Origin: Bacteroidota bacterium
GTDB taxonomy: Bacteria; Bacteroidota; Bacteroidia; Flavobacteriales; Flavobacteriaceae
Length of the DNA stretch: 64,000 nt
NCBI GenBank assembly: GCA_027620655.1
Contig: JAQCDS010000003.1
Span: forward strand, 74,449-138,448
Direction: 5' to 3'
Shown here: positions 1 through 64,000 of the stretch, piece after piece
Numbering within the stretch: the stretch's first letter is position 1
Layout: the number at the start of each line of letters is the position of its first letter
The notes under the pieces: generated by a model
Databases searched by the model: none
Told to the model about the DNA's origin: nothing
Seen by the model: only the letters and a program-made list of their open reading frames with translations
Made by a program: the position numbers and the translations under genes

Positions 1-476
1 TTCTTAACCCAACTCATAGCTGTTCTAGAATCTGAGTACAAAATTTTGTTGCTATTTTCTTTTTGTAATAAGGCTAATCCATGTACTAATGCTAAAAATT
101 CTCCAATATTATTAGTGGCCTCTTGAAATGGTCCTTTATGAAAAAGTAATGCCTTTGTTTTTGTATCTACACCACGATATTCCATCACGCCAGGATTTCC
201 GCTAGAAGCAGCATCTACAGCAATAGAATTATAATTTGGAAGGCCTATTCTGTTTAATTCATTAACAGAAAGTGCTTCTTTTCTATTTTTATTTTTGCCA
301 ACATAATCTTCATAGTTCTCCTTATATGCTTTTTGCGCCATCGCTTTAGAAGAGAAAGACTTGTATTGTGCCCCTTGAAAATTCTTAATTTGCAACTGAC
401 AATCCGTCCATGTATCAAAAACACCGGTTTGATGGCCCTTCCAAACGGTATAATATTTCTGGTTCAATTTAGCCAT
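1..476 (-). CDS. ribonuclease H with N-terminal viroplasmin domain (3' end outside window)
   Basis: It degrades the RNA strand of RNA-DNA hybrids in the cytoplasm. Reading the minus strand from ATG at 476 gives about 158 residues. The N-terminal 50 or so (KYYTVWKGHQTGVF, KSFSSKAMAQKAY) match the caulimovirus viroplasmin/RNase HI N-terminal domain. A linker follows, then the RNase H fold with its acidic residues visible in SIAVDAASSGNPG, NNIGEFLAL and YSDSRTA. The last catalytic region and stop lie beyond base 1. The start overlaps the end of purN by 8 bp, so the two are probably co-transcribed. Family assignment is firm; the gene is incomplete only because the window begins inside it. Confidence 0.9.
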   Translation of the reverse strand, partial: MAKLNQKYYTVWKGHQTGVFDTWTDCQLQIKNFQGAQYKSFSSKAMAQKAYKENYEDYVGKNKNRKEALSVNELNRIGLPNYNSIAVDAASSGNPGVMEYRGVDTKTKALLFHKGPFQEATNNIGEFLALVHGLALLQKENSNKILYSDSRTAMSWVK

Positions 477-1041
477 TCTTTGTTAAAAGATCTTTTATAA
501 CAATAGGAAAGTGCGCCATTTCGAGTTGATGTATTTTTTTAGCAACATCTTCGGGAGTGTCATCTTTATCAACAGTACATTTGGCTTGAAAAACAATAGC
601 GCCTTCATCATAATTTGCATTAACATGATGAATAGTAATCCCTGTTTCTTTGACTTTTGCCTCAACCACAGCATTGTGTACATGCATTCCATACATTCCT
701 TTTCCGCCAAAGTTTGGTAATAATGCTGGGTGAATATTTACAATTTTCTGCTGAAACTTATGGATTATATGCTCTGGAAATTTCCATAAAAACCCCGCCA
801 ATACAATAAAATCTATTTTATAATCTAACAGCCGACTTAAAACTCCCTTTGGCTCTAAAAGTTGAGTTTTATTGAAAATAAAAGTATCAACATCTAGTGA
901 TTTGGCGCGCTCCAAAACCAGTGCATTTGGGTTATTGGAAAGAACCAAAACCACGTTTGCAGTGGAGTCTTTTTGAAAAAATTCAATGATATTTTGGGCA
1001 TTTGACCCAGATCCTGAAGCAAAAACAGCTATTTTTTTCAT
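469..1041 (-). CDS. purN: phosphoribosylglycinamide formyltransferase (GAR transformylase)
   Basis: It transfers a formyl group from 10-formyl-tetrahydrofolate to glycinamide ribonucleotide, the third step of de novo purine synthesis. The 190-residue length is usual for PurN. Visible motifs are the N-terminal FASGSGSNAQ phosphate-binding loop (residues 7-16), IVNIHPALLPNFGGKGMYG with the catalytic His and the GAR-binding loop, and TGITIHHVNANYDEGAIVFQ with the catalytic Asp. It lies upstream of the RNase H gene with an 8-bp overlap and is divergent from acpP, a common flavobacterial arrangement (purN, acpP, fabF, rnc, pyk). Confidence 0.96.
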   Translation of the reverse strand: MKKIAVFASGSGSNAQNIIEFFQKDSTANVVLVLSNNPNALVLERAKSLDVDTFIFNKTQLLEPKGVLSRLLDYKIDFIVLAGFLWKFPEHIIHKFQQKIVNIHPALLPNFGGKGMYGMHVHNAVVEAKVKETGITIHHVNANYDEGAIVFQAKCTVDKDDTPEDVAKKIHQLEMAHFPIVIKDLLTKNG

Positions 1042-1185
1042 TATTTTCTAAATCTTATGACTTTTATGACTACAAAAAAAGGAATAAAATATTTAATATC
1101 ACCCAAAATCTATAGATCATTCTCTGATATTTAAAAAGATACGGCACATTTTTTGAGTATTCATTATTTTTAAAATAAAGTTTTT

Positions 1186-1193
1186 TATTTTTG
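1186..1193 (+). promoter_or_regulatory. Bacteroidota -7 element for acpP
   Basis: TATTTTTG fits the Bacteroidota -7 consensus TAnnTTTG and lies 31 bases before the acpP start codon. No good TTTG -33 element stands at the usual 19-21 base spacing, so this is a half-supported promoter. Confidence 0.45.
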
Positions 1194-1224
1194 CACCCTA
1201 ACTAAAACTTAAAAATAAACTATT

Positions 1225-1458
1225 ATGTCAGACATTGCATCAAGAGTAAAAGCGATTATCGTTGACAAATTGGGTGTTGATGAAAACGAAGTAGTAAATG
1301 AAGCAAGCTTCACAAACGATCTAGGAGCCGATTCATTAGATACTGTAGAACTAATAATGGAATTCGAAAAAGAATTTGATATTCAAATTCCAGATGACCA
1401 AGCTGAAAACATTGCAACTGTTGGTCAAGCTATTTCTTATATAGAAGCAGCAAAGTAA
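1225..1458 (+). CDS. acpP: acyl carrier protein
   Basis: It carries the growing acyl chain on a 4'-phosphopantetheine arm during fatty acid synthesis. The protein has 77 residues and is acidic. The prosthetic group attaches to Ser37 in the motif [11 protein letters not shown] (residues 32-42). fabF begins 19 bases downstream and rnc follows, so the three form an operon. The divergent purN gene shares the 183-base upstream intergenic region. Confidence 0.98.
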
Positions 1459-1477
1459 TATCTATTAATAATTTTTT

Positions 1478-2731
1478 ATGAACTTAAAGCGAGTTGTAGT
1501 CACTGGGCTTGGTGCGCTAACGCCTATAGGAAATAATAAAGACGACTATTGGAATGCCCTAGTGGCAGGAAAAAGCGGTTGTGCTCCCGTGACATATTTT
1601 GACACGGAACATTTCAAGACAAAATTTGCTTGTGAACTAAAGAATTATAATGTCTCTGACTTTTTTGATCGAAAAGAAGCCAGAAAAACGGATAAGTTTG
1701 CGCAATATGCTATGGTGGCTTCTGATGAAGCCATCATAGATGCCAAGCTCGACTTAGACACAATTGACAAGTTTCGTGTTGGAGTCATTTGGGGTGCTGG
1801 AATTGGTGGTATTGATACCTTTCAAACAGAAGTTACAAATTTTGCAACAGGCAACGGCGCACCGCGATTTAACCCATTCTTTATTCCAAAAATGATTGCA
1901 GATATTGCTCCTGGTAATATCTCTATCAAATATGGATTTATGGGGCCAAACTACACAACTGTATCAGCTTGTGCTTCTTCGGCAAATGCAATCATTGACG
2001 CCTTAAATTATATAAGGTTAGGGCATTGTGATGTTATTGTGACAGGAGGAAGTGAAGCAACAATTAATGAAGCTGGAATGGGCGGATTCAATGCGATGCA
2101 TGCCCTCTCAACAAGAAACGAAAGCCCTGAAACTGCTTCAAGACCATTTGACGCTACACGTGATGGATTTGTATTAGGCGAAGGTGCTGGGGCGCTAGTG
2201 TTGGAAGAATACGAGCACGCCAAAGCAAGAGGTGCTAGAATTTATGCTGAACTTGCTGGTGGAGGTCTTTCATCAGATGCATACCACATGACTGCTCCAC
2301 ATCCAGAAGGCATTGGAGTCACGGCTGTGATGAAAAACTGTCTAGAAAACGCTGGGTTAAAACCTGAAGATGTTGATGCAATCAATACTCATGGAACCTC
2401 AACACCACTGGGTGATGTTGCTGAACTGAAAGCCATCACTAGAGTGTTTGGTGATCATGCTAAAAACATTAATATCAACTCAACAAAATCCATGACTGGA
2501 CACCTCCTTGGGGCTGCTGGAGCTATTGAGGCTATTGCCTCAATTCTTTCGATACAACATGGAATTGTCCCGCCAACAATCAACCACACTACAGTGGATG
2601 AAAATATTGACCCAAATTTAAATCTTACCCTTAATAAAGCTCAAAAAAGAACGGTAAACGTTGCTATGAGTAACACCTTTGGTTTTGGAGGTCATAATGC
2701 TTGTGTTGTTTTTAAAACTTTAGATGAGTAG
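1478..2731 (+). CDS. fabF: beta-ketoacyl-ACP synthase II
   Basis: It condenses malonyl-ACP with acyl-ACP to elongate fatty acids. The 417-residue protein shows the Cys-His-His catalytic triad of KAS II enzymes: Cys165 in VSACASSAN, one His in NTHGTSTPLGD (about residue 302) and one in MTGHLLGAAGAIEA (about residue 340). The C-terminal glycine loop NTFGFGGHNA is also present. It sits between acpP and rnc, and the rnc start codon comes 3 bases after its TAG stop. Confidence 0.98.
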   Translation: MNLKRVVVTGLGALTPIGNNKDDYWNALVAGKSGCAPVTYFDTEHFKTKFACELKNYNVSDFFDRKEARKTDKFAQYAMVASDEAIIDAKLDLDTIDKFRVGVIWGAGIGGIDTFQTEVTNFATGNGAPRFNPFFIPKMIADIAPGNISIKYGFMGPNYTTVSACASSANAIIDALNYIRLGHCDVIVTGGSEATINEAGMGGFNAMHALSTRNESPETASRPFDATRDGFVLGEGAGALVLEEYEHAKARGARIYAELAGGGLSSDAYHMTAPHPEGIGVTAVMKNCLENAGLKPEDVDAINTHGTSTPLGDVAELKAITRVFGDHAKNININSTKSMTGHLLGAAGAIEAIASILSIQHGIVPPTINHTTVDENIDPNLNLTLNKAQKRTVNVAMSNTFGFGGHNACVVFKTLDE

Positions 2732-2734
2732 GTT

Positions 2735-3469
2735 TTGAACTACATTCAAAACATACTCAAACTACGCCACAAAAAAAACAATAAACTTAGTAACGCTCTT
2801 GAGCCTATATTGGGATTTAAACCAAAAAAAATCCACTATTACGAAAGGGCTTTTACGCACCGCTCTACAAACAAAAAAGATGAGATTGGCAATCCATTCA
2901 ATTACGAACGCCTAGAATATGTTGGGGATGCCATTTTAGGCGCTGTAGTAGCGCACTATCTTTATCTGTCAATTCTTGATGCAAACGAAGGCGATCTAAC
3001 AAAAATGCGATCAAAAATAGTAAGCCGTTCACATTTGAATAAAATAGGCAAAGGACTTGATCTAATCGCTCTCTTAGATTCTAAATTGGAAAACTCAAAA
3101 TTTGGAGATAATATTCACGGGAATCTGTTTGAAGCCCTTATTGGTGCTATTTTTTTAGATCGTGGATACAGCGTGAGTGAAAAATTTATTTTTGACAGTG
3201 TAATAGATCCACATGTAGACATTGACCAACTTGAAGGCAAAGTTATAAGCTACAAAAGTCTTATGGTAGAATGGTGTCAAAAAGAGAAGAAAAGAATTAA
3301 ATATTTGAGGTGTCATGACGAGGGCGTTGATGAAGTAAAACATTTCTCTGTTTTGCTAGAAATTGATGGTAAAATAATTGCAAAAGCCCGTGCCACTTCA
3401 AGAAAAAAAGCCGAAGAAAAAGTAAGTCAGAGAGGGTATTTTGCGCTTCAAGACAAAATACAATTGTAA
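2735..3469 (+). CDS. rnc: ribonuclease III
   Basis: It cleaves double-stranded RNA in rRNA and mRNA maturation. The RNase III domain carries the signature YERLEYVGDAILG (about residues 57-69) and the second acidic cluster HGNLFEALIGAIF with its catalytic Glu. A C-terminal double-stranded-RNA-binding domain covers roughly residues 170-240 (ARATSRKKAEEKVSQRGYFAL). The only start that includes the conserved N-terminus is TTG at 2735: an in-frame stop lies at 2729-2731 and no ATG intervenes. The gene is probably translated in series with fabF. Confidence 0.95.
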   Translation: MNYIQNILKLRHKKNNKLSNALEPILGFKPKKIHYYERAFTHRSTNKKDEIGNPFNYERLEYVGDAILGAVVAHYLYLSILDANEGDLTKMRSKIVSRSHLNKIGKGLDLIALLDSKLENSKFGDNIHGNLFEALIGAIFLDRGYSVSEKFIFDSVIDPHVDIDQLEGKVISYKSLMVEWCQKEKKRIKYLRCHDEGVDEVKHFSVLLEIDGKIIAKARATSRKKAEEKVSQRGYFALQDKIQL

Positions 3470-3595
3470 GACAATTACTAAGGACACTGATTTTTACGAT
3501 ATCGTTTTCGTAATAATTTAACACCACGTACTTGTTTAAATAAGTTGTATTTGCGGTTTTATCTCTATATTTACAGCAAAGTTTTGAATTGAATC

Positions 3596-4069
3596 ATGGC
3601 AGTACATAAGCTTGTTTTAGATGATTTTGTAGACGCTAATTATTCACTTTTTGCCATCCATTGTGACTTAGAAGATTACCGCCTTGCTTCTTACATAAAT
3701 CAAGCTCTAAATACACACCTAAAGCGCACAAAAGAGGATGTTGACTTTAGTGATAACGTGGCTGCTTTTTCTTTATTTGAATGGGAAAATTCAAATTTGA
3801 AAACTACTTGGAATTTAATAAAAAATAAATGTCTTGTTGAAGATAGTTCAATAGACTTAGGCTTGTTTTTGGAGCAAACGGAGAAAAACTGGACTACCCA
3901 TTATTTAATTGACGAACACCCAAAGGTGGGATATTTTTTAAAGGTAAGTGGCGGCAATAGCAATGATGTCAAAATAGCTCAAAAACTACAAAAAATCCCG
4001 GCCATAAACATGGCCTATACAATTAATGTTGAAGAACTAAAATCAAAAGATTACTTAATACTAAATTAA
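3596..4069 (+). CDS. IPExxVDY-type conserved protein of unknown function
   Basis: This 157-residue soluble protein has no recognised catalytic motif. Small proteins of this type, named for an IPExxVDY-like motif, are typically found between rnc and pyk in flavobacteria. Here the C-terminal segment IPAINMAYTINVEELKSKDYL may correspond to the motif. The first half contains SLFEWEN and a tryptophan-containing stretch. Its TAA stop shares one base with the pyk ATG, so it is almost certainly translationally coupled to pyruvate kinase. A role linked to pyk is inference from position only. Confidence 0.65.
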   Translation: MAVHKLVLDDFVDANYSLFAIHCDLEDYRLASYINQALNTHLKRTKEDVDFSDNVAAFSLFEWENSNLKTTWNLIKNKCLVEDSSIDLGLFLEQTEKNWTTHYLIDEHPKVGYFLKVSGGNSNDVKIAQKLQKIPAINMAYTINVEELKSKDYLILN

Positions 4070-5511
4070 TGTCATACAAAAGAAAAAAGACCAAAATTGT
4101 TGCCACATTAGGCCCGGCCATAGACTCAAAAGAAATGTTGTTAAAAATGGTTGCTACTGGGGTAAATGTCTTTAGAATAAACTTTTCTCATGCTGACTAT
4201 GAAGAAGTAAAAAAAAGAGTTCGTTTTATTCGTGAAATTAATGAAGAGCATGGCTACAATGCAGCAATTTTGGCGGATCTTCAAGGTCCAAAATTAAGAG
4301 TTGGTGTAATGAAAGATGATGTTGTAGTAGCGCCGGGAGATGAGATTGTTTTTGCAACTGGAACACGATTTGAAGGCACAAAAGAACGTGTATATATGAC
4401 GTATGATCGCTTCCCTATGGATACCAAGCCTGGCGAGCAAATTTTATTAGATGATGGCAAGCTAATTTTTGAAGTTGTGTCCACAAACAATAAAGATGAA
4501 GTCAAAGCTAAAGTGATACAAGGAGGGCCTCTAAAATCTAAAAAAGGGGTTAATCTTCCCAATACTAATATTTCTCAACCAGCGTTGACAGAAAAGGATA
4601 AAAAAGATGCACTCTTTGCTATTGAACAAGAAGTTGACTGGATTGCGCTTTCATTTGTGCGTAACCCAGAAGATTTAATGGAGCTTGAAGCAATTATTTC
4701 TGAACATAGCGACTATAAAATCCCCATTATTGCAAAAATAGAAAAACCAGAGGCTGTTCAAAACATTGATAAAATCGTAGCCTACTGCGATGGGCTCATG
4801 GTTGCACGTGGCGATCTTGGTGTTGAAATCCCTGCACAAGAAGTACCGCTAATTCAAAAACAATTGGTTCTGAAAGCAAAAAGTGCTAGAATCCCTGTTA
4901 TTATTGCAACTCAAATGATGGAGTCAATGATCACTAGCCTAACGCCAACTAGAGCGGAAGTCAACGATGTTGCCAACTCTGTTATGGACGGCGCAGATGC
5001 AGTAATGCTTTCTGGTGAAACTTCTGTTGGGCAATACCCTGTTCAAGTCATTCAAAAAATGTCGGACATCATCAAATCTGTAGAATCATCAGATTTAATT
5101 CATGTCCCTCAAAAACATCCACACATCAAAACAAAGCGTTACATAACTAAATCCATTTGCTACCATGCAGCAAATATGGCTAATGAAATCAACGCAAGAG
5201 GCATCACAACTCTAACAAATAGTGGATATACTGCTTTTCAAATTTCGGCTTGGCGACCAAAAGCTCATATTCTTGTTTTTTCATCAAATAAAAGAATTAT
5301 TTCTCGACTCAATTTGTTGTGGGGCGTACGTGCATTTTATTATGATAAACTTGTATCTACCGACGAAACCGTAGAAGATGTGAATAAGATTGCACTAAAA
5401 AAGGGCTATCTAGAAGCTGGAGATATGGTCATAAGTTTAGCTGCAATGCCAATTCAAGAAAAAGGAATGGTAAATACATTACGAGTTACAGAAGTGAAAG
5501 AGAACAATTAA
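4069..5511 (+). CDS. pyk: pyruvate kinase
   Basis: It converts phosphoenolpyruvate and ADP to pyruvate and ATP, the last step of glycolysis. The 480-residue length is normal. Motifs are KIVATLGPA at the N-terminus, RINFSHA, the signature IIAKIEKPEAVQNID with the catalytic Lys, MVARGDLGVE (Mg2+ and substrate binding) and ATQMMESM. The C-terminal allosteric domain is present from about residue 350. The start overlaps the preceding stop by one base. It ends in a 4-bp tail-to-tail overlap with dinB. Confidence 0.98.
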   Translation: MSYKRKKTKIVATLGPAIDSKEMLLKMVATGVNVFRINFSHADYEEVKKRVRFIREINEEHGYNAAILADLQGPKLRVGVMKDDVVVAPGDEIVFATGTRFEGTKERVYMTYDRFPMDTKPGEQILLDDGKLIFEVVSTNNKDEVKAKVIQGGPLKSKKGVNLPNTNISQPALTEKDKKDALFAIEQEVDWIALSFVRNPEDLMELEAIISEHSDYKIPIIAKIEKPEAVQNIDKIVAYCDGLMVARGDLGVEIPAQEVPLIQKQLVLKAKSARIPVIIATQMMESMITSLTPTRAEVNDVANSVMDGADAVMLSGETSVGQYPVQVIQKMSDIIKSVESSDLIHVPQKHPHIKTKRYITKSICYHAANMANEINARGITTLTNSGYTAFQISAWRPKAHILVFSSNKRIISRLNLLWGVRAFYYDKLVSTDETVEDVNKIALKKGYLEAGDMVISLAAMPIQEKGMVNTLRVTEVKENN

Positions 5512-6605
5512 AACTCAAATTTTAGCTGTACCGATATGTCTTCTGAAATTATTGGTGTTTTAACCTCGCTATTTAAGTTAGAAATTGATATCCCAACAAG
5601 CCGTACAGAATTTTGGAGTCTTTCTTGAAAAAGTAACTCTTTTGTGTGTTCCAAAATTACATCCTTAGAAGAGACATAATACGTCAAGGTTTTACTTCTT
5701 GTTTGGAGTTTAAAATCGCTGTATTTTATTTTTAAAGTAATTGTTTTTCCTGCAATTTGTAGCTGATGCAAGCGCTTTGAAACTTCTTCTGCAATTTGGT
5801 CTAACTTATCAATGATAAAAAGCTCACTCGATAAATTATTTGAAAAAGTCCGTTCTGCAGCAAGTGATTTTCGAATGCGATTTGGCTTTACAGAACTATT
5901 ATGAATACCCCGAACTACGTTATAATAATAGCTCCCCGATTTTCCAAAATGTTTATCCAAAAAAGAGACTGATTTTTGTTTCAAATCGAGCCCTGTAAAA
6001 ATTCCTAGCTCATACATTTTCTTTGCTGTTACTTTTCCAATACCATGAAACTTTCGAATGTCCAAAACTTCTAAAAATTGTATAACTTCTTCTGGTGGCA
6101 CTGTTTTTTGACCGTCTGGCTTATTGTAATTACTTGCCACTTTAGCAATGAATTTATTTATAGAAATCCCTGCAGAAGCCGTAAGCCCTACTTCTTTTCT
6201 AATTTTTTCTCTTATTTCTTTTGCAATCAACGAAGCACTTTGAATTCCCTTTTTATTTTCAGTGACATCAATATAAGCTTCATCTAAAGAAAGAGGTTCT
6301 ACAAGTTCTGAGTATTCAAAAAATATTTTTCTTATTCGAGATGATAATTCTTTATAGCGATCAAATCGTGGGGATACAAAGACCAGTTCTGGACATAGCT
6401 TAGCAGCTAAAGCTCCTGACATAGCACTACGTACACCAAATTTTCGAGCCTCATAACTTGCTGCACTTACCACTCCGCGCTGTTTACCACCACCAACCGC
6501 TAGTGGTAGTCCTTTTAATTTAGGATTATCCATCTGTTCAACAGAGGCATAAAATGCATCCATATCGACATGTATAATTTTTCGAATTGGTAAATCGCTC
6601 AACAT
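5508..6605 (-). CDS. dinB: DNA polymerase IV (Y-family translesion polymerase)
   Basis: This is an error-prone polymerase that bypasses DNA lesions. The 365-residue protein shows the two catalytic acidic motifs, HVDMDAFYASVEQ (residues 12-24) and PLSLDEAYIDVT (about residues 102-113). It also has the ASYEARKFGVRSAM finger segment, a helix-hairpin-helix (FHGIGKVTAKKMYELGI) and a C-terminal little-finger domain. The C-terminus lacks an obvious canonical beta-clamp pentapeptide, though the last residues (SVQLKFEF) may serve. No LexA-type operator was recognised upstream. Confidence 0.96.
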   Translation of the reverse strand: MLSDLPIRKIIHVDMDAFYASVEQMDNPKLKGLPLAVGGGKQRGVVSAASYEARKFGVRSAMSGALAAKLCPELVFVSPRFDRYKELSSRIRKIFFEYSELVEPLSLDEAYIDVTENKKGIQSASLIAKEIREKIRKEVGLTASAGISINKFIAKVASNYNKPDGQKTVPPEEVIQFLEVLDIRKFHGIGKVTAKKMYELGIFTGLDLKQKSVSFLDKHFGKSGSYYYNVVRGIHNSSVKPNRIRKSLAAERTFSNNLSSELFIIDKLDQIAEEVSKRLHQLQIAGKTITLKIKYSDFKLQTRSKTLTYYVSSKDVILEHTKELLFQERLQNSVRLVGISISNLNSEVKTPIISEDISVQLKFEF

Positions 6606-6645
6606 AGTGTAAATTTAAGGCTTCTAATTAATACCTTATTTTTTT

Positions 6646-7113
6646 GTGATAGAAATCGAACGTAAATTTTTAGTCAAAAACGAAACCTACAAATCCGAAT
6701 CCATCAAAAAACAATTAATAACTCAAGGTTATTTAAGTTCAGATCCAAAACGTTCTGTTCGTATTCGTATTTGTGAACAAAACGCTTTTATTACAATTAA
6801 AGGAAAAACTTCTACAAGTGGCACTTCTAGATATGAATGGGAAAAAGAAATCAATGTTGAAGATGCAAAACAATTGATGTTGCTTTGCCACGAAGGAATT
6901 GTCACTAAAATTAGATATGTGATTCCTTTTAAAAATCATACATTTGAAGTGGACGAATTTTTAAAAGACAATAGCGGACTTGTTATTGCTGAGATTGAAC
7001 TTTCTAACGAAAATGAAGATTTTGAGCGCCCGAGATGGTTAGGAAAAGAAGTTACTGGAATAAAAAAATATTATAACAGTCAATTAAGTCAAAACGCTTA
7101 TGTAAACTGGTAA
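6646..7113 (+). CDS. CYTH-domain protein (triphosphate tunnel metalloenzyme family)
   Basis: This 155-residue protein begins with MIEIERKFLV, the ExExK motif that defines CYTH/triphosphate tunnel enzymes. Conserved basic and acidic strands follow (RSVRIRI, FITIKGK, YEWEKEI, EVDEFL, LVIAEIEL). Known relatives hydrolyse inorganic tripolyphosphate or act on nucleoside triphosphates; the substrate cannot be told from sequence. The start is GTG at 6646, which places the ExExK motif at the very N-terminus as usual. The aldehyde dehydrogenase gene follows after 31 bases. Confidence 0.9.
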   Translation: MIEIERKFLVKNETYKSESIKKQLITQGYLSSDPKRSVRIRICEQNAFITIKGKTSTSGTSRYEWEKEINVEDAKQLMLLCHEGIVTKIRYVIPFKNHTFEVDEFLKDNSGLVIAEIELSNENEDFERPRWLGKEVTGIKKYYNSQLSQNAYVNW

Positions 7114-7144
7114 AAACAAAAAAATAACCCAAAATAAAATAGAG

Positions 7145-8689
7145 ATGTCACAAACAATTAATATCAAAGAAACCCTTCAAGCCTTAAATATTGAGGCCAA
7201 CAATTCTGGTACTTCAACGGGAAATCAATGGTTTTCTTCCAAAAATACAATAGCTTCTTTTTCTCCTGTTGATGGTTGCCAAATAGGAACTGTATCTGAA
7301 ACAACAGCAGAGCAATATGAAAATGTGATGAATACTGCTTCAGAAGCCTTTAAAACATGGCGAATCCTACCTGCACCACAACGTGGAGAAATTGTTAGGC
7401 AATTTGGTGAACGCTTAAGAGACCTTAAAACCCCACTGGGGAAACTAGTATCTTATGAAATGGGGAAAAGTCTACAAGAAGGGCTAGGAGAGGTACAAGA
7501 AATGATAGATATCTGCGATTTTGCTGTTGGGCTTTCACGTCAATTACATGGGCTAACAATGCATTCTGAACGACCAGGACACAGAATGTATGAACAGTAC
7601 CATCCTCTCGGAATAGTAGGCATTATTTCTGCATTTAATTTCCCTGTTGCTGTATGGGCATGGAACACAGCATTGGCTTGGATATGTGGTGATGTTTGTG
7701 TTTGGAAGCCTTCAGAAAAAACACCATTATGTGGCGTAGCTTGCCAGAAAATTGCTGCCGAGGTTTTTGCAAAAAACAACTTACCAGAAGGAATTTCTTG
7801 TTTAATAAATGGTGACTATAAAGTAGGTGAACTTTTAACGAAAGACACGCGAGTACCTTTAATTTCTGCAACAGGATCAACAAGAATGGGAAGAATTGTA
7901 GCAAAAACTGTAGGTGAACGCCTAGGAAAGTCACTCCTTGAATTAGGCGGTAATAATGCAATTATTGTGACCCCAGATGCTGATATAAAAATGACGGTTA
8001 TAGGTGCTGTTTTTGGTGCTGTAGGGACTGCCGGTCAACGCTGTACATCTACTCGCCGATTAATTATTCATGAGTCTATCTATGATAAAGTAAAAACAGC
8101 TGTGGTAGAAGCCTACAAACAGCTTCGAATTGGAAACCCCTTGGATCAAAAAAATCATGTGGGTCCTCTCATTGATACTGATGCCGTAAAGAATTATCAA
8201 ACCGCATTAAAAGCTGTAGTTGCCGAAGGTGGAAATCTTATTGTTGAAGGCGGTATACTACAAGGCGAAGGTTATGAAAGTGGCTGTTATGTAAAACCCG
8301 CCATTGCAGAAGCCAAAAATAGTTTTGATATTGTTCAGCATGAAACTTTTGCACCTGTCTTATACTTATTGAAATATTCTGGATCAGTAGAGGATGCTAT
8401 TGCCTTACAAAACAATGTAGCTCAAGGGCTATCCTCAGCCATAATGACAAATAATCTTCGAGAGGCAGAGCTGTTCTTGTCTCATGCTGGTAGTGACTGT
8501 GGGATTGCAAATGTAAATATTGGGACTTCAGGAGCGGAAATTGGTGGCGCTTTTGGTGGCGAAAAAGATACTGGTGGGGGTAGAGAATCTGGAAGTGATG
8601 CTTGGAAAATATATATGAGAAGACAAACTAACACCATAAATTATACAACAGAACTTCCTTTAGCTCAAGGCATTAAATTTGATTTATAG
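7145..8689 (+). CDS. antiquitin-type (ALDH7) aldehyde dehydrogenase, probable L-aminoadipate-semialdehyde dehydrogenase
   Basis: The 514-residue protein oxidises an aldehyde to an acid with NAD(P)+. The active-site Glu is residue 266 in LLELGGNNA and the nucleophile is Cys300 in GTAGQRCTSTRRL. The context GISAFNFP, ELGGNNAI and GQRCTSTRRL is characteristic of the antiquitin/ALDH7 branch, whose members oxidise alpha-aminoadipate semialdehyde in lysine and pipecolate breakdown. The substrate is inferred from that subfamily resemblance. A strong terminator hairpin follows at 8714-8745. Confidence 0.9.
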   Translation: MSQTINIKETLQALNIEANNSGTSTGNQWFSSKNTIASFSPVDGCQIGTVSETTAEQYENVMNTASEAFKTWRILPAPQRGEIVRQFGERLRDLKTPLGKLVSYEMGKSLQEGLGEVQEMIDICDFAVGLSRQLHGLTMHSERPGHRMYEQYHPLGIVGIISAFNFPVAVWAWNTALAWICGDVCVWKPSEKTPLCGVACQKIAAEVFAKNNLPEGISCLINGDYKVGELLTKDTRVPLISATGSTRMGRIVAKTVGERLGKSLLELGGNNAIIVTPDADIKMTVIGAVFGAVGTAGQRCTSTRRLIIHESIYDKVKTAVVEAYKQLRIGNPLDQKNHVGPLIDTDAVKNYQTALKAVVAEGGNLIVEGGILQGEGYESGCYVKPAIAEAKNSFDIVQHETFAPVLYLLKYSGSVEDAIALQNNVAQGLSSAIMTNNLREAELFLSHAGSDCGIANVNIGTSGAEIGGAFGGEKDTGGGRESGSDAWKIYMRRQTNTINYTTELPLAQGIKFDL

Positions 8690-8713
8690 CGGGTAAGATT
8701 TTTTAAAATAATC

Positions 8714-8745
8714 AAAAAAGTCACATAATAATGCGACTTTTTTTT
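8714..8745 (+). terminator. rho-independent terminator after the aldehyde dehydrogenase
   Basis: The stem AAAAAAGTC pairs with GACTTTTTT. The loop can close further through CAT/ATG across one mismatch, and the structure ends in a run of eight T. It lies 24 bases after the stop codon of the aldehyde dehydrogenase. Confidence 0.8.
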
Positions 8746-8815
8746 GTTTTATGTGTCTAAACACATACGGTAGCACACTTTTGTGTCACTGAATATAAAC
8801 TAATAACTAAAATAC

Positions 8816-9712
8816 ATGAGTAAAAAAACAATCTACTTATTAGGGATTTTGGCAACCCTAATCATTGGTTTTTTTCTGCATTGGCATTTCTGTTGCAATG
8901 AAGATTGTACAAAAAATGCTATCGTAGATGAAACTTCACAAGGAAATGCCTCTGCTCCATTGACGTTCAAGTTTGAAGACGGTGATATCACCATACGTAG
9001 CAATGATAATTTTAATTTTATGTCATCTAACCATGCTATAGTACAGCCTCTTTCTGAAGATTTATTGTCTTGTGTTAAAGAAATGATTACACATCTCAGC
9101 AAAAACAAAGACAAAAGTATAAATATCACAGGATTTTTTAAAGAGGAGGAAAACAACCCATCCAATTTTGAAAATTTAGGAATCGCTCGAGCAAAAGCCA
9201 TAGAAAGATTCTTAATAGAACATGAATTGTCTGCTAACCAGATTTCTACTTTCGGGGAAAAAGATAATACTCTTGTTCCTGACCAAAACGATATTCTTTA
9301 TGGGCCATATGAGTTTAGTGTAAAAAATCTCAATGATAAGTCTAAGCAGAAAAACGCAATGAAAGAAAGTATAATGAAAGACCCTGTGCTCATTCAATTT
9401 TCGAAAACTAAATCATACGCTGTTTTAAATACAAAACAAAAAAACAAAAGAAAAGCACTGGCTAATTATCTAAACTCATCAGATGATGCAAGTTGTACTA
9501 TTGTAGGGCATACCGATAGTGCATGGTCTGATGAAAGTAACATGAGACTTGGAAAGAAAAGAGCTGAGTTTACAAAAAGAAAATTACTAGAATATAACGT
9601 TGATAGGGCAAAGATCAAAACAATTTCAAAAGGTGAAACTGCACCTATTGCAACAAACAAAACCGAAAATGGGAAAGCCCAAAACAGAAGAACAGAAGTA
9701 ATAATTAATTAA
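8816..9712 (+). CDS. OmpA-family protein with N-terminal membrane anchor
   Basis: This 298-residue protein starts with a hydrophobic segment (about residues 5-22) followed by FCCNEDC, which could be an uncleaved anchor. A degenerate OmpA-like region covers about residues 75-150 (INITGFFKEEE, ARAKAIERFLIEHELSANQI). A fuller C-terminal OmpA domain runs from about 190 to 298, with the peptidoglycan-binding features IVGHTDS, LGKKRAEFTKRKLLEYNV and NRRTEVIIN. It probably binds peptidoglycan from the inner membrane or as a lipoprotein-like anchor. A helix-hairpin-helix protein is encoded 14 bases downstream and is probably co-transcribed. Confidence 0.85.
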   Translation: MSKKTIYLLGILATLIIGFFLHWHFCCNEDCTKNAIVDETSQGNASAPLTFKFEDGDITIRSNDNFNFMSSNHAIVQPLSEDLLSCVKEMITHLSKNKDKSINITGFFKEEENNPSNFENLGIARAKAIERFLIEHELSANQISTFGEKDNTLVPDQNDILYGPYEFSVKNLNDKSKQKNAMKESIMKDPVLIQFSKTKSYAVLNTKQKNKRKALANYLNSSDDASCTIVGHTDSAWSDESNMRLGKKRAEFTKRKLLEYNVDRAKIKTISKGETAPIATNKTENGKAQNRRTEVIIN

Positions 9713-9726
9713 AAAAATAAAACACT

Positions 9727-10248
9727 ATGAATACATGTATATTAATCCACTTTATCGTTGGGATTTTATCTGCAATTTTTGGATATCTATTAGGAAGATT
9801 ATTTGGAAAAAGAAGTTGTGGAAATTGTGACGAATGGCAAGGAAAAATTATAACTCTTGAAAAAGAATTGAGTGATTGTAAAGACAAAAACAGTTCGCTA
9901 CACAAGCAATCTTTAACAACAGCTACTCCACAAAAATCAGTAATCTCCTACGCTTTTGATAGTGGTCTGGCAAAAAGTATATTTGGCAAAAATATCAAAG
10001 AAAATGATCTTACTGTTGTTGAGGGTATTGGCCCAAAAATTCAGAATCTTTTTCATAAAAATAACATTAAAACTTGGAAATCTTTATCAAACTGTAGTGT
10101 TCAAAAATGTCAATCTATACTTGACGATGCAGGTGAAGCCTACAGAATTCACAATCCTGGAACATGGCCAAAGCAAGCAAGATTGGCCTACGAAGGAAAA
10201 TGGGAAAAACTACATAAGTGGCAGGAAGAATTGGATGGTGGAAGATAA
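9727..10248 (+). CDS. membrane-anchored helix-hairpin-helix protein
   Basis: The 173-residue protein has one N-terminal transmembrane helix (about residues 5-24, containing GYLLGRLFG) and a CGNC motif. A short predicted coiled coil follows (ITLEKELSDCKDKNSSLHKQ). The C-terminal half (about 95-170) contains VEGIGPKIQNLFHKNNIKTW, a helix-hairpin-helix motif of the kind that binds DNA non-specifically. The tail HNPGTWPKQARLAYEGKWEKL is shared with a widespread family of small HhH proteins of unknown role. It follows the OmpA-domain gene and ends before a shared terminator. The cellular role is unknown. Confidence 0.75.
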   Translation: MNTCILIHFIVGILSAIFGYLLGRLFGKRSCGNCDEWQGKIITLEKELSDCKDKNSSLHKQSLTTATPQKSVISYAFDSGLAKSIFGKNIKENDLTVVEGIGPKIQNLFHKNNIKTWKSLSNCSVQKCQSILDDAGEAYRIHNPGTWPKQARLAYEGKWEKLHKWQEELDGGR

Positions 10249-10267
10249 AAAAATTTAAAATTAAATT

Positions 10268-10297
10268 AAAAAACCCTACCAGTGTAGGGTTTTTTTA
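10268..10297. terminator. bidirectional rho-independent terminator
   Basis: The perfect 9-bp stem AAACCCTAC/GTAGGGTTT encloses a CAGT loop. It has an A-run on the left and a T-run on the right, so it can stop transcription from both converging genes: the HhH protein on plus and the AlbA_2-type protein on minus. Confidence 0.88.
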
Positions 10298-11434
10298 ATT
10301 GTACTTCACTTTTCGTAAAATACGCATAGCCTCTTTATACAAGCTGTATGTATACTCGCTGTATTTTGCTAGTAAAGGTTTGGACACTTCTAGCTGATGT
10401 AATGCCAAATCGAAACCATTGAAGTGACAAATTAAATATGTGATAGGAAGATTTTTTAAATCTTCTTGTTCGTGTTTTTTTAATGTTTTTTGAGTTTTTA
10501 ATTTTTCTAATAAGGCATTGTTGATGTTATAAATATGGTGGAGGGTTTTTTTATCATAAATTGGTGGCTGAAATAAAAGCTTGGTTTCAATATTGTATTG
10601 AGCATTATCAAAAAAAGTAATGCTTGTTTCTTCAAGTTTTAAATATTTGTTTTGTGCGTTCAGACCAAAATTTACATATTCAATAATCTTAAAACAATCC
10701 GTGTCATATATAATTTCAACTTCATCAAGCGTAGAATAAAAAAGACGCACCTGCTCATTAATAAGTTCAATATCTACTCTTGAATAAAAGGTTTGATTTT
10801 TGACGACTTTCTTTTGTCCCGACCAACACATCACAAAATATTCTTTAAAAACATGATACATAGGACTGTAGTCTTTTCTGTTGTTCATAAAGTCAAATAC
10901 GCCGTCCAAAGTATATTGTATGTTATTTTGGGCATGCTGCTCAATCGCTTTAACAATTTTTGAGTTGCTATCATTCAGCTTCAAATCAAACACCTTTGGC
11001 ATACTGATACTACCGTCTCTAAAAAAAACGGATCCTCCATAGTATTTCCAAATATTCTTTCGTAATGCTGTTATGGTATTGGTTGATTTTGCTCTAATTG
11101 TAACCAACCCTACTACTTTGTCGTTTGAAAGATGAGGAAAAGGAATATTTTCATATTGAATTACTGGGGGATGCTCTAGATATGCATTAATTAAATTCTG
11201 AATTTTACTATCATCAAAAAAATCTACACCAATAATTTCATTTGACGGATCATCTATGCCAATAATTATGTAGGAATTATTCTCTGGATTGCTATTGGAA
11301 AGTGCACAAATGTGCTTCAAAAATTTTGCTTTGCCCTCTTTTTCTGAAATATTAATTTGCCGCTTTTTATCATAAAAACTATTCTCATCATTATGAGCGA
11401 GTAAGTTTTTTATCAATAAGCGTTTATTAATCAT
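10295..11434 (-). CDS. AlbA_2/Schlafen-type domain protein of unknown function
   Basis: The 379-residue protein has an N-terminal domain (about residues 30-150) resembling AlbA_2/Schlafen-like domains: an early KEGKAKFLKHICALSNS helix, then NNSYIIIGIDDPSNEIIGVD, then FRDGSISMPKV. These domains often bind nucleic acid and are annotated as putative ATP or DNA binding. The C-terminal 220 residues have no recognised motif. There is no transmembrane segment. The gene starts 11 bases after the aldo/keto reductase stop on the same strand, so the two are likely co-transcribed, although no functional link is obvious. Confidence 0.6.
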   Translation of the reverse strand: MINKRLLIKNLLAHNDENSFYDKKRQINISEKEGKAKFLKHICALSNSNPENNSYIIIGIDDPSNEIIGVDFFDDSKIQNLINAYLEHPPVIQYENIPFPHLSNDKVVGLVTIRAKSTNTITALRKNIWKYYGGSVFFRDGSISMPKVFDLKLNDSNSKIVKAIEQHAQNNIQYTLDGVFDFMNNRKDYSPMYHVFKEYFVMCWSGQKKVVKNQTFYSRVDIELINEQVRLFYSTLDEVEIIYDTDCFKIIEYVNFGLNAQNKYLKLEETSITFFDNAQYNIETKLLFQPPIYDKKTLHHIYNINNALLEKLKTQKTLKKHEQEDLKNLPITYLICHFNGFDLALHQLEVSKPLLAKYSEYTYSLYKEAMRILRKVKYN

Positions 11435-11445
11435 ATGAATAGATT

Positions 11446-12336
11446 TTAGGGAACGTCATGTCCCTGACTCGCAACTAAAATCTTGAACCAATCTTCTGTC
11501 GATAATTTTATAGAAAGTGCTCGGATAGCCGATTGAATTCGATCCTTTTTTGTTGTTCCAATGATGGGATGAATTTTTGAAGGATGATTCAAAATCCAGG
11601 CCAAAAGTAATTGATCTTCGCTTGAATTGTATTTTGTTGAAAGCTCAGAAATTTGTTTTTTCAGTCGCTGTTTTTTAGCAACGTCTTCTAAATTGAAATA
11701 TGACCGGAGTGGTCCCCAAGCCATGGGTATAATTTTATGTTGTAATAATTTATCTAAAGTCCCGTCAAAAAGAGCTTCGTGTTGTACAACTGAAAATTCA
11801 ATTTGATTAATGTCTATGAGGCCTTCAGACATCATTAATTCCATATGTGAAGACGAAAAATTTGATACCCCAAAATTTAATATTTTACCGGATTTCTTTA
11901 AATCTTCTGCAGCACTCATTACATCTTCTGGGTGCATCAGAGGGCTGGGGCGGTGAATTAAAAGCGCGTCTAAATAATCTGTTTTAAGGTGTTTTAGGGA
12001 TGCTTCGGCTGAGGCAATAATATATGCTTTTGAAGTATCGTAATGTATCACTTCATTGGGTCTATTTTCACTAATATATTGAATCCCACATTTTGAAATA
12101 AATTGAACTTGGCCTCTTTGTAATGAGCTTCTGGAGAAGGCTTGTCCAAAAGCAGCTTCCATTGTATATCCTCCGTAAATGTCGGCATGATCAAAAGTGC
12201 TTACGCCATTTTCAAAAAAAAAGCTGATCAAATCAGACATTTCTTGAGTGCTTAATTCTTTCCCCCATTGACCCCAAAACATTGTTCCAGCAACCAGCTT
12301 TGAGTTTAAACTTTTTGGCATGATATTTTTTAACAA
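11446..12336 (-). CDS. aldo/keto reductase (YdhF-like)
   Basis: An NAD(P)H-dependent oxidoreductase of 296 residues. The AKR tetrad is visible: Asp in STFDHADIYGGY with its Tyr, Lys in FISKCGIQ and His in LDALLIHRPSPLM. The C-terminal cofactor-binding segment is HPIIGTTKKDRI. The resemblance is to the YdhF subgroup, whose substrates are mostly unknown. A second possible start is the ATG at 12321 (residue 6), which may be the true one. It is upstream of the AlbA_2-type gene on the same strand and divergent from moxR. Confidence 0.9.
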   Translation of the reverse strand: MLKNIMPKSLNSKLVAGTMFWGQWGKELSTQEMSDLISFFFENGVSTFDHADIYGGYTMEAAFGQAFSRSSLQRGQVQFISKCGIQYISENRPNEVIHYDTSKAYIIASAEASLKHLKTDYLDALLIHRPSPLMHPEDVMSAAEDLKKSGKILNFGVSNFSSSHMELMMSEGLIDINQIEFSVVQHEALFDGTLDKLLQHKIIPMAWGPLRSYFNLEDVAKKQRLKKQISELSTKYNSSEDQLLLAWILNHPSKIHPIIGTTKKDRIQSAIRALSIKLSTEDWFKILVASQGHDVP

Positions 12337-12463
12337 TAAATTTAAAAAACAAAAGGCTTTTATCTCTTAAAAAATTATTTATTTTTAACCAATTATTAAC
12401 AGATTCAACAGAATAAATTTAACATATTGCAATAATCAGTATTAATTTAATAGAACCCGAATA

Positions 12464-13468
12464 ATGGAAGAAAATGTACAACCCGTTGACATTAAATCAA
12501 TAAACGAAAAAATAGAAAAACAAAGTGCTTTTATTGACCTACTTACATTGGAAATCAATAAGGTTATAGTTGGTCAAAAACACATGATTGAGCGCCTTCT
12601 AATTGGGCTTTTAGGTCAAGGGCATATTTTACTTGAAGGGGTTCCTGGTTTGGCCAAAACACTCGCCATTAATACCCTGTCACAAGCTGTTTCTGGAAGC
12701 TTCAGCCGAATTCAATTTACACCAGACTTACTTCCTGCGGATGTCGTTGGAACGCTTATTTACAATATAAAGGCTAATGATTTCAATATCAAAAAAGGGC
12801 CTATTTTTGCCAATTTTGTCTTAGCTGATGAAATCAACAGAGCTCCTGCAAAAGTACAATCGGCTCTGCTTGAAGCCATGCAAGAAAAACAAGTTACCAT
12901 TGGTGATGAAACTTTTATTTTGGAAAAACCATTCTTGGTAATGGCCACTCAAAACCCTGTTGAACAAGAAGGAACATACCCGCTTCCTGAAGCACAAGTG
13001 GATCGTTTTATGTTAAAAACAGTAATTGATTATCCAAAATTAGAAGACGAACAACTCATAGTTAGAGCAAATCTAAAAGGAGCTTTTGAAAAAATTAAGC
13101 CCGTGGTTAGTGTCAAACAAATTTTAGAAGCTCAAAAAGCAGTTCGTGAAGTCTATATGGATGAAAAAATTGAAAAATATATCCTTGATATCATCTTTGC
13201 AACACGCTATCCAGAACGCTATAATTTAGAAGAAATAAAACCCCTAATTTCTTTTGGAGCATCACCAAGAGGAAGTATTAATTTGGCTACTGCAGCAAAA
13301 TGTTATGCGTTTATTAAACGGCGTGGATATGTCATCCCAGAAGATGTGCGGGCAGTTGTCTTGGATGTGCTTCGCCACCGAATAGGAATCACTTATGAGG
13401 CAGAAGCCGAAAATATTACCTCAGAAGATATCATCTACAAAATTGTTAATGTTATTGAGGTGCCTTAA
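12464..13468 (+). CDS. MoxR-family AAA+ ATPase
   Basis: A 334-residue AAA+ chaperone-like ATPase. Walker A is GVPGLAKT (about residues 59-66). Walker B plus the MoxR signature is LADEINRAPAKVQSALLEAMQE. Sensor 1 is MATQNPVEQEGTYPLPEAQVDRF and the C-terminal lid is also recognisable. MoxR proteins act with von Willebrand factor A proteins in assembling or maturing envelope and metal-dependent complexes. This gene leads a run that continues with DUF58 and batABCDE, so it is the first gene of the aerotolerance operon. Confidence 0.95.
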   Translation: MEENVQPVDIKSINEKIEKQSAFIDLLTLEINKVIVGQKHMIERLLIGLLGQGHILLEGVPGLAKTLAINTLSQAVSGSFSRIQFTPDLLPADVVGTLIYNIKANDFNIKKGPIFANFVLADEINRAPAKVQSALLEAMQEKQVTIGDETFILEKPFLVMATQNPVEQEGTYPLPEAQVDRFMLKTVIDYPKLEDEQLIVRANLKGAFEKIKPVVSVKQILEAQKAVREVYMDEKIEKYILDIIFATRYPERYNLEEIKPLISFGASPRGSINLATAAKCYAFIKRRGYVIPEDVRAVVLDVLRHRIGITYEAEAENITSEDIIYKIVNVIEVP

Positions 13469-13518
13469 CAAGGTTTAACTCAAAAATTAGCATTTCAAAA
13501 ACCTCACTCACAATTCTA

Positions 13519-14385
13519 ATGGATACCAAAGAGCTCCTAAAAAAAGTACGTAAAATTGAAATCAAAACACGGCGGTTGTCCGATCATGTTTTTGGTGGGG
13601 AATATCATTCTACTTTTAAAGGACGAGGAATGACTTTTTCAGAAGTGCGACAATATCAATTTGGAGATGATGTTCGCAATATTGATTGGAATGTAACGGC
13701 TCGATACAATGAGCCTTTTATTAAGGTTTTTGAAGAAGAACGCGAACTAACAATGCTACTAATGGTTGATGTCTCTGGTTCTGAAAATTTTGGGACACAT
13801 GGCCAATTTAAAAATGAATACATCACCGAAATTGCTGCAACACTAGCGTTTTCTGCAACACAAAATAACGATAAAATTGGGCTCATTTTGTTTTCAGGAG
13901 AAATTGAACTTTATATTCCGCCAAAAAAAGGACGTTCTCATGTCTTACGAATCATTAGAGAATTATTGGAGTTTAAACCTCAAAACAAGCAAACAAACAT
14001 TGCTGAGGCACTAAAGTTTTTGTCTAATGTTATGAAGAAAAAAGCTATTGTTTTTATGCTTTCTGATTTTATTGATGAAAACTATCAACACAACTTAAAA
14101 ATTGCCTCTGGCAAACATGACATAACTGGTATTCGAATTTTTGATAAAAATGAAATTGAAATACCAAACTTAGGCGCTGTTCAAATGTTTGATCAAGAAA
14201 CAGGGCGCTCATATTTAATTAATACAGCTTCAAGAAATACAAGAAATAATTATGCTAAAAATTACCAAAAACAAGTCGAATATTTCAAGGACAGTTGTAA
14301 AAAAGCAGGGGCAGGTTATCTCGATTGTGGACTGGACGAAAGTTATGTAAAAAAATTATTGGGCTATTTCAAACAAAGAGCATAA
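13519..14385 (+). CDS. DUF58 domain protein (von Willebrand factor A-like)
   Basis: The 288-residue protein shows the DUF58 signature YQFGDDVRNIDWNVTAR (about residues 50-66) and a vWA fold with a MIDAS-like MVDVSGSE (about residues 89-96). No transmembrane segment is seen. In Bacteroidota this gene regularly follows moxR and precedes the bat genes, and its product is thought to be a MoxR partner. It starts 50 bases after moxR and is followed 10 bases later by the next operon member. Confidence 0.93.
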   Translation: MDTKELLKKVRKIEIKTRRLSDHVFGGEYHSTFKGRGMTFSEVRQYQFGDDVRNIDWNVTARYNEPFIKVFEEERELTMLLMVDVSGSENFGTHGQFKNEYITEIAATLAFSATQNNDKIGLILFSGEIELYIPPKKGRSHVLRIIRELLEFKPQNKQTNIAEALKFLSNVMKKKAIVFMLSDFIDENYQHNLKIASGKHDITGIRIFDKNEIEIPNLGAVQMFDQETGRSYLINTASRNTRNNYAKNYQKQVEYFKDSCKKAGAGYLDCGLDESYVKKLLGYFKQRA

Positions 14386-14395
14386 GACTTTATAA

Positions 14396-16060
14396 ATGAC
14401 AATAAATACAAAAGATATCAAATTTTGGAATAAGAAGATTTTGTTCTTGGGTATGCTTTTAGTTTATTCTTTTATTGGTAATGCACAAGTTAAAACTTCT
14501 ATTGATTCTACTTCCATTAAAATTGGTGAAGAACTTCTGTATGCTATTGAAACTGAGGTAGACAGTGCGGCAGTTGTAGTATTCCCCGAAGGACAAACAT
14601 TTCAACCAATGGAAGTCATTGAAAGTTATCCTGTTGATACTGTTTTAAATGATGTTAGATTAAAGCTTATAAAAAAATATGGCATAACACAATTTGATTC
14701 GGGAGCTTACACGATACCGAGACAAAAAGTATTAGTTGGAGATCAAACTTTATACTCAGATTCTGTTCAGATAACTGTTCGGTCAGTTCTAGTCGATACT
14801 ACAAAACAAAAATTATATGATATTAAACCTTTAATTGCTGTAGAAAAACAATTGTCGGTTTGGGAAAAATTTTGGTGGGGCTTTGTGCTTTTGTTTTTGG
14901 TAATTACTAGTGGTTTATATTGGTTCTTTTTTCGAAAAAAAGTATTAACAGAAGAAGAAAAAATAGCGGCATTGCCGCCTTATAAACAGGCAAAATTAGC
15001 GCTTAGTAAACTCGATGAGCAAGTCTATTTTGAAAATCAAAAAATCAAAGAGTACTATTCTGATCTTACTTTTATATTAAGAAAATACCTCAACGAAAAA
15101 GTGTATGACCAATCGCTTGAAAGCACAACAGATGAGCTTGTAACTCGACTAAATTTGCTTAAAGACTCTAAAGATGTTTTGATTAAAAAAATCACTATTG
15201 AAAATATTCAAGAAATTTTAAAACGCGCTGACCTTGTAAAATTTGCAAAATCTAAACCCGATTTGGAAATCGCTAGAATGGACAAGCAAATTATTGACAA
15301 AGAAATCGATCATGTTAAAGAGGGATTACCAGAACCTACTGAAGAGGAATTATTAAAAGATTTAGAATATCAAAAAGAAATAGAGAGAAAACAAAGACGT
15401 AGAAAAATAAAAATAATAGGGCTTTGTTTTGTTGGTGCTTTGATTACTTTTTTTGTTGGTTTTGGAATACATTCTGGATTTACAACAGCAAAAGACACGT
15501 TGTTACGCCACCCAAGTAAATTACTTTTAGAAAATAAAAACTGGGTAAGAAGCGAATATGGTGCTCCTGGAATTATTGTTCAAACCCCCGAAGTTTTAGA
15601 ACGGCAAATGCCTGTAAAAACGGATAGTCTTAATCCCAATTTTAATACTAAATTTTTTAGTTTTAAAAACTCTAAAATCCCTTTAGAGATTACTGTAAAA
15701 AGCTCTGTTTTAAGCTCAGATGATAATCCTGATAAGTCCTCTTCAGAGGCCATCGATCTTGTTGGTGTAGCCAATAAGGAGCTCTCTTTACTTGAGAAAA
15801 AAGGCGCTGTTAATCTTATTCCAAGAACAGAGCAGTTTATCACTCCAAATGGCCAGGAAGGTTTAAAAACATATGGTACTACATCTCTAAATTTTGATAC
15901 TGGAGAATTTGCCGAAGGCAACTTTATAATTTTAGGGTTTTCTACCCCAAAAGTACTTCAGCAGTTGGTACTTGTTTGGAAGTCAAATGATATTTATGCT
16001 ACCGAAATGGCAAATCGTATTTTAAATTCTGTTGAATTGATAAAAGATAATCAAGAGTGA
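14396..16060 (+). CDS. Bat-operon membrane protein of unknown function
   Basis: This 554-residue protein has an N-terminal signal or anchor segment ending near NAQ (residue 31). A beta-rich exported domain follows, resembling the N-terminal repeats of BatD (SIKIGEELLYAIETEVDS). A transmembrane helix lies near residues 160-178 (WGFVLLFLVITSGLYWFF), then a helical cytoplasmic region. A second transmembrane helix near 338-355 (GLCFVGALITFFVGFG) leads into a C-terminal domain that resembles a lipid-binding or scaffold domain but is unrecognised. Its TGA stop overlaps the batA ATG by one base. Position strongly suggests it belongs to the MoxR/Bat complex. Confidence 0.7.
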   Translation: MTINTKDIKFWNKKILFLGMLLVYSFIGNAQVKTSIDSTSIKIGEELLYAIETEVDSAAVVVFPEGQTFQPMEVIESYPVDTVLNDVRLKLIKKYGITQFDSGAYTIPRQKVLVGDQTLYSDSVQITVRSVLVDTTKQKLYDIKPLIAVEKQLSVWEKFWWGFVLLFLVITSGLYWFFFRKKVLTEEEKIAALPPYKQAKLALSKLDEQVYFENQKIKEYYSDLTFILRKYLNEKVYDQSLESTTDELVTRLNLLKDSKDVLIKKITIENIQEILKRADLVKFAKSKPDLEIARMDKQIIDKEIDHVKEGLPEPTEEELLKDLEYQKEIERKQRRRKIKIIGLCFVGALITFFVGFGIHSGFTTAKDTLLRHPSKLLLENKNWVRSEYGAPGIIVQTPEVLERQMPVKTDSLNPNFNTKFFSFKNSKIPLEITVKSSVLSSDDNPDKSSSEAIDLVGVANKELSLLEKKGAVNLIPRTEQFITPNGQEGLKTYGTTSLNFDTGEFAEGNFIILGFSTPKVLQQLVLVWKSNDIYATEMANRILNSVELIKDNQE

Positions 16061-17061
16061 TGCTAGAAGGAATTGAATTCACACATAAAGAATTACTTTG
16101 GTTGCTTTTAATCATACCTGTGCTTTTGCTATGGTACATCTTAAAGCATAAAAAACAAACCGCTGTTTTGGAAATCTCTACTACTGACGGCCTTTTGAAG
16201 GGAAATCAATTTTGGACAATTTTAAAACACAGTTTGTTTGTCCTAAGGGCTTTAGCAACTACGCTTATTATTGTTGCAATGGCAAGACCTCAAACTTTAG
16301 ATATTTCAACAAAAACAAAAACTACTCGTGGAATTGATATCGTAATGGCTATTGATGTTTCGGCGAGTATGCTCGCCAAAGACTTAAAACCCAATAGACT
16401 AGAGGCCTTAAAAAAAGTGGCCAGTAAATTTATAAATAGACGTCCTAACGACAGAATTGGTCTGGTAGAATATGCGGGGGAAAGTTATACACGAACTCCC
16501 GTTACAAGCGATAAAGGGATTATTCTCAAATCATTGAGGGACATAAAATACAATACCATCATAACAGGTGGTACCGCTATTGGCATGGGGTTAGCTACAG
16601 CCGTCAATCGCTTAAAAGAAAGTAAGGCAAAAAGTAGAATCATTATTTTACTTACAGATGGTGTCAATAACTCTGGATTTATTGATCCACAAACCGCTAG
16701 CGAGCTTGCTGTTGAATATGGCATAAAAACTTACACTATTGGATTGGGGAGCAACGGAATGGCACTCTCTCCTGTGGCAATAAATAATGGAAAATTTCAA
16801 TACTCGAGAATTCAAGTTGAAATTGATGAAAAACTATTAAAAGAAATTGCATCTGAAACTGGTGGAAAATATTTTCGCGCCACAAACAATAAAAAATTGG
16901 AAGACATCTATGATGAAATCGACAAACTTGAAAAAACAGAAATAGAAGAATTTAAGTATTATAATTACGAAGAAAAATTTCGCCCCTTAGTGCTTTTGGC
17001 GCTTGGCCTATTGGTTCTAGAGTTTTTGCTTCGACACACCCTTTTAAGAAGTTTTATATAA
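16060..17061 (+). CDS. batA: BatA, vWA-domain membrane protein
   Basis: A 333-residue inner-membrane protein with N-terminal transmembrane helices near residues 8-28 and 55-75. A large vWA domain has the MIDAS motif AIDVSASM, then NDRIGLVEYAG and LTDGVNNSG. A C-terminal helix runs near 305-325. Bat proteins were first described as aerotolerance factors in Bacteroides. The start chosen is ATG at 16060, which overlaps the previous TGA (TGATG); a GTG one codon earlier is less likely. batB starts 2 bases after its stop. Confidence 0.93.
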   Translation: MLEGIEFTHKELLWLLLIIPVLLLWYILKHKKQTAVLEISTTDGLLKGNQFWTILKHSLFVLRALATTLIIVAMARPQTLDISTKTKTTRGIDIVMAIDVSASMLAKDLKPNRLEALKKVASKFINRRPNDRIGLVEYAGESYTRTPVTSDKGIILKSLRDIKYNTIITGGTAIGMGLATAVNRLKESKAKSRIIILLTDGVNNSGFIDPQTASELAVEYGIKTYTIGLGSNGMALSPVAINNGKFQYSRIQVEIDEKLLKEIASETGGKYFRATNNKKLEDIYDEIDKLEKTEIEEFKYYNYEEKFRPLVLLALGLLVLEFLLRHTLLRSFI

Positions 17062-17063
17062 TT

Positions 17064-18101
17064 ATGTTTCAATTAGAAGAAGATATATGGTTTTGGCTTT
17101 TATTGATTCCATTGGGAATGCTGTTGTTATTCCTTTGGACACAACTTTGGAAAAAAAGAACGAAGCGTAAATTTTCAGATTTGAAGCTTCTAAAACGTCT
17201 TAGCCCAGATCAATCTTTGTTTAAATCTGTTTTAAAATTTATAACACTTTCTCTAGGTTTTATATGCTTAATCATCGCACTGGTCAATCCAAAAATTGGG
17301 ACTTCCTTACAAACTGTAAAAAGAGAAGGGGTTGATATTGTCTTTGCCATCGATGTTTCGAAAAGTATGCTCGCTGAAGACATCGCACCGAATAGACTAG
17401 AAAAAGCAAAGCAACTGACAACTCAAATCATCAATACCCTTGTAAGCGACAGGGTTGGAATAATTGCATATGCTGCAAAAGCAGTGCCTCAACTACCAAT
17501 TACAACAGATTATTCCGCTGCAAAAATGTTTTTACAAAACATGAATACTGATATGCTTTCATCGCAAGGAACAGCAATTGATGAGGCCATACAATTATCA
17601 AGAAGTTACTATAATGACGAAGAACAAACAAATCGTGTTTTAGTTATCATTTCAGATGGAGAAGATCACAACAACTTAAGCCTTGATGTGGCAGAAGCCG
17701 CTGCAAAAGAAGGTATAAAAATATTTACAATTGGTGTAGGCACAGAAAAAGGAGGCCCTATTCCAATCAAACGAAATGGTATAGTAATGAGCTATAAAAA
17801 AGACCAAAATGATGCAACTGTAATTACAAAATTGAATAAAAAAACACTTTCGGAAATTGCTGATGAAGCAAATGGTACATATGTTGATGGTAAAAACACA
17901 AGTGATGTAATAGAAACTGTTGGAGAGATTTTGAATAAAATGGACAAAAAAGAATTTGAAGCCAAAGAATTTGCAGAATTTAAAGATCAATTTCAATGGT
18001 TTTTGGGATTAGGACTTTTCTTTTTAATTTTGGACGTCCTATTTCTAGAACGTAAAACAGCTTGGCTAAAACGCCTGAACTTATTCAATGAAAACCTATG
18101 A
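17064..18101 (+). CDS. batB: BatB, vWA-domain membrane protein
   Basis: A 345-residue paralogue of BatA with the same plan: two N-terminal membrane helices (about 8-27 and 58-77), a vWA domain with AIDVSKSM, SDRVGIIAYAA and ISDGEDHNN, and one C-terminal helix (FQWFLGLGLFFLILDVLFL). BatA and BatB are thought to form a complex in the inner membrane. The TGA stop overlaps the batC ATG in an ATGA junction, indicating translational coupling. Confidence 0.94.
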   Translation: MFQLEEDIWFWLLLIPLGMLLLFLWTQLWKKRTKRKFSDLKLLKRLSPDQSLFKSVLKFITLSLGFICLIIALVNPKIGTSLQTVKREGVDIVFAIDVSKSMLAEDIAPNRLEKAKQLTTQIINTLVSDRVGIIAYAAKAVPQLPITTDYSAAKMFLQNMNTDMLSSQGTAIDEAIQLSRSYYNDEEQTNRVLVIISDGEDHNNLSLDVAEAAAKEGIKIFTIGVGTEKGGPIPIKRNGIVMSYKKDQNDATVITKLNKKTLSEIADEANGTYVDGKNTSDVIETVGEILNKMDKKEFEAKEFAEFKDQFQWFLGLGLFFLILDVLFLERKTAWLKRLNLFNENL

Positions 18102-18940
18102 AATTAAGTACAAAAAAATATATGAGCTATTATTGTCTAAATTTCTCTTTGTATAGATTTACTATGCTTGTTATTTTATCTTGTAGTTTTTCATTTGCTC
18201 AAGAATTAGATGACCTTCAATTTGAATCCGATGCTCTTGTTTATGAAGGAAATTTAGCCTCAAAAGAGAACTTTATTGAAGCGGAAAAATATTATAGAAA
18301 AGCAATATCAAAAAAAGAAACAAATGCCAAAGGCGCTTACAATCTAGGCAATGCATATTACAGTTCCGAGCTTTATGACGAAGCCATTTCCAAACTTATA
18401 GAAGCCACAAAAAATGGTACTAAAGAAGAAAAACACCGAGCATTCCATAATATTGGAAACACCTTAATGCAAAATAAAAAATGTAGAGAAGCTGTTGAAG
18501 CCTATAAAAATGCGTTAAGAAATAACCCCTCTGATGAAGAAAGTCGCTACAATTTAGCACTTGCAAAAGAATGTGCTAAAGAACAAGGCGGCGGTAAGGG
18601 AGAAGATGAGGAAAAAGATAAAGACGAGGATAAAAAGGAAGACCAAAAAGAAAATAGCGACAAACAACAGGACAAAAACGAACAAAATAAAGATCAAGAC
18701 GGAGACGAAAAAGAAGAGAACGAAGGGTCTGACAAAAAGGACAATAATGGAAATCCCAAAGATCAAGAAGGTGATCAAAAAAATCCTGATCAAAAAAATA
18801 AAAACCAACAAGGAAAACTCTCTCCTCAGCAAGTCAAAAATCTGCTTGAGGCTATGAATAATGAAGAAAAGAAAGTTCAAGAAAAAATGAATGCATCCAA
18901 AGTAAAAGGTGTACAAGTAAAAACAGATAAAGATTGGTAA
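18098..18940 (+). CDS. batC: BatC, TPR protein with highly charged tail
   Basis: The 280-residue exported protein has a signal peptide ending near residue 35 (SFSFAQE). Two to three tetratricopeptide repeats cover about 55-160 (GAYNLGNAYYSSELYDEAIS, AFHNIGNTLMQNKKCREAVE, NPSDEESRYNLALAK). Residues 165-245 are a low-complexity stretch of Lys, Glu, Asp, Asn and Gln, then a short conserved end (SPQQVKNLLEAMNNEEKKVQ). TPR units suggest protein-protein binding in the periplasm. The gene overlaps batB by 4 bases and precedes batD by 3. Confidence 0.92.
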   Translation: MKLSTKKYMSYYCLNFSLYRFTMLVILSCSFSFAQELDDLQFESDALVYEGNLASKENFIEAEKYYRKAISKKETNAKGAYNLGNAYYSSELYDEAISKLIEATKNGTKEEKHRAFHNIGNTLMQNKKCREAVEAYKNALRNNPSDEESRYNLALAKECAKEQGGGKGEDEEKDKDEDKKEDQKENSDKQQDKNEQNKDQDGDEKEENEGSDKKDNNGNPKDQEGDQKNPDQKNKNQQGKLSPQQVKNLLEAMNNEEKKVQEKMNASKVKGVQVKTDKDW

Positions 18941-18943
18941 TAT

Positions 18944-20704
18944 ATGAAGTTTAGATTGCTTTTATTATTGATTTTTCTATCGAGTTTTGCCATGTCTCAG
19001 GTTAAATTCGAGGCAAAAACAAGTAAAACACAGCTTGGAGTGAATGAACGTTTGCGTATAGACTTCACCATGAATGAAGACGGGGATAATTTTATACCTC
19101 CAAGTTTTGAAAATTTTAAGGTTGTTGGTGGGCCAAGTCAATCTATTAACAACTCTTGGATTAATGGTGTGCGTTCTTTCTCAAAAAGCTACACCTACTT
19201 CTTATCTCCCACAAAAAGAGGAACTTTTACAATTGGACAATCAAGTATTGAAATTGATGGTAACACATATAAAACTTCGCCAATACAAATTACAGTAACC
19301 GCTGCTGTTGAAATTCCTAAAGATCCAAATGACCCAAATTATATTGCTTCAGAAAGTATCCATTTAGTGGCTGAAGTTTCAACAACAAAGCCTTATTTGA
19401 ATGAGCCTGTTAGTGTTATATATAAACTTTATGTGGCAGAAAACACTGGAGTAAGAAATTGGTCTGAATTGGACAGCCCTAGTTATAACGATTTTTGGAG
19501 TCAAAACATTGAGGTTAATAGGCAAAATGTCAAAGAGGGTAAGTATAAAGGAGAAAACTACCGCTATGTTGTTTTAAAAAAAACAGTGCTATACCCACAA
19601 AAAACAGGAAAGTTAAGTATAGAACCACTTACCTTAGACGTTAGTGTTGAGGTGCCCTCTAAAAGAAGAGATGTTTTTGGTCGTCTGATGATGATTACTA
19701 CAAATCGGAATGTTACTGCTGGAAAAAGAACAATTGATGTCAAACCATTGCCAAGTGATGGAAGGCCAGACGATTTTTCTGGAGCTGTTGGAAGCTTTGA
19801 GTTTAATATGACTTCAAACAAAAATACATTAAAAGCAACAGAAGCTTTTGACCTAAAGCTTGAAGTCTCCGGAAAAGGAAATTTGAAATTATTTAAACTT
19901 CCAAAACCTAATCTTCCTAGTGCGCTTGAAGTTTATGAACCAGAGCATTCCGAAAAAGTTTCTACCAATCTCTCTGGAATGAGGGGCAGCATTTCAGACA
20001 CATATACTGTTGTTCCAAATGCACAAGGGCGATATCCAATTCCAACGGTGTCCTTTTCTTATTTTGATCTCAATACAGAAACCTATAAAACGCTTAAGTC
20101 TAATGAATTGGTGGTGGCAGTAACTGATGATGCCGAACTTAGTTCTAATGAAAATTCCGCAACAAAAGAAGTGCAAAAAACCAATGTAACTACTTTATCA
20201 AAACAATTTTCTTCTTTCAAATCCAATGGCAATTTAGAACCAATAACTAAAACTAATTTTTATAGTACTCCATTATTTTGGTGGCTATTTTTTGGGCCAC
20301 TACTGCTCATTCCTCTTGTCATTATCATCACTCGAAATCGTGGAAAAAGAGCTTTGGATATAGAAGGTAATAAAATACGACAAACGAACAGGCTGGCGCG
20401 AAAATATCTAAGCTCTTCAAAGAAAGCAATAGGAAATAAAGAAGCGTTTTATGTGGCTTTGGAGCGAGCTTTACACAACTATCTTAAATCTAGATTAAAA
20501 ATAGAAACTAGTGATTTTAGCAAAGAAAAAATTGACCAACTTTTAACTAAAAAAGAGGTTCAAAAAGAAGCCTCCTCTCAATTTTTAGACGTTCTAAAAT
20601 CTTGTGAGCTTGCACGGTACACCCCACTAGGCGTCGCCGATATGGAGCGTGATTATCAAAAAGCCGTTGAAACCATAAACACACTTGACAAACAACTAAA
20701 ATAG
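18944..20704 (+). CDS. batD: BatD, oxygen-tolerance membrane protein
   Basis: A 586-residue protein with signal peptide (cleavage near AMSQ, residue 19). Several beta-rich exported domains typical of BatD follow (VKFEAKTSKTQLGVNERLRI, the signature-like FTMNEDGDNFIPPSF, and FDLKLEVSGKGNLKLF). One transmembrane helix lies near residues 447-465 (WLFFGPLLLIPLVIIIT), followed by a cytoplasmic helical tail. It is predicted to span the inner membrane and work with BatA, BatB, BatC and BatE. Confidence 0.93.
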   Translation: MKFRLLLLLIFLSSFAMSQVKFEAKTSKTQLGVNERLRIDFTMNEDGDNFIPPSFENFKVVGGPSQSINNSWINGVRSFSKSYTYFLSPTKRGTFTIGQSSIEIDGNTYKTSPIQITVTAAVEIPKDPNDPNYIASESIHLVAEVSTTKPYLNEPVSVIYKLYVAENTGVRNWSELDSPSYNDFWSQNIEVNRQNVKEGKYKGENYRYVVLKKTVLYPQKTGKLSIEPLTLDVSVEVPSKRRDVFGRLMMITTNRNVTAGKRTIDVKPLPSDGRPDDFSGAVGSFEFNMTSNKNTLKATEAFDLKLEVSGKGNLKLFKLPKPNLPSALEVYEPEHSEKVSTNLSGMRGSISDTYTVVPNAQGRYPIPTVSFSYFDLNTETYKTLKSNELVVAVTDDAELSSNENSATKEVQKTNVTTLSKQFSSFKSNGNLEPITKTNFYSTPLFWWLFFGPLLLIPLVIIITRNRGKRALDIEGNKIRQTNRLARKYLSSSKKAIGNKEAFYVALERALHNYLKSRLKIETSDFSKEKIDQLLTKKEVQKEASSQFLDVLKSCELARYTPLGVADMERDYQKAVETINTLDKQLK

Positions 20705-20705
20705 T

Positions 20706-21455
20706 ATGAAAAATATAATTATTATTTCCTTTTGGTTGATTGGAACTCTTGGAAATTCTCAAGACAATTTGCAGTTTGATCAAGCTAACTCGCTTTATAA
20801 CAACGGAAAGTATGATGCTGCAATTTTAGCTTATGAAAATATACTTGAAAATAATTTGCACTCTAGTGCGCTGTATTTCAATATGGCTAATTGTTATTAT
20901 AAATTAAATAAAATTGCACCTAGTATTTATTATTATGAGAAAGCATTAAAGCTATCCCCAAACGACAAAGACATTCAAAACAATTTGGGTTTTGCACAAC
21001 AGATGACTATCGATCAATTTAATGCAATTCCTGAGTTAGGGGCGTCTAAATTTTATAAAAAAACAGCACAAATATTTAGTCTTAACGGCTGGGCAATTTT
21101 ATGTGTCTTTCTAATGTGTGTTTTTGTTGGGTTTTTTATCGCATATTTCCTTTCTTATAACACAAAAACAAAAAGACTCTTTTTTGTAATGGGGGTATTA
21201 TCTATCCTAATTCTCATTATATCTTTTATTTTACTCCACAAAAAAATAGACTTAAACAATGAGCGTTTTGGTATCATTTACCCACAAGAAATTAATGTAA
21301 AAACAGAGCCGAATCTTAGAAGTGAAACTGCTTTTGTTTTACACGAAGGAACAAAAGTACAAATCATAGAATCATACAAAAATAACTGGTTAAAAATTAA
21401 ACTCATAGACGGAAATATTGGATGGGTTTCAAAAATTGCCCTCCAAGAATTCTAA
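20706..21455 (+). CDS. batE: BatE, TPR and SH3-like protein
   Basis: A 249-residue protein with signal peptide (to about residue 19, TLGNSQ). Two TPR repeats follow (FDQANSLYNNGKYDAAILAY, ALYFNMANCYYKLNKIAPSI), then two transmembrane helices (about 127-147 and 156-176). A C-terminal bacterial SH3-like domain starts near residue 195 (NVKTEPNLRSETAFVLHEG). This completes the MoxR/Bat operon. It begins 1 base after the batD stop. Confidence 0.92.
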   Translation: MKNIIIISFWLIGTLGNSQDNLQFDQANSLYNNGKYDAAILAYENILENNLHSSALYFNMANCYYKLNKIAPSIYYYEKALKLSPNDKDIQNNLGFAQQMTIDQFNAIPELGASKFYKKTAQIFSLNGWAILCVFLMCVFVGFFIAYFLSYNTKTKRLFFVMGVLSILILIISFILLHKKIDLNNERFGIIYPQEINVKTEPNLRSETAFVLHEGTKVQIIESYKNNWLKIKLIDGNIGWVSKIALQEF

Positions 21456-21524
21456 TTTTATTTACTTATGGTATGACACAATTCATTTTATTTAAACACA
21501 TTTTTAAGTCCTAAACTAAACGCC

Positions 21525-23378
21525 ATGAAAAACACAAACAACCTATTCTCAAACATTAAGGGTGATGCCTTTGGCGGTATCACCGCAGGAATCGTAGCTT
21601 TACCACTAGCGCTAGCCTTTGGCGTATCCTCTGGTCTTGGCCCAAGCGCCGGACTCTATGGTGCTATTTTCATAAGTTTTTTTGCTGCACTTTTTGGTGG
21701 AACAAACACACAAATCTCTGGTCCAACCGCGCCAATGACTGCAGTAAGTATGGTTATTATTGCTGGTATTGTTGCTGCCAATGATGGCAACGTAGAGAAA
21801 GCTTTACCATCCATTTTGATGGTGTTTTTATTGGCAAGAATAATGCAAATTGGACTGGGTTTTTTAGGACTTGGAAAATATATTAAGTACATTCCATACC
21901 CTGTTGTTTCTGGGTTTATGACAGCAATTGGTGTTATTATTCTTTTGACTCAAATTTTACCCTCTTTGGGATACAACCCAAAAGATGATTTAGAATATGT
22001 AAATCAGTTTAAACCACAAGCAGAAGAGATTATTCTTGAAAATATTTTAAAAGACGAAGCCGGTGAAGGGATTCTTGTTTTAGAGGATTTTAAAGAAACC
22101 ATAAAAAGAGCAAATGAAATTTCTGAAGCAGATATTCTTAGGGAATCCAAAACTCTTGCCGCTAAATAAGCCTCTGGAACTATTGGTGCATTAAAAGTCA
22201 TGCCAAGAGCACTTAGAAATATCAACTGGCTTGAACTTTTTTTGGCACTAGGAACTATTATAATCATATACGGATTTAAAAGAATTACTAAAGCAGTACC
22301 TAGCACCTTAGTTGCGCTTATTGTAATGTCTGGCGGAGCTATCGCATTAGGTTTGGATTATAAGCCTATAGAAAAAATCCCCGAAGGACTCCCTATTCCT
22401 CAATTAAATATGTTTTCTAATTTTAGTTTAAACAGTATTAGCCCCTATGTGTTTACAGCGCTCGCACTATCTCTTCTTGGGGCTATTGATTCGTTGTTAA
22501 CAAGTGTTGTGGCCGACAATATGACAAAAACCAAACATAATCCTAACAAAGAACTTGTGGGACAAGGTATTGGAAACAGTATTGCTGCAGTGTTTGGTGG
22601 AATTCCAGGTGCTGGTGCTACAATTCGAACTGTTGTTAACATTAATGCCGGTGGAAAAACAAGACTTTCTGGAATGATTGCTGGAGTTTTGTTACTTTTT
22701 ATTCTTTTGGCACTAGGACCTATCGCTTCTAAAATTCCTGCTGCGGTGCTTTCTGGCATATTGATTACCGTTGGAATTGGAGTTATGGATTATAAAGGAC
22801 TAAGGGCAATCCCTATTTTACCAAAAGACATTACACTTGGGCCCATAAAATTAAGCTCTGAAGTTTTAATCATGTTTATTGTTTTGATTTTATCAACGTT
22901 TTGGGATTTAATTTTTGCAGTAGGAATTGGACTACTCATTTCGTGTTTAATGTTTATGAAGCTCATTGGCGATCTTACCGCTGAACACTCAGAACTTAAT
23001 ACTCTGAAGGAAGAAGCATGGCTAGATGAAATAGATTTTCCAAAAAACTTAAAAGGAGAGGTTTTTATAAAACAAATCAAAGGGCCACTATTTTTTGGAT
23101 CAACTTCTGAATTTCAACAATTGTATAAGCAAATTCCCGAAGGAGCAAAAACAGTTGTGATTCGACTTAGTAGAATGCCATATATGGACCAATCTGGTTT
23201 GTATGTGATGGAAGACACACTTCAAGATTTAAAAGCTAAAGGCGTAGAGGTAGTTTTTGTAGGATTGCTAAAGCAACCGAGATACATGATGGAACGTATT
23301 GATATTATTCCTGATTTTATTGCAGAGGAACGCATATATCAATCATTCAAAGCCTATTTAAGTAGCCTATCTAAGTAA
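21525..23378 (+). pseudogene. SulP-family anion transporter interrupted by an in-frame TAA
   Basis: The reading frame from ATG at 21525 to the stop at 23378 is continuous except for TAA at 22167-22169. The first piece (214 residues) holds the SulP amino-terminal signature region (GITAGIVALPLALAFGVSSG) and about five membrane segments. The second piece, if restarted at ATG 22200 in the same frame, has 392 residues with the remaining membrane segments and a C-terminal STAS domain (about residues 290-385 of that piece). The stop falls in a soluble charged insertion, and the bases after it (encoding ASGTIGALKV) still look conserved. Possible explanations are a nonsense mutation, a sequencing error, readthrough, or two co-folding polypeptides. 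Family members carry sulfate, bicarbonate or other anions. Confidence 0.85.
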
Positions 23379-23382
23379 CTCT

Positions 23383-23910
23383 TTATTCTTGTTCTGAATT
23401 TTCGATTTTTGGGAGTTCAAGTAGCTTATCCTCATTAATAAATTGAGGTAAAATCATTGGAGCTATTGATGCGACTGGTTTGTATAAAATTGAATCTTCC
23501 AATTCTTCTTCTGAAACCAATGAAAGCGTATTGTTGAATCGATCAAAAACAAGCAATAAAACGGAAAGAATAAGTGCAATTTTTAACCCCCCAAAAAGTG
23601 CACCCAATAATTTATTAAGGATACCAAGAGCGGCAAAATTTGCAAGTTTTGTTAGCGCTTTTCCAGCAAGAGATATCGCCAAAACAATAACAAAAAAAGT
23701 GATTATAAAAGAGGAAATATTTATTTTTTTTTCTGACCAGTCCACATAATTTGATAAAAATTCTGCGGCATAATTACTAAAGTGAACCGCTCCATATACC
23801 CCCAACATTAACGCCAAAAGTGAAGCCACCTCTACAAACAAGCCTTTGAAAAAACCTTTAATAATTCCATAAATAATGAGGGCTCCAAGGATAATATCAA
23901 TAACAGGCAT
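23383..23910 (-). CDS. CvpA-family membrane protein
   Basis: A 175-residue inner-membrane protein with four predicted helices (about residues 3-22, 28-45, 66-88 and 100-120). The start MPVIDIILGALIIYGIIKGFFKG is typical of CvpA/colicin V production proteins. The exact molecular role is not settled in this family. The C-terminal 50 residues are soluble and acidic. It converges on the broken SulP gene with 4 bases between the stops. Confidence 0.88.
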   Translation of the reverse strand: MPVIDIILGALIIYGIIKGFFKGLFVEVASLLALMLGVYGAVHFSNYAAEFLSNYVDWSEKKINISSFIITFFVIVLAISLAGKALTKLANFAALGILNKLLGALFGGLKIALILSVLLLVFDRFNNTLSLVSEEELEDSILYKPVASIAPMILPQFINEDKLLELPKIENSEQE

Positions 23911-23973
23911 AAAAAGAATTTGAGTTATTATTTCTTTAATGAGAAATTTGAGTCTAAATTTACAAAATAAATT

Positions 23974-24330
23974 ATGGCAAGAGACGAAAAACTAAAAAAA
24001 CGCTGGGAAACACTTGTAGAAAAACTCTCTCTACGCTTTGCTGATGGTGCACCATTGGACCTCGATGGGATTATTTATCTTATTGGTGTTCAAGAGCTTG
24101 GGCAGCTTCATCGTCGCTTCAAAAAAGACGAAAAACTCAACTTAATGCATATTGCTATTTGCAGACTTTTATTGCCGTATGGATATTACGAGCTTGATTT
24201 TGTTGATAACGATGGATGGCCACATTATAAAATAAAGGCACAATTGCCCAATTTAAAAGCAGGTGAACAAAGCATTTTAATGAAAGAAGCTATTGTAAAC
24301 TATTTTCTCGAACACGAATTTATTAGATAA
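23974..24330 (+). CDS. small conserved protein of unknown function
   Basis: A 118-residue soluble protein with no recognised domain, signal peptide or membrane segment. It begins with a basic helix (ARDEKLKKRWETLVEKL) followed by DLDGIIYLIGVQELGQ and ends with a region rich in aromatic residues (PYGYYELDFVDNDGWPHYKI). I recognise it only as a conserved Bacteroidota protein, not by function. It lies 32 bases before pheS on the same strand and divergent from the cvpA-like gene. The long reading frame with normal codon use for the window supports a real gene. Confidence 0.7.
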   Translation: MARDEKLKKRWETLVEKLSLRFADGAPLDLDGIIYLIGVQELGQLHRRFKKDEKLNLMHIAICRLLLPYGYYELDFVDNDGWPHYKIKAQLPNLKAGEQSILMKEAIVNYFLEHEFIR

Positions 24331-24362
24331 GATTTCTTAAATTTGGCTTTTATTTTAAAACC

Positions 24363-25382
24363 ATGATTGACCGCATTCAAAAATTAATTGACGAAGCCAA
24401 TAGTTTTACGACAAACTCTGCTGCTGAACTTGAGGCTTTTAGAATAAAGTTTTTAGGTAAAAAAGGGCTTTTAAATGATTTGTTTGCTGACTTCAAATCG
24501 GTGCCAAATGATGAAAAAAAAGCTTACGGTCAAGCCATAAATACGCTAAAGTCTACAGCACAAGAAAAAGTAAATTCACTTAAAACGAGTCTTGAAAGCA
24601 ATAATTCAAATGTTTCATCTCTAGGAGATTTGACACGCCCTGGTGAACCAATAAACATTGGCGGTCGACACCCAATCTCTTTAGTGAAAAATCAAATTAT
24701 AGACATCTTTTCTCGAATAGGATTTAACGTTAGTGAAGGGCCAGAAATTGAAGATGATTGGCACAATTTTACGGCTTTAAATTTACCAGAGCATCATCCT
24801 GCAAGAGATATGCAAGACACTTTTTTTGTACAAACAAATCCTGATATCTTGTTGCGTACTCACACAAGTTCAGTTCAGGTGCGTTATATGGAAAACAACA
24901 GGCCTCCAATTCGAACTATTTCACCTGGAAGAGTCTATCGCAATGAAGCAATTTCTGCGCGTTCTCATTGCTTTTTTCATCAAGTTGAAGGCTTGTACAT
25001 AGATAAAAATGTGAGCTTTGCCGATTTGAAACAAACCCTCCAATATTTTACAACTGAACTTTTTGGTAAATCAAAAATTCGTCTTAGACCCTCTTATTTT
25101 CCTTTTACGGAGCCTAGTGCCGAAGTGGATGTATACTGGGGATTAGAAACTGAAACTGATTACAAAATGACAAAAGGAACTGGTTGGCTGGAAATTATGG
25201 GCTGTGGAATGGTAGACCCAAATGTCCTTGAAAATTGTGGAATTGACTCCAAGGAATATACTGGCTTTGCTTTTGGAATGGGGATAGATCGTATTGCTTT
25301 GTTGCTGCACCAAATCAATGATATTCGCTTATTAAGTGAAAATGACATCCGATTTTTGGAGCAATTTAAAAGTACCTTATAG
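24363..25382 (+). CDS. pheS: phenylalanine--tRNA ligase alpha subunit
   Basis: This is the catalytic alpha subunit of the (alpha-beta)2 enzyme that attaches phenylalanine to tRNA-Phe. The 339-residue protein has the N-terminal coiled-coil tRNA-binding arm (about 1-85) and the class II core: motif 1 GRHPISLVKNQIIDIFSRIGF, motif 2 PGRVYRNEAISARSH with FHQVEGLYI, and motif 3 GFAFGMGIDRIALL. The beta subunit gene pheT is not in the neighbourhood, which is common in Bacteroidota. Confidence 0.97.
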   Translation: MIDRIQKLIDEANSFTTNSAAELEAFRIKFLGKKGLLNDLFADFKSVPNDEKKAYGQAINTLKSTAQEKVNSLKTSLESNNSNVSSLGDLTRPGEPINIGGRHPISLVKNQIIDIFSRIGFNVSEGPEIEDDWHNFTALNLPEHHPARDMQDTFFVQTNPDILLRTHTSSVQVRYMENNRPPIRTISPGRVYRNEAISARSHCFFHQVEGLYIDKNVSFADLKQTLQYFTTELFGKSKIRLRPSYFPFTEPSAEVDVYWGLETETDYKMTKGTGWLEIMGCGMVDPNVLENCGIDSKEYTGFAFGMGIDRIALLLHQINDIRLLSENDIRFLEQFKSTL

Positions 25383-25400
25383 TACTACTCAATAAAACTA

Positions 25401-26402
25401 TTAATCTAAATTTTCAGTTAATTTCTTTAACGCCTGTTTGGGGTTCTTATTGTTATATAGTACCTCATATACCATATCAATAATTGGAGTTCTTGCTAAA
25501 TTTTTTGATTCTTGATTAATTTCATAGGCGCTTTTTGTTGCATAATACCCTTCAGCAATCATATTCATTTCCATTTGTGCGGACTTCACTGTGTAGCCCT
25601 TACCAATCATATTACCAAACATTCTGTTTCGGGAAAAGGTTGAATACCCTGTGACTAACAAATCGCCTAAATAGACCGTTTCGTTAATTTTGCGTTTCAT
25701 CTTATATACTTTCTTTATGAAGCGCTTCATTTCACGAATAGCGTTGCTCATCAAAACACTTTGAAAATTATCGCCATACCCCAATCCATGAGCAATTCCT
25801 GCTGCTATAGCATAAATATTTTTCAACATGGCTGCATACTCTGCTCCAACAACATCATCATGAATTTTTGTGTTTATATAATGACTAGAAATTTGTTCTG
25901 CTATGGCTTTTGCTGTATCCTTATTTGTACAGGCAATGGTTAAATACGAAAGTCGCTCTAATGCCACTTCTTCGGCATGACATGGCCCCCCCAATACTGC
26001 AACTTGATCGAAAGGGACGCCTAGGTGTTGATGAAAATGCTCTCCAACCAAAAGCCCTGTTTCTGGAACGATTCCTTTTACAGCAGATAAAATTATTTTT
26101 TCTGAAATATTGACATTTAACAATTTGAGTTGCTCATAAATAAATGCGGATGGAATCGCAAAGACTAAAACATCTGCTGAACGTGCTACTTTATTTATAT
26201 CATCACTCAATATGAGACGGTTGACATCAAATTCAATCGAAGTTAAATATGAAGGGTTGTGTTGCTCTTTTTTTATGTAATCAATGGTTTGCGATTTGCG
26301 CACATACCAGCCCACAGAGTCTGTTTTCTCGCACAACATTTTTACAATTGCTGTTGCCCAACTGCCGTTTCCAAAGACTGCATATTTTAGTTTTGATGCC
26401 AT
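25401..26402 (-). CDS. gpsA: glycerol-3-phosphate dehydrogenase (NAD(P)+)
   Basis: It reduces dihydroxyacetone phosphate to sn-glycerol 3-phosphate, the backbone for phospholipids. The 333-residue protein has the N-terminal nucleotide-binding loop VFGNGSWATAIVKML (about residues 8-22). The conserved LSAVKGI, VLGGPCHAEEVA and AEYAAMLKNIYAIAAGIAHGLGYGDN segments carry the catalytic Lys. A -7 promoter element stands 19 bases before its start. It converges on pheS. Confidence 0.96.
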   Translation of the reverse strand: MASKLKYAVFGNGSWATAIVKMLCEKTDSVGWYVRKSQTIDYIKKEQHNPSYLTSIEFDVNRLILSDDINKVARSADVLVFAIPSAFIYEQLKLLNVNISEKIILSAVKGIVPETGLLVGEHFHQHLGVPFDQVAVLGGPCHAEEVALERLSYLTIACTNKDTAKAIAEQISSHYINTKIHDDVVGAEYAAMLKNIYAIAAGIAHGLGYGDNFQSVLMSNAIREMKRFIKKVYKMKRKINETVYLGDLLVTGYSTFSRNRMFGNMIGKGYTVKSAQMEMNMIAEGYYATKSAYEINQESKNLARTPIIDMVYEVLYNNKNPKQALKKLTENLD

Positions 26403-26421
26403 TTTCTAAAATTTATTGGAG

Positions 26422-26429
26422 CAAAAGTA
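26422..26429 (-). promoter_or_regulatory. -7 element for gpsA
   Basis: CAAAAGTA on plus reads TACTTTTG on minus, a match to TAnnTTTG 19 bases upstream of the gpsA start codon. No clear TTTG -33 element is found at the usual spacing. Confidence 0.4.
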
Positions 26430-26521
26430 CTAAAAAATTAACGCTTGTTATCTATTGAATTTCAGCTGCGGAATCTTTTGGCATGTATTTTGAAACTACA
26501 TAAATAATTTTAAACTGATAC

Positions 26522-27490
26522 ATGATGAAAACGCTAAAACCTTATTTCCTACCCTTTCTTTATTTATTTATTTTTTGGTCTTGTGAGCGCGACGAACTTC
26601 GTGTGCCTGAAAACAATAATAACACCATTTCACTTGAGCAACTCTTGAGAACTTATGAGCTTTGGTATGTTGATATCAATAGTACTAGTGGTAATGGGCA
26701 AACAGCATTTGTTGAAATGGCATTTACATTATCGTTTTTAAATGGTAATTTATATGCAAATAACAATTTGGTTGGATTTGGAGAGCAAGGAAATGGCTAT
26801 GGAATTTATGTTGGCGAATATGAAACTGGTGGGATTATTTTGGATATTTATCATGATATTGATGGACATCAACGTTTTGAAGTATATCAAGAGAGTGCAA
26901 GCTCAATTGAGCTCTATAACCCATCCAATAACACATCATATTTTTTAGACGGATATCAACGAAACGAGTTCGACTACGATGGGGTGTTTTTTGAAAATGT
27001 GGACTATTTTCTTCAAGAATACAAATCTTGGGAAAAAACACTTACAAGTGCTGAGGGCAATGAAACTAATTTTGATAGTGAAAACTACCTCTATTTTTTC
27101 TATGAAAACAACAATAATTTATTCAAAAGTTCAGAGGATGAAGAGGTTGGTAATGTCGATAATATTTATTGGGATTATACCGGAAACTATACTGTAGAGT
27201 CTATTTCGGGGGGTGGTGATATAAAAAACCTAACTTTAGACTATGACTTTTATGGTGATGACTATTTTGAGTTATCTGTAATAAATGACGAGCTCATAAG
27301 GCTATTCCACTCAGACTCTGGCAAAACATACGAATTTCGTGGCGTTAATAACATTGTATTTATGAGAACACAAGAAAACGGGAAATCAGACAAAAGCTCG
27401 ATGAAAGTTCGTCCACAAAAAACAATAAGAAAAGAGAATTTACGCACCAAAAAGCTTTCTAATACAGCAACTTATTTTGCTAAGCTGTAA
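26522..27490 (+). CDS. putative surface lipoprotein of unknown function
   Basis: A 322-residue protein with a hydrophobic signal (FLPFLYLFIFWSC) and a candidate lipid-modified Cys21. Residues after the Cys are acidic (ERDE), which resembles the export signal that sends Bacteroidota lipoproteins to the cell surface. The mature part is acidic and rich in Asn, Tyr and Asp. It appears to hold two similar halves, each beginning with a Trp-containing turn (LRTYELWYVDINS; LQEYKSWEKTLTS), suggesting a duplicated beta domain. The last 40 residues are basic. It overlaps the convergent gene by 11 bases. Function unknown. Confidence 0.7.
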   Translation: MMKTLKPYFLPFLYLFIFWSCERDELRVPENNNNTISLEQLLRTYELWYVDINSTSGNGQTAFVEMAFTLSFLNGNLYANNNLVGFGEQGNGYGIYVGEYETGGIILDIYHDIDGHQRFEVYQESASSIELYNPSNNTSYFLDGYQRNEFDYDGVFFENVDYFLQEYKSWEKTLTSAEGNETNFDSENYLYFFYENNNNLFKSSEDEEVGNVDNIYWDYTGNYTVESISGGGDIKNLTLDYDFYGDDYFELSVINDELIRLFHSDSGKTYEFRGVNNIVFMRTQENGKSDKSSMKVRPQKTIRKENLRTKKLSNTATYFAKL

Positions 27491-28262
27491 ATTTTTGAGA
27501 AATGGTATCTAAAAAACGGGTTTCATAGTCCTCTTTTCCATCCCAATTGTTGTAATCTGGTTTGATGATGTTTTCTATAAAATCTGAAATTTCTTCAAAA
27601 GAATCCATTGTTGTTAGTTGAGACATCACACGGTCATAATCTTCATTATTGTTTTCAAACAAATGATTTACAAAGGCAAGTCGATCGTTGAGTCCAATTT
27701 GAAAACCAGAAGTTTTAAGTTGATCATTTAAAGATGTTTTCGGTGTTGCCGGTGATTCTTTTTCTTGTTCAATAGCAGGGTCTATAGCTTCGTCTTCTAG
27801 TGGTGCAAATATTGGTAGCTGGTTGTAATTTGGTGTCAAGGCAGAAAGATCTTCTTCTGTTTGTTCTGGTTCTTGTGTTTCATTTAATTCATCAACCAAA
27901 TCATCAACGGCTGTAGTTTCTTGAGGCATTTGAGCAACAATATCTTTAATTTTTTCTATCGCAGGCTCCATTAAGGCTTCCTCTTCGTTATTGTCAATAT
28001 TAACAAAAACTTTCTCATCAACCTCAACTGAATCTGTTACTTTGTTATTAAAAGCGCCTTCAAGGGCATCAAAAAAAGAAGCGCTTGTATCAATATCATC
28101 TGGTAGCTCACCTTCAAAATGCTCTTCTAAAAACTTTAGAATAGATATCTTTTGATATAACTGTGCGATTTCTTCATGCATTTTTGATAAATCTTCCCTA
28201 CCTGTTAATTTTAACACCCTATGTGCTATACTTATAAGTTCAGACTCCAGTTTCTTTTTCAT
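27480..28262 (-). CDS. conserved Bacteroidota protein with acidic linker, function unknown
   Basis: A 260-residue soluble protein in three parts. The N-terminal helical region runs to about residue 65 (SELISIAHRVLKLTGREDL). An acidic low-complexity linker covers about 75-180. The conserved C-terminal domain covers about 180-260 (SLNDQLKTSGFQIGLNDRLAF, FVNHLFENNNEDYDRVMSQL, PDYNNWDGKEDYETRFLD). I recall the C-terminal block as a lineage-wide conserved unit without a known role. A -7-like TAATTTTG (minus) lies only 7 bases before the start. It is divergent from tdk. Confidence 0.7.
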   Translation of the reverse strand: MKKKLESELISIAHRVLKLTGREDLSKMHEEIAQLYQKISILKFLEEHFEGELPDDIDTSASFFDALEGAFNNKVTDSVEVDEKVFVNIDNNEEEALMEPAIEKIKDIVAQMPQETTAVDDLVDELNETQEPEQTEEDLSALTPNYNQLPIFAPLEDEAIDPAIEQEKESPATPKTSLNDQLKTSGFQIGLNDRLAFVNHLFENNNEDYDRVMSQLTTMDSFEEISDFIENIIKPDYNNWDGKEDYETRFLDTISQKFTA

Positions 28263-28379
28263 TACAAAACAAAATTAATACGTTGAAATAAGTTTTAGTG
28301 TTATGCTTTTATTTTTAGTAAATTTACATCACCTTTATTAAAAGCAAATAAAATAATTTGCTTGCGCTAAAATTACAAA

Positions 28380-29021
28380 ATGTTTCTTGAAAATACAGTA
28401 AACGCTAAAGAACAATTTGGATGGATCGAAGTGATCTGTGGATCAATGTTTTCTGGAAAAACTGAAGAGTTAATTCGGCGTCTAAAGCGCGCGCAGTTTG
28501 CTAAACAAAAAGTTGAAATATTCAAGCCAGCAATAGATGTTCGATATGATGAAGATCGTGTTGTTTCTCACGATGCTAATGAAATTAGATCCACTCCTGT
28601 TCCTGCAGCCTCAAACATTCCTCTTTTGGCCGATGGCTGCGATGTGGTTGGTATAGACGAGGCTCAGTTTTTTGACGATGAAATTGTAAGTGTTTGTAAT
28701 GCGTTAGCCAACAAGGGTGTTCGTGTTATTGTTGCTGGTCTAGACATGGATTTTAAAGGCAACCCCTTTGGGCCAATGCCAAATCTTATGGCCACTGCAG
28801 AGTATGTAACCAAAGTACATGCTGTATGCACTAGAACAGGAAATTTAGCACAATATAGTTTCCGTAAATCAAGTGATGACAAATTAGTTCTTTTGGGAGA
28901 AGTTAAAGAATATGAGCCTCTGAGTCGAAGTGCGTTTTACAAGGCCATGACTAAGGAAAGAATTAAAGACTTGGATGTTGTTGACCCTGAAAATATAGAG
29001 TCTAAAAAGAAAAAAATTTAA
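28380..29021 (+). CDS. tdk: thymidine kinase
   Basis: It phosphorylates thymidine with ATP in pyrimidine salvage. The 213-residue protein has the P-loop [15 protein letters not shown] (about residues 21-35) and the Walker B-like [13 protein letters not shown]. The catalytic Glu sits in the DEAQFF motif. The zinc-binding region contains one Cys in HAVCTRTG, but a full four-Cys set is not evident, as in many type II bacterial enzymes of this clade. alr starts 5 bases after its stop, so the two are co-transcribed. Confidence 0.95.
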
Positions 29022-29026
29022 CTCTT

Positions 29027-30130
29027 GTGGTGGGCGAAACAATTTTAGAAATCAATCTTTCAGCATTAAAAAATAATTTTGACATACTCCGTGCCAAAAT
29101 TAATAAAAACACAATGTTGCTTGCTGTAGTTAAGGCTTTTGCTTATGGGAGTGATGCTGTAAAAATTGCTCAATTTCTAGAAGAGCTAGGGGTTAATTAT
29201 TTTGCGGTAGCTTACATCAATGAAGGGGTGTTGCTAAGAAAATCGGGGATAAAAACACCCATTCTTGTTCTTCATCCTCAACCTATAAATTTTCAACTTC
29301 TTATAAAATTTAATCTCGAGCCAAGTTTATACAGTTTTAATACTTTAAATGCTTTTATTGAAGTTGCAAATGCTAATTCCAAAGAAAATTTTCCTGTACA
29401 TATCAAATTTAATACTGGTCTCAATCGTCTTGGATTTGCACAAAAACAAATAGAGGATGTTGTTAAAATCGTTAATTCTAATCCTTCTATTCATGTAAAG
29501 TCTGTCTTTTCACACTTGGCTGCTAGTGAAGATGAAAAAGAACGAGATTTTTCTTTAAATCAAATTGAGCTTTTTCATAACATAACTGAGGCATTTCAAT
29601 CGTTATGCGGATATTCATTTATACGGCATCTTTGTAATACTTCTGGTGTAGTGAACTTTCCAGAAGCTCAGTTCGACATGGTTCGCTGTGGTATCGGAAT
29701 TTATGGCTTTGACAACATGAAAAACAACAACCATAAATTTATCCCTGTTGCGGCACTCAAAACAATTATTTCTCAAATTCACACTATTGAAAAAGGTCAA
29801 AGTGTAGGATATAATAGGGCGTTTATTGCTGAGCATGATAAAAAAATAGCAACTTTGCCCATTGGTCACGCCGATGGTATTGGCAGGCATTATGGCAATG
29901 GCGTGGGATCTGTATATGTTCAAGGACAAAAAGCGCCAATTGTAGGAAATGTTTGTATGGATATGATTATGATTGATGTTTCGGAAATTGATTGTAATGA
30001 AGGAGATGAAGTTATTCTTTTTGATAAAAATACAACTGCCGAAGAATTTGCAATAAATGGAGACACTATCTCTTATGAGCTTCTAACTGGGATTTCTCAG
30101 CGTGTAAAACGTGTTTTCATAACTGGATAA
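29027..30130 (+). CDS. alr: alanine racemase
   Basis: A pyridoxal-phosphate enzyme that makes D-alanine for peptidoglycan. In this 367-residue protein the PLP lysine is Lys36 in LLAVVKAFAYGSD. The second catalytic residue is the Tyr in GQSVGYNRAF (about residue 264). VRCGIGIYGF and VGNVCMDMIMIDV are also conserved. The start is GTG at 29027, with a second GTG one codon later. It follows tdk by 5 bases. Confidence 0.95.
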   Translation: MVGETILEINLSALKNNFDILRAKINKNTMLLAVVKAFAYGSDAVKIAQFLEELGVNYFAVAYINEGVLLRKSGIKTPILVLHPQPINFQLLIKFNLEPSLYSFNTLNAFIEVANANSKENFPVHIKFNTGLNRLGFAQKQIEDVVKIVNSNPSIHVKSVFSHLAASEDEKERDFSLNQIELFHNITEAFQSLCGYSFIRHLCNTSGVVNFPEAQFDMVRCGIGIYGFDNMKNNNHKFIPVAALKTIISQIHTIEKGQSVGYNRAFIAEHDKKIATLPIGHADGIGRHYGNGVGSVYVQGQKAPIVGNVCMDMIMIDVSEIDCNEGDEVILFDKNTTAEEFAINGDTISYELLTGISQRVKRVFITG

Positions 30131-30190
30131 TTTGTTTATATAATTAATTTTAGATAAGTTAAATATACTATTAACTCAAATCTAAAATTT

Positions 30191-30583
30191 ATGCTAAAAG
30201 AATTCAAAGAATTTGCAATGAAAGGCAACCTAGTAGATATCGCGGTTGCTTTTGTTATGGGAGCAGCATTCAAAGATGTTGTAACCAGTTTTACTGGTGG
30301 AATTGTTTCACCGTTAATTGGTCTAATTTTCAAGTCAGATTTCAAAGACCTAAAACATGTAATCCAAGAGGGTGCTATTAACGGTGATGGTATTATTGAA
30401 GGAGAATCGGCAATTCTGTGGGGGGAATTTCTTACCTATGTTATAGACTTCTTAATTGTAGCTTTTGTGATGTTCTTAGTTATTAAAGGAATAAACACTT
30501 TAAAGCGAAAAGAAGAAGAGGCACCTTCAGGACCATCAGACAACGATCTTTTGTCTGAAATTAGAGATTTACTAAAAAAATAG
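30191..30583 (+). CDS. mscL: large-conductance mechanosensitive channel
   Basis: This channel opens under membrane tension to release solutes during osmotic downshock. The 130-residue protein has the classic MscL start FKEFAMKGNLVDIAVAFVMG, followed by the first membrane helix and the periplasmic loop. The second helix is YVIDFLIVAFVMFLVIKGI and the C-terminal cytoplasmic helix is SEIRDLLKK. A strong terminator follows at 30596-30622. Confidence 0.97.
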   Translation: MLKEFKEFAMKGNLVDIAVAFVMGAAFKDVVTSFTGGIVSPLIGLIFKSDFKDLKHVIQEGAINGDGIIEGESAILWGEFLTYVIDFLIVAFVMFLVIKGINTLKRKEEEAPSGPSDNDLLSEIRDLLKK

Positions 30584-30595
30584 AGGTTTTTTTAT

Positions 30596-30622
30596 AAAAA
30601 GGGCGATAGTTCGCCCTTTTTT
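30596..30622 (+). terminator. rho-independent terminator after mscL
   Basis: The stem AAAAGGGCGA pairs with TCGCCCTTTT around a TAGT loop, continuing into a T-run. It lies 13 bases after the mscL stop. Confidence 0.9.
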
Positions 30623-30659
30623 ATTTTTAAAATTTAAGGGAAAGTAGATGCTTATTTAT

Positions 30660-30667
30660 TAATTTTG
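30660..30667 (+). promoter_or_regulatory. -7 element for asd
   Basis: TAATTTTG matches TAnnTTTG and lies 25 bases before the asd start, just after the mscL terminator. A -33 element is not clear: a TTTA is present but about 23 bases away. Confidence 0.4.
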
Positions 30668-30692
30668 CATTCTAATTTTAAGAAGTCATCAA

Positions 30693-31691
30693 ATGAAAAT
30701 AGCAGTTGTTGGAGCAACAGGAATGGTAGGCACCATTATGATAAAATTATTGGAAGAACGAAACTTTCCTGTTTCAGAATTAATCCCGGTAGCATCTGAA
30801 CGAAGTGTCGGAAAAATTATAACATTCAAAGGAGAGGATTACAAAATTGTTGGTCTCGAAAAAGCTGTATCTCTAAAGCCTGAAATTGCTATATTTTCTG
30901 CTGGTGGCGACACATCTCTTGCTTGGGCGCCAAAATTTGCTGAAGTTGGGTGTGTTGTCATCGATAATTCCTCTGCATGGCGAATGGATCCTACAAAAAA
31001 ACTTGTTGTTCCTGAAATTAACGCAAATGTTATCACTTCAGATGATAAAATTATTGCAAACCCTAATTGTTCTACAATTCAATTAGTTATGGCTCTTGCG
31101 CCTTTGCACAATCGCTATAAAATGAAACGTGTTGTCGTTTCAACTTATCAATCTGTTTCAGGAACTGGGGTAAAAGCAGTTCGACAAATGGAAAATGAAG
31201 TTCTCGGAAAAAGTGATGAAATGGCATATCCTTATCAAATCTTCAAAAATGCTTTGCCACATTGTGATGTTTTTCTAGAAAATGGATACACCAAAGAAGA
31301 AATGAAACTCGCTAAAGAGCCGCAAAAAATACTCGACGACAATTCTTTTGCTGTCACCGCAACTGCTGTAAGAATTCCAACTGCTGGCGGACATTCAGAA
31401 TCAGTCAATGTTGAATTTGAAGAAGATTTTGAGTTGAGCGAAGTAAGAAAAATTCTGAGTCAAATGCCGGGTGTAACTGTTCAAGACAACCCTGAAACCA
31501 ATACATATCCAATGCCAATTTTTGCTCATAATAAAGATGATGTTTTTGTTGGTAGATTGCGTCGGGATGAAAGCATGCCTAACACTTTAAACATGTGGAT
31601 TGTTGCTGATAATCTAAGAAAAGGCGCCGCCACAAACGCTATTCAAATCGCTGAATACATGGTCGAACATGTGTTCTCGCCAGCATCATAA
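30693..31691 (+). CDS. asd: aspartate-semialdehyde dehydrogenase
   Basis: It reduces aspartyl phosphate to aspartate semialdehyde for the lysine, threonine, methionine and diaminopimelate pathways. The 332-residue protein has the NADP loop VVGATGMVGTIM, the active-site Cys126 in NPNCSTIQL, and the substrate-binding YQSVSGTGVKAV and RIPTAGGHSESVNVEF with its catalytic His. The last base of its TAA is the first base of the following ATG, giving tight coupling to an ABC ATPase gene. Confidence 0.96.
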   Translation: MKIAVVGATGMVGTIMIKLLEERNFPVSELIPVASERSVGKIITFKGEDYKIVGLEKAVSLKPEIAIFSAGGDTSLAWAPKFAEVGCVVIDNSSAWRMDPTKKLVVPEINANVITSDDKIIANPNCSTIQLVMALAPLHNRYKMKRVVVSTYQSVSGTGVKAVRQMENEVLGKSDEMAYPYQIFKNALPHCDVFLENGYTKEEMKLAKEPQKILDDNSFAVTATAVRIPTAGGHSESVNVEFEEDFELSEVRKILSQMPGVTVQDNPETNTYPMPIFAHNKDDVFVGRLRRDESMPNTLNMWIVADNLRKGAATNAIQIAEYMVEHVFSPAS

Positions 31692-32608
31692 TGCTTTCAG
31701 TTAAAAACGTCGATTTTGGCTACAACAGTAGCAAAACCCTAAGTAATATTTCTTTGAATGTTCAAGCGGGTGAGTATCTTGCTGTTGTGGGAGAAAGCGG
31801 CTCTGGAAAAAGTACATTGTTAAAATTAATTTACGGGGAATTTGATGTAAACAATGGTTCTATTTTTTGGCACTCTACTCCTATATTGGGGCCAAAAAAT
31901 AAGCTCGTTGTTGGTCATAACTTCATGAAATATGTGGCTCAAGAGTTTGATTTAATGCCATTCACAACAGTTGCAGAAAACATTGGAACACACCTTTCTA
32001 ATTTCTTTCCAAAAGAAAAACAAAAACGCATCAAAGAGCTACTTGCTGTTGTTGAACTTGAAAAATATCATTCTACAAAAGTAAAACACCTTAGCGGAGG
32101 ACAAAAACAGCGTGTTGCACTTGCAAAAGCACTAGCAAAACAACCTGAAATTCTATTACTAGACGAACCTTTTAGTCATATTGATAATTTTAAAAAGCAA
32201 TCCTTAAGAAAAAATTTATTTCAGTTTTTAAAAGCTGAAAATATAGCCTGTATTGTGGCTACTCACGACAAAAATGATGTATTGGCTTTTGCTGATAATA
32301 TGCTTGTGTTACACCAAGGTAAAGTGCTGCTTAAAGGTTTACCAAAAGACCTCTACAAACAGCCTAAAGTTCCTTTAGTTGCAGCTTTTTTTTCAGAATA
32401 CAGTATAATTGATGACACAATTTATTATGCCCACCAAATAAAAGTTTCTGAAAAAGGATCTATAAAAGCAGAGGTAAAACATTGTTATTTTCAAGGAGCC
32501 CACTTTTTGATAGAGGCAAATTCTGATGATGAAATCATCTTCTTTAATCATCCAACATCTATTAAAATAAAAACAAGTGTGCTGTTAATAGCTAAAAAAG
32601 ATGTCTAA
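31691..32608 (+). CDS. ABC transporter ATP-binding protein without partner genes
   Basis: A 305-residue ATPase with Walker A GESGSGKST (about residues 35-43), ABC signature LSGGQKQRVALAKAL, Walker B ILLLDEPFSHID and H-loop VATHDKND. The C-terminal 80 residues resemble the regulatory extension of importer ATPases of the spermidine or iron type. No permease or binding-protein gene is nearby, so the substrate is unknown. The start overlaps asd by one base. Confidence 0.88.
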   Translation: MLSVKNVDFGYNSSKTLSNISLNVQAGEYLAVVGESGSGKSTLLKLIYGEFDVNNGSIFWHSTPILGPKNKLVVGHNFMKYVAQEFDLMPFTTVAENIGTHLSNFFPKEKQKRIKELLAVVELEKYHSTKVKHLSGGQKQRVALAKALAKQPEILLLDEPFSHIDNFKKQSLRKNLFQFLKAENIACIVATHDKNDVLAFADNMLVLHQGKVLLKGLPKDLYKQPKVPLVAAFFSEYSIIDDTIYYAHQIKVSEKGSIKAEVKHCYFQGAHFLIEANSDDEIIFFNHPTSIKIKTSVLLIAKKDV

Positions 32609-32680
32609 AATTTTAGTAAATTAGCAAAAACCCAATCTTTTTTATTTCAAAACAATGTTTTGAGGTTAATTTGTATTTCT

Positions 32681-34441
32681 ATGGAGCCTATAAAAAATCA
32701 CTCTGAAGAAGTTATAAAAAGACTTCCATTTCACTTAAAACAATTTATTGTTCCTCAAGATTACGAACAATACACCCCAATCAATCAAGCGGTTTGGAGA
32801 TATGTGATGCGAAAAAATATTGTACGCCTAAAAGACGTTGCGCATGAATCATATATTGAGGGGTTAAAAAAAACAGGAATTGATGTCAATTCAATCCCTA
32901 GTATTTATGGTATGAACCGAATTCTGAAAGATATTGGTTGGGCGGCTGTTGCTGTAGATGGCTTTATTCCTCCAAATGCTTTTATGGAATTTCAAGCTAA
33001 TAAAGTTCTTGTTATTGCTTCAGACATCAGACAATTAGAACATATTGAATACACTCCTGCTCCTGATATTATACATGAGGCTTCCGGCCATGCCCCCATA
33101 ATTGCCAGCCCAGATTATGCTGAATTTTTGAGGCGTCTTGGCGAAATTGGTGCAAAAGCCATTCTCTCTAAATATGATATTGATTTATACGAAGCTGTCC
33201 GAAAACTCTCGATTTTGAAAGAAGCTCCTGGCGTAGAAGAAAGCAAAATTTTAGCTGCTGAGAAAGAGGTAAATATTCTACAGAATCAACATCACGAATT
33301 CTCTGAAATGGCTCAAATAAGAAATATGCAATGGTGGAGTGTTGAGTATGGACTGGTGGGAAGTATGGATAACCCAAAAATTTATGGTGCTGGGCTTTTA
33401 TCTTCTATTGGTGAAAGCGAGTGGTGTATGAGTAATAAGGTTGAAAAAATTCCATATACCATTGATGTGGCCAAAAAAGGATTTGATATTACAAAACCAC
33501 AACCTCAACTTTATGTAACTCCAGATTTTGCTTATTTGATGGAGGTTTTAGAAGAATTTGCAAACTCATTAAGTGTTCGGAAAGGAGGTTATAAAGGTTT
33601 GCAAAAACTTATTGACTCTAGAACTGTTGGGACTATAGAATTGAGTACTGGTCTTCAAATTTCTGGTGTATTTACAAAACTAATATTAAATGAAGATAGA
33701 GAAGTTGTTTATTTTAAAACTGATGGGCCTACTGCCTTAGCTTATCGTGATAAAGAACTTGTGGGCCATGGAATAGAAACACATCAACACGGATACAGCT
33801 CGCCACTTGGAATGCTCAAAAGTGTAAATCTACCAATAGAAAACATGACACCTGTTGATTTAAAGGCGTATAATTTATATGACGGTCAACGGCTTTCCTT
33901 TGAGTTCGAAAGTGGTGTAAAAGTAGAAGGGTTAAACATCACTGGAATTCGAAATGTAAAGGGAAAAATCATGGTTATTCAACTAAAAGACTGCACTGTA
34001 ACCTATGGAGAAGACGTTCTTTTCAAGCCCGAATATGGTGTATTTGACATGGCTATTGGAAATGAAATAACTTCTGCTTTCGCTGGCGCCGCAGATAGTA
34101 GTTCTTTCCCTAACCTTTACTCTGTTTCTGAAACTAAAACCATCAAAGTAAAGAAAACAAAAAAAGAAATTGCGTTGGAAAACCTATACCAAAGAGTAAG
34201 AGACTTCAGAACGTTTGGTGAGTTTTCAAAAGATCATTTAGAGGCTGTTTTTTCTTCTCTAAAAGAAAATTACCCTGATGATTGGTTATTACCCTTAGAA
34301 CTTTTTGAACTTACAAGTGATACTCCATTGGGTTTGAAAATAAAAAACCACCTAGAATATTTAATAAAAATCAAACCCGAAATCACTCATCTTATAAAAT
34401 CTGGAATAGAGCTTGTTGAAAAAGCACCCACTTATTTGTAA
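32681..34441 (+). CDS. long aromatic amino acid hydroxylase (phenylalanine 4-monooxygenase-like)
   Basis: A pterin-dependent, iron-containing monooxygenase of about 586 residues, roughly twice the usual bacterial enzyme (about 270-300). The iron ligands are His132 and His137 in HEASGHAPIIASP and Glu222 in WWSVEYGLVG. The catalytic half runs to about residue 320. The C-terminal half starts around TGLQISGVF and shows beta-rich segments (SFEFESGVKVEGLNITGI, CTVTYGEDVLFKPEYG) then a helical end; I do not recognise it as a known domain. The start is ATG at 32681; the frame is open to TTG 32660, which adds seven unconserved residues. Likely substrate is phenylalanine. Confidence 0.88.
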   Translation: MEPIKNHSEEVIKRLPFHLKQFIVPQDYEQYTPINQAVWRYVMRKNIVRLKDVAHESYIEGLKKTGIDVNSIPSIYGMNRILKDIGWAAVAVDGFIPPNAFMEFQANKVLVIASDIRQLEHIEYTPAPDIIHEASGHAPIIASPDYAEFLRRLGEIGAKAILSKYDIDLYEAVRKLSILKEAPGVEESKILAAEKEVNILQNQHHEFSEMAQIRNMQWWSVEYGLVGSMDNPKIYGAGLLSSIGESEWCMSNKVEKIPYTIDVAKKGFDITKPQPQLYVTPDFAYLMEVLEEFANSLSVRKGGYKGLQKLIDSRTVGTIELSTGLQISGVFTKLILNEDREVVYFKTDGPTALAYRDKELVGHGIETHQHGYSSPLGMLKSVNLPIENMTPVDLKAYNLYDGQRLSFEFESGVKVEGLNITGIRNVKGKIMVIQLKDCTVTYGEDVLFKPEYGVFDMAIGNEITSAFAGAADSSSFPNLYSVSETKTIKVKKTKKEIALENLYQRVRDFRTFGEFSKDHLEAVFSSLKENYPDDWLLPLELFELTSDTPLGLKIKNHLEYLIKIKPEITHLIKSGIELVEKAPTYL

Positions 34442-34499
34442 TTGAAATAAGACCAATTTTACTATATTTATACCTAATCAAATTTAAAATCAAATTCTT

Positions 34500-35423
34500 A
34501 TGTCACTTTTTATGTACCCTTTTCTTTTTTTTGGCGCACTCATTCTCTTTGCTGCGTTTTTTGTTGTTAAACAACAAACTGCTGCTATTATAGAGCGTTT
34601 TGGAAAATTCCAAAGTATTCGTCATTCTGGACTTCAACTCAAAATTCCTTTAGTCGATAGAATCGCTGGGCGATTGAGTCTAAAAATTCAACAGTTAGAT
34701 GTTATTGTTGAAACAAAAACTTTAGACGACGTGTTTGTTCGCTTAAAAATCTCTGTTCAATACAAAGTAATCAGAGATAAAGTTTATGAAGCATTTTATA
34801 AATTAGATTACCCGCACGAGCAAATTACGTCTTATGTATTTGATGTTGTTCGCGCCGAAGTGCCAAAAATGAAACTCGATGATGTTTTTGTTAAAAAAGA
34901 TGACATCGCTATTGCTGTGAAAACTGAATTAAACGAAGCTATGATGGACTATGGTTATGACATCATCAAGACCCTTGTAACAGATATAGATCCAGATGCT
35001 CAGGTAAAAGCGGCGATGAATAGAATTAATGCTTCAGAGCGTGAAAAAATTGCTGCCCAATTTGAAGGTGATGCTGCGCGAATTTTAATTGTTGAAAAAG
35101 CAAAGGCTGAAGCTGAAAGTAAGCGCCTTCAAGGACAGGGTATTGCTGATCAAAGACGTGAAATTGCTCGGGGCTTAGAAGAGTCTGTTGAGGTGCTTAA
35201 CAAAGTAGGGATTAACTCTCAGGAGGCTTCTGCACTAATTGTTGTAACCCAGCACTATGATACGCTTCAATCTATTGGAGGTGAATCAAACAGTAACTTA
35301 ATTTTGTTGCCCAACTCTCCTCAGGCTGGAAGTAATATGCTAAACGATATGGTTGCGAGTTTTACTGCAAGCAATCAAATAGGAGAGGCTATGAAAAATC
35401 AAAAGAAAAAGGGAAGAGAATAG
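34500..35423 (+). CDS. SPFH/band 7 (stomatin-like) membrane protein
   Basis: A 307-residue protein with one N-terminal membrane helix (about residues 4-22). An SPFH domain follows (IIERFGKFQSIRHSGLQLKIPLVDRIA, LDVIVETKTLDDVFVRLKI), then a long coiled coil rich in Ala, Glu and Lys (ILIVEKAKAEAESKRLQGQG). Such proteins form large membrane-bound assemblies and organise lipid domains or protease partners. No NfeD-type partner gene is adjacent. It converges on glnS. Confidence 0.93.
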   Translation: MSLFMYPFLFFGALILFAAFFVVKQQTAAIIERFGKFQSIRHSGLQLKIPLVDRIAGRLSLKIQQLDVIVETKTLDDVFVRLKISVQYKVIRDKVYEAFYKLDYPHEQITSYVFDVVRAEVPKMKLDDVFVKKDDIAIAVKTELNEAMMDYGYDIIKTLVTDIDPDAQVKAAMNRINASEREKIAAQFEGDAARILIVEKAKAEAESKRLQGQGIADQRREIARGLEESVEVLNKVGINSQEASALIVVTQHYDTLQSIGGESNSNLILLPNSPQAGSNMLNDMVASFTASNQIGEAMKNQKKKGRE

Positions 35424-35440
35424 CTTTTTATCTATAAAAC

Positions 35441-37468
35441 CTATAGCGTTGAGGCCTCTTCAGCTAGTAATTTATTGCTATCTGTTGAGGCTTTTTCTAT
35501 AAAGTCGATTATTTGCTGATTTCTTTCTTGGCCCTTTTTAAGAAGTTGTTTTAGTACAATCATCACCGCAATTCGTGTGCCTGTTTTTTTTGTGGCTGTA
35601 GCGAAAAGAGGTTCCAATTCTTCATAAAGAATATTAGCAGATAATTGTATGATTTCTGCTTTTACACTTTTCTGCTTTTCCGCTGATAAATTGGTATATT
35701 TTTTACCAAGTTGTTTTATAACATCAATAGGCTTACGCTCTTGTTTTGGATTTGATTGTTTTGGAGAAATCGTAGCTTTTTGTGTTTGTTTTGCCCAATT
35801 ATCTCTAAGGCCTACTGTTTTATTAAATACCACTTTTGTTTCTGTACTGTCTTTATCTACACAAAAATAGCCCAAACGCTGAAACTGAAAATGGTCATTA
35901 GGCTGAACATTTGAAATGTTTGGCTCTACAAAAGCTGTTATTTGATTTAAAGAAAATGGGTTTAAAAATGTCATGAAATCTTCTTCTTGACTATCTGGTG
36001 CTTCATGAGAAAATAGACGGTCATATTCCCTAACTTCTGCTTCTATGGCATAAGCCACAGAAACCCAATGTAGAGTTCCTTTTACTTTTCTAAGGCTTTC
36101 TTCGGTTCCGCTTCCACTTAAACTTTTTGGATCATAAGTACAGTGGATTTCTTGAATCTCCCCTTGGCCATCTTTTATAACAGATTCCGCTTTTATAATG
36201 TATGCATTTTTTAGACGCACTTCTTTTCCAATTGTTAAGCGAAAATATTTATTGTTTGCTTCTTCTTTAAAATCGTCTCTTTCAATATACAGCGTTTTAG
36301 AAAACGGAAGTTTTCTGCTTCCCGAGTTTGGGTCTTCAGGATTGTTTTCTGCTTCAAGAAATTCTGTTTTATCGGACTGATAATTTGTTATTGTCAATTT
36401 TACTGGGTTTAAAACCGCCATAATTCTTGGTGCGGTTTTGTTTAAATCTTCACGAACACAAAATTCAAGTAACGAAACATCTATAATATTGTCTCGTTTT
36501 GCAACGCCTACACTATTGATGAACTTTTTAATAGCCTTTGGTGTATAACCTCTTCTTCGCAAACCGGATATGGTTGGCATTCTTGGGTCGTCCCACCCAG
36601 AGACAACACCTTCTTCTACCAATCTAAGCAATTTTCTTTTACTCATAATGGTATAATTTAGGTTTAATCGAGCAAACTCTCTTTGTTTTGGAAGTTTAGG
36701 ATATTTATGGGCGCTGTAATTATAAACACATTTTTTGAACCAATTGTATAGTTCGCGATGAGGCTTGAATTCTAAAGAACATAAAGAATGAGAAATTTGT
36801 TCTATATAATCACTTTCACCATGTGTCCAATCATACATTGGATAGATGCACCAGTTTGTTCCAGTTCTGTGATGGGAAGCGTGTAAAATTCTATACATGA
36901 TGGGGTCGCGCATCAACATATTTGTGTGTTTCATATCAATTTTTGCGCGGAGTACATGTGTGCCTTCTTCAAAATCGCCATTGCGCATTTGTTGAAACAA
37001 CTCAAGGTTTTGTTCAATTGTTCTATTGCGATAAGGACTATCTATACCAGGTTGAGTGGGTGTTCCTTTTTGTTCTGCCATGCTTTCGCTTGATTGTGAA
37101 TCAACATAGGCTTTGCCGTCTATTATCATAAGAACAGCCCATTCGAAAAGTTGGTCAAAATAATCTGATGAGTAACATTCTTCCTCCCACTTATAACCCA
37201 ACCAAGCAATATCCTCCTTGATAGCGTCTACATAAGCTTGCTCTTCTTTTGTAGGGTTGGTATCATCAAATCTTAGGTTAACTGGAGCATCGTATTTTTC
37301 TCCTAATCCAAAACTTATTCCTATGGCTTTGGTGTGGCCAATATGAAGATATCCATTGGGCTCTGGAGGAAAACGAAAACGTAAGTCCTTTTTACTCAAA
37401 CCATTTTTCAAATCGTCTTCTACAATTTGTTCTATAAAATTTAAAGGTTTACTGTTCTCTGTCGCCAT
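35441..37468 (-). CDS. glnS: glutamine--tRNA ligase
   Basis: It attaches glutamine to tRNA-Gln. The 675-residue protein has the class I motifs FPPEPNGYLHIGHTKAIG (HIGH, near residue 38) and IMSKRKLLRLV (KMSK variant). Two beta-barrel anticodon-binding domains follow (RDDFKEEANNKYFRL, KGTLHWVSVAYAIEAEVREY, VVFNKTVGLRDNW). The last 110 residues or so are a helical extension absent from the shorter enterobacterial enzyme (about 550 residues), reminiscent of appended tRNA-binding tails. A -7 element stands 31 bases upstream, divergent from folB. Confidence 0.96.
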   Translation of the reverse strand: MATENSKPLNFIEQIVEDDLKNGLSKKDLRFRFPPEPNGYLHIGHTKAIGISFGLGEKYDAPVNLRFDDTNPTKEEQAYVDAIKEDIAWLGYKWEEECYSSDYFDQLFEWAVLMIIDGKAYVDSQSSESMAEQKGTPTQPGIDSPYRNRTIEQNLELFQQMRNGDFEEGTHVLRAKIDMKHTNMLMRDPIMYRILHASHHRTGTNWCIYPMYDWTHGESDYIEQISHSLCSLEFKPHRELYNWFKKCVYNYSAHKYPKLPKQREFARLNLNYTIMSKRKLLRLVEEGVVSGWDDPRMPTISGLRRRGYTPKAIKKFINSVGVAKRDNIIDVSLLEFCVREDLNKTAPRIMAVLNPVKLTITNYQSDKTEFLEAENNPEDPNSGSRKLPFSKTLYIERDDFKEEANNKYFRLTIGKEVRLKNAYIIKAESVIKDGQGEIQEIHCTYDPKSLSGSGTEESLRKVKGTLHWVSVAYAIEAEVREYDRLFSHEAPDSQEEDFMTFLNPFSLNQITAFVEPNISNVQPNDHFQFQRLGYFCVDKDSTETKVVFNKTVGLRDNWAKQTQKATISPKQSNPKQERKPIDVIKQLGKKYTNLSAEKQKSVKAEIIQLSANILYEELEPLFATATKKTGTRIAVMIVLKQLLKKGQERNQQIIDFIEKASTDSNKLLAEEASTL

Positions 37469-37499
37469 AGATAATTGTCTTCTGAGTAAAATTTAATCA

Positions 37500-37507
37500 C
37501 AAAATTA
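37500..37507 (-). promoter_or_regulatory. -7 element for glnS
   Basis: CAAAATTA on plus reads TAATTTTG on minus and lies 31 bases upstream of the glnS start. No convincing -33 partner is seen at 19-21 bases. Confidence 0.35.
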
Positions 37508-37548
37508 ATCAATTAAAAAGATTGTTAATATATCTTTAGTATAAATGT

Positions 37549-37556
37549 TACTTTTG
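37549..37556 (+). promoter_or_regulatory. -7 element for folB
   Basis: TACTTTTG matches TAnnTTTG and ends 17 bases before the folB ATG. An ATTG lies 24 bases upstream, a little too far to be a good -33 element. Confidence 0.4.
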
Positions 37557-37573
37557 TGAAACTAAAAATTTAA

Positions 37574-37936
37574 ATGATGGGGATTATAAAGGTTGAAAAT
37601 ATAAGAGTTTATGCCTACCATGGGTGTTTGGAAGAAGAAACAATTATTGGAAGCTACTACAGAGTAGATGTTTCTGTGCGGGCCTGTCTTGCTAAATCCG
37701 CAAAAACAGATGCTCTAGCTGACACTGTTGACTATGTAACCCTGAATGCAATTGTTGTGGAAGAAATGAACATTCCTTCAAAACTTTTAGAAAGTGTTGT
37801 TCAACGAATAATAGATCGGATTTTCGGCACTTGCAAAGAAGTTGAGTGGGCTTCTGTCTCAGTCTCAAAGCTAAACCCTCCAATAGGCGGAGATGTGGAA
37901 AAAGTAACGGTTATTTTGGATCAAAATCGTGTTTAG
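37574..37936 (+). CDS. folB: dihydroneopterin aldolase
   Basis: It cleaves 7,8-dihydroneopterin to 6-hydroxymethyl-dihydropterin and glycolaldehyde in folate synthesis. The 120-residue length is standard. Recognisable segments are VENIRVYAYHGCLEEE at the N-terminus, the Tyr in DTVDYVTLNAIV and the catalytic Lys in VSVSKLNPPIGGDVEKV. Pterin from this pathway is also the general source of folate cofactors used by purN. Its 3' end overlaps the convergent lipid kinase gene by 26 bases. Confidence 0.93.
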   Translation: MMGIIKVENIRVYAYHGCLEEETIIGSYYRVDVSVRACLAKSAKTDALADTVDYVTLNAIVVEEMNIPSKLLESVVQRIIDRIFGTCKEVEWASVSVSKLNPPIGGDVEKVTVILDQNRV

Positions 37937-38831
37937 ATTTTGGCACAAGAACGTTTAATGCGCCTTTTTTAATAGAAATTTTCAGTTCTTTTGATTTAAT
38001 AATGATAGACTCCCCGTCTAATTGTGCTAAAAATTCTTCTTGTTTTTTGTTGCTGACTTTCATATTATCAGTAAGAAAGTATTTTGCTTTATTATACTTC
38101 TTGTGTTTATTAAAAACAAGTTGGGTTGCAAACTGTAATTTTTCAAGAAAAGACAGTTGTTCTGTAAACACAACATCTAATTTTCCATCTTGAAGTGAAG
38201 CTGTTGGTGTAAAGGACAAGTTATAGCCCATTTCATTAGAATTTGACACAAATAGTACTAAAGGGTCTAGTGTCTTCTTGAAATTATAAATCTGTAAATC
38301 AATTATTTGTGGGGGTGATTTGGAGAGAAGTGCTTTAAAAGAAGCGCGCAAATATGAGATGATTTGACGTTTTTTGAAGCCTGTATAATGATTAATAATC
38401 CTTGCGCCTATGCCTAAACTCATATTACTAAAAAAGAAATGTTCATTTACGGTTCCAACATCTATTTTTATACTTTGGTATTGTTTAATAACCTCAAGGG
38501 CTTCGCGTATTGATCGTGATATTCCTAGGTGGGATGCAAGACCGTTTCCCGAACCAAGTCTAATTATTCCTAATAATACGGGAGAATCTACAAGTTGAGA
38601 AGCCACTTCGTTTACAGTTCCGTCTCCACCACATGCAATTATTGCATTTGCTCTCTCATGTATAGAATTTTTTGTAAGAGCAGCGGCATTATTGGCATGT
38701 TTTGTGGTTTTAATAACAATGTGAAAATCCCTGCTGTTTAAAACAGTGGTAATAGTACTAAAATCTAGTTTATTTTTCCCTTTTCCCGAAATAGGGTTTA
38801 CAATAAAATGTATGCTTTTTTTTGTGCCCAA
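37911..38831 (-). CDS. diacylglycerol kinase-family lipid kinase (YegS-like)
   Basis: The 306-residue protein has the DAGK catalytic signatures FIVNPISGKGKNK (residues 8-20), CGGDGTVNEVASQL and RLGSGNGLASHLG, and the C-terminal beta domain SNEMGYNLSFTPTASLQDGKLDVV. Members phosphorylate diacylglycerol, sphingoid bases or related lipids at the inner membrane. The lipid used here is not determined. It overlaps folB tail to tail by 26 bases. Confidence 0.92.
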   Translation of the reverse strand: MGTKKSIHFIVNPISGKGKNKLDFSTITTVLNSRDFHIVIKTTKHANNAAALTKNSIHERANAIIACGGDGTVNEVASQLVDSPVLLGIIRLGSGNGLASHLGISRSIREALEVIKQYQSIKIDVGTVNEHFFFSNMSLGIGARIINHYTGFKKRQIISYLRASFKALLSKSPPQIIDLQIYNFKKTLDPLVLFVSNSNEMGYNLSFTPTASLQDGKLDVVFTEQLSFLEKLQFATQLVFNKHKKYNKAKYFLTDNMKVSNKKQEEFLAQLDGESIIIKSKELKISIKKGALNVLVPKSKHDFDPK

Positions 38832-38877
38832 TAAAGTGATTTGTTTTAGTAGTTTTTAAGCAATAATATTTAATTCT

Positions 38878-38908
38878 CTTGTGTGTCCTGTTTTTTTACT
38901 TAACTTTG
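38878..38908 (+). promoter_or_regulatory. promoter of tRNA-Cys
   Basis: A -33-like CTTG (38878-38881) is separated by 19 bases from a full -7 element TAACTTTG (38901-38908), which ends 11 bases before the tRNA 5' end. Spacing and match fit the Bacteroidota sigma factor pattern well. Confidence 0.6.
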
Positions 38909-38919
38909 CATTCCTTTTT

Positions 38920-38990
38920 GGCGTCTTGGCCGAGTGGCTAGGCAGAGGTCTGCAAAACCTTTTACAGCGGTTCGAATCCGCTAGACGCCT
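38920..38990 (+). tRNA. tRNA-Cys (anticodon GCA)
   Basis: The 71-base sequence folds as a cloverleaf. The acceptor stem is GGCGTCT/AGACGCC, the anticodon stem GAGGT/ACCTT around the loop CTGCAAA with anticodon GCA, and the T arm AGCGGTTCGAATCCGCT. The discriminator base is T, as expected for tRNA-Cys. The 3' CCA is not encoded and must be added enzymatically. A promoter lies just upstream and a terminator just downstream, so it is a single-gene unit. Confidence 0.96.
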
Positions 38991-38998
38991 CAAAAATA

Positions 38999-39025
38999 AA
39001 ACCTCAACTTTGTTGGGGTTTTTTA
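38999..39025. terminator. terminator after tRNA-Cys
   Basis: AAACCTCAAC pairs with GTTGGGGTTT around a TTT loop (one T-G pair), followed by T residues. The A-rich left side and the position, ending at the stop of the convergent LysE-type gene (39023), suggest it may serve both strands. Confidence 0.85.
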
Positions 39026-39688
39026 TCTAATATCTTCTATCATTTGTTTTGGGTTTAATTTGTCTTTCGGTAAAAATCCTTTTGTTATAAGGGTTATTCC
39101 ACAGATCAATAACAAAATACCCAATATTTTTTTTATGTTAATTATAATTCCTGGAGTTAAATAGCCTTTTAAGCGTTTAGCTAATAATATTTTAATAAGG
39201 TCTGTAATGAAATAAGCACTAATTAGAGCGCCAAAAAACACAAAAAAGCGGTTTATATCACCCTCCAAATTAGGTCCCACAACAATTATAATTCCTAACC
39301 AAAAAACCAAAACTCCTATATTTATAAAGTTCAGAAAAAAACCTTTTAAAAACAACTGTAAATAGTTGTTTTTTGGTGTTTCTAAATTGGTTTCTAAGTC
39401 TTGTTTATTGGGTTTCTTTGAGAAAATTATTACACCATAAACAGCCAAAAGCGTACCACCAAATATATAAAGTCCTGGTTGATTACTTAAGTTTTCTAAA
39501 AGCTGATAACTACTAAAATAAGCGAGAAGAATAAATATTACATCTGCAATTATAACTCCTAAATCAAATGCAACAGCAGCTCTAAAACCTTTAACGATAC
39601 TTGTTTCTAAAAGAACAAAAAAGACTGGTCCTATCATAAATGATAGGAAAAACCCTAAAGGAATAGCCGCTTGAATATCTTCTATCAC
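39023..39688 (-). CDS. LysE-family amino acid exporter-like membrane protein
   Basis: The 221-residue protein has six predicted membrane helices. The N-terminal segment AAIPLGFFLSFMIGPVFFVL with the GPVFF motif is typical of LysE/RhtB exporters. A charged loop near residues 90-105 separates helices 3 and 4. Known relatives export amino acids; the substrate here is unknown. It follows the GIN-domain gene by 3 bases, as third gene of the rnr unit. Confidence 0.85.
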   Translation of the reverse strand: MIEDIQAAIPLGFFLSFMIGPVFFVLLETSIVKGFRAAVAFDLGVIIADVIFILLAYFSSYQLLENLSNQPGLYIFGGTLLAVYGVIIFSKKPNKQDLETNLETPKNNYLQLFLKGFFLNFINIGVLVFWLGIIIVVGPNLEGDINRFFVFFGALISAYFITDLIKILLAKRLKGYLTPGIIINIKKILGILLLICGITLITKGFLPKDKLNPKQMIEDIR

Positions 39689-39691
39689 TAT

Positions 39692-40366
39692 TTATTTGTC
39701 TTTAAAAATAATTCTTCCGCCAAATAATTTGTTTTGTTTTAATTGTTTTGGTGTTCCGTATACAAAAACATCACCCCCAGAAAAAATCTTTACATTCAAA
39801 ACTATGGTTGTGTTTACTGAAGCTTCTCCTCCTGCTTTGATAAATATTGAGGAGTTTTGTGCTATTGTTTGGCCGCCCTCGTAAATACCTCCTGTTCGTA
39901 ATGAAAGATCTAACTTTGAGGTTTGCCCCGTGGTCGAAATAACTCCTCCTGTTACACTTTTGACAGACAATAATTTAGTATCAACAGAGGCGGTAATCTG
40001 TGCACCTTCTTGAGCTCTTAAAATAATTTCATACTGTTTTATTATATCGTTTACCTGTACATTTGCCCCCTCGTTTGCGTCGATTTCGTCAATAGCGGTA
40101 TAATAAAGTTTAACGTTAGTGTTTTTTCCATTAAACATTTTGTCTAGTTTCATTCTTATTTTCAACTTATTATTTTTCTGAATTATACTAACGTCATTTC
40201 TGTTTTCTCCAGTAATAATAATTTTATTTTCATCTGATTTAATAAGCTCTATATTTATTAAATCATAAACTTTGAGTTCTGAAAACTCTCCTAATGTTTT
40301 AGTTACGGCGTCTTGTGAAAAAACTTGTGTACAGACGAAGAATACATAAAAATATAAATGTCTCAT
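39692..40366 (-). CDS. exported GIN-domain protein (DUF2807)
   Basis: The 224-residue protein has a signal peptide ending near residue 18 (VFSQD). The body is made of regular beta strands typical of DUF2807/GIN domains (FSELKVYDLINIELIKSDENK, YTAIDEIDANEGANVQV, IILRAQEGAQITASVDTKLL). These form a right-handed beta-helix-like fold and are annotated as putative adhesins; the real role is unknown. It starts 8 bases after rnr stops and is followed by the LysE-type gene. Confidence 0.88.
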   Translation of the reverse strand: MRHLYFYVFFVCTQVFSQDAVTKTLGEFSELKVYDLINIELIKSDENKIIITGENRNDVSIIQKNNKLKIRMKLDKMFNGKNTNVKLYYTAIDEIDANEGANVQVNDIIKQYEIILRAQEGAQITASVDTKLLSVKSVTGGVISTTGQTSKLDLSLRTGGIYEGGQTIAQNSSIFIKAGGEASVNTTIVLNVKIFSGGDVFVYGTPKQLKQNKLFGGRIIFKDK

Positions 40367-40374
40367 TTTATAAA

Positions 40375-42537
40375 TTATATTAAATTAAAATCTAAATGTC
40401 TTTTTATTAAATCGGCTTTTTTAACCTCAACTTGAACTTGATCGCCTAGTTGATATATGTTTTTCGTTCGCTCTCCAACAAGCGCATAATTATCTTGGTC
40501 GAAGATATAATAATCTCCTTTTATATCTCTAATTCTAACCATGCCTTCACATTTGTTTTCTATAATTTCCACATACATACCCCATTCTGTAACGCCTGAA
40601 ATAACCCCAATAAAGGTAGTGTCTTTTTTATCTTGTATATATTTTATTTGCATATATTTTATAGAGTCTCTTTCTGCCTTTGTTGCTAAATTTTCCATTG
40701 CTGAAGAATGCTTGCATTTCTCTTCAAAACTTGTTTCTGATACAGAAGTATTTCCGTCTAGATAGTGCTGTAACAAACGGTGTGCCATAACATCAGGGTA
40801 GCGACGAATAGGTGATGTAAAGTGGCTGTAATAATCAAACGAGAGACCATAGTGCCCAATATTATGCGTAGAATATTCTGCCTTGCTCATACAACGGATG
40901 GTTAGAGTATCAACTAAGTTTTGTTCTTTTTTTCCAACGACATTACTTAATAATTTGTTTAATGCTGCACTGATTTGGTTTGGGTTTTTTAAATTTAATT
41001 GATGACCGAATTGATAAACAACTCGCTGTAAACTTTCAAGCTTTTCTTGGTCGGGAACATCATGAATTCTATAAATAAAGGTTTTTTTGGGAGATTGTTT
41101 ACCTATAAATTCTGCAACTTTTTTATTAGCTAATAACATAAACTCCTCAATAAGTTTGTTGGCGTCTTTAGAGGTTTTAAAATAAACGCCTTCTGGAGTA
41201 TTAGATGATGATAAATTGAATTTAACTTCCACTTTATCAAACGAGATTGCACCATTGTTCATTCTTTTTTCTCTTAGTATTTTAGCGAGTTTATTTAAAA
41301 GAAGGATGGCATCTTTTATTTGTTGGGTTGTTTTATATGCTTTATGAGTTAAAGCAATGTGTTTAGGAATATCAACACCTTTATTTTCAATAATATGTTG
41401 AGCCTCTTCGTAGCTAAAGCGAGCATCGCTGTAAGTTACGGTTCTTCCAAACCATTGATTAATCAGTTCTGCCTTATCATTGAGTTCAAACACTGCAGAA
41501 AACGTGTATTTCTCTTCTAAAGGTCGTAATGAACAAGCATTATTAGATAATACTTCTGGCAACATGGGAACCACTCTATCAACTAGATAGACAGAAGTAG
41601 CGCGTTGGTATGCTTCATCGTCTAAAATAGTTCCCTCTTTTAGATAATGTGATACATCTGCAATATGAATCCCTACTTCAAAATTTCCATTTTCTAATAT
41701 TTGAAAAGACAAAGCATCATCAAAATCTTTTGCGTCTTTTGGATCTATTGTAAAGGTTAAGATGTTTCGCATATCGCGACGTTTTTTTATCTCTTCCTTT
41801 GTAATAGATGTGTCTAATGCATTTGCAAACTCTTCTACTTCTTTATCAAACTTGTAAGGTAGGCCATAAGCAGCTAAAATAGCGTGAATTTCTGTTTGAT
41901 GTTCTCCAGCATCTCCCAAGACTTCAATGACTTTTCCTGTTGGACATTCTGCTTTTGATTGCCATTCTACTATTTTAACTAGAACTTTCTGTCCTTCTTT
42001 AGCATTTTTTATTTTCTTTAAAGGAACATAAATATCTACGGGCATTTTCCGGTCGTCGGGAATTACAAAGGCAAAGTTTTTATTGATCTGGATAATCCCT
42101 ACAAATTCTGTTTTGTGTCGTTTTAAAACTTGAGTAATATCCCCTTCATACCGACCTCGTTTTTTTCTATTATGGATATAAAATTCTACTTCATCACCAG
42201 GGAGAGCCCCTTTCGTTTTATTTGAGGGAATATAGACGTCCTCCTTAAAATCTGCAGAGGTAACATATCCTGAACCATTAGAGCTTAAATCGAAAGTTCC
42301 TCTATAATATTTATCATTCGTTTTAATAGTATAAAACCCTCTTTTTACTTCTTCTATTTGATTTGATATCATTAAAAAATGTAGACTCTCTAAAACTTCT
42401 GCTCTTTTACTTGGATTATGTATTCCAAGCTTCATAGATATTTGTTTGTAATTTAAAGCAGCAGAAGTTTTAAGAATTGATAAAATTCGAGGAATTTGCT
42501 TTTTGAAATTTTGGTTTTTCTTTGATTTTTTTGGCAT
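40375..42537 (-). CDS. rnr: ribonuclease R
   Basis: A 3'-5' exoribonuclease that degrades structured RNA and takes part in RNA quality control. The 720-residue protein has an N-terminal winged-helix region (about 10-70) and cold-shock domains (about 75-220). The RNB catalytic domain has the Mg2+-binding aspartates in TIDPKDAKDFDDALSF (about residue 262), and HYGLSFDYYSHFTSPIRRYPD is also conserved. A C-terminal S1 domain begins near 640 (FIGVISGVTEWGMYVEI). Its upstream region is the long AT-rich gap. Confidence 0.96.
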   Translation of the reverse strand: MPKKSKKNQNFKKQIPRILSILKTSAALNYKQISMKLGIHNPSKRAEVLESLHFLMISNQIEEVKRGFYTIKTNDKYYRGTFDLSSNGSGYVTSADFKEDVYIPSNKTKGALPGDEVEFYIHNRKKRGRYEGDITQVLKRHKTEFVGIIQINKNFAFVIPDDRKMPVDIYVPLKKIKNAKEGQKVLVKIVEWQSKAECPTGKVIEVLGDAGEHQTEIHAILAAYGLPYKFDKEVEEFANALDTSITKEEIKKRRDMRNILTFTIDPKDAKDFDDALSFQILENGNFEVGIHIADVSHYLKEGTILDDEAYQRATSVYLVDRVVPMLPEVLSNNACSLRPLEEKYTFSAVFELNDKAELINQWFGRTVTYSDARFSYEEAQHIIENKGVDIPKHIALTHKAYKTTQQIKDAILLLNKLAKILREKRMNNGAISFDKVEVKFNLSSSNTPEGVYFKTSKDANKLIEEFMLLANKKVAEFIGKQSPKKTFIYRIHDVPDQEKLESLQRVVYQFGHQLNLKNPNQISAALNKLLSNVVGKKEQNLVDTLTIRCMSKAEYSTHNIGHYGLSFDYYSHFTSPIRRYPDVMAHRLLQHYLDGNTSVSETSFEEKCKHSSAMENLATKAERDSIKYMQIKYIQDKKDTTFIGVISGVTEWGMYVEIIENKCEGMVRIRDIKGDYYIFDQDNYALVGERTKNIYQLGDQVQVEVKKADLIKRHLDFNLI

Positions 42538-42556
42538 TACAGCTATTTGATAACAA

Positions 42557-42564
42557 CAAATCTA
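42557..42564 (-). promoter_or_regulatory. -7 element for rnr
   Basis: CAAATCTA on plus reads TAGATTTG on minus, matching TAnnTTTG 19 bases upstream of the rnr start codon. No -33 partner was found at normal spacing. Confidence 0.45.
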
Positions 42565-42648
42565 CAATTTTAAAGTTTGCCTTTTTTGGAAAGAAATCAA
42601 CTTTATTCACATTATATATATTAATAAACTTTTTTTATAATTTTTTAA

Positions 42649-42663
42649 AATAACCTGGTTATT
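42649..42663. repeat. perfect inverted repeat, possible operator
   Basis: AATAACC and GGTTATT flank a single T, giving a 15-base near-palindrome in the middle of the AT-rich gap. The short centre makes a protein-binding site more likely than a hairpin. The binding protein is unknown. Confidence 0.45.
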
Positions 42664-42931
42664 ATAATAGGATGTTAATTTCTATAATAACTTTTATAGT
42701 TTTCACTTATTAATCTGATAATCAAAATATTTAAACCTTTTTTTGATGTTTATAACTTCTCTTTATCATTTTAATAAATATGGGAATAAAATTAATAAAT
42801 ATACTTTTATATGTCGCAAATTTTTTTAAGATGATTTAATTTAAAACAAATAAAATTTATTTTTCATAATCTATGTTTTTTTATCAACAGGATATAAATA
42901 AAAGTATAAACACTTTATTTTTTTGTAATTT

Positions 42932-42939
42932 TACATTTG
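42932..42939 (+). promoter_or_regulatory. -7 element for rpiB
   Basis: TACATTTG matches TAnnTTTG and ends 22 bases before the rpiB ATG at 42962. No clear -33 element is present. Confidence 0.45.
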
Positions 42940-42961
42940 AACAATTAAGTACTACTTGCAT

Positions 42962-43396
42962 ATGAAAATTTCTATAGGAAATGACCACGCCGGAACGGAA
43001 TACAAATTCAAAATAATTGAATTTTTAAAATCAAAAAATATAGAAGTTACAAATTATGGAACAGATTCCAGCGACAGTGTTGATTATCCTGATTTTGTTC
43101 ATCCGGTTGCAAAAGATGTAGAAAATAAACAAGTAGACTTTGGAATTCTTTTATGTGGTAGCGCTAATGGCGTTGCTATGACCGCCAATAAATATCATGG
43201 AATTCGAGCAGGGTTGTGTTGGAAAAATGAAATTGTTGAATTAATACGTCAACATAATAATGCTAATATTCTTTGTATTCCAGCTCGATATACAACTGAA
43301 CAAGAGGTAATAAAAATGGTAGAAACTTTTATTAATACAGAATTTGAGGGAGGAAGACATCAAAGTCGTGTGGATAAAATACCTAGTTGTAATTGA
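42962..43396 (+). CDS. rpiB: ribose 5-phosphate isomerase B
   Basis: It interconverts ribose 5-phosphate and ribulose 5-phosphate (RpiB/LacAB family). The 144-residue protein starts with MKISIGNDHAGTEYK and has the active-site motif FGILLCGSANGVAM with the catalytic Cys, followed by KYHGIRAGLCW and NANILCIPAR. The start chosen is ATG 42962, which gives the conserved MKISIGNDHAG start; a TTG two codons earlier is in frame but unlikely. An acetyltransferase gene follows after 9 bases. Confidence 0.95.
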   Translation: MKISIGNDHAGTEYKFKIIEFLKSKNIEVTNYGTDSSDSVDYPDFVHPVAKDVENKQVDFGILLCGSANGVAMTANKYHGIRAGLCWKNEIVELIRQHNNANILCIPARYTTEQEVIKMVETFINTEFEGGRHQSRVDKIPSCN

Positions 43397-43405
43397 TATT
43401 TAAAA

Positions 43406-43849
43406 ATGGTTTCAGTCTTTGTTAAATCATTTGAAGAACTTTCTAAATTAGAATTATATAAAATCTTACGTTTAAGAGCAGAGGTTTTTATTGTAGAACA
43501 AGATTGTGTTTATCAAGACGTTGACGATAAAGACCAAAAAGCCCTACATGTTCTTCTAAAAAAATCAGAGGATATCATAGGGTATACAAGGTTGTTTTGG
43601 CCTGGAGATTATTTTAAAGAAGCGAGTATAGGAAGGGTTGTGATCTCAAAAGAAGAAAGACATAACAATTATGGTTCTCAGCTTATGAAAGCATCAATTC
43701 TTGCTGTATCAGAAAAAATGAAAGAGAAAAAAATAAAAATTTCCGCTCAAACCTATTTAAAAAAATTTTACAATAATTTGGATTTTTTAGAAAGTGGAAA
43801 AGAATACCTAGAAGATGGAATTCCTCATATTGCAATGTTTAAAGAATAA
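43406..43849 (+). CDS. GNAT-family acetyltransferase (ElaA-like)
   Basis: The 147-residue protein has the ElaA-type start YKILRLRAEVFIVEQDCVYQDVD and the acetyl-CoA-binding segment IGRVVISKEERHNNYGSQLM (about residues 73-92). Members transfer acetyl groups to small molecules or proteins; the substrate is unknown. It lies directly after rpiB and is probably co-transcribed. It converges on the OmpA-family gene with 3 bases between. Confidence 0.9.
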   Translation: MVSVFVKSFEELSKLELYKILRLRAEVFIVEQDCVYQDVDDKDQKALHVLLKKSEDIIGYTRLFWPGDYFKEASIGRVVISKEERHNNYGSQLMKASILAVSEKMKEKKIKISAQTYLKKFYNNLDFLESGKEYLEDGIPHIAMFKE

Positions 43850-43852
43850 ATT

Positions 43853-44701
43853 TTAATCTATAATATTAGTTATTTCTATTTCTACTCGTCTATCAAATTT
43901 TGGATCACCACCTAAAGGATATTTATGTTTTAAGCCAACATATTTCATTCTTTTCCTAGCAACACCATTTTTCATCAAGTACTCATAAATATATCTAGCT
44001 CTTGCTAAAGATAAATTTCTTCGACCAGTTCCTCTATCAATAGCATCTCTTCCGTTTGCAGTGCAACAAACATGACCCTGTATTGTAAAATATACTTTAT
44101 TCTTTTCTCTTAATATTCTTGCTATTTTTTCCAGCACAGGAATTGATTCTTTTAATACATAACTATATCCAGTTCTAAAAAGAATGTTGTCAAGAACTAT
44201 TTTATCTCCTACCAAAAGATTACTTTCAAGTGTTATTGGTTTTTTTCTATTATCTATTATTTCATTTTCATCCTCTAATCTAGATGTTTCTTTTTCAGGA
44301 ATATTATATTCTACATTAACCTCTACTTTTCTATTTAAACCTCTAATAATATTTAAATCTTCTGAGTCCACAATTTTTAATAAAATCTCGCCTTTTCCAT
44401 CAACGTTACTTATAAGATTTTCTCTAATACCACCTGTAGAAAACACTTTCTTTATGGCATTTGCCCTATTTTGAGAAAGTATTAAATTATAATTGTCTGA
44501 TCCTCTATCATCACAAAACCCATAAATTGATATTTTTTTTATTTTATTAACATCAAGATTTTTAATAAATAATAAAATTCTATTTTTTTCTGTTTCTGGT
44601 ACTATATATTTATCGGTTTCAAAGTAAACGACATGCTGAATATTTGATTGACCAATCAAATAATTTATACTAAACATGAAAATAAAAATCAATTTTGGCA
44701 T
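43853..44701 (-). CDS. OmpA-family protein with two OmpA-like domains
   Basis: The 282-residue protein has a signal peptide (to about residue 17, NYLIGQ). The first OmpA-like domain spans about 22-130 (VVYFETDKYIVPE, IYGFCDDRGSDNYNLILSQNRA). The second spans about 165-280 (ILFRTGYSYVLKESIPVLEKI, IQGHVCCTANGRDAIDRG, LSLARARYIYEYLMKNGV, DRRVEIEI). No beta-barrel is present, so it is probably a periplasmic peptidoglycan-binding protein. It begins 17 bases after the S41 protease stop and may be the last gene of that run. Confidence 0.88.
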   Translation of the reverse strand: MPKLIFIFMFSINYLIGQSNIQHVVYFETDKYIVPETEKNRILLFIKNLDVNKIKKISIYGFCDDRGSDNYNLILSQNRANAIKKVFSTGGIRENLISNVDGKGEILLKIVDSEDLNIIRGLNRKVEVNVEYNIPEKETSRLEDENEIIDNRKKPITLESNLLVGDKIVLDNILFRTGYSYVLKESIPVLEKIARILREKNKVYFTIQGHVCCTANGRDAIDRGTGRRNLSLARARYIYEYLMKNGVARKRMKYVGLKHKYPLGGDPKFDRRVEIEITNIID

Positions 44702-44718
44702 GCTTAAATATATTTAAT

Positions 44719-46335
44719 TTATTTCAAAAGAGAATAATACCGATTAGAATCATTTAATATGGATTGGGCCTCCAAAATAGTTTTGTTTTTTAAAAGAGAA
44801 TATTCGTACATTCCTTCTTTATAAAAATGTCTTTTTATAATTTCTTCTGACAACTTCCAGTTTATCATTTCTTCTGATTGCTCAAGCGCCAATTCTTTTT
44901 CTTTTTTCAGAGATTCTTTAACTGTTAAAAGCGATGTGTGTAAGCCTTCTAAATTTTCCTCTTTACTGTAGTCAAAAAGCTTTTCTAAAGACTCTTCTGT
45001 GTTTGTTCCCAAAGAAAAATTCTCTGATAAACAATACGCTTTAAATTCTTCAAAAATAATCGGGTTTAAGTCTAAATCTGATAAATTATCAATTTTATTT
45101 TCTCTACAATAATCATTAACAAAAGAGAATATCAAATTTTCTTTTTCTAAAGAAGAAATCAAATTAAACGATGCTATTTTTCCAGTTGCTACATCTGGTT
45201 TTATTCCGCCTCCATCGTAAACAATTCTACCTTTTTTGGTTTTAAATGCTTTCTTTTCTTCTATTTTTTTTGCTTCTCCAGTACTAGAACGCTCTCCATA
45301 ATTTAATGCCTGTATGCAGCGCCCAGAGGGAATAAAATAACGAGAAATCGTAACTTTAATCTGAGCCCCATAGGGCAGCGGTTTCGGTTGTTGTACAAGA
45401 CCTTTCCCAAAACTTCTTATACCAACAATTACAGCACGATCTAAATCTTGAAGAGCACCAGCAACAATTTCACTTGCAGACGCACTTTTTTCATTAACTA
45501 ACACTACAAGAGGAATGTCTTCGCTAATTGGCTGTTTTTGTGTAAAAAATTGGTTGTTATATTGTTCAATATTAGAGCGTGTAGAAACAACAAGCTGGTC
45601 TTTTTTCACAAACAGATTTACTATTTTTACCGCTTCTTGAAGTAATCCGCCAGGATTGTTTCTTAAATCAAGAATTAATCCTTTGGCCTCATCTATGAGC
45701 AAAAATTTTAGTGCTGATTCTACCTCTTGTGCTGATGTTCTAGAAAAGCGATCAAGTGCTATATAACCGATTTGATTTTCCAACAATTTATACAAAGGAA
45801 CGGCTTTTGGTTTTTTTTCACCACGAATTAATTCTACTTCTGTTTCTTTTAAACCTCTTTTGTAAGTTATATTAACTTTTGAATTTTTCTTCCCTTTTAA
45901 TAACATCTCAGCTTGACCGAAAGATTCTGACAATAAAGTTCCATTAATTTTAATGATTACGTCTCCAGATTTTAAACCCGCCCTATCTGCAGAAAAATCT
46001 TTTAAAGGCTCATCAATAATTAATTTCTTATCAATAATTTTCATTGTTGCTCCAATACCAACATAAAGACCAGAGCGATAAATTTTTGCATTTTCTACGT
46101 CTTGTTCACTGCTATATATGGTGTATGGATCAAGCTCAGAAAGCATATGTTTAACACCGTTTTCCATAAGCTCTGCTGGGTTTGTTTTGTCTACATAGCT
46201 CATATTAATCTCTTTAAAAAGAGTATTATAGATTTCTATTTGTTTTGCAATTTCAAAGAAATCAAAACGAAACCCCACAAGAGTAAGTGCCAATGCAACA
46301 ATAAACACCGAGAACCCAATTTTTTTCTTTTTCAT
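44719..46335 (-). CDS. S41-family C-terminal processing protease
   Basis: The 538-residue serine protease has an N-terminal membrane anchor (about residues 6-22) and a PDZ domain (about 85-165; DRAGLKSGDVIIKINGTLL). The catalytic core has NEKSASASEIVAGALQ and IRSFGKGLVQQ; by spacing to the Tsp/CtpA family the dyad is probably Ser286 and Lys311. A helical C-terminal region of about 150 residues follows. It likely acts in the periplasm. Its start overlaps the rnpA stop by 4 bases (ATGA). Confidence 0.95.
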   Translation of the reverse strand: MKKKKIGFSVFIVALALTLVGFRFDFFEIAKQIEIYNTLFKEINMSYVDKTNPAELMENGVKHMLSELDPYTIYSSEQDVENAKIYRSGLYVGIGATMKIIDKKLIIDEPLKDFSADRAGLKSGDVIIKINGTLLSESFGQAEMLLKGKKNSKVNITYKRGLKETEVELIRGEKKPKAVPLYKLLENQIGYIALDRFSRTSAQEVESALKFLLIDEAKGLILDLRNNPGGLLQEAVKIVNLFVKKDQLVVSTRSNIEQYNNQFFTQKQPISEDIPLVVLVNEKSASASEIVAGALQDLDRAVIVGIRSFGKGLVQQPKPLPYGAQIKVTISRYFIPSGRCIQALNYGERSSTGEAKKIEEKKAFKTKKGRIVYDGGGIKPDVATGKIASFNLISSLEKENLIFSFVNDYCRENKIDNLSDLDLNPIIFEEFKAYCLSENFSLGTNTEESLEKLFDYSKEENLEGLHTSLLTVKESLKKEKELALEQSEEMINWKLSEEIIKRHFYKEGMYEYSLLKNKTILEAQSILNDSNRYYSLLK

Positions 46336-46667
46336 AAAGTTTTTTGTTTAAACTTTTCTGCTACAATTTTGATTTCTTTTATCATTTTTTCCCACTCTGG
46401 CTTTTGTTTGCCAGTGAAAATTAGCATAAGCCTATAGTTGTTAGCGGATTCCTTTAACAAGGGCCACAAATATTCCTTTGCCGCCTCTCTCATCTGTCGC
46501 TTTATTCTATTTCTATCAACGGCCAATTTAAAGTTCTTTTTTCCAACCGACATTCCTATAGCGGTTTCTGAACTCTCAAGAAAAATAAGCCTAAAAGGAA
46601 ACGCATTGATAGAACGCCCTTCTTCAAATAAAATTTCAATTTGCTTTTTTCCTTTTAGGCTTTTCAC
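46332..46667 (-). CDS. rnpA: ribonuclease P protein component
   Basis: This is the protein subunit that, with the RNase P RNA, cuts 5' leaders from precursor tRNAs. The 111-residue protein has the family signature VDRNRIKRQMREAAKEY (about residues 50-66), preceded by GMSVGKKNFKLA. It overlaps both neighbours by 4 bases: the M1 peptidase stop upstream and the S41 protease start downstream. The usual partner rpmH and dnaA are not here. Confidence 0.95.
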   Translation of the reverse strand: MKSLKGKKQIEILFEEGRSINAFPFRLIFLESSETAIGMSVGKKNFKLAVDRNRIKRQMREAAKEYLWPLLKESANNYRLMLIFTGKQKPEWEKMIKEIKIVAEKFKQKTL

Positions 46668-48490
46668 TCTTTTTCTAAAACGAGACTATTGTTATCGAGG
46701 TTAATATCAGCAACTTTTTTTTCTGGGTCAAGGGTTATTTTTTTTACTTCTTTATTGTTATTCAACAACAATGAATAGGTTGGGTATGCCCAAGCCCAAT
46801 CGTTAAGTACAATTGTTGTTTCATCTGTAGGTTTTTCTCCACGCATCATTCGTAATGGGATGTAATATTTTATAATTTCACCATCAGCATATTCTATTTC
46901 TAGCTCTGTAGGCATTGGAACCAACCCTATTCTTTCAATTACAATTTCGGTATTTTGTTCATTTTTTTCTACTGATTTAATACCATAATCTATGACATTA
47001 TCTGTTCTGGTCCAATCTGTAAGATACCAGTCCAGTTCTAAACCCGATGCTTTCTCTGCACAACGAATAAAATCATTAGGTGTTGGATGCTTAAAAGACC
47101 AAGAGTTAAAATAGTCATGGAGTGTTTTTCTAAAAGCCTTTTCTCCAATGATATATTTTAGTTGTCTTAAGAAAATAGCGCCTTTTACATAAGAAGAGGT
47201 GCCATAAGCAGCATTATATTCATAGCGATCTGCATGTGTGCTTTGTGGTTGTTCAAAACCACTTAATGCATATCGAACATAGCGCTTGTAGGCTCTCTCA
47301 AAATATTTTTGTTCATCAATATTCATCACATCAACTTCTGCCATTGTGCAAATGTACTCTGTAAAACCTTCGTCCATCCAGGGATGTTTTCCTTCATTTG
47401 TTGCCATCAAAAATTGAAACCAAGTATGCGCCAATTCATGTGAGGTAACCCCAACTAAACTTTCAAAGCTTCGCACCCCTGTAATTAGTGTACACATGCC
47501 ATACTCCATACCGCCATCTCCACCTTGAATTACAGAATATTGCTTGTAGGGATAAACACCAATGTTTTCATTAAAAAATGCCATAAGTTTTGCTGTAATG
47601 GGTTGCAAATCACGCCAGCGTTTTTGATATTCTTTTTCCAAAGTACTTTTGTAATAAAAATGAAGCATTGGTCCATTTTCTATTTGTAATTTATCATGAA
47701 TATAATCGGGGTCTGCGGCCCACGTAAAATCATGAACGTTTGGCGCAACAAAATGCCAAGTATTTGTGTTCTTTCTTTTTTTCTTTTTGTTTACGGGAAC
47801 AATTTTTATATCCTTTTCATTTTGTAAATACCCTGTTCCGCCAACAATATAACTGTTGTCAATTGTAAGTTTTAAATCAAAATTACCCCATACCCCATGA
47901 AACTCTCGACCAATGTAGGGGTCTGCATGCCAACCTTCAAAGTCGTACTCTGCCAATTTTGGATACCACTGCGCCATAGAAAGCACCACGCCCTCAGAAC
48001 TATTTTTTCCAGAACGCCTAACATTTAAGGGGACTTGTCCCTCAAAATTCATCTCAAAAGTTGTCTGTTCCCCAGATAAGATAGGTTTTTTTAGTTCAAC
48101 TTCTAAAATTGTTCCAGAAAGCGTTGTTTTTAGTTTTTCTCCATCCTGAGTTAAATTTAAAACATTTAAAAACCCTTGATCTTCCGGCGCAAGATTTTGA
48201 ATTCTATTCATTACTCTTCTGTCTGGATCTGCAATAGTTCTGGAACGTACGTCCATTTCACTTCCAGGCTGAAAAGCATTAAAATATAAATGGAAAAATA
48301 CGTTTTGTAATATGTCTGGAGAATTATTAGTATAAATTATTTGTTGTGTTCCTGAATAATTAAAAGTATCAACATCCATTTCAACTTCCATTGTATAATC
48401 TACATGTTGTTGCCAATATCCGTTGGTATTTCTTTGACCATTTACAACATGAAAAACGCTAAGTACTATTATGACAAATAAATTTTTCAT
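46664..48490 (-). CDS. M1-family zinc aminopeptidase, exported
   Basis: The 608-residue metallopeptidase has a signal peptide (to about residue 18, HVVNGQ). The exopeptidase motif is GGMEYG (residues 326-331) in place of GAMEN. Zinc ligands are HELAH (His351, catalytic Glu352, His355) and Glu374 in WMDEGFTEY. M1 enzymes remove N-terminal amino acids from peptides. It follows the subtilase gene by 10 bases and overlaps rnpA by 4. Confidence 0.95.
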   Translation of the reverse strand: MKNLFVIIVLSVFHVVNGQRNTNGYWQQHVDYTMEVEMDVDTFNYSGTQQIIYTNNSPDILQNVFFHLYFNAFQPGSEMDVRSRTIADPDRRVMNRIQNLAPEDQGFLNVLNLTQDGEKLKTTLSGTILEVELKKPILSGEQTTFEMNFEGQVPLNVRRSGKNSSEGVVLSMAQWYPKLAEYDFEGWHADPYIGREFHGVWGNFDLKLTIDNSYIVGGTGYLQNEKDIKIVPVNKKKKRKNTNTWHFVAPNVHDFTWAADPDYIHDKLQIENGPMLHFYYKSTLEKEYQKRWRDLQPITAKLMAFFNENIGVYPYKQYSVIQGGDGGMEYGMCTLITGVRSFESLVGVTSHELAHTWFQFLMATNEGKHPWMDEGFTEYICTMAEVDVMNIDEQKYFERAYKRYVRYALSGFEQPQSTHADRYEYNAAYGTSSYVKGAIFLRQLKYIIGEKAFRKTLHDYFNSWSFKHPTPNDFIRCAEKASGLELDWYLTDWTRTDNVIDYGIKSVEKNEQNTEIVIERIGLVPMPTELEIEYADGEIIKYYIPLRMMRGEKPTDETTIVLNDWAWAYPTYSLLLNNNKEVKKITLDPEKKVADINLDNNSLVLEKE

Positions 48491-48500
48491 TTCTATAATT

Positions 48501-50114
48501 TTATTTAGATAATTTTGACGCCATAATTAAAGCGTTATATGCATTAACCAATTTGCCAGATTTACACAGCGCACTGAATTCTACAGTAGACCCGTTTCCA
48601 AGGCTTACTTTTTTCTGTATTGGAAGACCAGACTCCATGAGTATTGTTTTTACTTGGGCAGCACTCAATTTTGGATATTGAGAAAATATAAGCGCCGCGA
48701 TACCTGCAACAAGCGGTGACGCCATAGAAGTTCCTTGAGCAAATTCATATTTGTTTTTTGGATAACTGGAGTATATTTCTGTTCCAGGAGCAAAAACATC
48801 GACACTGCTTTTCCCGTAATTAGAAAATCTAGCGACCAGACTAGAGCTGTAATCGTTTGTTGTTGCACCAACTCTTAAAAAGGTGTCAGAGATTTCTGCA
48901 CCTGTGCCAATTTGATCGTTAGGGTAATTTTCAATTTGATCTGAATTGTTTCCATCATTACCTGCAGCTGCAACAATTAAAACATTTTTTTTGGCAGCAT
49001 ATGCAATAGCATCCCCAACCCAATCACTATGGTTTGAAAAACCTTTTCCAAAACTCATGTTTATAACTTTAGCACCATTGTCAACAGCATAATATACACC
49101 CAAAGCTACATCTTTGTCATATTCATCACCATTGGGGGTATCTCTAATTGCCATTATTTTTACATTGTTGGCAGCGCCGTTAATCCCAATTCCATTGTTT
49201 CTTGTGGCCGCAATAATTCCAGAAACATGTGTCCCGTGGCTTCGGCCTTCTTTTGGCATAACATTATTATTTCCATAGTTTCTATCGTTCAAATCATTTG
49301 GGTCATCATTTACAATAGATCGACCGTCAAAATCAATGTTCAGGTTGTAATCTAGACGTTCGTTAAAAGATTTTAAATCTTTATTAAGGTCCTCTTTTAA
49401 GTCCTCAATAGTATCGTATCCAAAACCATAGGATTGTTTTATGATGCTTAGGTGGCGGCTCATGGTTTGGTCTTTTGTTTCTATACTGTAGATATCATCT
49501 TTAGTAAAAGAGTCTTTTTTAAGGCAATTTAGCACGGCTTTTTCTGCAGTGTTGATTTGCTCTAATATTGAATTGTACTGTTGTTTCAACTCCGTGTATT
49601 TTTTTCTTTCTTTATTATATGTTTCTTGAGCTTCATTATATCTAGGGTGAGAGGTGTTTTTGGTGGTTAGAAGCCGAACAAATTCTAGCTGTTCATTATT
49701 GGCTTCTCCAAGAAAATTCCAACCATTAACATCATCAATATAGCCGTTGTTGTCATCGTCTATTCCATTATTTGGAATTTCATCTTCATTCACCCAAATA
49801 TTGTTTCTAAGATCTTCGTGTGTGATATCTATGCCAGAGTCTATTACTGCAACAATTACAGTTTTGCTTTTGGGTTTTACAAGTTGTTCGTAGGCTAGGT
49901 TTAAGCTAACCCCAGGGATAGTGTCTTTTTTTAAGTCAAAATGACTCCAACCTTTTTTTTCAATTTCTGTAAGCTCCGAAAACTTTACAGGGGTTTGATC
50001 AATATTCTCAATAGGTGTAGAGAGAATTGGTGCTGTGGAGCCACAGCTAGCGAATAGAAATGCCACCGCAAAAACCAGGTGTTTTAAAGAGGAACTTAAG
50101 GCTAAGTTTTTCAT
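48501..50114 (-). CDS. S8-family subtilisin-like protease, lipoprotein
   Basis: The 537-residue protein has a lipoprotein-like signal with candidate Cys24 (FASCGS). The catalytic triad is Asp92 (AVIDSGID), His293 (SHGTHVSG) and Ser463 (GTSMASPLVAG). An acidic DDDNNGYIDDVNGW near 119-132 looks like a calcium site. Between Asp and His lies an insertion of about 150 residues (135-285) with a likely coiled coil (KERKKYTELKQQYNSILEQI). No type IX secretion C-terminal domain is present. It follows the MBL gene by 6 bases. Confidence 0.95.
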   Translation of the reverse strand: MKNLALSSSLKHLVFAVAFLFASCGSTAPILSTPIENIDQTPVKFSELTEIEKKGWSHFDLKKDTIPGVSLNLAYEQLVKPKSKTVIVAVIDSGIDITHEDLRNNIWVNEDEIPNNGIDDDNNGYIDDVNGWNFLGEANNEQLEFVRLLTTKNTSHPRYNEAQETYNKERKKYTELKQQYNSILEQINTAEKAVLNCLKKDSFTKDDIYSIETKDQTMSRHLSIIKQSYGFGYDTIEDLKEDLNKDLKSFNERLDYNLNIDFDGRSIVNDDPNDLNDRNYGNNNVMPKEGRSHGTHVSGIIAATRNNGIGINGAANNVKIMAIRDTPNGDEYDKDVALGVYYAVDNGAKVINMSFGKGFSNHSDWVGDAIAYAAKKNVLIVAAAGNDGNNSDQIENYPNDQIGTGAEISDTFLRVGATTNDYSSSLVARFSNYGKSSVDVFAPGTEIYSSYPKNKYEFAQGTSMASPLVAGIAALIFSQYPKLSAAQVKTILMESGLPIQKKVSLGNGSTVEFSALCKSGKLVNAYNALIMASKLSK

Positions 50115-50120
50115 AATGTT

Positions 50121-50978
50121 TTAGAATATAGAGTTAAATGAATGGGTTTTATCCAGCCTTACACCTTTTTCGGTATGTTTGACTGTTATGATTTCATTTC
50201 TGGCATCATGCTCCAAAAATAAATAATAATTTTGACTTGCAGCGAGGTTAAGAAAAACCTCTTTTTCTTGTAGAGTCAGTAAAGGTCGGGTGTCGTACCC
50301 CATAATAAAAGACAATGAAACATGCCCTGCCGTTGGTAATAAATCAGCCATAAAACACAAGGTTTTACCTTTGTATTTTATCATTGGAATCATTTGCTTT
50401 TCGGTGTGTCCGTCAGCAAAAAATACATCAAAGTCCAGAGGAGAGTTTTTTAGTATATTTTCTTTTGTACAGTTCAAGTATTTTAGGTTTCCAGATTGTT
50501 CAATAGGCTCAATATTTTCCATTAAAAAAGATGCTCTCTCACGTTTGTTTGGTGTTTTTGCCCAAGACCAATGTTTTTCATTACTCCAGTAGGTTGCATT
50601 TTTGAAAGCGAGTTGATATCCTGTTTTATTTGCATTCCATTCAACGCCACCCCCACAATGATCAAAATGTAAATGTGTTAGGAAAACATCTGTGACATCG
50701 TCTTTATGAAAGCCATATTTTGCTAGAGCCTGCTCCACACCTTGATCTCCCCATCGAAAATAATAACTGAAAAATTTATCGGTCTGTTTGTTGCCCATTC
50801 CCGTATCAATTAAGATTAAGCGATCACCGTTTTCAATAAGTAAACATCGAGCAGCAATATCAATCATGTTGTTTTGGTCTGCAGGGTTTGTTTTAGACCA
50901 AATAGATTTTGGGACAACTCCAAACATGGCGCCTCCGTCCAGTTTAAAGTTGCCAACATTTAATGGGTATAGCTTCAT
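50121..50978 (-). CDS. MBL-fold metallo-hydrolase
   Basis: The 285-residue metallo-beta-lactamase-fold protein has the zinc motif THLHFDHCGGGV (about residues 104-115) and further ligands in FADGHTEKQM, CFMADLLPTAGH and LEHDARNE. No signal peptide is seen, so it is probably cytoplasmic. Substrates in this family vary widely (lactones, thioesters, phosphodiesters) and cannot be assigned. It overlaps the SulP gene by 4 bases and precedes the subtilase. Confidence 0.92.
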   Translation of the reverse strand: MKLYPLNVGNFKLDGGAMFGVVPKSIWSKTNPADQNNMIDIAARCLLIENGDRLILIDTGMGNKQTDKFFSYYFRWGDQGVEQALAKYGFHKDDVTDVFLTHLHFDHCGGGVEWNANKTGYQLAFKNATYWSNEKHWSWAKTPNKRERASFLMENIEPIEQSGNLKYLNCTKENILKNSPLDFDVFFADGHTEKQMIPMIKYKGKTLCFMADLLPTAGHVSLSFIMGYDTRPLLTLQEKEVFLNLAASQNYYLFLEHDARNEIITVKHTEKGVRLDKTHSFNSIF

Positions 50979-53167
50979 TTTTGTAATATTTGAGTTTCTA
51001 GACGCATTCCAAAATCCAAAAGTTGTTTTATTTCTTTGATGCTTGCTACTCGTTCTTTATTGAAAATCAGTAACCCGCTTCCGTTAGACTCAACATGGTA
51101 GTAGCTGTTGCTTTCAAAAAATCTAACAAGTTTTTTGTCAAAAAAGTTTTGGATTTCTTTCTTCTTTTCTCCGCTTAAATAAAAGCGATTTGAGAAGTCT
51201 CGTTGGTTTGGTATGCTAATATCCTTTTGTCCAGCAAGAGCGTAAAAACGCTCCAACAACCCCTCTTTGGTTAATGTAAAACTAGGAATTTCTTTAGATA
51301 AATTAATATGTAACATTGTTGAACGAACCACTTCTTTTGCAATGGCCTCACCCTCGGAAAAAGTAATATCAAAAACAGATAAATTGTTTTGGCCTCGTGA
51401 CAGTCTGTTATAGATGTATTCAATTTTTTTAGTTTTAAAAAATAAGAAATTTTCGAGCACCCCATTTTTTTTAAGTCTTTCAGAATTGAAATTAAGGTCA
51501 AAATTTAAGCCTACTTCTTCTAAATCTTTTTGTCGTTTTGTAGCACCACTTTTTATTAAGTTTGATATTGGCAACAACTTCCTAAGCGCAAAAGGATGCC
51601 CCGATTTTGCTCCAAGCAGATCCATTCCTATAACTTCAATGTTGCCACCTTTTTTATAAAACAGTTCTTGATAATCATTAATATTTTCCATGACAGAATG
51701 GTCGACAAAGCCACACATAGAAAAGTCAATGACAACATCGTTCTGCTCTGGAATAACACTCAATTTGTCCTTAAGTTTGTTGAAATTTAAAAAACTACAA
51801 AAATGTTTGACACTGATAAAATAATTTCCATTTTCCTCTTTATACATTAGTACATTCGGCTTTACAATGTTTTTAATAAATAGCCCCAAACTGTTGTTTA
51901 CGATAATATGAATAATAAAAGTTGAAATAAGCCCAGCAAGAATTCCAGAAATTAGTCCAATTTTTAGGGTTACTAGCAATGTTGATAAGAAAATAATTAG
52001 CTGCTCTTTACCTATTAAAAAAACACGTTTTATCATTTCCGGAGCGGCAAGCTTATACCCTGTATAAACTAAAATAGCCATCAATGCAGAAAGAGGTATC
52101 CGAGTTAATTCGCTGTTGAATAGAAGGATAAAAATCATTAAAAAAAGCGCGTGAAATAAATTCCCTAGTCTATTAGTCCCTCCGTTTGTAATATTCACGG
52201 AACTTGGCGCTATAACAGTTACAACATTTAGACCGCCAAATAAACCACTTATTGTTGTTGCTAGCCCTAGCGCTTTAATGTCTTTATTTACATTTGAACG
52301 TCTTTTTTTAGGATCAAGTTTATCTATAGCTTTTATGCTTAATAATGATTCTATACTAGCAATTAGTGTGAGCGCCACAACACTACCCCAAAACTCTATG
52401 TTGTAGATTGACCCAAAGTTTGGCAACGGCAAGTCATTTACCGCTTCAGACAGGCTTGGTATGTTTGGGATCATGTATTTTTCTGAAATAGGGTTAGAAA
52501 TTTTCAATACAAATTCACAATAATAACTAAATCCAACAGAGCATATTACAATCCACATTGGTGCTGGAATTAGTTGTAGATACTTGTTGCGTATTTTAGA
52601 ATAGAATACCATGACGATTAAACTTAGAACACCTGCAATAGCCGCATTAATCAATCCAGGATCCTGATATTCAAATACTTTCATAATGGTTTTTGGGATT
52701 GCAATTAAGTAGTCAATTGTATTGTCTCTACTAATTTTATTACCCAGCATGATATGAAATTGTTTTCCAAGGATTATAAGTCCAATGGCTGCCAACACTC
52801 CTTGAATTGCCGAAGACGGAAAATAATCAGCAAGTTTTCCAAGCCTCAAAAACCCTAAAATTAGAAGCAGTATGCCAGAGCATATAATTGCGGCATAAGT
52901 GGTTGTAAGCCCAAGGGTTGACACCGCGACCAAAACCACCCCTACCAAACCTTTACCAGGGCCAGAAATGGTCACATAGCTCCCTCCAAAAATAGCAACA
53001 ATAACACCTCCCACAATTGAAGTAATTACACCTGCAATTGGCGGGGCATCACACGCCATAGCAAGACCCAAACTCAAAGGTAAAGCAATAAGACTTACAA
53101 CAAGGCCAGAGAATATGTTTCTTGGAATTGCAGCTATTTTTGTTGCTATGCTGTTTTTTTGTCTCAT
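50975..53167 (-). CDS. SulP-family anion transporter with STAS and extra C-terminal domain
   Basis: The 730-residue protein has ten or more membrane helices in residues 15-435 with SulP-typical segments (SGLVVSLIALPLSLGLAMA, GSYVTISGPGKGLVGVV, GLFGGLNVVTVIAPSSVN). A STAS domain covers about 440-550 (VVIDFSMCGFVDHSVMENI). Beyond it lie about 170 residues not usual for SulP proteins, ending near VASIKEIKQLLDFGMRLET. The substrate may be bicarbonate or sulfate. It overlaps the universal stress protein gene by 4 bases and the MBL gene by 4, so the three are translationally coupled. Confidence 0.93.
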   Translation of the reverse strand: MRQKNSIATKIAAIPRNIFSGLVVSLIALPLSLGLAMACDAPPIAGVITSIVGGVIVAIFGGSYVTISGPGKGLVGVVLVAVSTLGLTTTYAAIICSGILLLILGFLRLGKLADYFPSSAIQGVLAAIGLIILGKQFHIMLGNKISRDNTIDYLIAIPKTIMKVFEYQDPGLINAAIAGVLSLIVMVFYSKIRNKYLQLIPAPMWIVICSVGFSYYCEFVLKISNPISEKYMIPNIPSLSEAVNDLPLPNFGSIYNIEFWGSVVALTLIASIESLLSIKAIDKLDPKKRRSNVNKDIKALGLATTISGLFGGLNVVTVIAPSSVNITNGGTNRLGNLFHALFLMIFILLFNSELTRIPLSALMAILVYTGYKLAAPEMIKRVFLIGKEQLIIFLSTLLVTLKIGLISGILAGLISTFIIHIIVNNSLGLFIKNIVKPNVLMYKEENGNYFISVKHFCSFLNFNKLKDKLSVIPEQNDVVIDFSMCGFVDHSVMENINDYQELFYKKGGNIEVIGMDLLGAKSGHPFALRKLLPISNLIKSGATKRQKDLEEVGLNFDLNFNSERLKKNGVLENFLFFKTKKIEYIYNRLSRGQNNLSVFDITFSEGEAIAKEVVRSTMLHINLSKEIPSFTLTKEGLLERFYALAGQKDISIPNQRDFSNRFYLSGEKKKEIQNFFDKKLVRFFESNSYYHVESNGSGLLIFNKERVASIKEIKQLLDFGMRLETQILQK

Positions 53168-54012
53168 CTAATTATAAGTACATCAGTTGGTAGTTCGCCT
53201 AAAATATGTTCTATGTCATGAGGAAACAAACGATCCCAAAAAGAAGTTTTTATTGGCGCATTCATCACCAGTAAATCTGCCCGAACCACTTGAGCATAGT
53301 GTCCTATAGAATACCCTCTTTTACCAAAAATTGGTTGCGACTTTACAGAAATACCATTAGAGAATTCTTCCGGAACTTCTTCTAATAATTTTTTGACACG
53401 CATATTTTCTCTAATCATCAGGCGCTCTCTTATAATAGTAGATTGACGCAACGTTTTATCATCATCAACCTTGATATTGAATTCATCTTGACCCACTTCT
53501 TCAACAACAGTAACCCTAGAAGCGTTTAGTTTTTTACCGACATAAAACGCATAATTAATTGTTTCTTTAGTTTTTGGATCTTTTAACCCATTTACAACGA
53601 TATGTTTACATGGAACTCTATCAACAGAGGGGTTGATGAGCAAAAGAATAGAGCAATCAGCCTTACGAGTAATTTCTCTTGCAATAGACCCTAGATAATA
53701 CTTAAAAAATGTTTCTCTTTTAAGCGCACCAAGAATCATTAAATCAATATCATAGTTTTTGATCGCTGAAAGAATTATATCAACAGGAGCGCCTGGAAGA
53801 AAAAGAACAGAATATTTTAGTTTTCTTTCTGAAAAGCTAGCAAGGTGGTCATCAATTGTAGCTTTTTTTTCTTCATTTTCTTCTCCAACATGAACAAGAA
53901 CAAGCTCGCTATCCATAACAAGTGCAAGCCTTGAGGCCTCAAAAATATTGGCCTTTAGGTTTGGTGAAAAAGCGACACCAATGCCTATTTTTTTAAATTT
54001 TGTAGTACTCAA
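53164..54012 (-). CDS. tandem universal stress protein
   Basis: The 282-residue protein is two universal stress protein (UspA) domains in series: residues 4-130 (KIGIGVAFSPN, DLMILGALKRETFFKYYLGSIA) and 135-282 (HIVVNGLKDPKTKETINYA, ADLLVMNAPIKTSFWDRLF). The first half keeps a G-x-x-G-S-type segment (YLGSIAREI); the second is degenerate, so nucleotide binding may be limited. The start is TTG at 54012, needed to include the first strand; no ATG is upstream in frame. It is coupled to SulP downstream. Confidence 0.9.
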   Translation of the reverse strand: MSTTKFKKIGIGVAFSPNLKANIFEASRLALVMDSELVLVHVGEENEEKKATIDDHLASFSERKLKYSVLFLPGAPVDIILSAIKNYDIDLMILGALKRETFFKYYLGSIAREITRKADCSILLLINPSVDRVPCKHIVVNGLKDPKTKETINYAFYVGKKLNASRVTVVEEVGQDEFNIKVDDDKTLRQSTIIRERLMIRENMRVKKLLEEVPEEFSNGISVKSQPIFGKRGYSIGHYAQVVRADLLVMNAPIKTSFWDRLFPHDIEHILGELPTDVLIIR

Positions 54013-54079
54013 AGTATAGTTGTTACAGGTTTTTAAAGATAACCCTTTCTTTGAAAATACAAAATAATATAAATGGTGC

Positions 54080-55876
54080 CTAGTCGTTTAGCTTTAGCAC
54101 CGCCATAAATGCTTCTTGAGGAATCTCTACACTTCCTACTTGTCGCATTCTTTTCTTCCCTTTCTTTTGATTTTCCAAAAGCTTTCGTTTTCTTGAAATA
54201 TCACCACCATAACATTTAGCTGTTACATCTTTGCGGACTGCTTTTACAGTTTCTCTTGAAATAATTTTGGCCCCAATAGCTGCTTGAATAGGAATATCAA
54301 ATTGTTGCCTAGGAATCAACTCCCTAAGTTTTCCACACATTTTACGCCCAATTTTTTGGGCATTATCCAAATGTATAAGAGCAGAAAGTGCATCTACAGA
54401 CTGTCCATTGAGAAGAACATCAACACGGACAAGTTTTGATACACGCATCCCTATTGGGCTGTAGTCAAAAGAAGCATAGCCTTTAGAAACAGTTTTTAGT
54501 CGGTCATAAAAATCAAATACAATTTCTGCCAAAGGCATATCAAAAGACAATTCAACACGTTGGGTGGTAAGGTAAGTTTGATTTGTGATTTGCCCTCTTT
54601 TTTCTATACAAAGCGACATTACATTTCCTACAAAATCTGATTTGGTAATAATTGTTGCCTTAATGTATGGCTCTTCAATGCGATCTAAAATAGATGGGTC
54701 GGGCAAGTCTGACGGGTTATTTAATAAAATAATTTCATCAGGGTTTTTTCGAGTATATGCATGATAAGATACGTTTGGAACCGTTGTGATAACTGTCATA
54801 TTAAACTCTCGTTCCAATCTTTCTTGAACAATTTCTAAGTGGAGCATTCCAAGAAAACCACAACGAAATCCAAATCCTAAAGCTGCTGAGCTTTCAGCTT
54901 GAAAAACAAGTGATGCATCATTCAATTGCAGCTTTTCCATTGAGGCTCTAAGCTCCTCATATTCCTCGGTATCAACAGGGTAAATTCCTGCAAACACCAT
55001 TGGTTTTACGTCTTCAAATCCATCGACTGCCTCATGAGTTGGATTTTTAGCGTCTGTTATGGTGTCTCCAACCTTAACTTCGCTTGCATCTTTAATTCCA
55101 GTAATTAGATACCCAACATCACCGACCTTGATTTCTTGTTTAGGAGTTTGTGTTAAGTTAAGTGTTCCAACTTCGTCTGCACTATATGTTTTGCCTGTGG
55201 CAATAAATTTCACAGATTGATTTTTTTTAATACTCCCATTAACTACCTTAAAATAAGTTTCAACACCTCTAAAAGAATTGTAAACAGAATCAAATACTAA
55301 GGCTTGAAGCGGTGCTTCAGGGTCTCCTTTTGGCGCAGGGATATTAGTTATAATTGCCTCTAAAATCGACTCAATACCAAGACCAGTTTTCGCGCTTGCA
55401 GGAATTACCTCATCAGCATCACACCCCAAAAGGTCTACAATATCGTCAGTAACTTCTTCAGGGTTGGCACTTGGTAGGTCAACTTTGTTTAAAACAGGAA
55501 TGATTTCTAAGTCATTTTCTAATGCTAGATATAAGTTTGAAATGGTCTGGGCTTGAATGCTTTGAGCGGCATCAACAACCAATAATGCGCCTTCACAAGC
55601 TGCAATTGAACGGGAAACTTCATAGCTAAAATCAACGTGTCCAGGAGTGTCAATAAGGTTCAATATATATTGTTCGCCTTTGTACTCATATTCCATTTGA
55701 ATGGCATGAGATTTAATGGTAATCCCACGCTCGCGCTCTAGGTCCATATTGTCGAGGAGTTGATTTTGTTTTTCTCGCTCTGTTACAGCCCCTGTAAAAT
55801 CCAAAAGACGATCGGCCAAGGTGCTTTTTCCATGGTCAATATGCGCAATGATACAAAAGTTTCTTATGTTTTTCAT
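54080..55876 (-). CDS. lepA: elongation factor 4 (LepA), ribosome-associated GTPase
   Basis: A translational GTPase that can back-translocate ribosomes under stress. The 598-residue length is standard. The G motifs are [16 protein letters not shown] (G1), the [10 protein letters not shown] switch, [15 protein letters not shown] (G3) and VLNKVDLP (G4). The C-terminal LepA-specific domain contains [16 protein letters not shown]. The universal stress gene follows after about 67 bases and gltX precedes it. Confidence 0.97.
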
Positions 55877-55902
55877 TCAGTTTTTAGCTGTTTTTAGGAG
55901 AA

Positions 55903-55910
55903 CAAAAGTA
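55903..55910 (-). promoter_or_regulatory. -7 element for lepA
   Basis: CAAAAGTA on plus reads TACTTTTG on minus, 26 bases upstream of the lepA start and directly after a hairpin at the gltX stop codon. No -33 partner is seen. Confidence 0.4.
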
Positions 55911-55919
55911 AGTAAATTT

Positions 55920-55939
55920 ATAAGACCAGACGGTCTTAT
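55920..55939 (-). repeat. inverted repeat overlapping the gltX stop codon
   Basis: ATAAGACC and GGTCTTAT form an 8-bp stem around the loop AGAC (minus: GTCT). The gltX stop codon (55936-55938) lies inside the stem. On minus the hairpin is followed by an AT-rich stretch but no clean T-run, so it may be a weak terminator or attenuator between gltX and lepA. Confidence 0.5.
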
Positions 55940-57453
55940 TGTTTGTCATGCTCAATAAGTCTATTTATTCGATGTATTGACTCTTTTTTTCCAATGTAAA
56001 AGACAATATCAAAAACATCTACACCTTCTAAAGCTCCAACAAGCGCGACTCTTAAAGGCATCATTACCTTTCCAAAACCAATTTCTTTTTCTTTTATCCA
56101 ATTAGAAACATCGGTTTTTAGGGTATTTGCAGTCTCATCATTGGCGTTGTCAATCACATGAATAAGCTCGGACAAAAGTTCTGCAGAGCCCTCTTTCCAC
56201 GCTTTTTTTAATGCTTTCTCATCATACTCATTTGGCGTCTCAAAGAAATATTTCCCAAGCCGTAAAAGCTCAGGAACAAGTTGTGCTCGCTCCTTAACTA
56301 GACCGATAACATGTTCAATATAATTTAAATCAAAAGTTGCTAATGTATTATCAACGGCAATCAGCTGTTTTGCTAGTTCTGCATTGGAACACTCTTGAAT
56401 ATAAGCGTGGTTGTACCACTTTATTTTATCAGGATCAAAACGCGCCCCCGATTTATTAACGTGATTTAAATCAAATGCTTTAGTAAGATTTTGTAGATTA
56501 AAAACCTCTTGCTCTGTTCCTGGATTCCAACCCAAAAAAGCAAGAAAATTTACAACAGCTTCAGAAAGATATCCACTTTCTTTGTAGCCAATAGCATGTG
56601 TGTTTTCGTCTTTCCATTCTAAAGGAAAAACAGGAAATCCAAGTTTATCGCCATCTCTTTTGCTTAGTTTCCCTTTTCCTGTGGGCTTCAATATTAGTGG
56701 AAGGTGTGCAAATTGAGGCGCTTCCCATTCAAAAGCTTCATAAAGTTGTTGGTGAAGCGCAAGTGAGGGTAGCCACTCTTCTCCTCTTATTACATGAGAA
56801 ATTTGCATCAGGCGATCATCTACAATATTTGCTAAATGATATGTGGGCATACCATCAGATTTGAAAAGAACTTTATCGTCTAGTGTATTACTTTCAACAC
56901 TAATTTGCCCTCTTACAATGTCGTTCATCAGAATTGTTTTGTCTTGAGGCATCAAAAATCGCACAACATATGGTGCTCCACTTTCTATTCTTTCTTTCGT
57001 TTCATTTTCAGATAAAACTAAAGAGTTTATAAGTCTTCCTCTTGTTCTGTTGTGCCAGTTGTAAATAAAGGTTTTCCCTTTTTTCTCGTGGTTTTCCCTT
57101 TCTTTAGCTAAATCTTCAGGCGTGTCAAAAGCATAGTAGGCTTTCCCTTTTTTGATGAGGATAACAATGTACTTTTTGTAAATTTCTTTTCTTTCACTTT
57201 GTCTGTATGGTCCAAAACCACCGTCTTTTCCTGGCCCTTCATCAAATGGTATTTGACACCAATTAAGCGCATCAATAATATATTGTTCAGCACCAGCAAC
57301 ATAACGATTTTGATCGGTGTCTTCTATGCGTAAAACAAAAGTACCATTATGCTTTTTAGCAAAAAGGTAATTAAAAAGGGCGGTGCGAACTCCACCAATA
57401 TGAAGTGGCCCAGTAGGGCTTGGCGCAAAGCGAACGCGAACAGATTTTTCCAT
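55936..57453 (-). CDS. gltX: glutamate--tRNA ligase
   Basis: It attaches glutamate to tRNA-Glu. Class I motifs are FAPSPTGPLHIGG (HIGH variant, about residues 8-20) and KLSKRDGDK (KMSK variant, about residue 259). The frame stays open upstream to 57501, but the start chosen is ATG at 57453. It gives MEKSVRVRFAPSPTG, the usual family start, and a good promoter lies at 57471-57502, inside the longer version. Length is 505 residues. Confidence 0.96.
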   Translation of the reverse strand: MEKSVRVRFAPSPTGPLHIGGVRTALFNYLFAKKHNGTFVLRIEDTDQNRYVAGAEQYIIDALNWCQIPFDEGPGKDGGFGPYRQSERKEIYKKYIVILIKKGKAYYAFDTPEDLAKERENHEKKGKTFIYNWHNRTRGRLINSLVLSENETKERIESGAPYVVRFLMPQDKTILMNDIVRGQISVESNTLDDKVLFKSDGMPTYHLANIVDDRLMQISHVIRGEEWLPSLALHQQLYEAFEWEAPQFAHLPLILKPTGKGKLSKRDGDKLGFPVFPLEWKDENTHAIGYKESGYLSEAVVNFLAFLGWNPGTEQEVFNLQNLTKAFDLNHVNKSGARFDPDKIKWYNHAYIQECSNAELAKQLIAVDNTLATFDLNYIEHVIGLVKERAQLVPELLRLGKYFFETPNEYDEKALKKAWKEGSAELLSELIHVIDNANDETANTLKTDVSNWIKEKEIGFGKVMMPLRVALVGALEGVDVFDIVFYIGKKESIHRINRLIEHDKQ

Positions 57454-57470
57454 TGAATTTAGTCTTGATG

Positions 57471-57502
57471 CAAAGATATACTCACTAAAGCGAACACCCA
57501 AA
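57471..57502 (-). promoter_or_regulatory. promoter of gltX
   Basis: On minus, TTTG (57499-57502) is followed by a 20-base spacer and TATCTTTG (57471-57478), a full match to the Bacteroidota -33/-7 pattern. It lies 17 bases before ATG 57453 and supports that start. Confidence 0.65.
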
Positions 57503-57588
57503 CAAAATTAGCTTTGGTTTTTGTGCTTTTTTTTCTCTTTTAAACATCTCAATTATTGTTGTAGATTTATACCCTATAAAAAGACGTA

Positions 57589-60500
57589 TTGAATCATTTT
57601 TCCAACATAAAGACCAAATTAGAGCAATTTATTAAGCGCTATTATATGAGTGCTTTTTTAAAGGGGGCTTTACTGTTTTTTGGAATTGGGTTGCTGTATG
57701 CGCTTTTTTGGATTTCAATCGAATATTTTTTTTGGATTTCATCATTAGGAAGAACGATTGTTTTTTGGTCATTAGTTTTTTTCGAAATGTTTTTATTCTA
57801 CAAATTACTATGTGTCCCGTTATTAAAGTTTTTGAAAATCCAATCTGGAATAAGTGATCAAGAAGCGGCAAAAATTATTGGTGATTTTTTTCCTGAAATA
57901 AGCGATAAATTATTGAACGTTATACAACTGAATAGTCAACCAACAACAGAGCTTATTGTTGCAAGTATTCAACAAAAAGCAAAAGAATTTGGTAGTGTTT
58001 CATTTAAAAAAGCGATACAATTTAAAGACAATTTAAAGTATTTGAAATACACTGTTTTACCCCTAATGATTATTGGGGTTGTTTACGCTTCTGGCGGTCA
58101 GTCAAACCTAAAGCAAAGTCTAAATCGTGTTGTTGACTATAAAACAACCTATACCCCTCCCGCTCCTTTTCAATTTGTTGTAACAAATAACGTTTTAGAA
58201 ACTGTTGAAAATCAATCTTTTGTTTTGGATATTAGAGTTGAAGGTAATGTGGTACCAGAACAGGTCAAAATTTCTTTTGAAAATCAAACTTATTTTTTAA
58301 AAAGAATAAATAATCAGCGGTTTCAATTTAAATTTCAAGCCCCAAAGAAAGACATACAGTTTCAAGTTTTTTCAGGGAATGTGATTTCAAATTTATTTGA
58401 ATTAAAAGTTTTGAGTGCTCCAAAAATTTTGAATTCAACCTTAATAGTCGATTACCCCATATATACAAAATTAAAAGACAAGATTGTTTCTAGCTTCGGA
58501 AATATCTCCATTCCAGAAGGCACCAAATTAACATGGAAATTTTTAACTAAATCTACCGATACTGTCACTTTTGTCAATCAAAATTCTGTTTTTTATTTTA
58601 ATAAAGACGCTAATGAATTTACATTATCAAAACAGGTTTTTACCGATTTGATGTATGATATTAATACAAATAATGATCAACTAAAAAATTTTGAAACGCT
58701 TTCCTATGAAGCACGAATTATAAAAGACCGCCCGCCACTAATTGATGTTCAACAACGTGTTGCAAACTCAATTGAGGAAGAGCTTTATTTTTATGGACAG
58801 ATCAGTGATGATTATGGCATATCATCATTACAAGTACACTATTATCCTATAGACAATGCGAATCCAAAAACCATAAAAACGATAAGTTTTAATAAAACTT
58901 TTGATTTTACCTATCAATTTCCTGTGGGGTTAGACCTTTTACCCGATACTTCATATGAATTGTTTTTTGAGGTTATAGACAATGACCCTTTTCCTAGTCC
59001 AAACAAAGCAAGATCCAAGGTTTTTACATATTTATCGAAAAGCGAAAATGCTCTTAAAGAGGAACAACTCAACGACCAAAAAGAATTGGTTGATGATTTG
59101 GAAAACACGTTTAATACATATGAAAAGCAACAGGAATTAGTTGATGATTTTACAAAACAACAGCTTCAAAAAGAGCGTCTAAATTATAATGATCAGGAAA
59201 AAACACAAGACATCATAAAGCGTCAAAAGAATCAGGACGATATGATCAAACGCTTTAATGAACAAATGAAAAAAACATTGGAACAGTTTCCAGACGAAAT
59301 GCCTGATCCTTTTAAAAAGAATTTGTCTGAACGTTTAGACGAGCAAAATAAACGCTTAGAAGAGAATGAAAAAACACTAAAAGAGCTAGAAGACTTAGCA
59401 AAAAAAATGAAGCAAGAAGAGCTCTTAGATAAATTACAAAAACTAGTCCAGCAAAGTAAGAATAGGCAGAAAAATTTAGAGCAAATGCTTGAACTTACCA
59501 AGCGCTATTATGCTTCCAAAAAGGCAGAGCAACTTAAAAGTAAATTAGAAGACCTTAGTCAAGAGCAAACTGATCAAGCTGAAAAACCTAAAAACAATAA
59601 AAGTGAAGAGCAGTCTAAACTAAACCAAAGGTTCAATAATATTTCAAAAGAATTGGATGAGCTTAGAAAGCAAAACAATTCTTTAAGTAAACCAATTTCA
59701 ATCCCTGATACAAAACAAGAAGAATTATCGATACAGACCGATCAAAACGAAGCTATGGAGAACTTAGAAGAGGTTGAAAAATCCAAATCGATAGAACCCC
59801 CCAAAAACTCATTTCAAAAGGCCAGCAAGGCCCAAAAGAAAGCAGCGCAAAAAATGAAACAACTAGCTGCTCAATTGGCTCAAAGTATGTCGGGCGGCTC
59901 ATCGATGCAGCTATCAGAAGATATCGAAATGCTAAGGCGGATACTTGACAATCTTCTTTATTTTTCTTTTGAACAGGAAGATCTTATAAGGCAGCCCGCT
60001 TCCGTTAAAACTATAAAAACTCAAAAGAACCTAAGGACTCATTTTGAACATATTGATGACAGTTTGTTTGTTGTTTCTTTGCGTCAGCCAATGATTTCAC
60101 AACAAATTAATGACGAAATATCGGACGTATATTACAATATTGACAAAACCCTAAGCTCTCTTTCAGAAAGTAGAGATTATGAAGCCAAATCGGCACAGCA
60201 GTATACAGTGACTTCAACTAATAATCTAGCAAATTTGCTAAGTGATGTGTTAAATAATCTTGAAATGCAAATGCAACCTAATCCGGGACAAGGACAAGGC
60301 GATATGCAATTGCCAGATATTATTATGAGTCAAGAAGACTTACAAAAGCAGGCAGAACAAATGATGAATGGAAAAAGGGGAGGTTCTGAAAAGTCTAATG
60401 AAAAAGGAGAGCAAGGGAGTTCAGAACAGTCAGGAGAAAATAGCAAGAACAAAAATTCTAGCTCCGGAGAATCAACAGGAAACAAACCCGATGGTTCATC

Positions 60501-60960
60501 ACCATCAGAGGGTCAATCAGAAACAGTTCAATATGGCGACCCAGAGGAGTCAAGCGAGGCGCTGTTTCAATTGTATAAACAGCAACAAGAATTAAGGCAA
60601 AACTTAGAAAATATATTAAAAAAAGAGGGTCTTTTAGGGGAGGGAAAATCTACTTTGGATGCTCTTGAGAAATTAGAGCAACTTATTGTAAATCAAGGTG
60701 TTACAAAGGAAACGTTAGCAAAAATGAAGGCCTTAAAATATGAATTTCTTAAGCTTGAAGACGCATTGCTCAAAAAAGGAATGTCTCCAAAAAGACAATC
60801 ATCTTCAAATAACAAAGAGTTTTCAAAGCCAAATACTATAACGGAAGATGATATAAAGCGACTTTTTGGAGCAGATGAAATTTTAAACAGAAAGGCATTA
60901 CCTTTGCGCCAAAACATGAAGAAAAAAGTTCAGGATTATTTCAATATAAAAAATGATTAA
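57589..60960 (+). CDS. DUF4175-type large coiled-coil membrane protein
   Basis: The 1123-residue protein has two membrane helices near the N-terminus (about residues 22-44 and 50-74), a third near 148-165, then beta-rich exported domains (about 170-480). A long region rich in Gln, Glu and Lys follows with strong coiled-coil character (about 485-760). A Gly/Ser/Asn/Glu-rich low-complexity stretch (about 920-980) and a helical end complete it. I recognise the start as typical of DUF4175 proteins of Bacteroidota, whose function is unknown. The start is TTG at 57589; the next ATG (57646) would remove conserved residues. ybeY overlaps its end by 8 bases. Confidence 0.8.
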   Translation: MNHFSNIKTKLEQFIKRYYMSAFLKGALLFFGIGLLYALFWISIEYFFWISSLGRTIVFWSLVFFEMFLFYKLLCVPLLKFLKIQSGISDQEAAKIIGDFFPEISDKLLNVIQLNSQPTTELIVASIQQKAKEFGSVSFKKAIQFKDNLKYLKYTVLPLMIIGVVYASGGQSNLKQSLNRVVDYKTTYTPPAPFQFVVTNNVLETVENQSFVLDIRVEGNVVPEQVKISFENQTYFLKRINNQRFQFKFQAPKKDIQFQVFSGNVISNLFELKVLSAPKILNSTLIVDYPIYTKLKDKIVSSFGNISIPEGTKLTWKFLTKSTDTVTFVNQNSVFYFNKDANEFTLSKQVFTDLMYDINTNNDQLKNFETLSYEARIIKDRPPLIDVQQRVANSIEEELYFYGQISDDYGISSLQVHYYPIDNANPKTIKTISFNKTFDFTYQFPVGLDLLPDTSYELFFEVIDNDPFPSPNKARSKVFTYLSKSENALKEEQLNDQKELVDDLENTFNTYEKQQELVDDFTKQQLQKERLNYNDQEKTQDIIKRQKNQDDMIKRFNEQMKKTLEQFPDEMPDPFKKNLSERLDEQNKRLEENEKTLKELEDLAKKMKQEELLDKLQKLVQQSKNRQKNLEQMLELTKRYYASKKAEQLKSKLEDLSQEQTDQAEKPKNNKSEEQSKLNQRFNNISKELDELRKQNNSLSKPISIPDTKQEELSIQTDQNEAMENLEEVEKSKSIEPPKNSFQKASKAQKKAAQKMKQLAAQLAQSMSGGSSMQLSEDIEMLRRILDNLLYFSFEQEDLIRQPASVKTIKTQKNLRTHFEHIDDSLFVVSLRQPMISQQINDEISDVYYNIDKTLSSLSESRDYEAKSAQQYTVTSTNNLANLLSDVLNNLEMQMQPNPGQGQGDMQLPDIIMSQEDLQKQAEQMMNGKRGGSEKSNEKGEQGSSEQSGENSKNKNSSSGESTGNKPDGSSPSEGQSETVQYGDPEESSEALFQLYKQQQELRQNLENILKKEGLLGEGKSTLDALEKLEQLIVNQGVTKETLAKMKALKYEFLKLEDALLKKGMSPKRQSSSNNKEFSKPNTITEDDIKRLFGADEILNRKALPLRQNMKKKVQDYFNIKND

Positions 60961-61372
60961 TTTTAACAATACAACAACTTTTAATTTACCATCAGAGTCT
61001 CAATTGAAAAGCTGGTTGAAATCAATCATGACCCAAGAGGGTTATTCTGAGGGAGAGTTAAATTTTTTATTCTGTGATGACGATCATCTCCATAAATTAA
61101 ATGTTGAGTTTTTGAATCACGATACTTTGACCGATATCATTACATTTGACTACAACGTTGGGCGTCAAATATACTCAGACATTTGTATTTCCATTGATAG
61201 GGTTCAAGATAACGCTTTAACACATAAGGTTAGTCCCACAAATGAGCTCTGTCGCGTTATGGCTCACGGCGTGTTGCACCTTTGTGGTTATAAGGACAGC
61301 ACAAAACAAGAAAAAGAGGAAATGCGAGGCAAGGAGAACCATTACCTTTCGCAGTTGGATTTAAACATATAA
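60953..61372 (+). CDS. ybeY: endoribonuclease YbeY (rRNA maturation)
   Basis: A metal-dependent RNase for 16S rRNA 3' maturation and ribosome quality control. The 139-residue length is typical. The zinc motif is HGVLHLCGYKD: His105 and His109 are present, but the third position, usually His, is Asp115. Bacteroidota proteins often show this form as far as I recall. Upstream, LNVEFLNHDTLTDIITFDYN is the conserved family segment. It overlaps the DUF4175-type gene by 8 bases and is followed by mnmG after 51 bases holding a parS site. Confidence 0.94.
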   Translation: MINFNNTTTFNLPSESQLKSWLKSIMTQEGYSEGELNFLFCDDDHLHKLNVEFLNHDTLTDIITFDYNVGRQIYSDICISIDRVQDNALTHKVSPTNELCRVMAHGVLHLCGYKDSTKQEKEEMRGKENHYLSQLDLNI

Positions 61373-61383
61373 ATGTATATTTG
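61354..61383 (+). promoter_or_regulatory. probable mnmG promoter
   Basis: GTTG (61354-61357) is followed after 18 bases by TATATTTG (61376-61383), a full -7 element. Transcription would begin near 61390, just where the parS palindrome (61392-61407) begins. Confidence 0.45.
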
Positions 61384-61391
61384 CGCAAAAT

Positions 61392-61407
61392 TGTTCCACG
61401 TGGAACA
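61392..61407. promoter_or_regulatory. parS-like ParB binding site 1
   Basis: TGTTCCACGTGGAACA is a perfect 16-base palindrome identical to parS sites known from pseudomonads and close to the general bacterial consensus TGTTTCACGTGAAACA. It lies between ybeY and mnmG, 16 bases before the mnmG ATG. An identical copy follows mnmG. Confidence 0.85.
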
Positions 61408-61423
61408 TAATTAGTTTTTAAAA

Positions 61424-63295
61424 ATGTTTGAGGGTATTTATGATGTTATTGTTGTTGGCGGGGGGCATGCAGGAAGTGAGGCTGCTGCTGCTGCTGCTAA
61501 TATGGGAAGCAGAACTCTTCTAATTACCATGAATTTGCAAAATATTGCACAGATGTCTTGTAATCCTGCAATGGGTGGAATTGCAAAAGGGCAAATCGTA
61601 CGTGAGATTGATGCGCTTGGTGGCTATAGCGGAATTGTAAGTGACACTTCTGCAATTCAATTTAAAATGCTCAACAAATCCAAAGGCCCTGCGATGTGGA
61701 GTCCACGTGTACAAAGTGATAGAATGCGCTTTGCAGAGGATTGGCGAATGCTGTTGGAACAAACAAAAAATTTAGATTTTTACCAAGAAATGGTTGTTGG
61801 CCTTTTGCTAAAAGGAGAAAAAGTAGTTGGAGTAAAAACATCCTTGGGATTGGAGATTAAGTCAAAAACTGTTGTTCTTACGAATGGTACTTTTCTTAAT
61901 GGACTTATTCATATCGGTGATAAGAATTTTGGTGGTGGAAGAGCTGGTGAAAAAGCAGCAAAAGGAATTACAGAACAGCTCATAGATATAGGGTTCGATT
62001 CTGGTAGAATGAAAACAGGCACTCCTCCACGAGTTGACGGACGCTCTCTTGATTTTTCAAAGATGATAGAGCAACCTGGAGATGCAAAACCGCAGAAATT
62101 TTCGTATTTGGAAACCACTACTGCACTAAAGAATCAACGCTCCTGTCACATGACATATACAAGCCTTGAGGTTCATGATTTACTAAGAGAAGGTTTTGAT
62201 CGATCACCAATGTTCAATGGAAGAATCCAAAGTATTGGCCCGAGATATTGCCCATCAATTGAAGATAAAATTAATCGTTTTTCTGAAAAAGAACGACACC
62301 AAATTTTTGTTGAGCCAGAGGGATGGAATACGGTGGAATATTATATTAATGGATTTTCAACGTCACTTCCTGAAGATGTTCAATACAAAGCTTTAAGGGC
62401 GGTAAAAGGGTTCGAAAACGTTAGGTTTTTCCGACCAGGATACGCTATTGAATACGACTACTTCCCTCCTACACAACTTACACATTCTTTGGAGACAAAA
62501 TTAATTAGTGGTTTGTTTTTTGCCGGGCAAATCAATGGCACTACTGGCTATGAAGAAGCCGCCTCTCAAGGTCTTATGGCAGGAATTAACGCAAGTTTAA
62601 AAGTTCAAGAAAAAGAGGCGTTTATACTTAGAAGAGATGAAGCTTATATTGGTGTTCTTGTTGATGATTTGATTACTAAAGGAACTGAAGAGCCCTACAG
62701 AATGTTTACCTCTCGCGCAGAATATAGAACGCTCCTCAGACAAGATAATGCAGATTTACGACTAACACCAAAAGGTCATGAGCTAGGAATTGCCAGCGAT
62801 GAACGTTTAAAACGAATGGAACTTAAGCTTAAACAGTCTAACGAATTTGTTTCATTTTTCAAAAAACAAAGCGTTAGGCCAGCCGAAGCAAATCCAGTAT
62901 TGGAATCAAAAGGCTCCTCACCTATTAAACAATCTGATAAGATGTTTAAAATTTTTTCAAGACCAAATATTAACATTAAAGACGTTCGAAAGTTTGAAGC
63001 GGTAGAGTCATATATTAAAAAAGAAAATTTAGATGATGAGGTTATTGAACAAGCTGAAATTCAAATAAAGTATTCTGGCTATATTCAAAAAGAAAAAAAT
63101 AACGCTGATAAATTAACACGATTAGAGTATGTGAAAATTCCAAAAGATTTTGACTACTCACAAGTCAAATCTATGAGTTATGAGGGGCGAGAAAAGCTAA
63201 GTTCAATCCAGCCTGTTACTGTCGCTCAAGCCTCTAGAATAAGTGGTGTGTCTCCAAATGATATTTCTGTTTTACTGGTGTTTTTGGGGCGTTAA
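61424..63295 (+). CDS. mnmG: tRNA uridine 5-carboxymethylaminomethyl modification enzyme MnmG (GidA)
   Basis: With MnmE it modifies the wobble uridine (U34) of several tRNAs, using FAD and a folate cofactor. The 623-residue length is standard. Motifs are the FAD loop VVGGGHAGSEAAAAAANMG (about residues 10-28), the conserved MSCNPAMGGIAKGQIVREID, GTPPRVDGRS, CPSIEDKINRF and INGTTGYEEAASQG. The C-terminal helical MnmE-binding domain begins near residue 540. parS-like palindromes lie on both sides of the gene. Confidence 0.97.
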   Translation: MFEGIYDVIVVGGGHAGSEAAAAAANMGSRTLLITMNLQNIAQMSCNPAMGGIAKGQIVREIDALGGYSGIVSDTSAIQFKMLNKSKGPAMWSPRVQSDRMRFAEDWRMLLEQTKNLDFYQEMVVGLLLKGEKVVGVKTSLGLEIKSKTVVLTNGTFLNGLIHIGDKNFGGGRAGEKAAKGITEQLIDIGFDSGRMKTGTPPRVDGRSLDFSKMIEQPGDAKPQKFSYLETTTALKNQRSCHMTYTSLEVHDLLREGFDRSPMFNGRIQSIGPRYCPSIEDKINRFSEKERHQIFVEPEGWNTVEYYINGFSTSLPEDVQYKALRAVKGFENVRFFRPGYAIEYDYFPPTQLTHSLETKLISGLFFAGQINGTTGYEEAASQGLMAGINASLKVQEKEAFILRRDEAYIGVLVDDLITKGTEEPYRMFTSRAEYRTLLRQDNADLRLTPKGHELGIASDERLKRMELKLKQSNEFVSFFKKQSVRPAEANPVLESKGSSPIKQSDKMFKIFSRPNINIKDVRKFEAVESYIKKENLDDEVIEQAEIQIKYSGYIQKEKNNADKLTRLEYVKIPKDFDYSQVKSMSYEGREKLSSIQPVTVAQASRISGVSPNDISVLLVFLGR

Positions 63296-63316
63296 TTAGT
63301 ATATTTTATATTTTTG
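63283..63316 (+). promoter_or_regulatory. possible promoter of the methyltransferase gene
   Basis: TTTG (63283-63286) and TATTTTTG (63309-63316) are separated by 22 bases, slightly longer than usual. The -7 element shares its last two bases with parS-like site 2, and the ATG follows 15 bases later. Confidence 0.35.
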
Positions 63317-63330
63317 TTCCACGTGGAACA
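63315..63330. promoter_or_regulatory. parS-like ParB binding site 2
   Basis: This is an identical copy of TGTTCCACGTGGAACA, 1923 bases from the first. It ends one base before the ATG of the methyltransferase gene, occupying the position of its leader and ribosome binding region. Confidence 0.85.
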
Positions 63331-63331
63331 T

Positions 63332-64000
63332 ATGAAAAAAAGCAATAAATTATTTCTAAACACCAAAGACTTTTCTGTTACTAGAGAAAGCTTTAAACTG
63401 TATTACAATCTTGAGTCAGACATGTTGGTAACAACACCCCAGCCCAAAACAGATAGGCTTTCATCATATTATAAAAGCAAACAATATATTTCTCATGTAA
63501 CTCAAAAACGTAATCTTTTTGACTGGATTTATTTTATTGTAAGAAACTATACATTAAGCTCTAAAATTAAATTATTGTCCAAACTGCCTGTCAAAGACAA
63601 AACACTTCTTGATTTTGGTGCAGGCGTTGGGTTTTTTATTAGAACCGCAATAAAGTCTGGCTGGAAAAGTATTGGTATAGAAACCTCAGAAAATGCTAGA
63701 AAGGCGGCTAATTCTATTTTACCAAACTCAATTTTTGATAATGATCACATTGATCAGCTTGAGTTCAATACTTTTTCAATCATATCACTTTGGCACGTTT
63801 TGGAGCACCTTCAAAACCCAGAACTATACATTAGAAAATTCAAACAACTTTTGAATGAAGACGGAAGATTGGTTGTGGCAGTCCCAAATTATAAAAGCTA
63901 TGATGCGCAGTATTATCGTGAGTATTGGGCTGCATATGATGTACCCAGACATTTATGGCATTTTTCAAAAGATTCAATCACTCGATATTTTTCAGAATTT
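63332..64000 (+). CDS. class I SAM-dependent methyltransferase (3' end outside window)
   Basis: The visible 223 residues include the SAM-binding motif I LLDFGAGVGFFIRTA (Asp94 onward), the acidic turn IGIETSENA and SLWHVLEHLQNPELYI, all typical of the Methyltransf_11/23 class. VVAVPNYKSYDAQYYREYWAAYDVPRHLWHF follows a pattern seen in methyltransferases of small-molecule or cell-surface pathways. An N-terminal extension of about 80 residues precedes the fold. The substrate is unknown. The stop lies beyond 64000. Confidence 0.85.
   Translation, partial: MKKSNKLFLNTKDFSVTRESFKLYYNLESDMLVTTPQPKTDRLSSYYKSKQYISHVTQKRNLFDWIYFIVRNYTLSSKIKLLSKLPVKDKTLLDFGAGVGFFIRTAIKSGWKSIGIETSENARKAANSILPNSIFDNDHIDQLEFNTFSIISLWHVLEHLQNPELYIRKFKQLLNEDGRLVVAVPNYKSYDAQYYREYWAAYDVPRHLWHFSKDSITRYFSEF

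Follow-up and report, generated by a model that had tools for sequence, protein, structure and literature searches.

A private in-frame TAA in a BicA-like SulP transporter gene of a flavobacterium, probably a very young nonsense allele

The window analysed here, a stretch of 64,000 nucleotides, is part of contig 8 of a flavobacterial draft genome of 1.9 Mb in 18 contigs, rated 99.76% complete. On its plus strand, positions 21525..23378 translate as a single frame of 618 codons, with one internal stop at codon 215 besides the terminal one. This internal stop, a TAA at 22167..22169, is not set in any long homopolymer; it closes a first ORF of 214 aa (21525..22169, plus strand), and the next in-frame ATG opens a second ORF of 392 aa (22200..23378, plus strand). 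Pfam family PF00916 (Sulfate_transp) covers both parts consecutively, with profile positions 2-138 in the first and 155-364 in the second (117.1 and 141.3 bits, cut-off 23.2), and the best relative among the matches listed is 91% identical in an alignment that spans 617 of 617 positions; the two ORFs are thus not chance neighbours. The second part also carries a STAS domain at 23055..23342 on the plus strand (PF01740, residues 286-381 of the second ORF, 52.8 bits against a cut-off of 22.6). Together with the comparison to BicA given below, these matches identify the interrupted gene as one for a SulP anion transporter of the BicA-like type, with a STAS domain. Such transporters are common in Flavobacteriaceae, and the putative substrate would be bicarbonate or a sulfate-type anion. 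A preliminary description had read the locus as a SulP gene split by a single in-frame TAA with both halves in one frame, and the ORFs, the translation and a whole-genome protein search, which reported the SulP match with "1 TAA" inside, all bear this out; it had also noticed conserved sequence after the stop, and residues 216-225 indeed agree with the majority of 97 intact homologues at 8 of 10 positions. In genome G008, L036, which is the nearest intact orthologue, has the same neighbours: BatD-like and TPR/SH3 genes upstream, and downstream a Colicin_V-family gene and a gene that we take to be pheS.

The solved structure closest in sequence to L036 is that of BicA, a cyanobacterial SulP/SLC26 bicarbonate transporter (6ki1, E 1.9e-81; a second structure is 6ki2), and 6ki1 also came first when the predicted fold of L036, the intact orthologue and not the broken gene, was compared with known structures (E 5.8e-18, TMt 0.86). 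This model reached a mean pLDDT of 69.2, against 46.1-60.7 for four others, and was built from an alignment of 30 of the 96 sequences with coordinates. In it, helices 90-114 and 125-148 are counted as TM4 and TM5, short helices lie within residues 149-234, and TM6 starts at about residue 235; the first ORF would accordingly encode TM1-TM5 plus the larger part of the TM5-TM6 loop, and the second TM6-TM14 and STAS. The gene resembles BicA in its transmembrane domain and STAS, but TM5 and TM6 are separated by about 65 additional residues, with the stop at their end (codons 151-215, 21975..22169 on the plus strand, the gap between the two stretches that align to 6ki1), and an arginine stands in place of a TM4 glycine. 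According to the part of PMC8298490 available to us, TM1-7 and TM8-14 of AtSULTR4;1 are related halves, the gate domain consists of TM5-7 and TM12-14, and the TM5-TM6 loop is named EL1. On the model, the stop is in an enlarged TM5-TM6 loop, within the first seven-helix half, and this loop should face outward; both the 6ki1 alignment and the L036 model thus place the stop between TM5 and TM6, and not between the membrane halves as had been described.

The comparison with close relatives that the preliminary description called for finds the stop absent from them and private to this genome. Across 149 genomes (our own included), 75 had a SulP match at E <= 1e-50, giving 79 rows among the matches listed, a few of which are partial or represent more distant SulP genes (33-50% identity); those of G030 and G057 are parts of a BicA-like gene on separate contigs. 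Among these rows, a stop lies inside the match in our own row and in none of the 78 others. A family survey of 397 genomes, 245 of them with a match at E <= 1e-100, gave the same picture, our own row being the only one with a stop among the matches listed. Merging identical sequences among 109 loci then left 97 distinct coding sequences, all intact and 613-646 residues long (one contains an N). The stop column holds a sense codon in all 97, with eight different residues and an acidic one in 79; it is, in other words, a variable, polar column in a frame that relatives keep intact. Within the genus, the BicA-like gene is intact in 9 of the 10 relatives (G001-G009) among the matches listed. A search of viral_contigs, a set from which records of the same or near genomes may be left out, gave no hit to the DNA pattern surrounding the stop.

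Selection on the gene was gauged against L036, over the whole gene (dN 0.048, dS 0.83) as well as in its first part (dN 0.027, dS 0.672) and second part (dN 0.059, dS 0.931). When changes were polarised strictly with two outgroups, 15 nonsynonymous changes fell on our own branch and 15 on that of the sister, with 25 and 23 synonymous ones; under a looser scheme with six outgroups, the nonsynonymous changes were 15 and 9, with 28 left unassigned, and the synonymous ones 32 and 33. The six-outgroup count leans toward relaxed selection; the stricter one shows no such lean. As our own branch and the sister have the same number of private amino-acid changes in the strict count, any loss of constraint should cover no more than roughly 2% of the branch: a Poisson estimate, under rough assumptions, puts the unconstrained share at 0.75% (median) and at 2.3% at the 95% level. 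The SulP gene thus appears to have been under strong constraint until the mutation, with no detectable relaxation in the strict count. If the stop kills the gene, the loss is very recent; an assembly error or continued function would leave the same pattern of constraint.

One private change deserves separate mention. Codon 105 (21837..21839, plus strand), in TM4, encodes Arg where all 97 intact homologues have Gly, as do BicA, SLC26Dg and prestin at the aligned position. A radical change (BLOSUM62 <= -2) at an otherwise invariant column occurs in 4 of 98 sequences, our own included, and the strict count gives two radical private changes in this gene for our own lineage and two for the sister. 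The private Arg at an otherwise invariant TM4 glycine would weakly favour real decay over an assembly error.

We also looked at the quality of the assembly through the other genes of the window. Over the 52 genes present in all three comparison genomes (18,457 codons), private nonsynonymous changes number 486 here and 441 in the sister, and radical ones 37 and 33. Among the 62 non-overlapping ORFs of G008, 56 match the window, 55 of them at an identity of at least 60% and 53 along 90% or more of their length. Besides SulP, three of these comparisons contain stops: two, at residue 15 of 541 and residue 48 of 434, belong to upstream extensions that are lacking in shorter G005 forms without a stop, and the third concerns an ORF antisense to another. 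In the comparison with the 55 G008 ORFs that share at least 60% identity, no other window gene therefore shows a genuine internal stop, and a genome-wide survey of three families found none in 62 matches (30, 20 and 12, some of them under the curated cut-off). These clean comparisons speak against gross assembly error; they have no bearing on one wrong base. A reading of TAA as a sense codon can be discarded, as neither the window comparison nor the three family surveys has any other genuine internal stop. Some window genes stand out in their private changes: among the 52 genes, private amino-acid change on this branch is fastest in the protein of about 1110 aa at 57589-60957 (65 here, 36 in the sister), and 11 private changes against 3 in the sister are found both in the TPR/SH3 gene immediately upstream of the broken one (20706-21452) and in a gene at 25404-26402, presumably glycerol-3-phosphate-dehydrogenase-like.

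The genome holds four SulP loci, the broken one included. The window itself contains a second SulP gene of 730 aa (50975-53167, minus strand), beside a Usp gene, which had been described as intact and as a possible source of redundancy. Intact it is, but redundancy is doubtful. This protein shares PF00916 with the broken gene, but differs in matching that profile once, in lacking any Pfam match to STAS and in having a Usp gene beside it. Among the matches listed, each of the 10 genus relatives has a long SulP related to it, at 66-80% identity in G009, G003 and G001 and 35-37% in the other seven; 9 of the 10 thus have both the BicA-like gene and a long SulP, again among the matches listed, which indicates that both genes are retained together. 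On these grounds we discarded a close paralogue as a source of redundancy, the 730-aa SulP being of a different kind and the two others distant among the matches listed; none of the three other loci is a close copy, and they would probably not stand in for the broken gene exactly. The SulP and Usp genes at 50975-54012 (minus strand) stand between a Lactamase_B gene and, on the opposite side, a gene that we assume to be lepA-like. At the same locus, G008 has a SulP about 34-35% identical to the 730-aa protein; in G005 the flanking genes adjoin each other and the long SulP is elsewhere. As far as these sequences go, the locus is variable within one genus. Among the matches listed in relatives, two others to the SulP family contain internal stops, G019:C22:186107-187591 and G113:C67:10703-12864, one with a single TAA and the other in two pieces with several stops.

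We consider that a BicA-like SulP orthologue has probably been inactivated very recently by a nonsense substitution, and put the probability of this reading at roughly 0.6. The main competitor is an error in the sequencing or consensus, in which case the gene would be intact in the organism and the TAA would be a wrong base. The stop is known from a single assembly, a 1.9-Mb draft in 18 contigs may well hold a few wrong bases, and the lack of relaxed constraint is what an intact gene would show. On the other hand, private changes are not in excess in this assembly (the 486 and 441 given above), no other genuine broken gene turned up in the window or in the three family surveys, and the TAA lies outside any long homopolymer. 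All in all, we regard such an error as rather unlikely.

A leaky stop, with readthrough of the TAA giving some full-length transporter at a lower level, would explain why constraint is seen on both sides of the codon, and the accessible part of PMC7918605 does argue that readthrough occurs at many bacterial in-frame stops, in genes whose dN/dS stays below 1. However, a recent mutation accounts for the constraint equally well, no relative compared conserves the stop, and the RNA fold around the TAA is ordinary (z 0.18), so that neither a conserved stop nor a recoding structure marks this private codon. Readthrough is, in our opinion, improbable.

Finally, the preliminary description had suggested that a split into two polypeptides might be tolerated. 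On such a reading, TM1-5 and TM6-14 with STAS would be made separately, by termination and restart at ATG 22200, and assemble into a transporter. A second in-frame ATG does lie 30 bases past the stop, and a break in a poorly conserved loop insertion that BicA lacks could make an interrupted chain tolerable. According to the part of PMC6847099 at hand, Bacteroidetes do without Shine-Dalgarno signals, and initiation in Flavobacterium johnsoniae is helped by A at -3 and -6; ATG 22200 has A at -6, a favoured position, but G, not A, at -3. With a start matrix built from 36 conserved window starts, medians were 0.70 at these starts and -3.78 at 196 internal ATGs; ATG 22200 scored -3.11, which 87 of the 196 internal ATGs match or exceed, and 3 of the 36 conserved starts score as low. 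There is thus no initiation signal at 22200 in this test. Neither the split nor the restart codon is conserved: among the matches listed from the 149 genomes, no such stop occurs in the 78 other rows, and Met occupies the restart position in 16 of the 97 relatives. The N-terminal tail of the second piece, with two positive and no negative charges, would moreover have to face outward. Among the ten titles listed of 389 papers, none concerned a split SulP gene. We consider a working split highly improbable.

What remains is a young nonsense allele of the ordinary sort, or else an artefact, and most likely no new kind of split gene. If the nonsense allele is real, a substitution would have created the TAA in an otherwise intact, conserved frame; ribosomes would stop at codon 215 and release a 214-residue piece with TM1-TM5. 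This piece would lack TM6-TM14, hence the TM10 part of the anion site, as well as STAS, so that a working transporter is not expected. In all probability the mutation is so young that it could be a polymorphism among strains, to be lost, reverted or followed by decay. Young or segregating nonsense alleles have been described in bacteria (PMC2916853 and PMC7918605, in the parts available to us), and they share with the present case a stop one substitution away from an intact frame and found in a single genome; the difference is that here we have a single assembly, for which a one-base consensus error stays a rival. The accessible part of PMC7918605 presents in-frame stops in constrained bacterial genes as widespread and short-lived at the polymorphism scale, which fits a young allele here. 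Should the stop be real, it would capture gene loss at its first step in a flavobacterium of 1.9 Mb, and would raise the question of whether that strain can do without this uptake of anions or bicarbonate.
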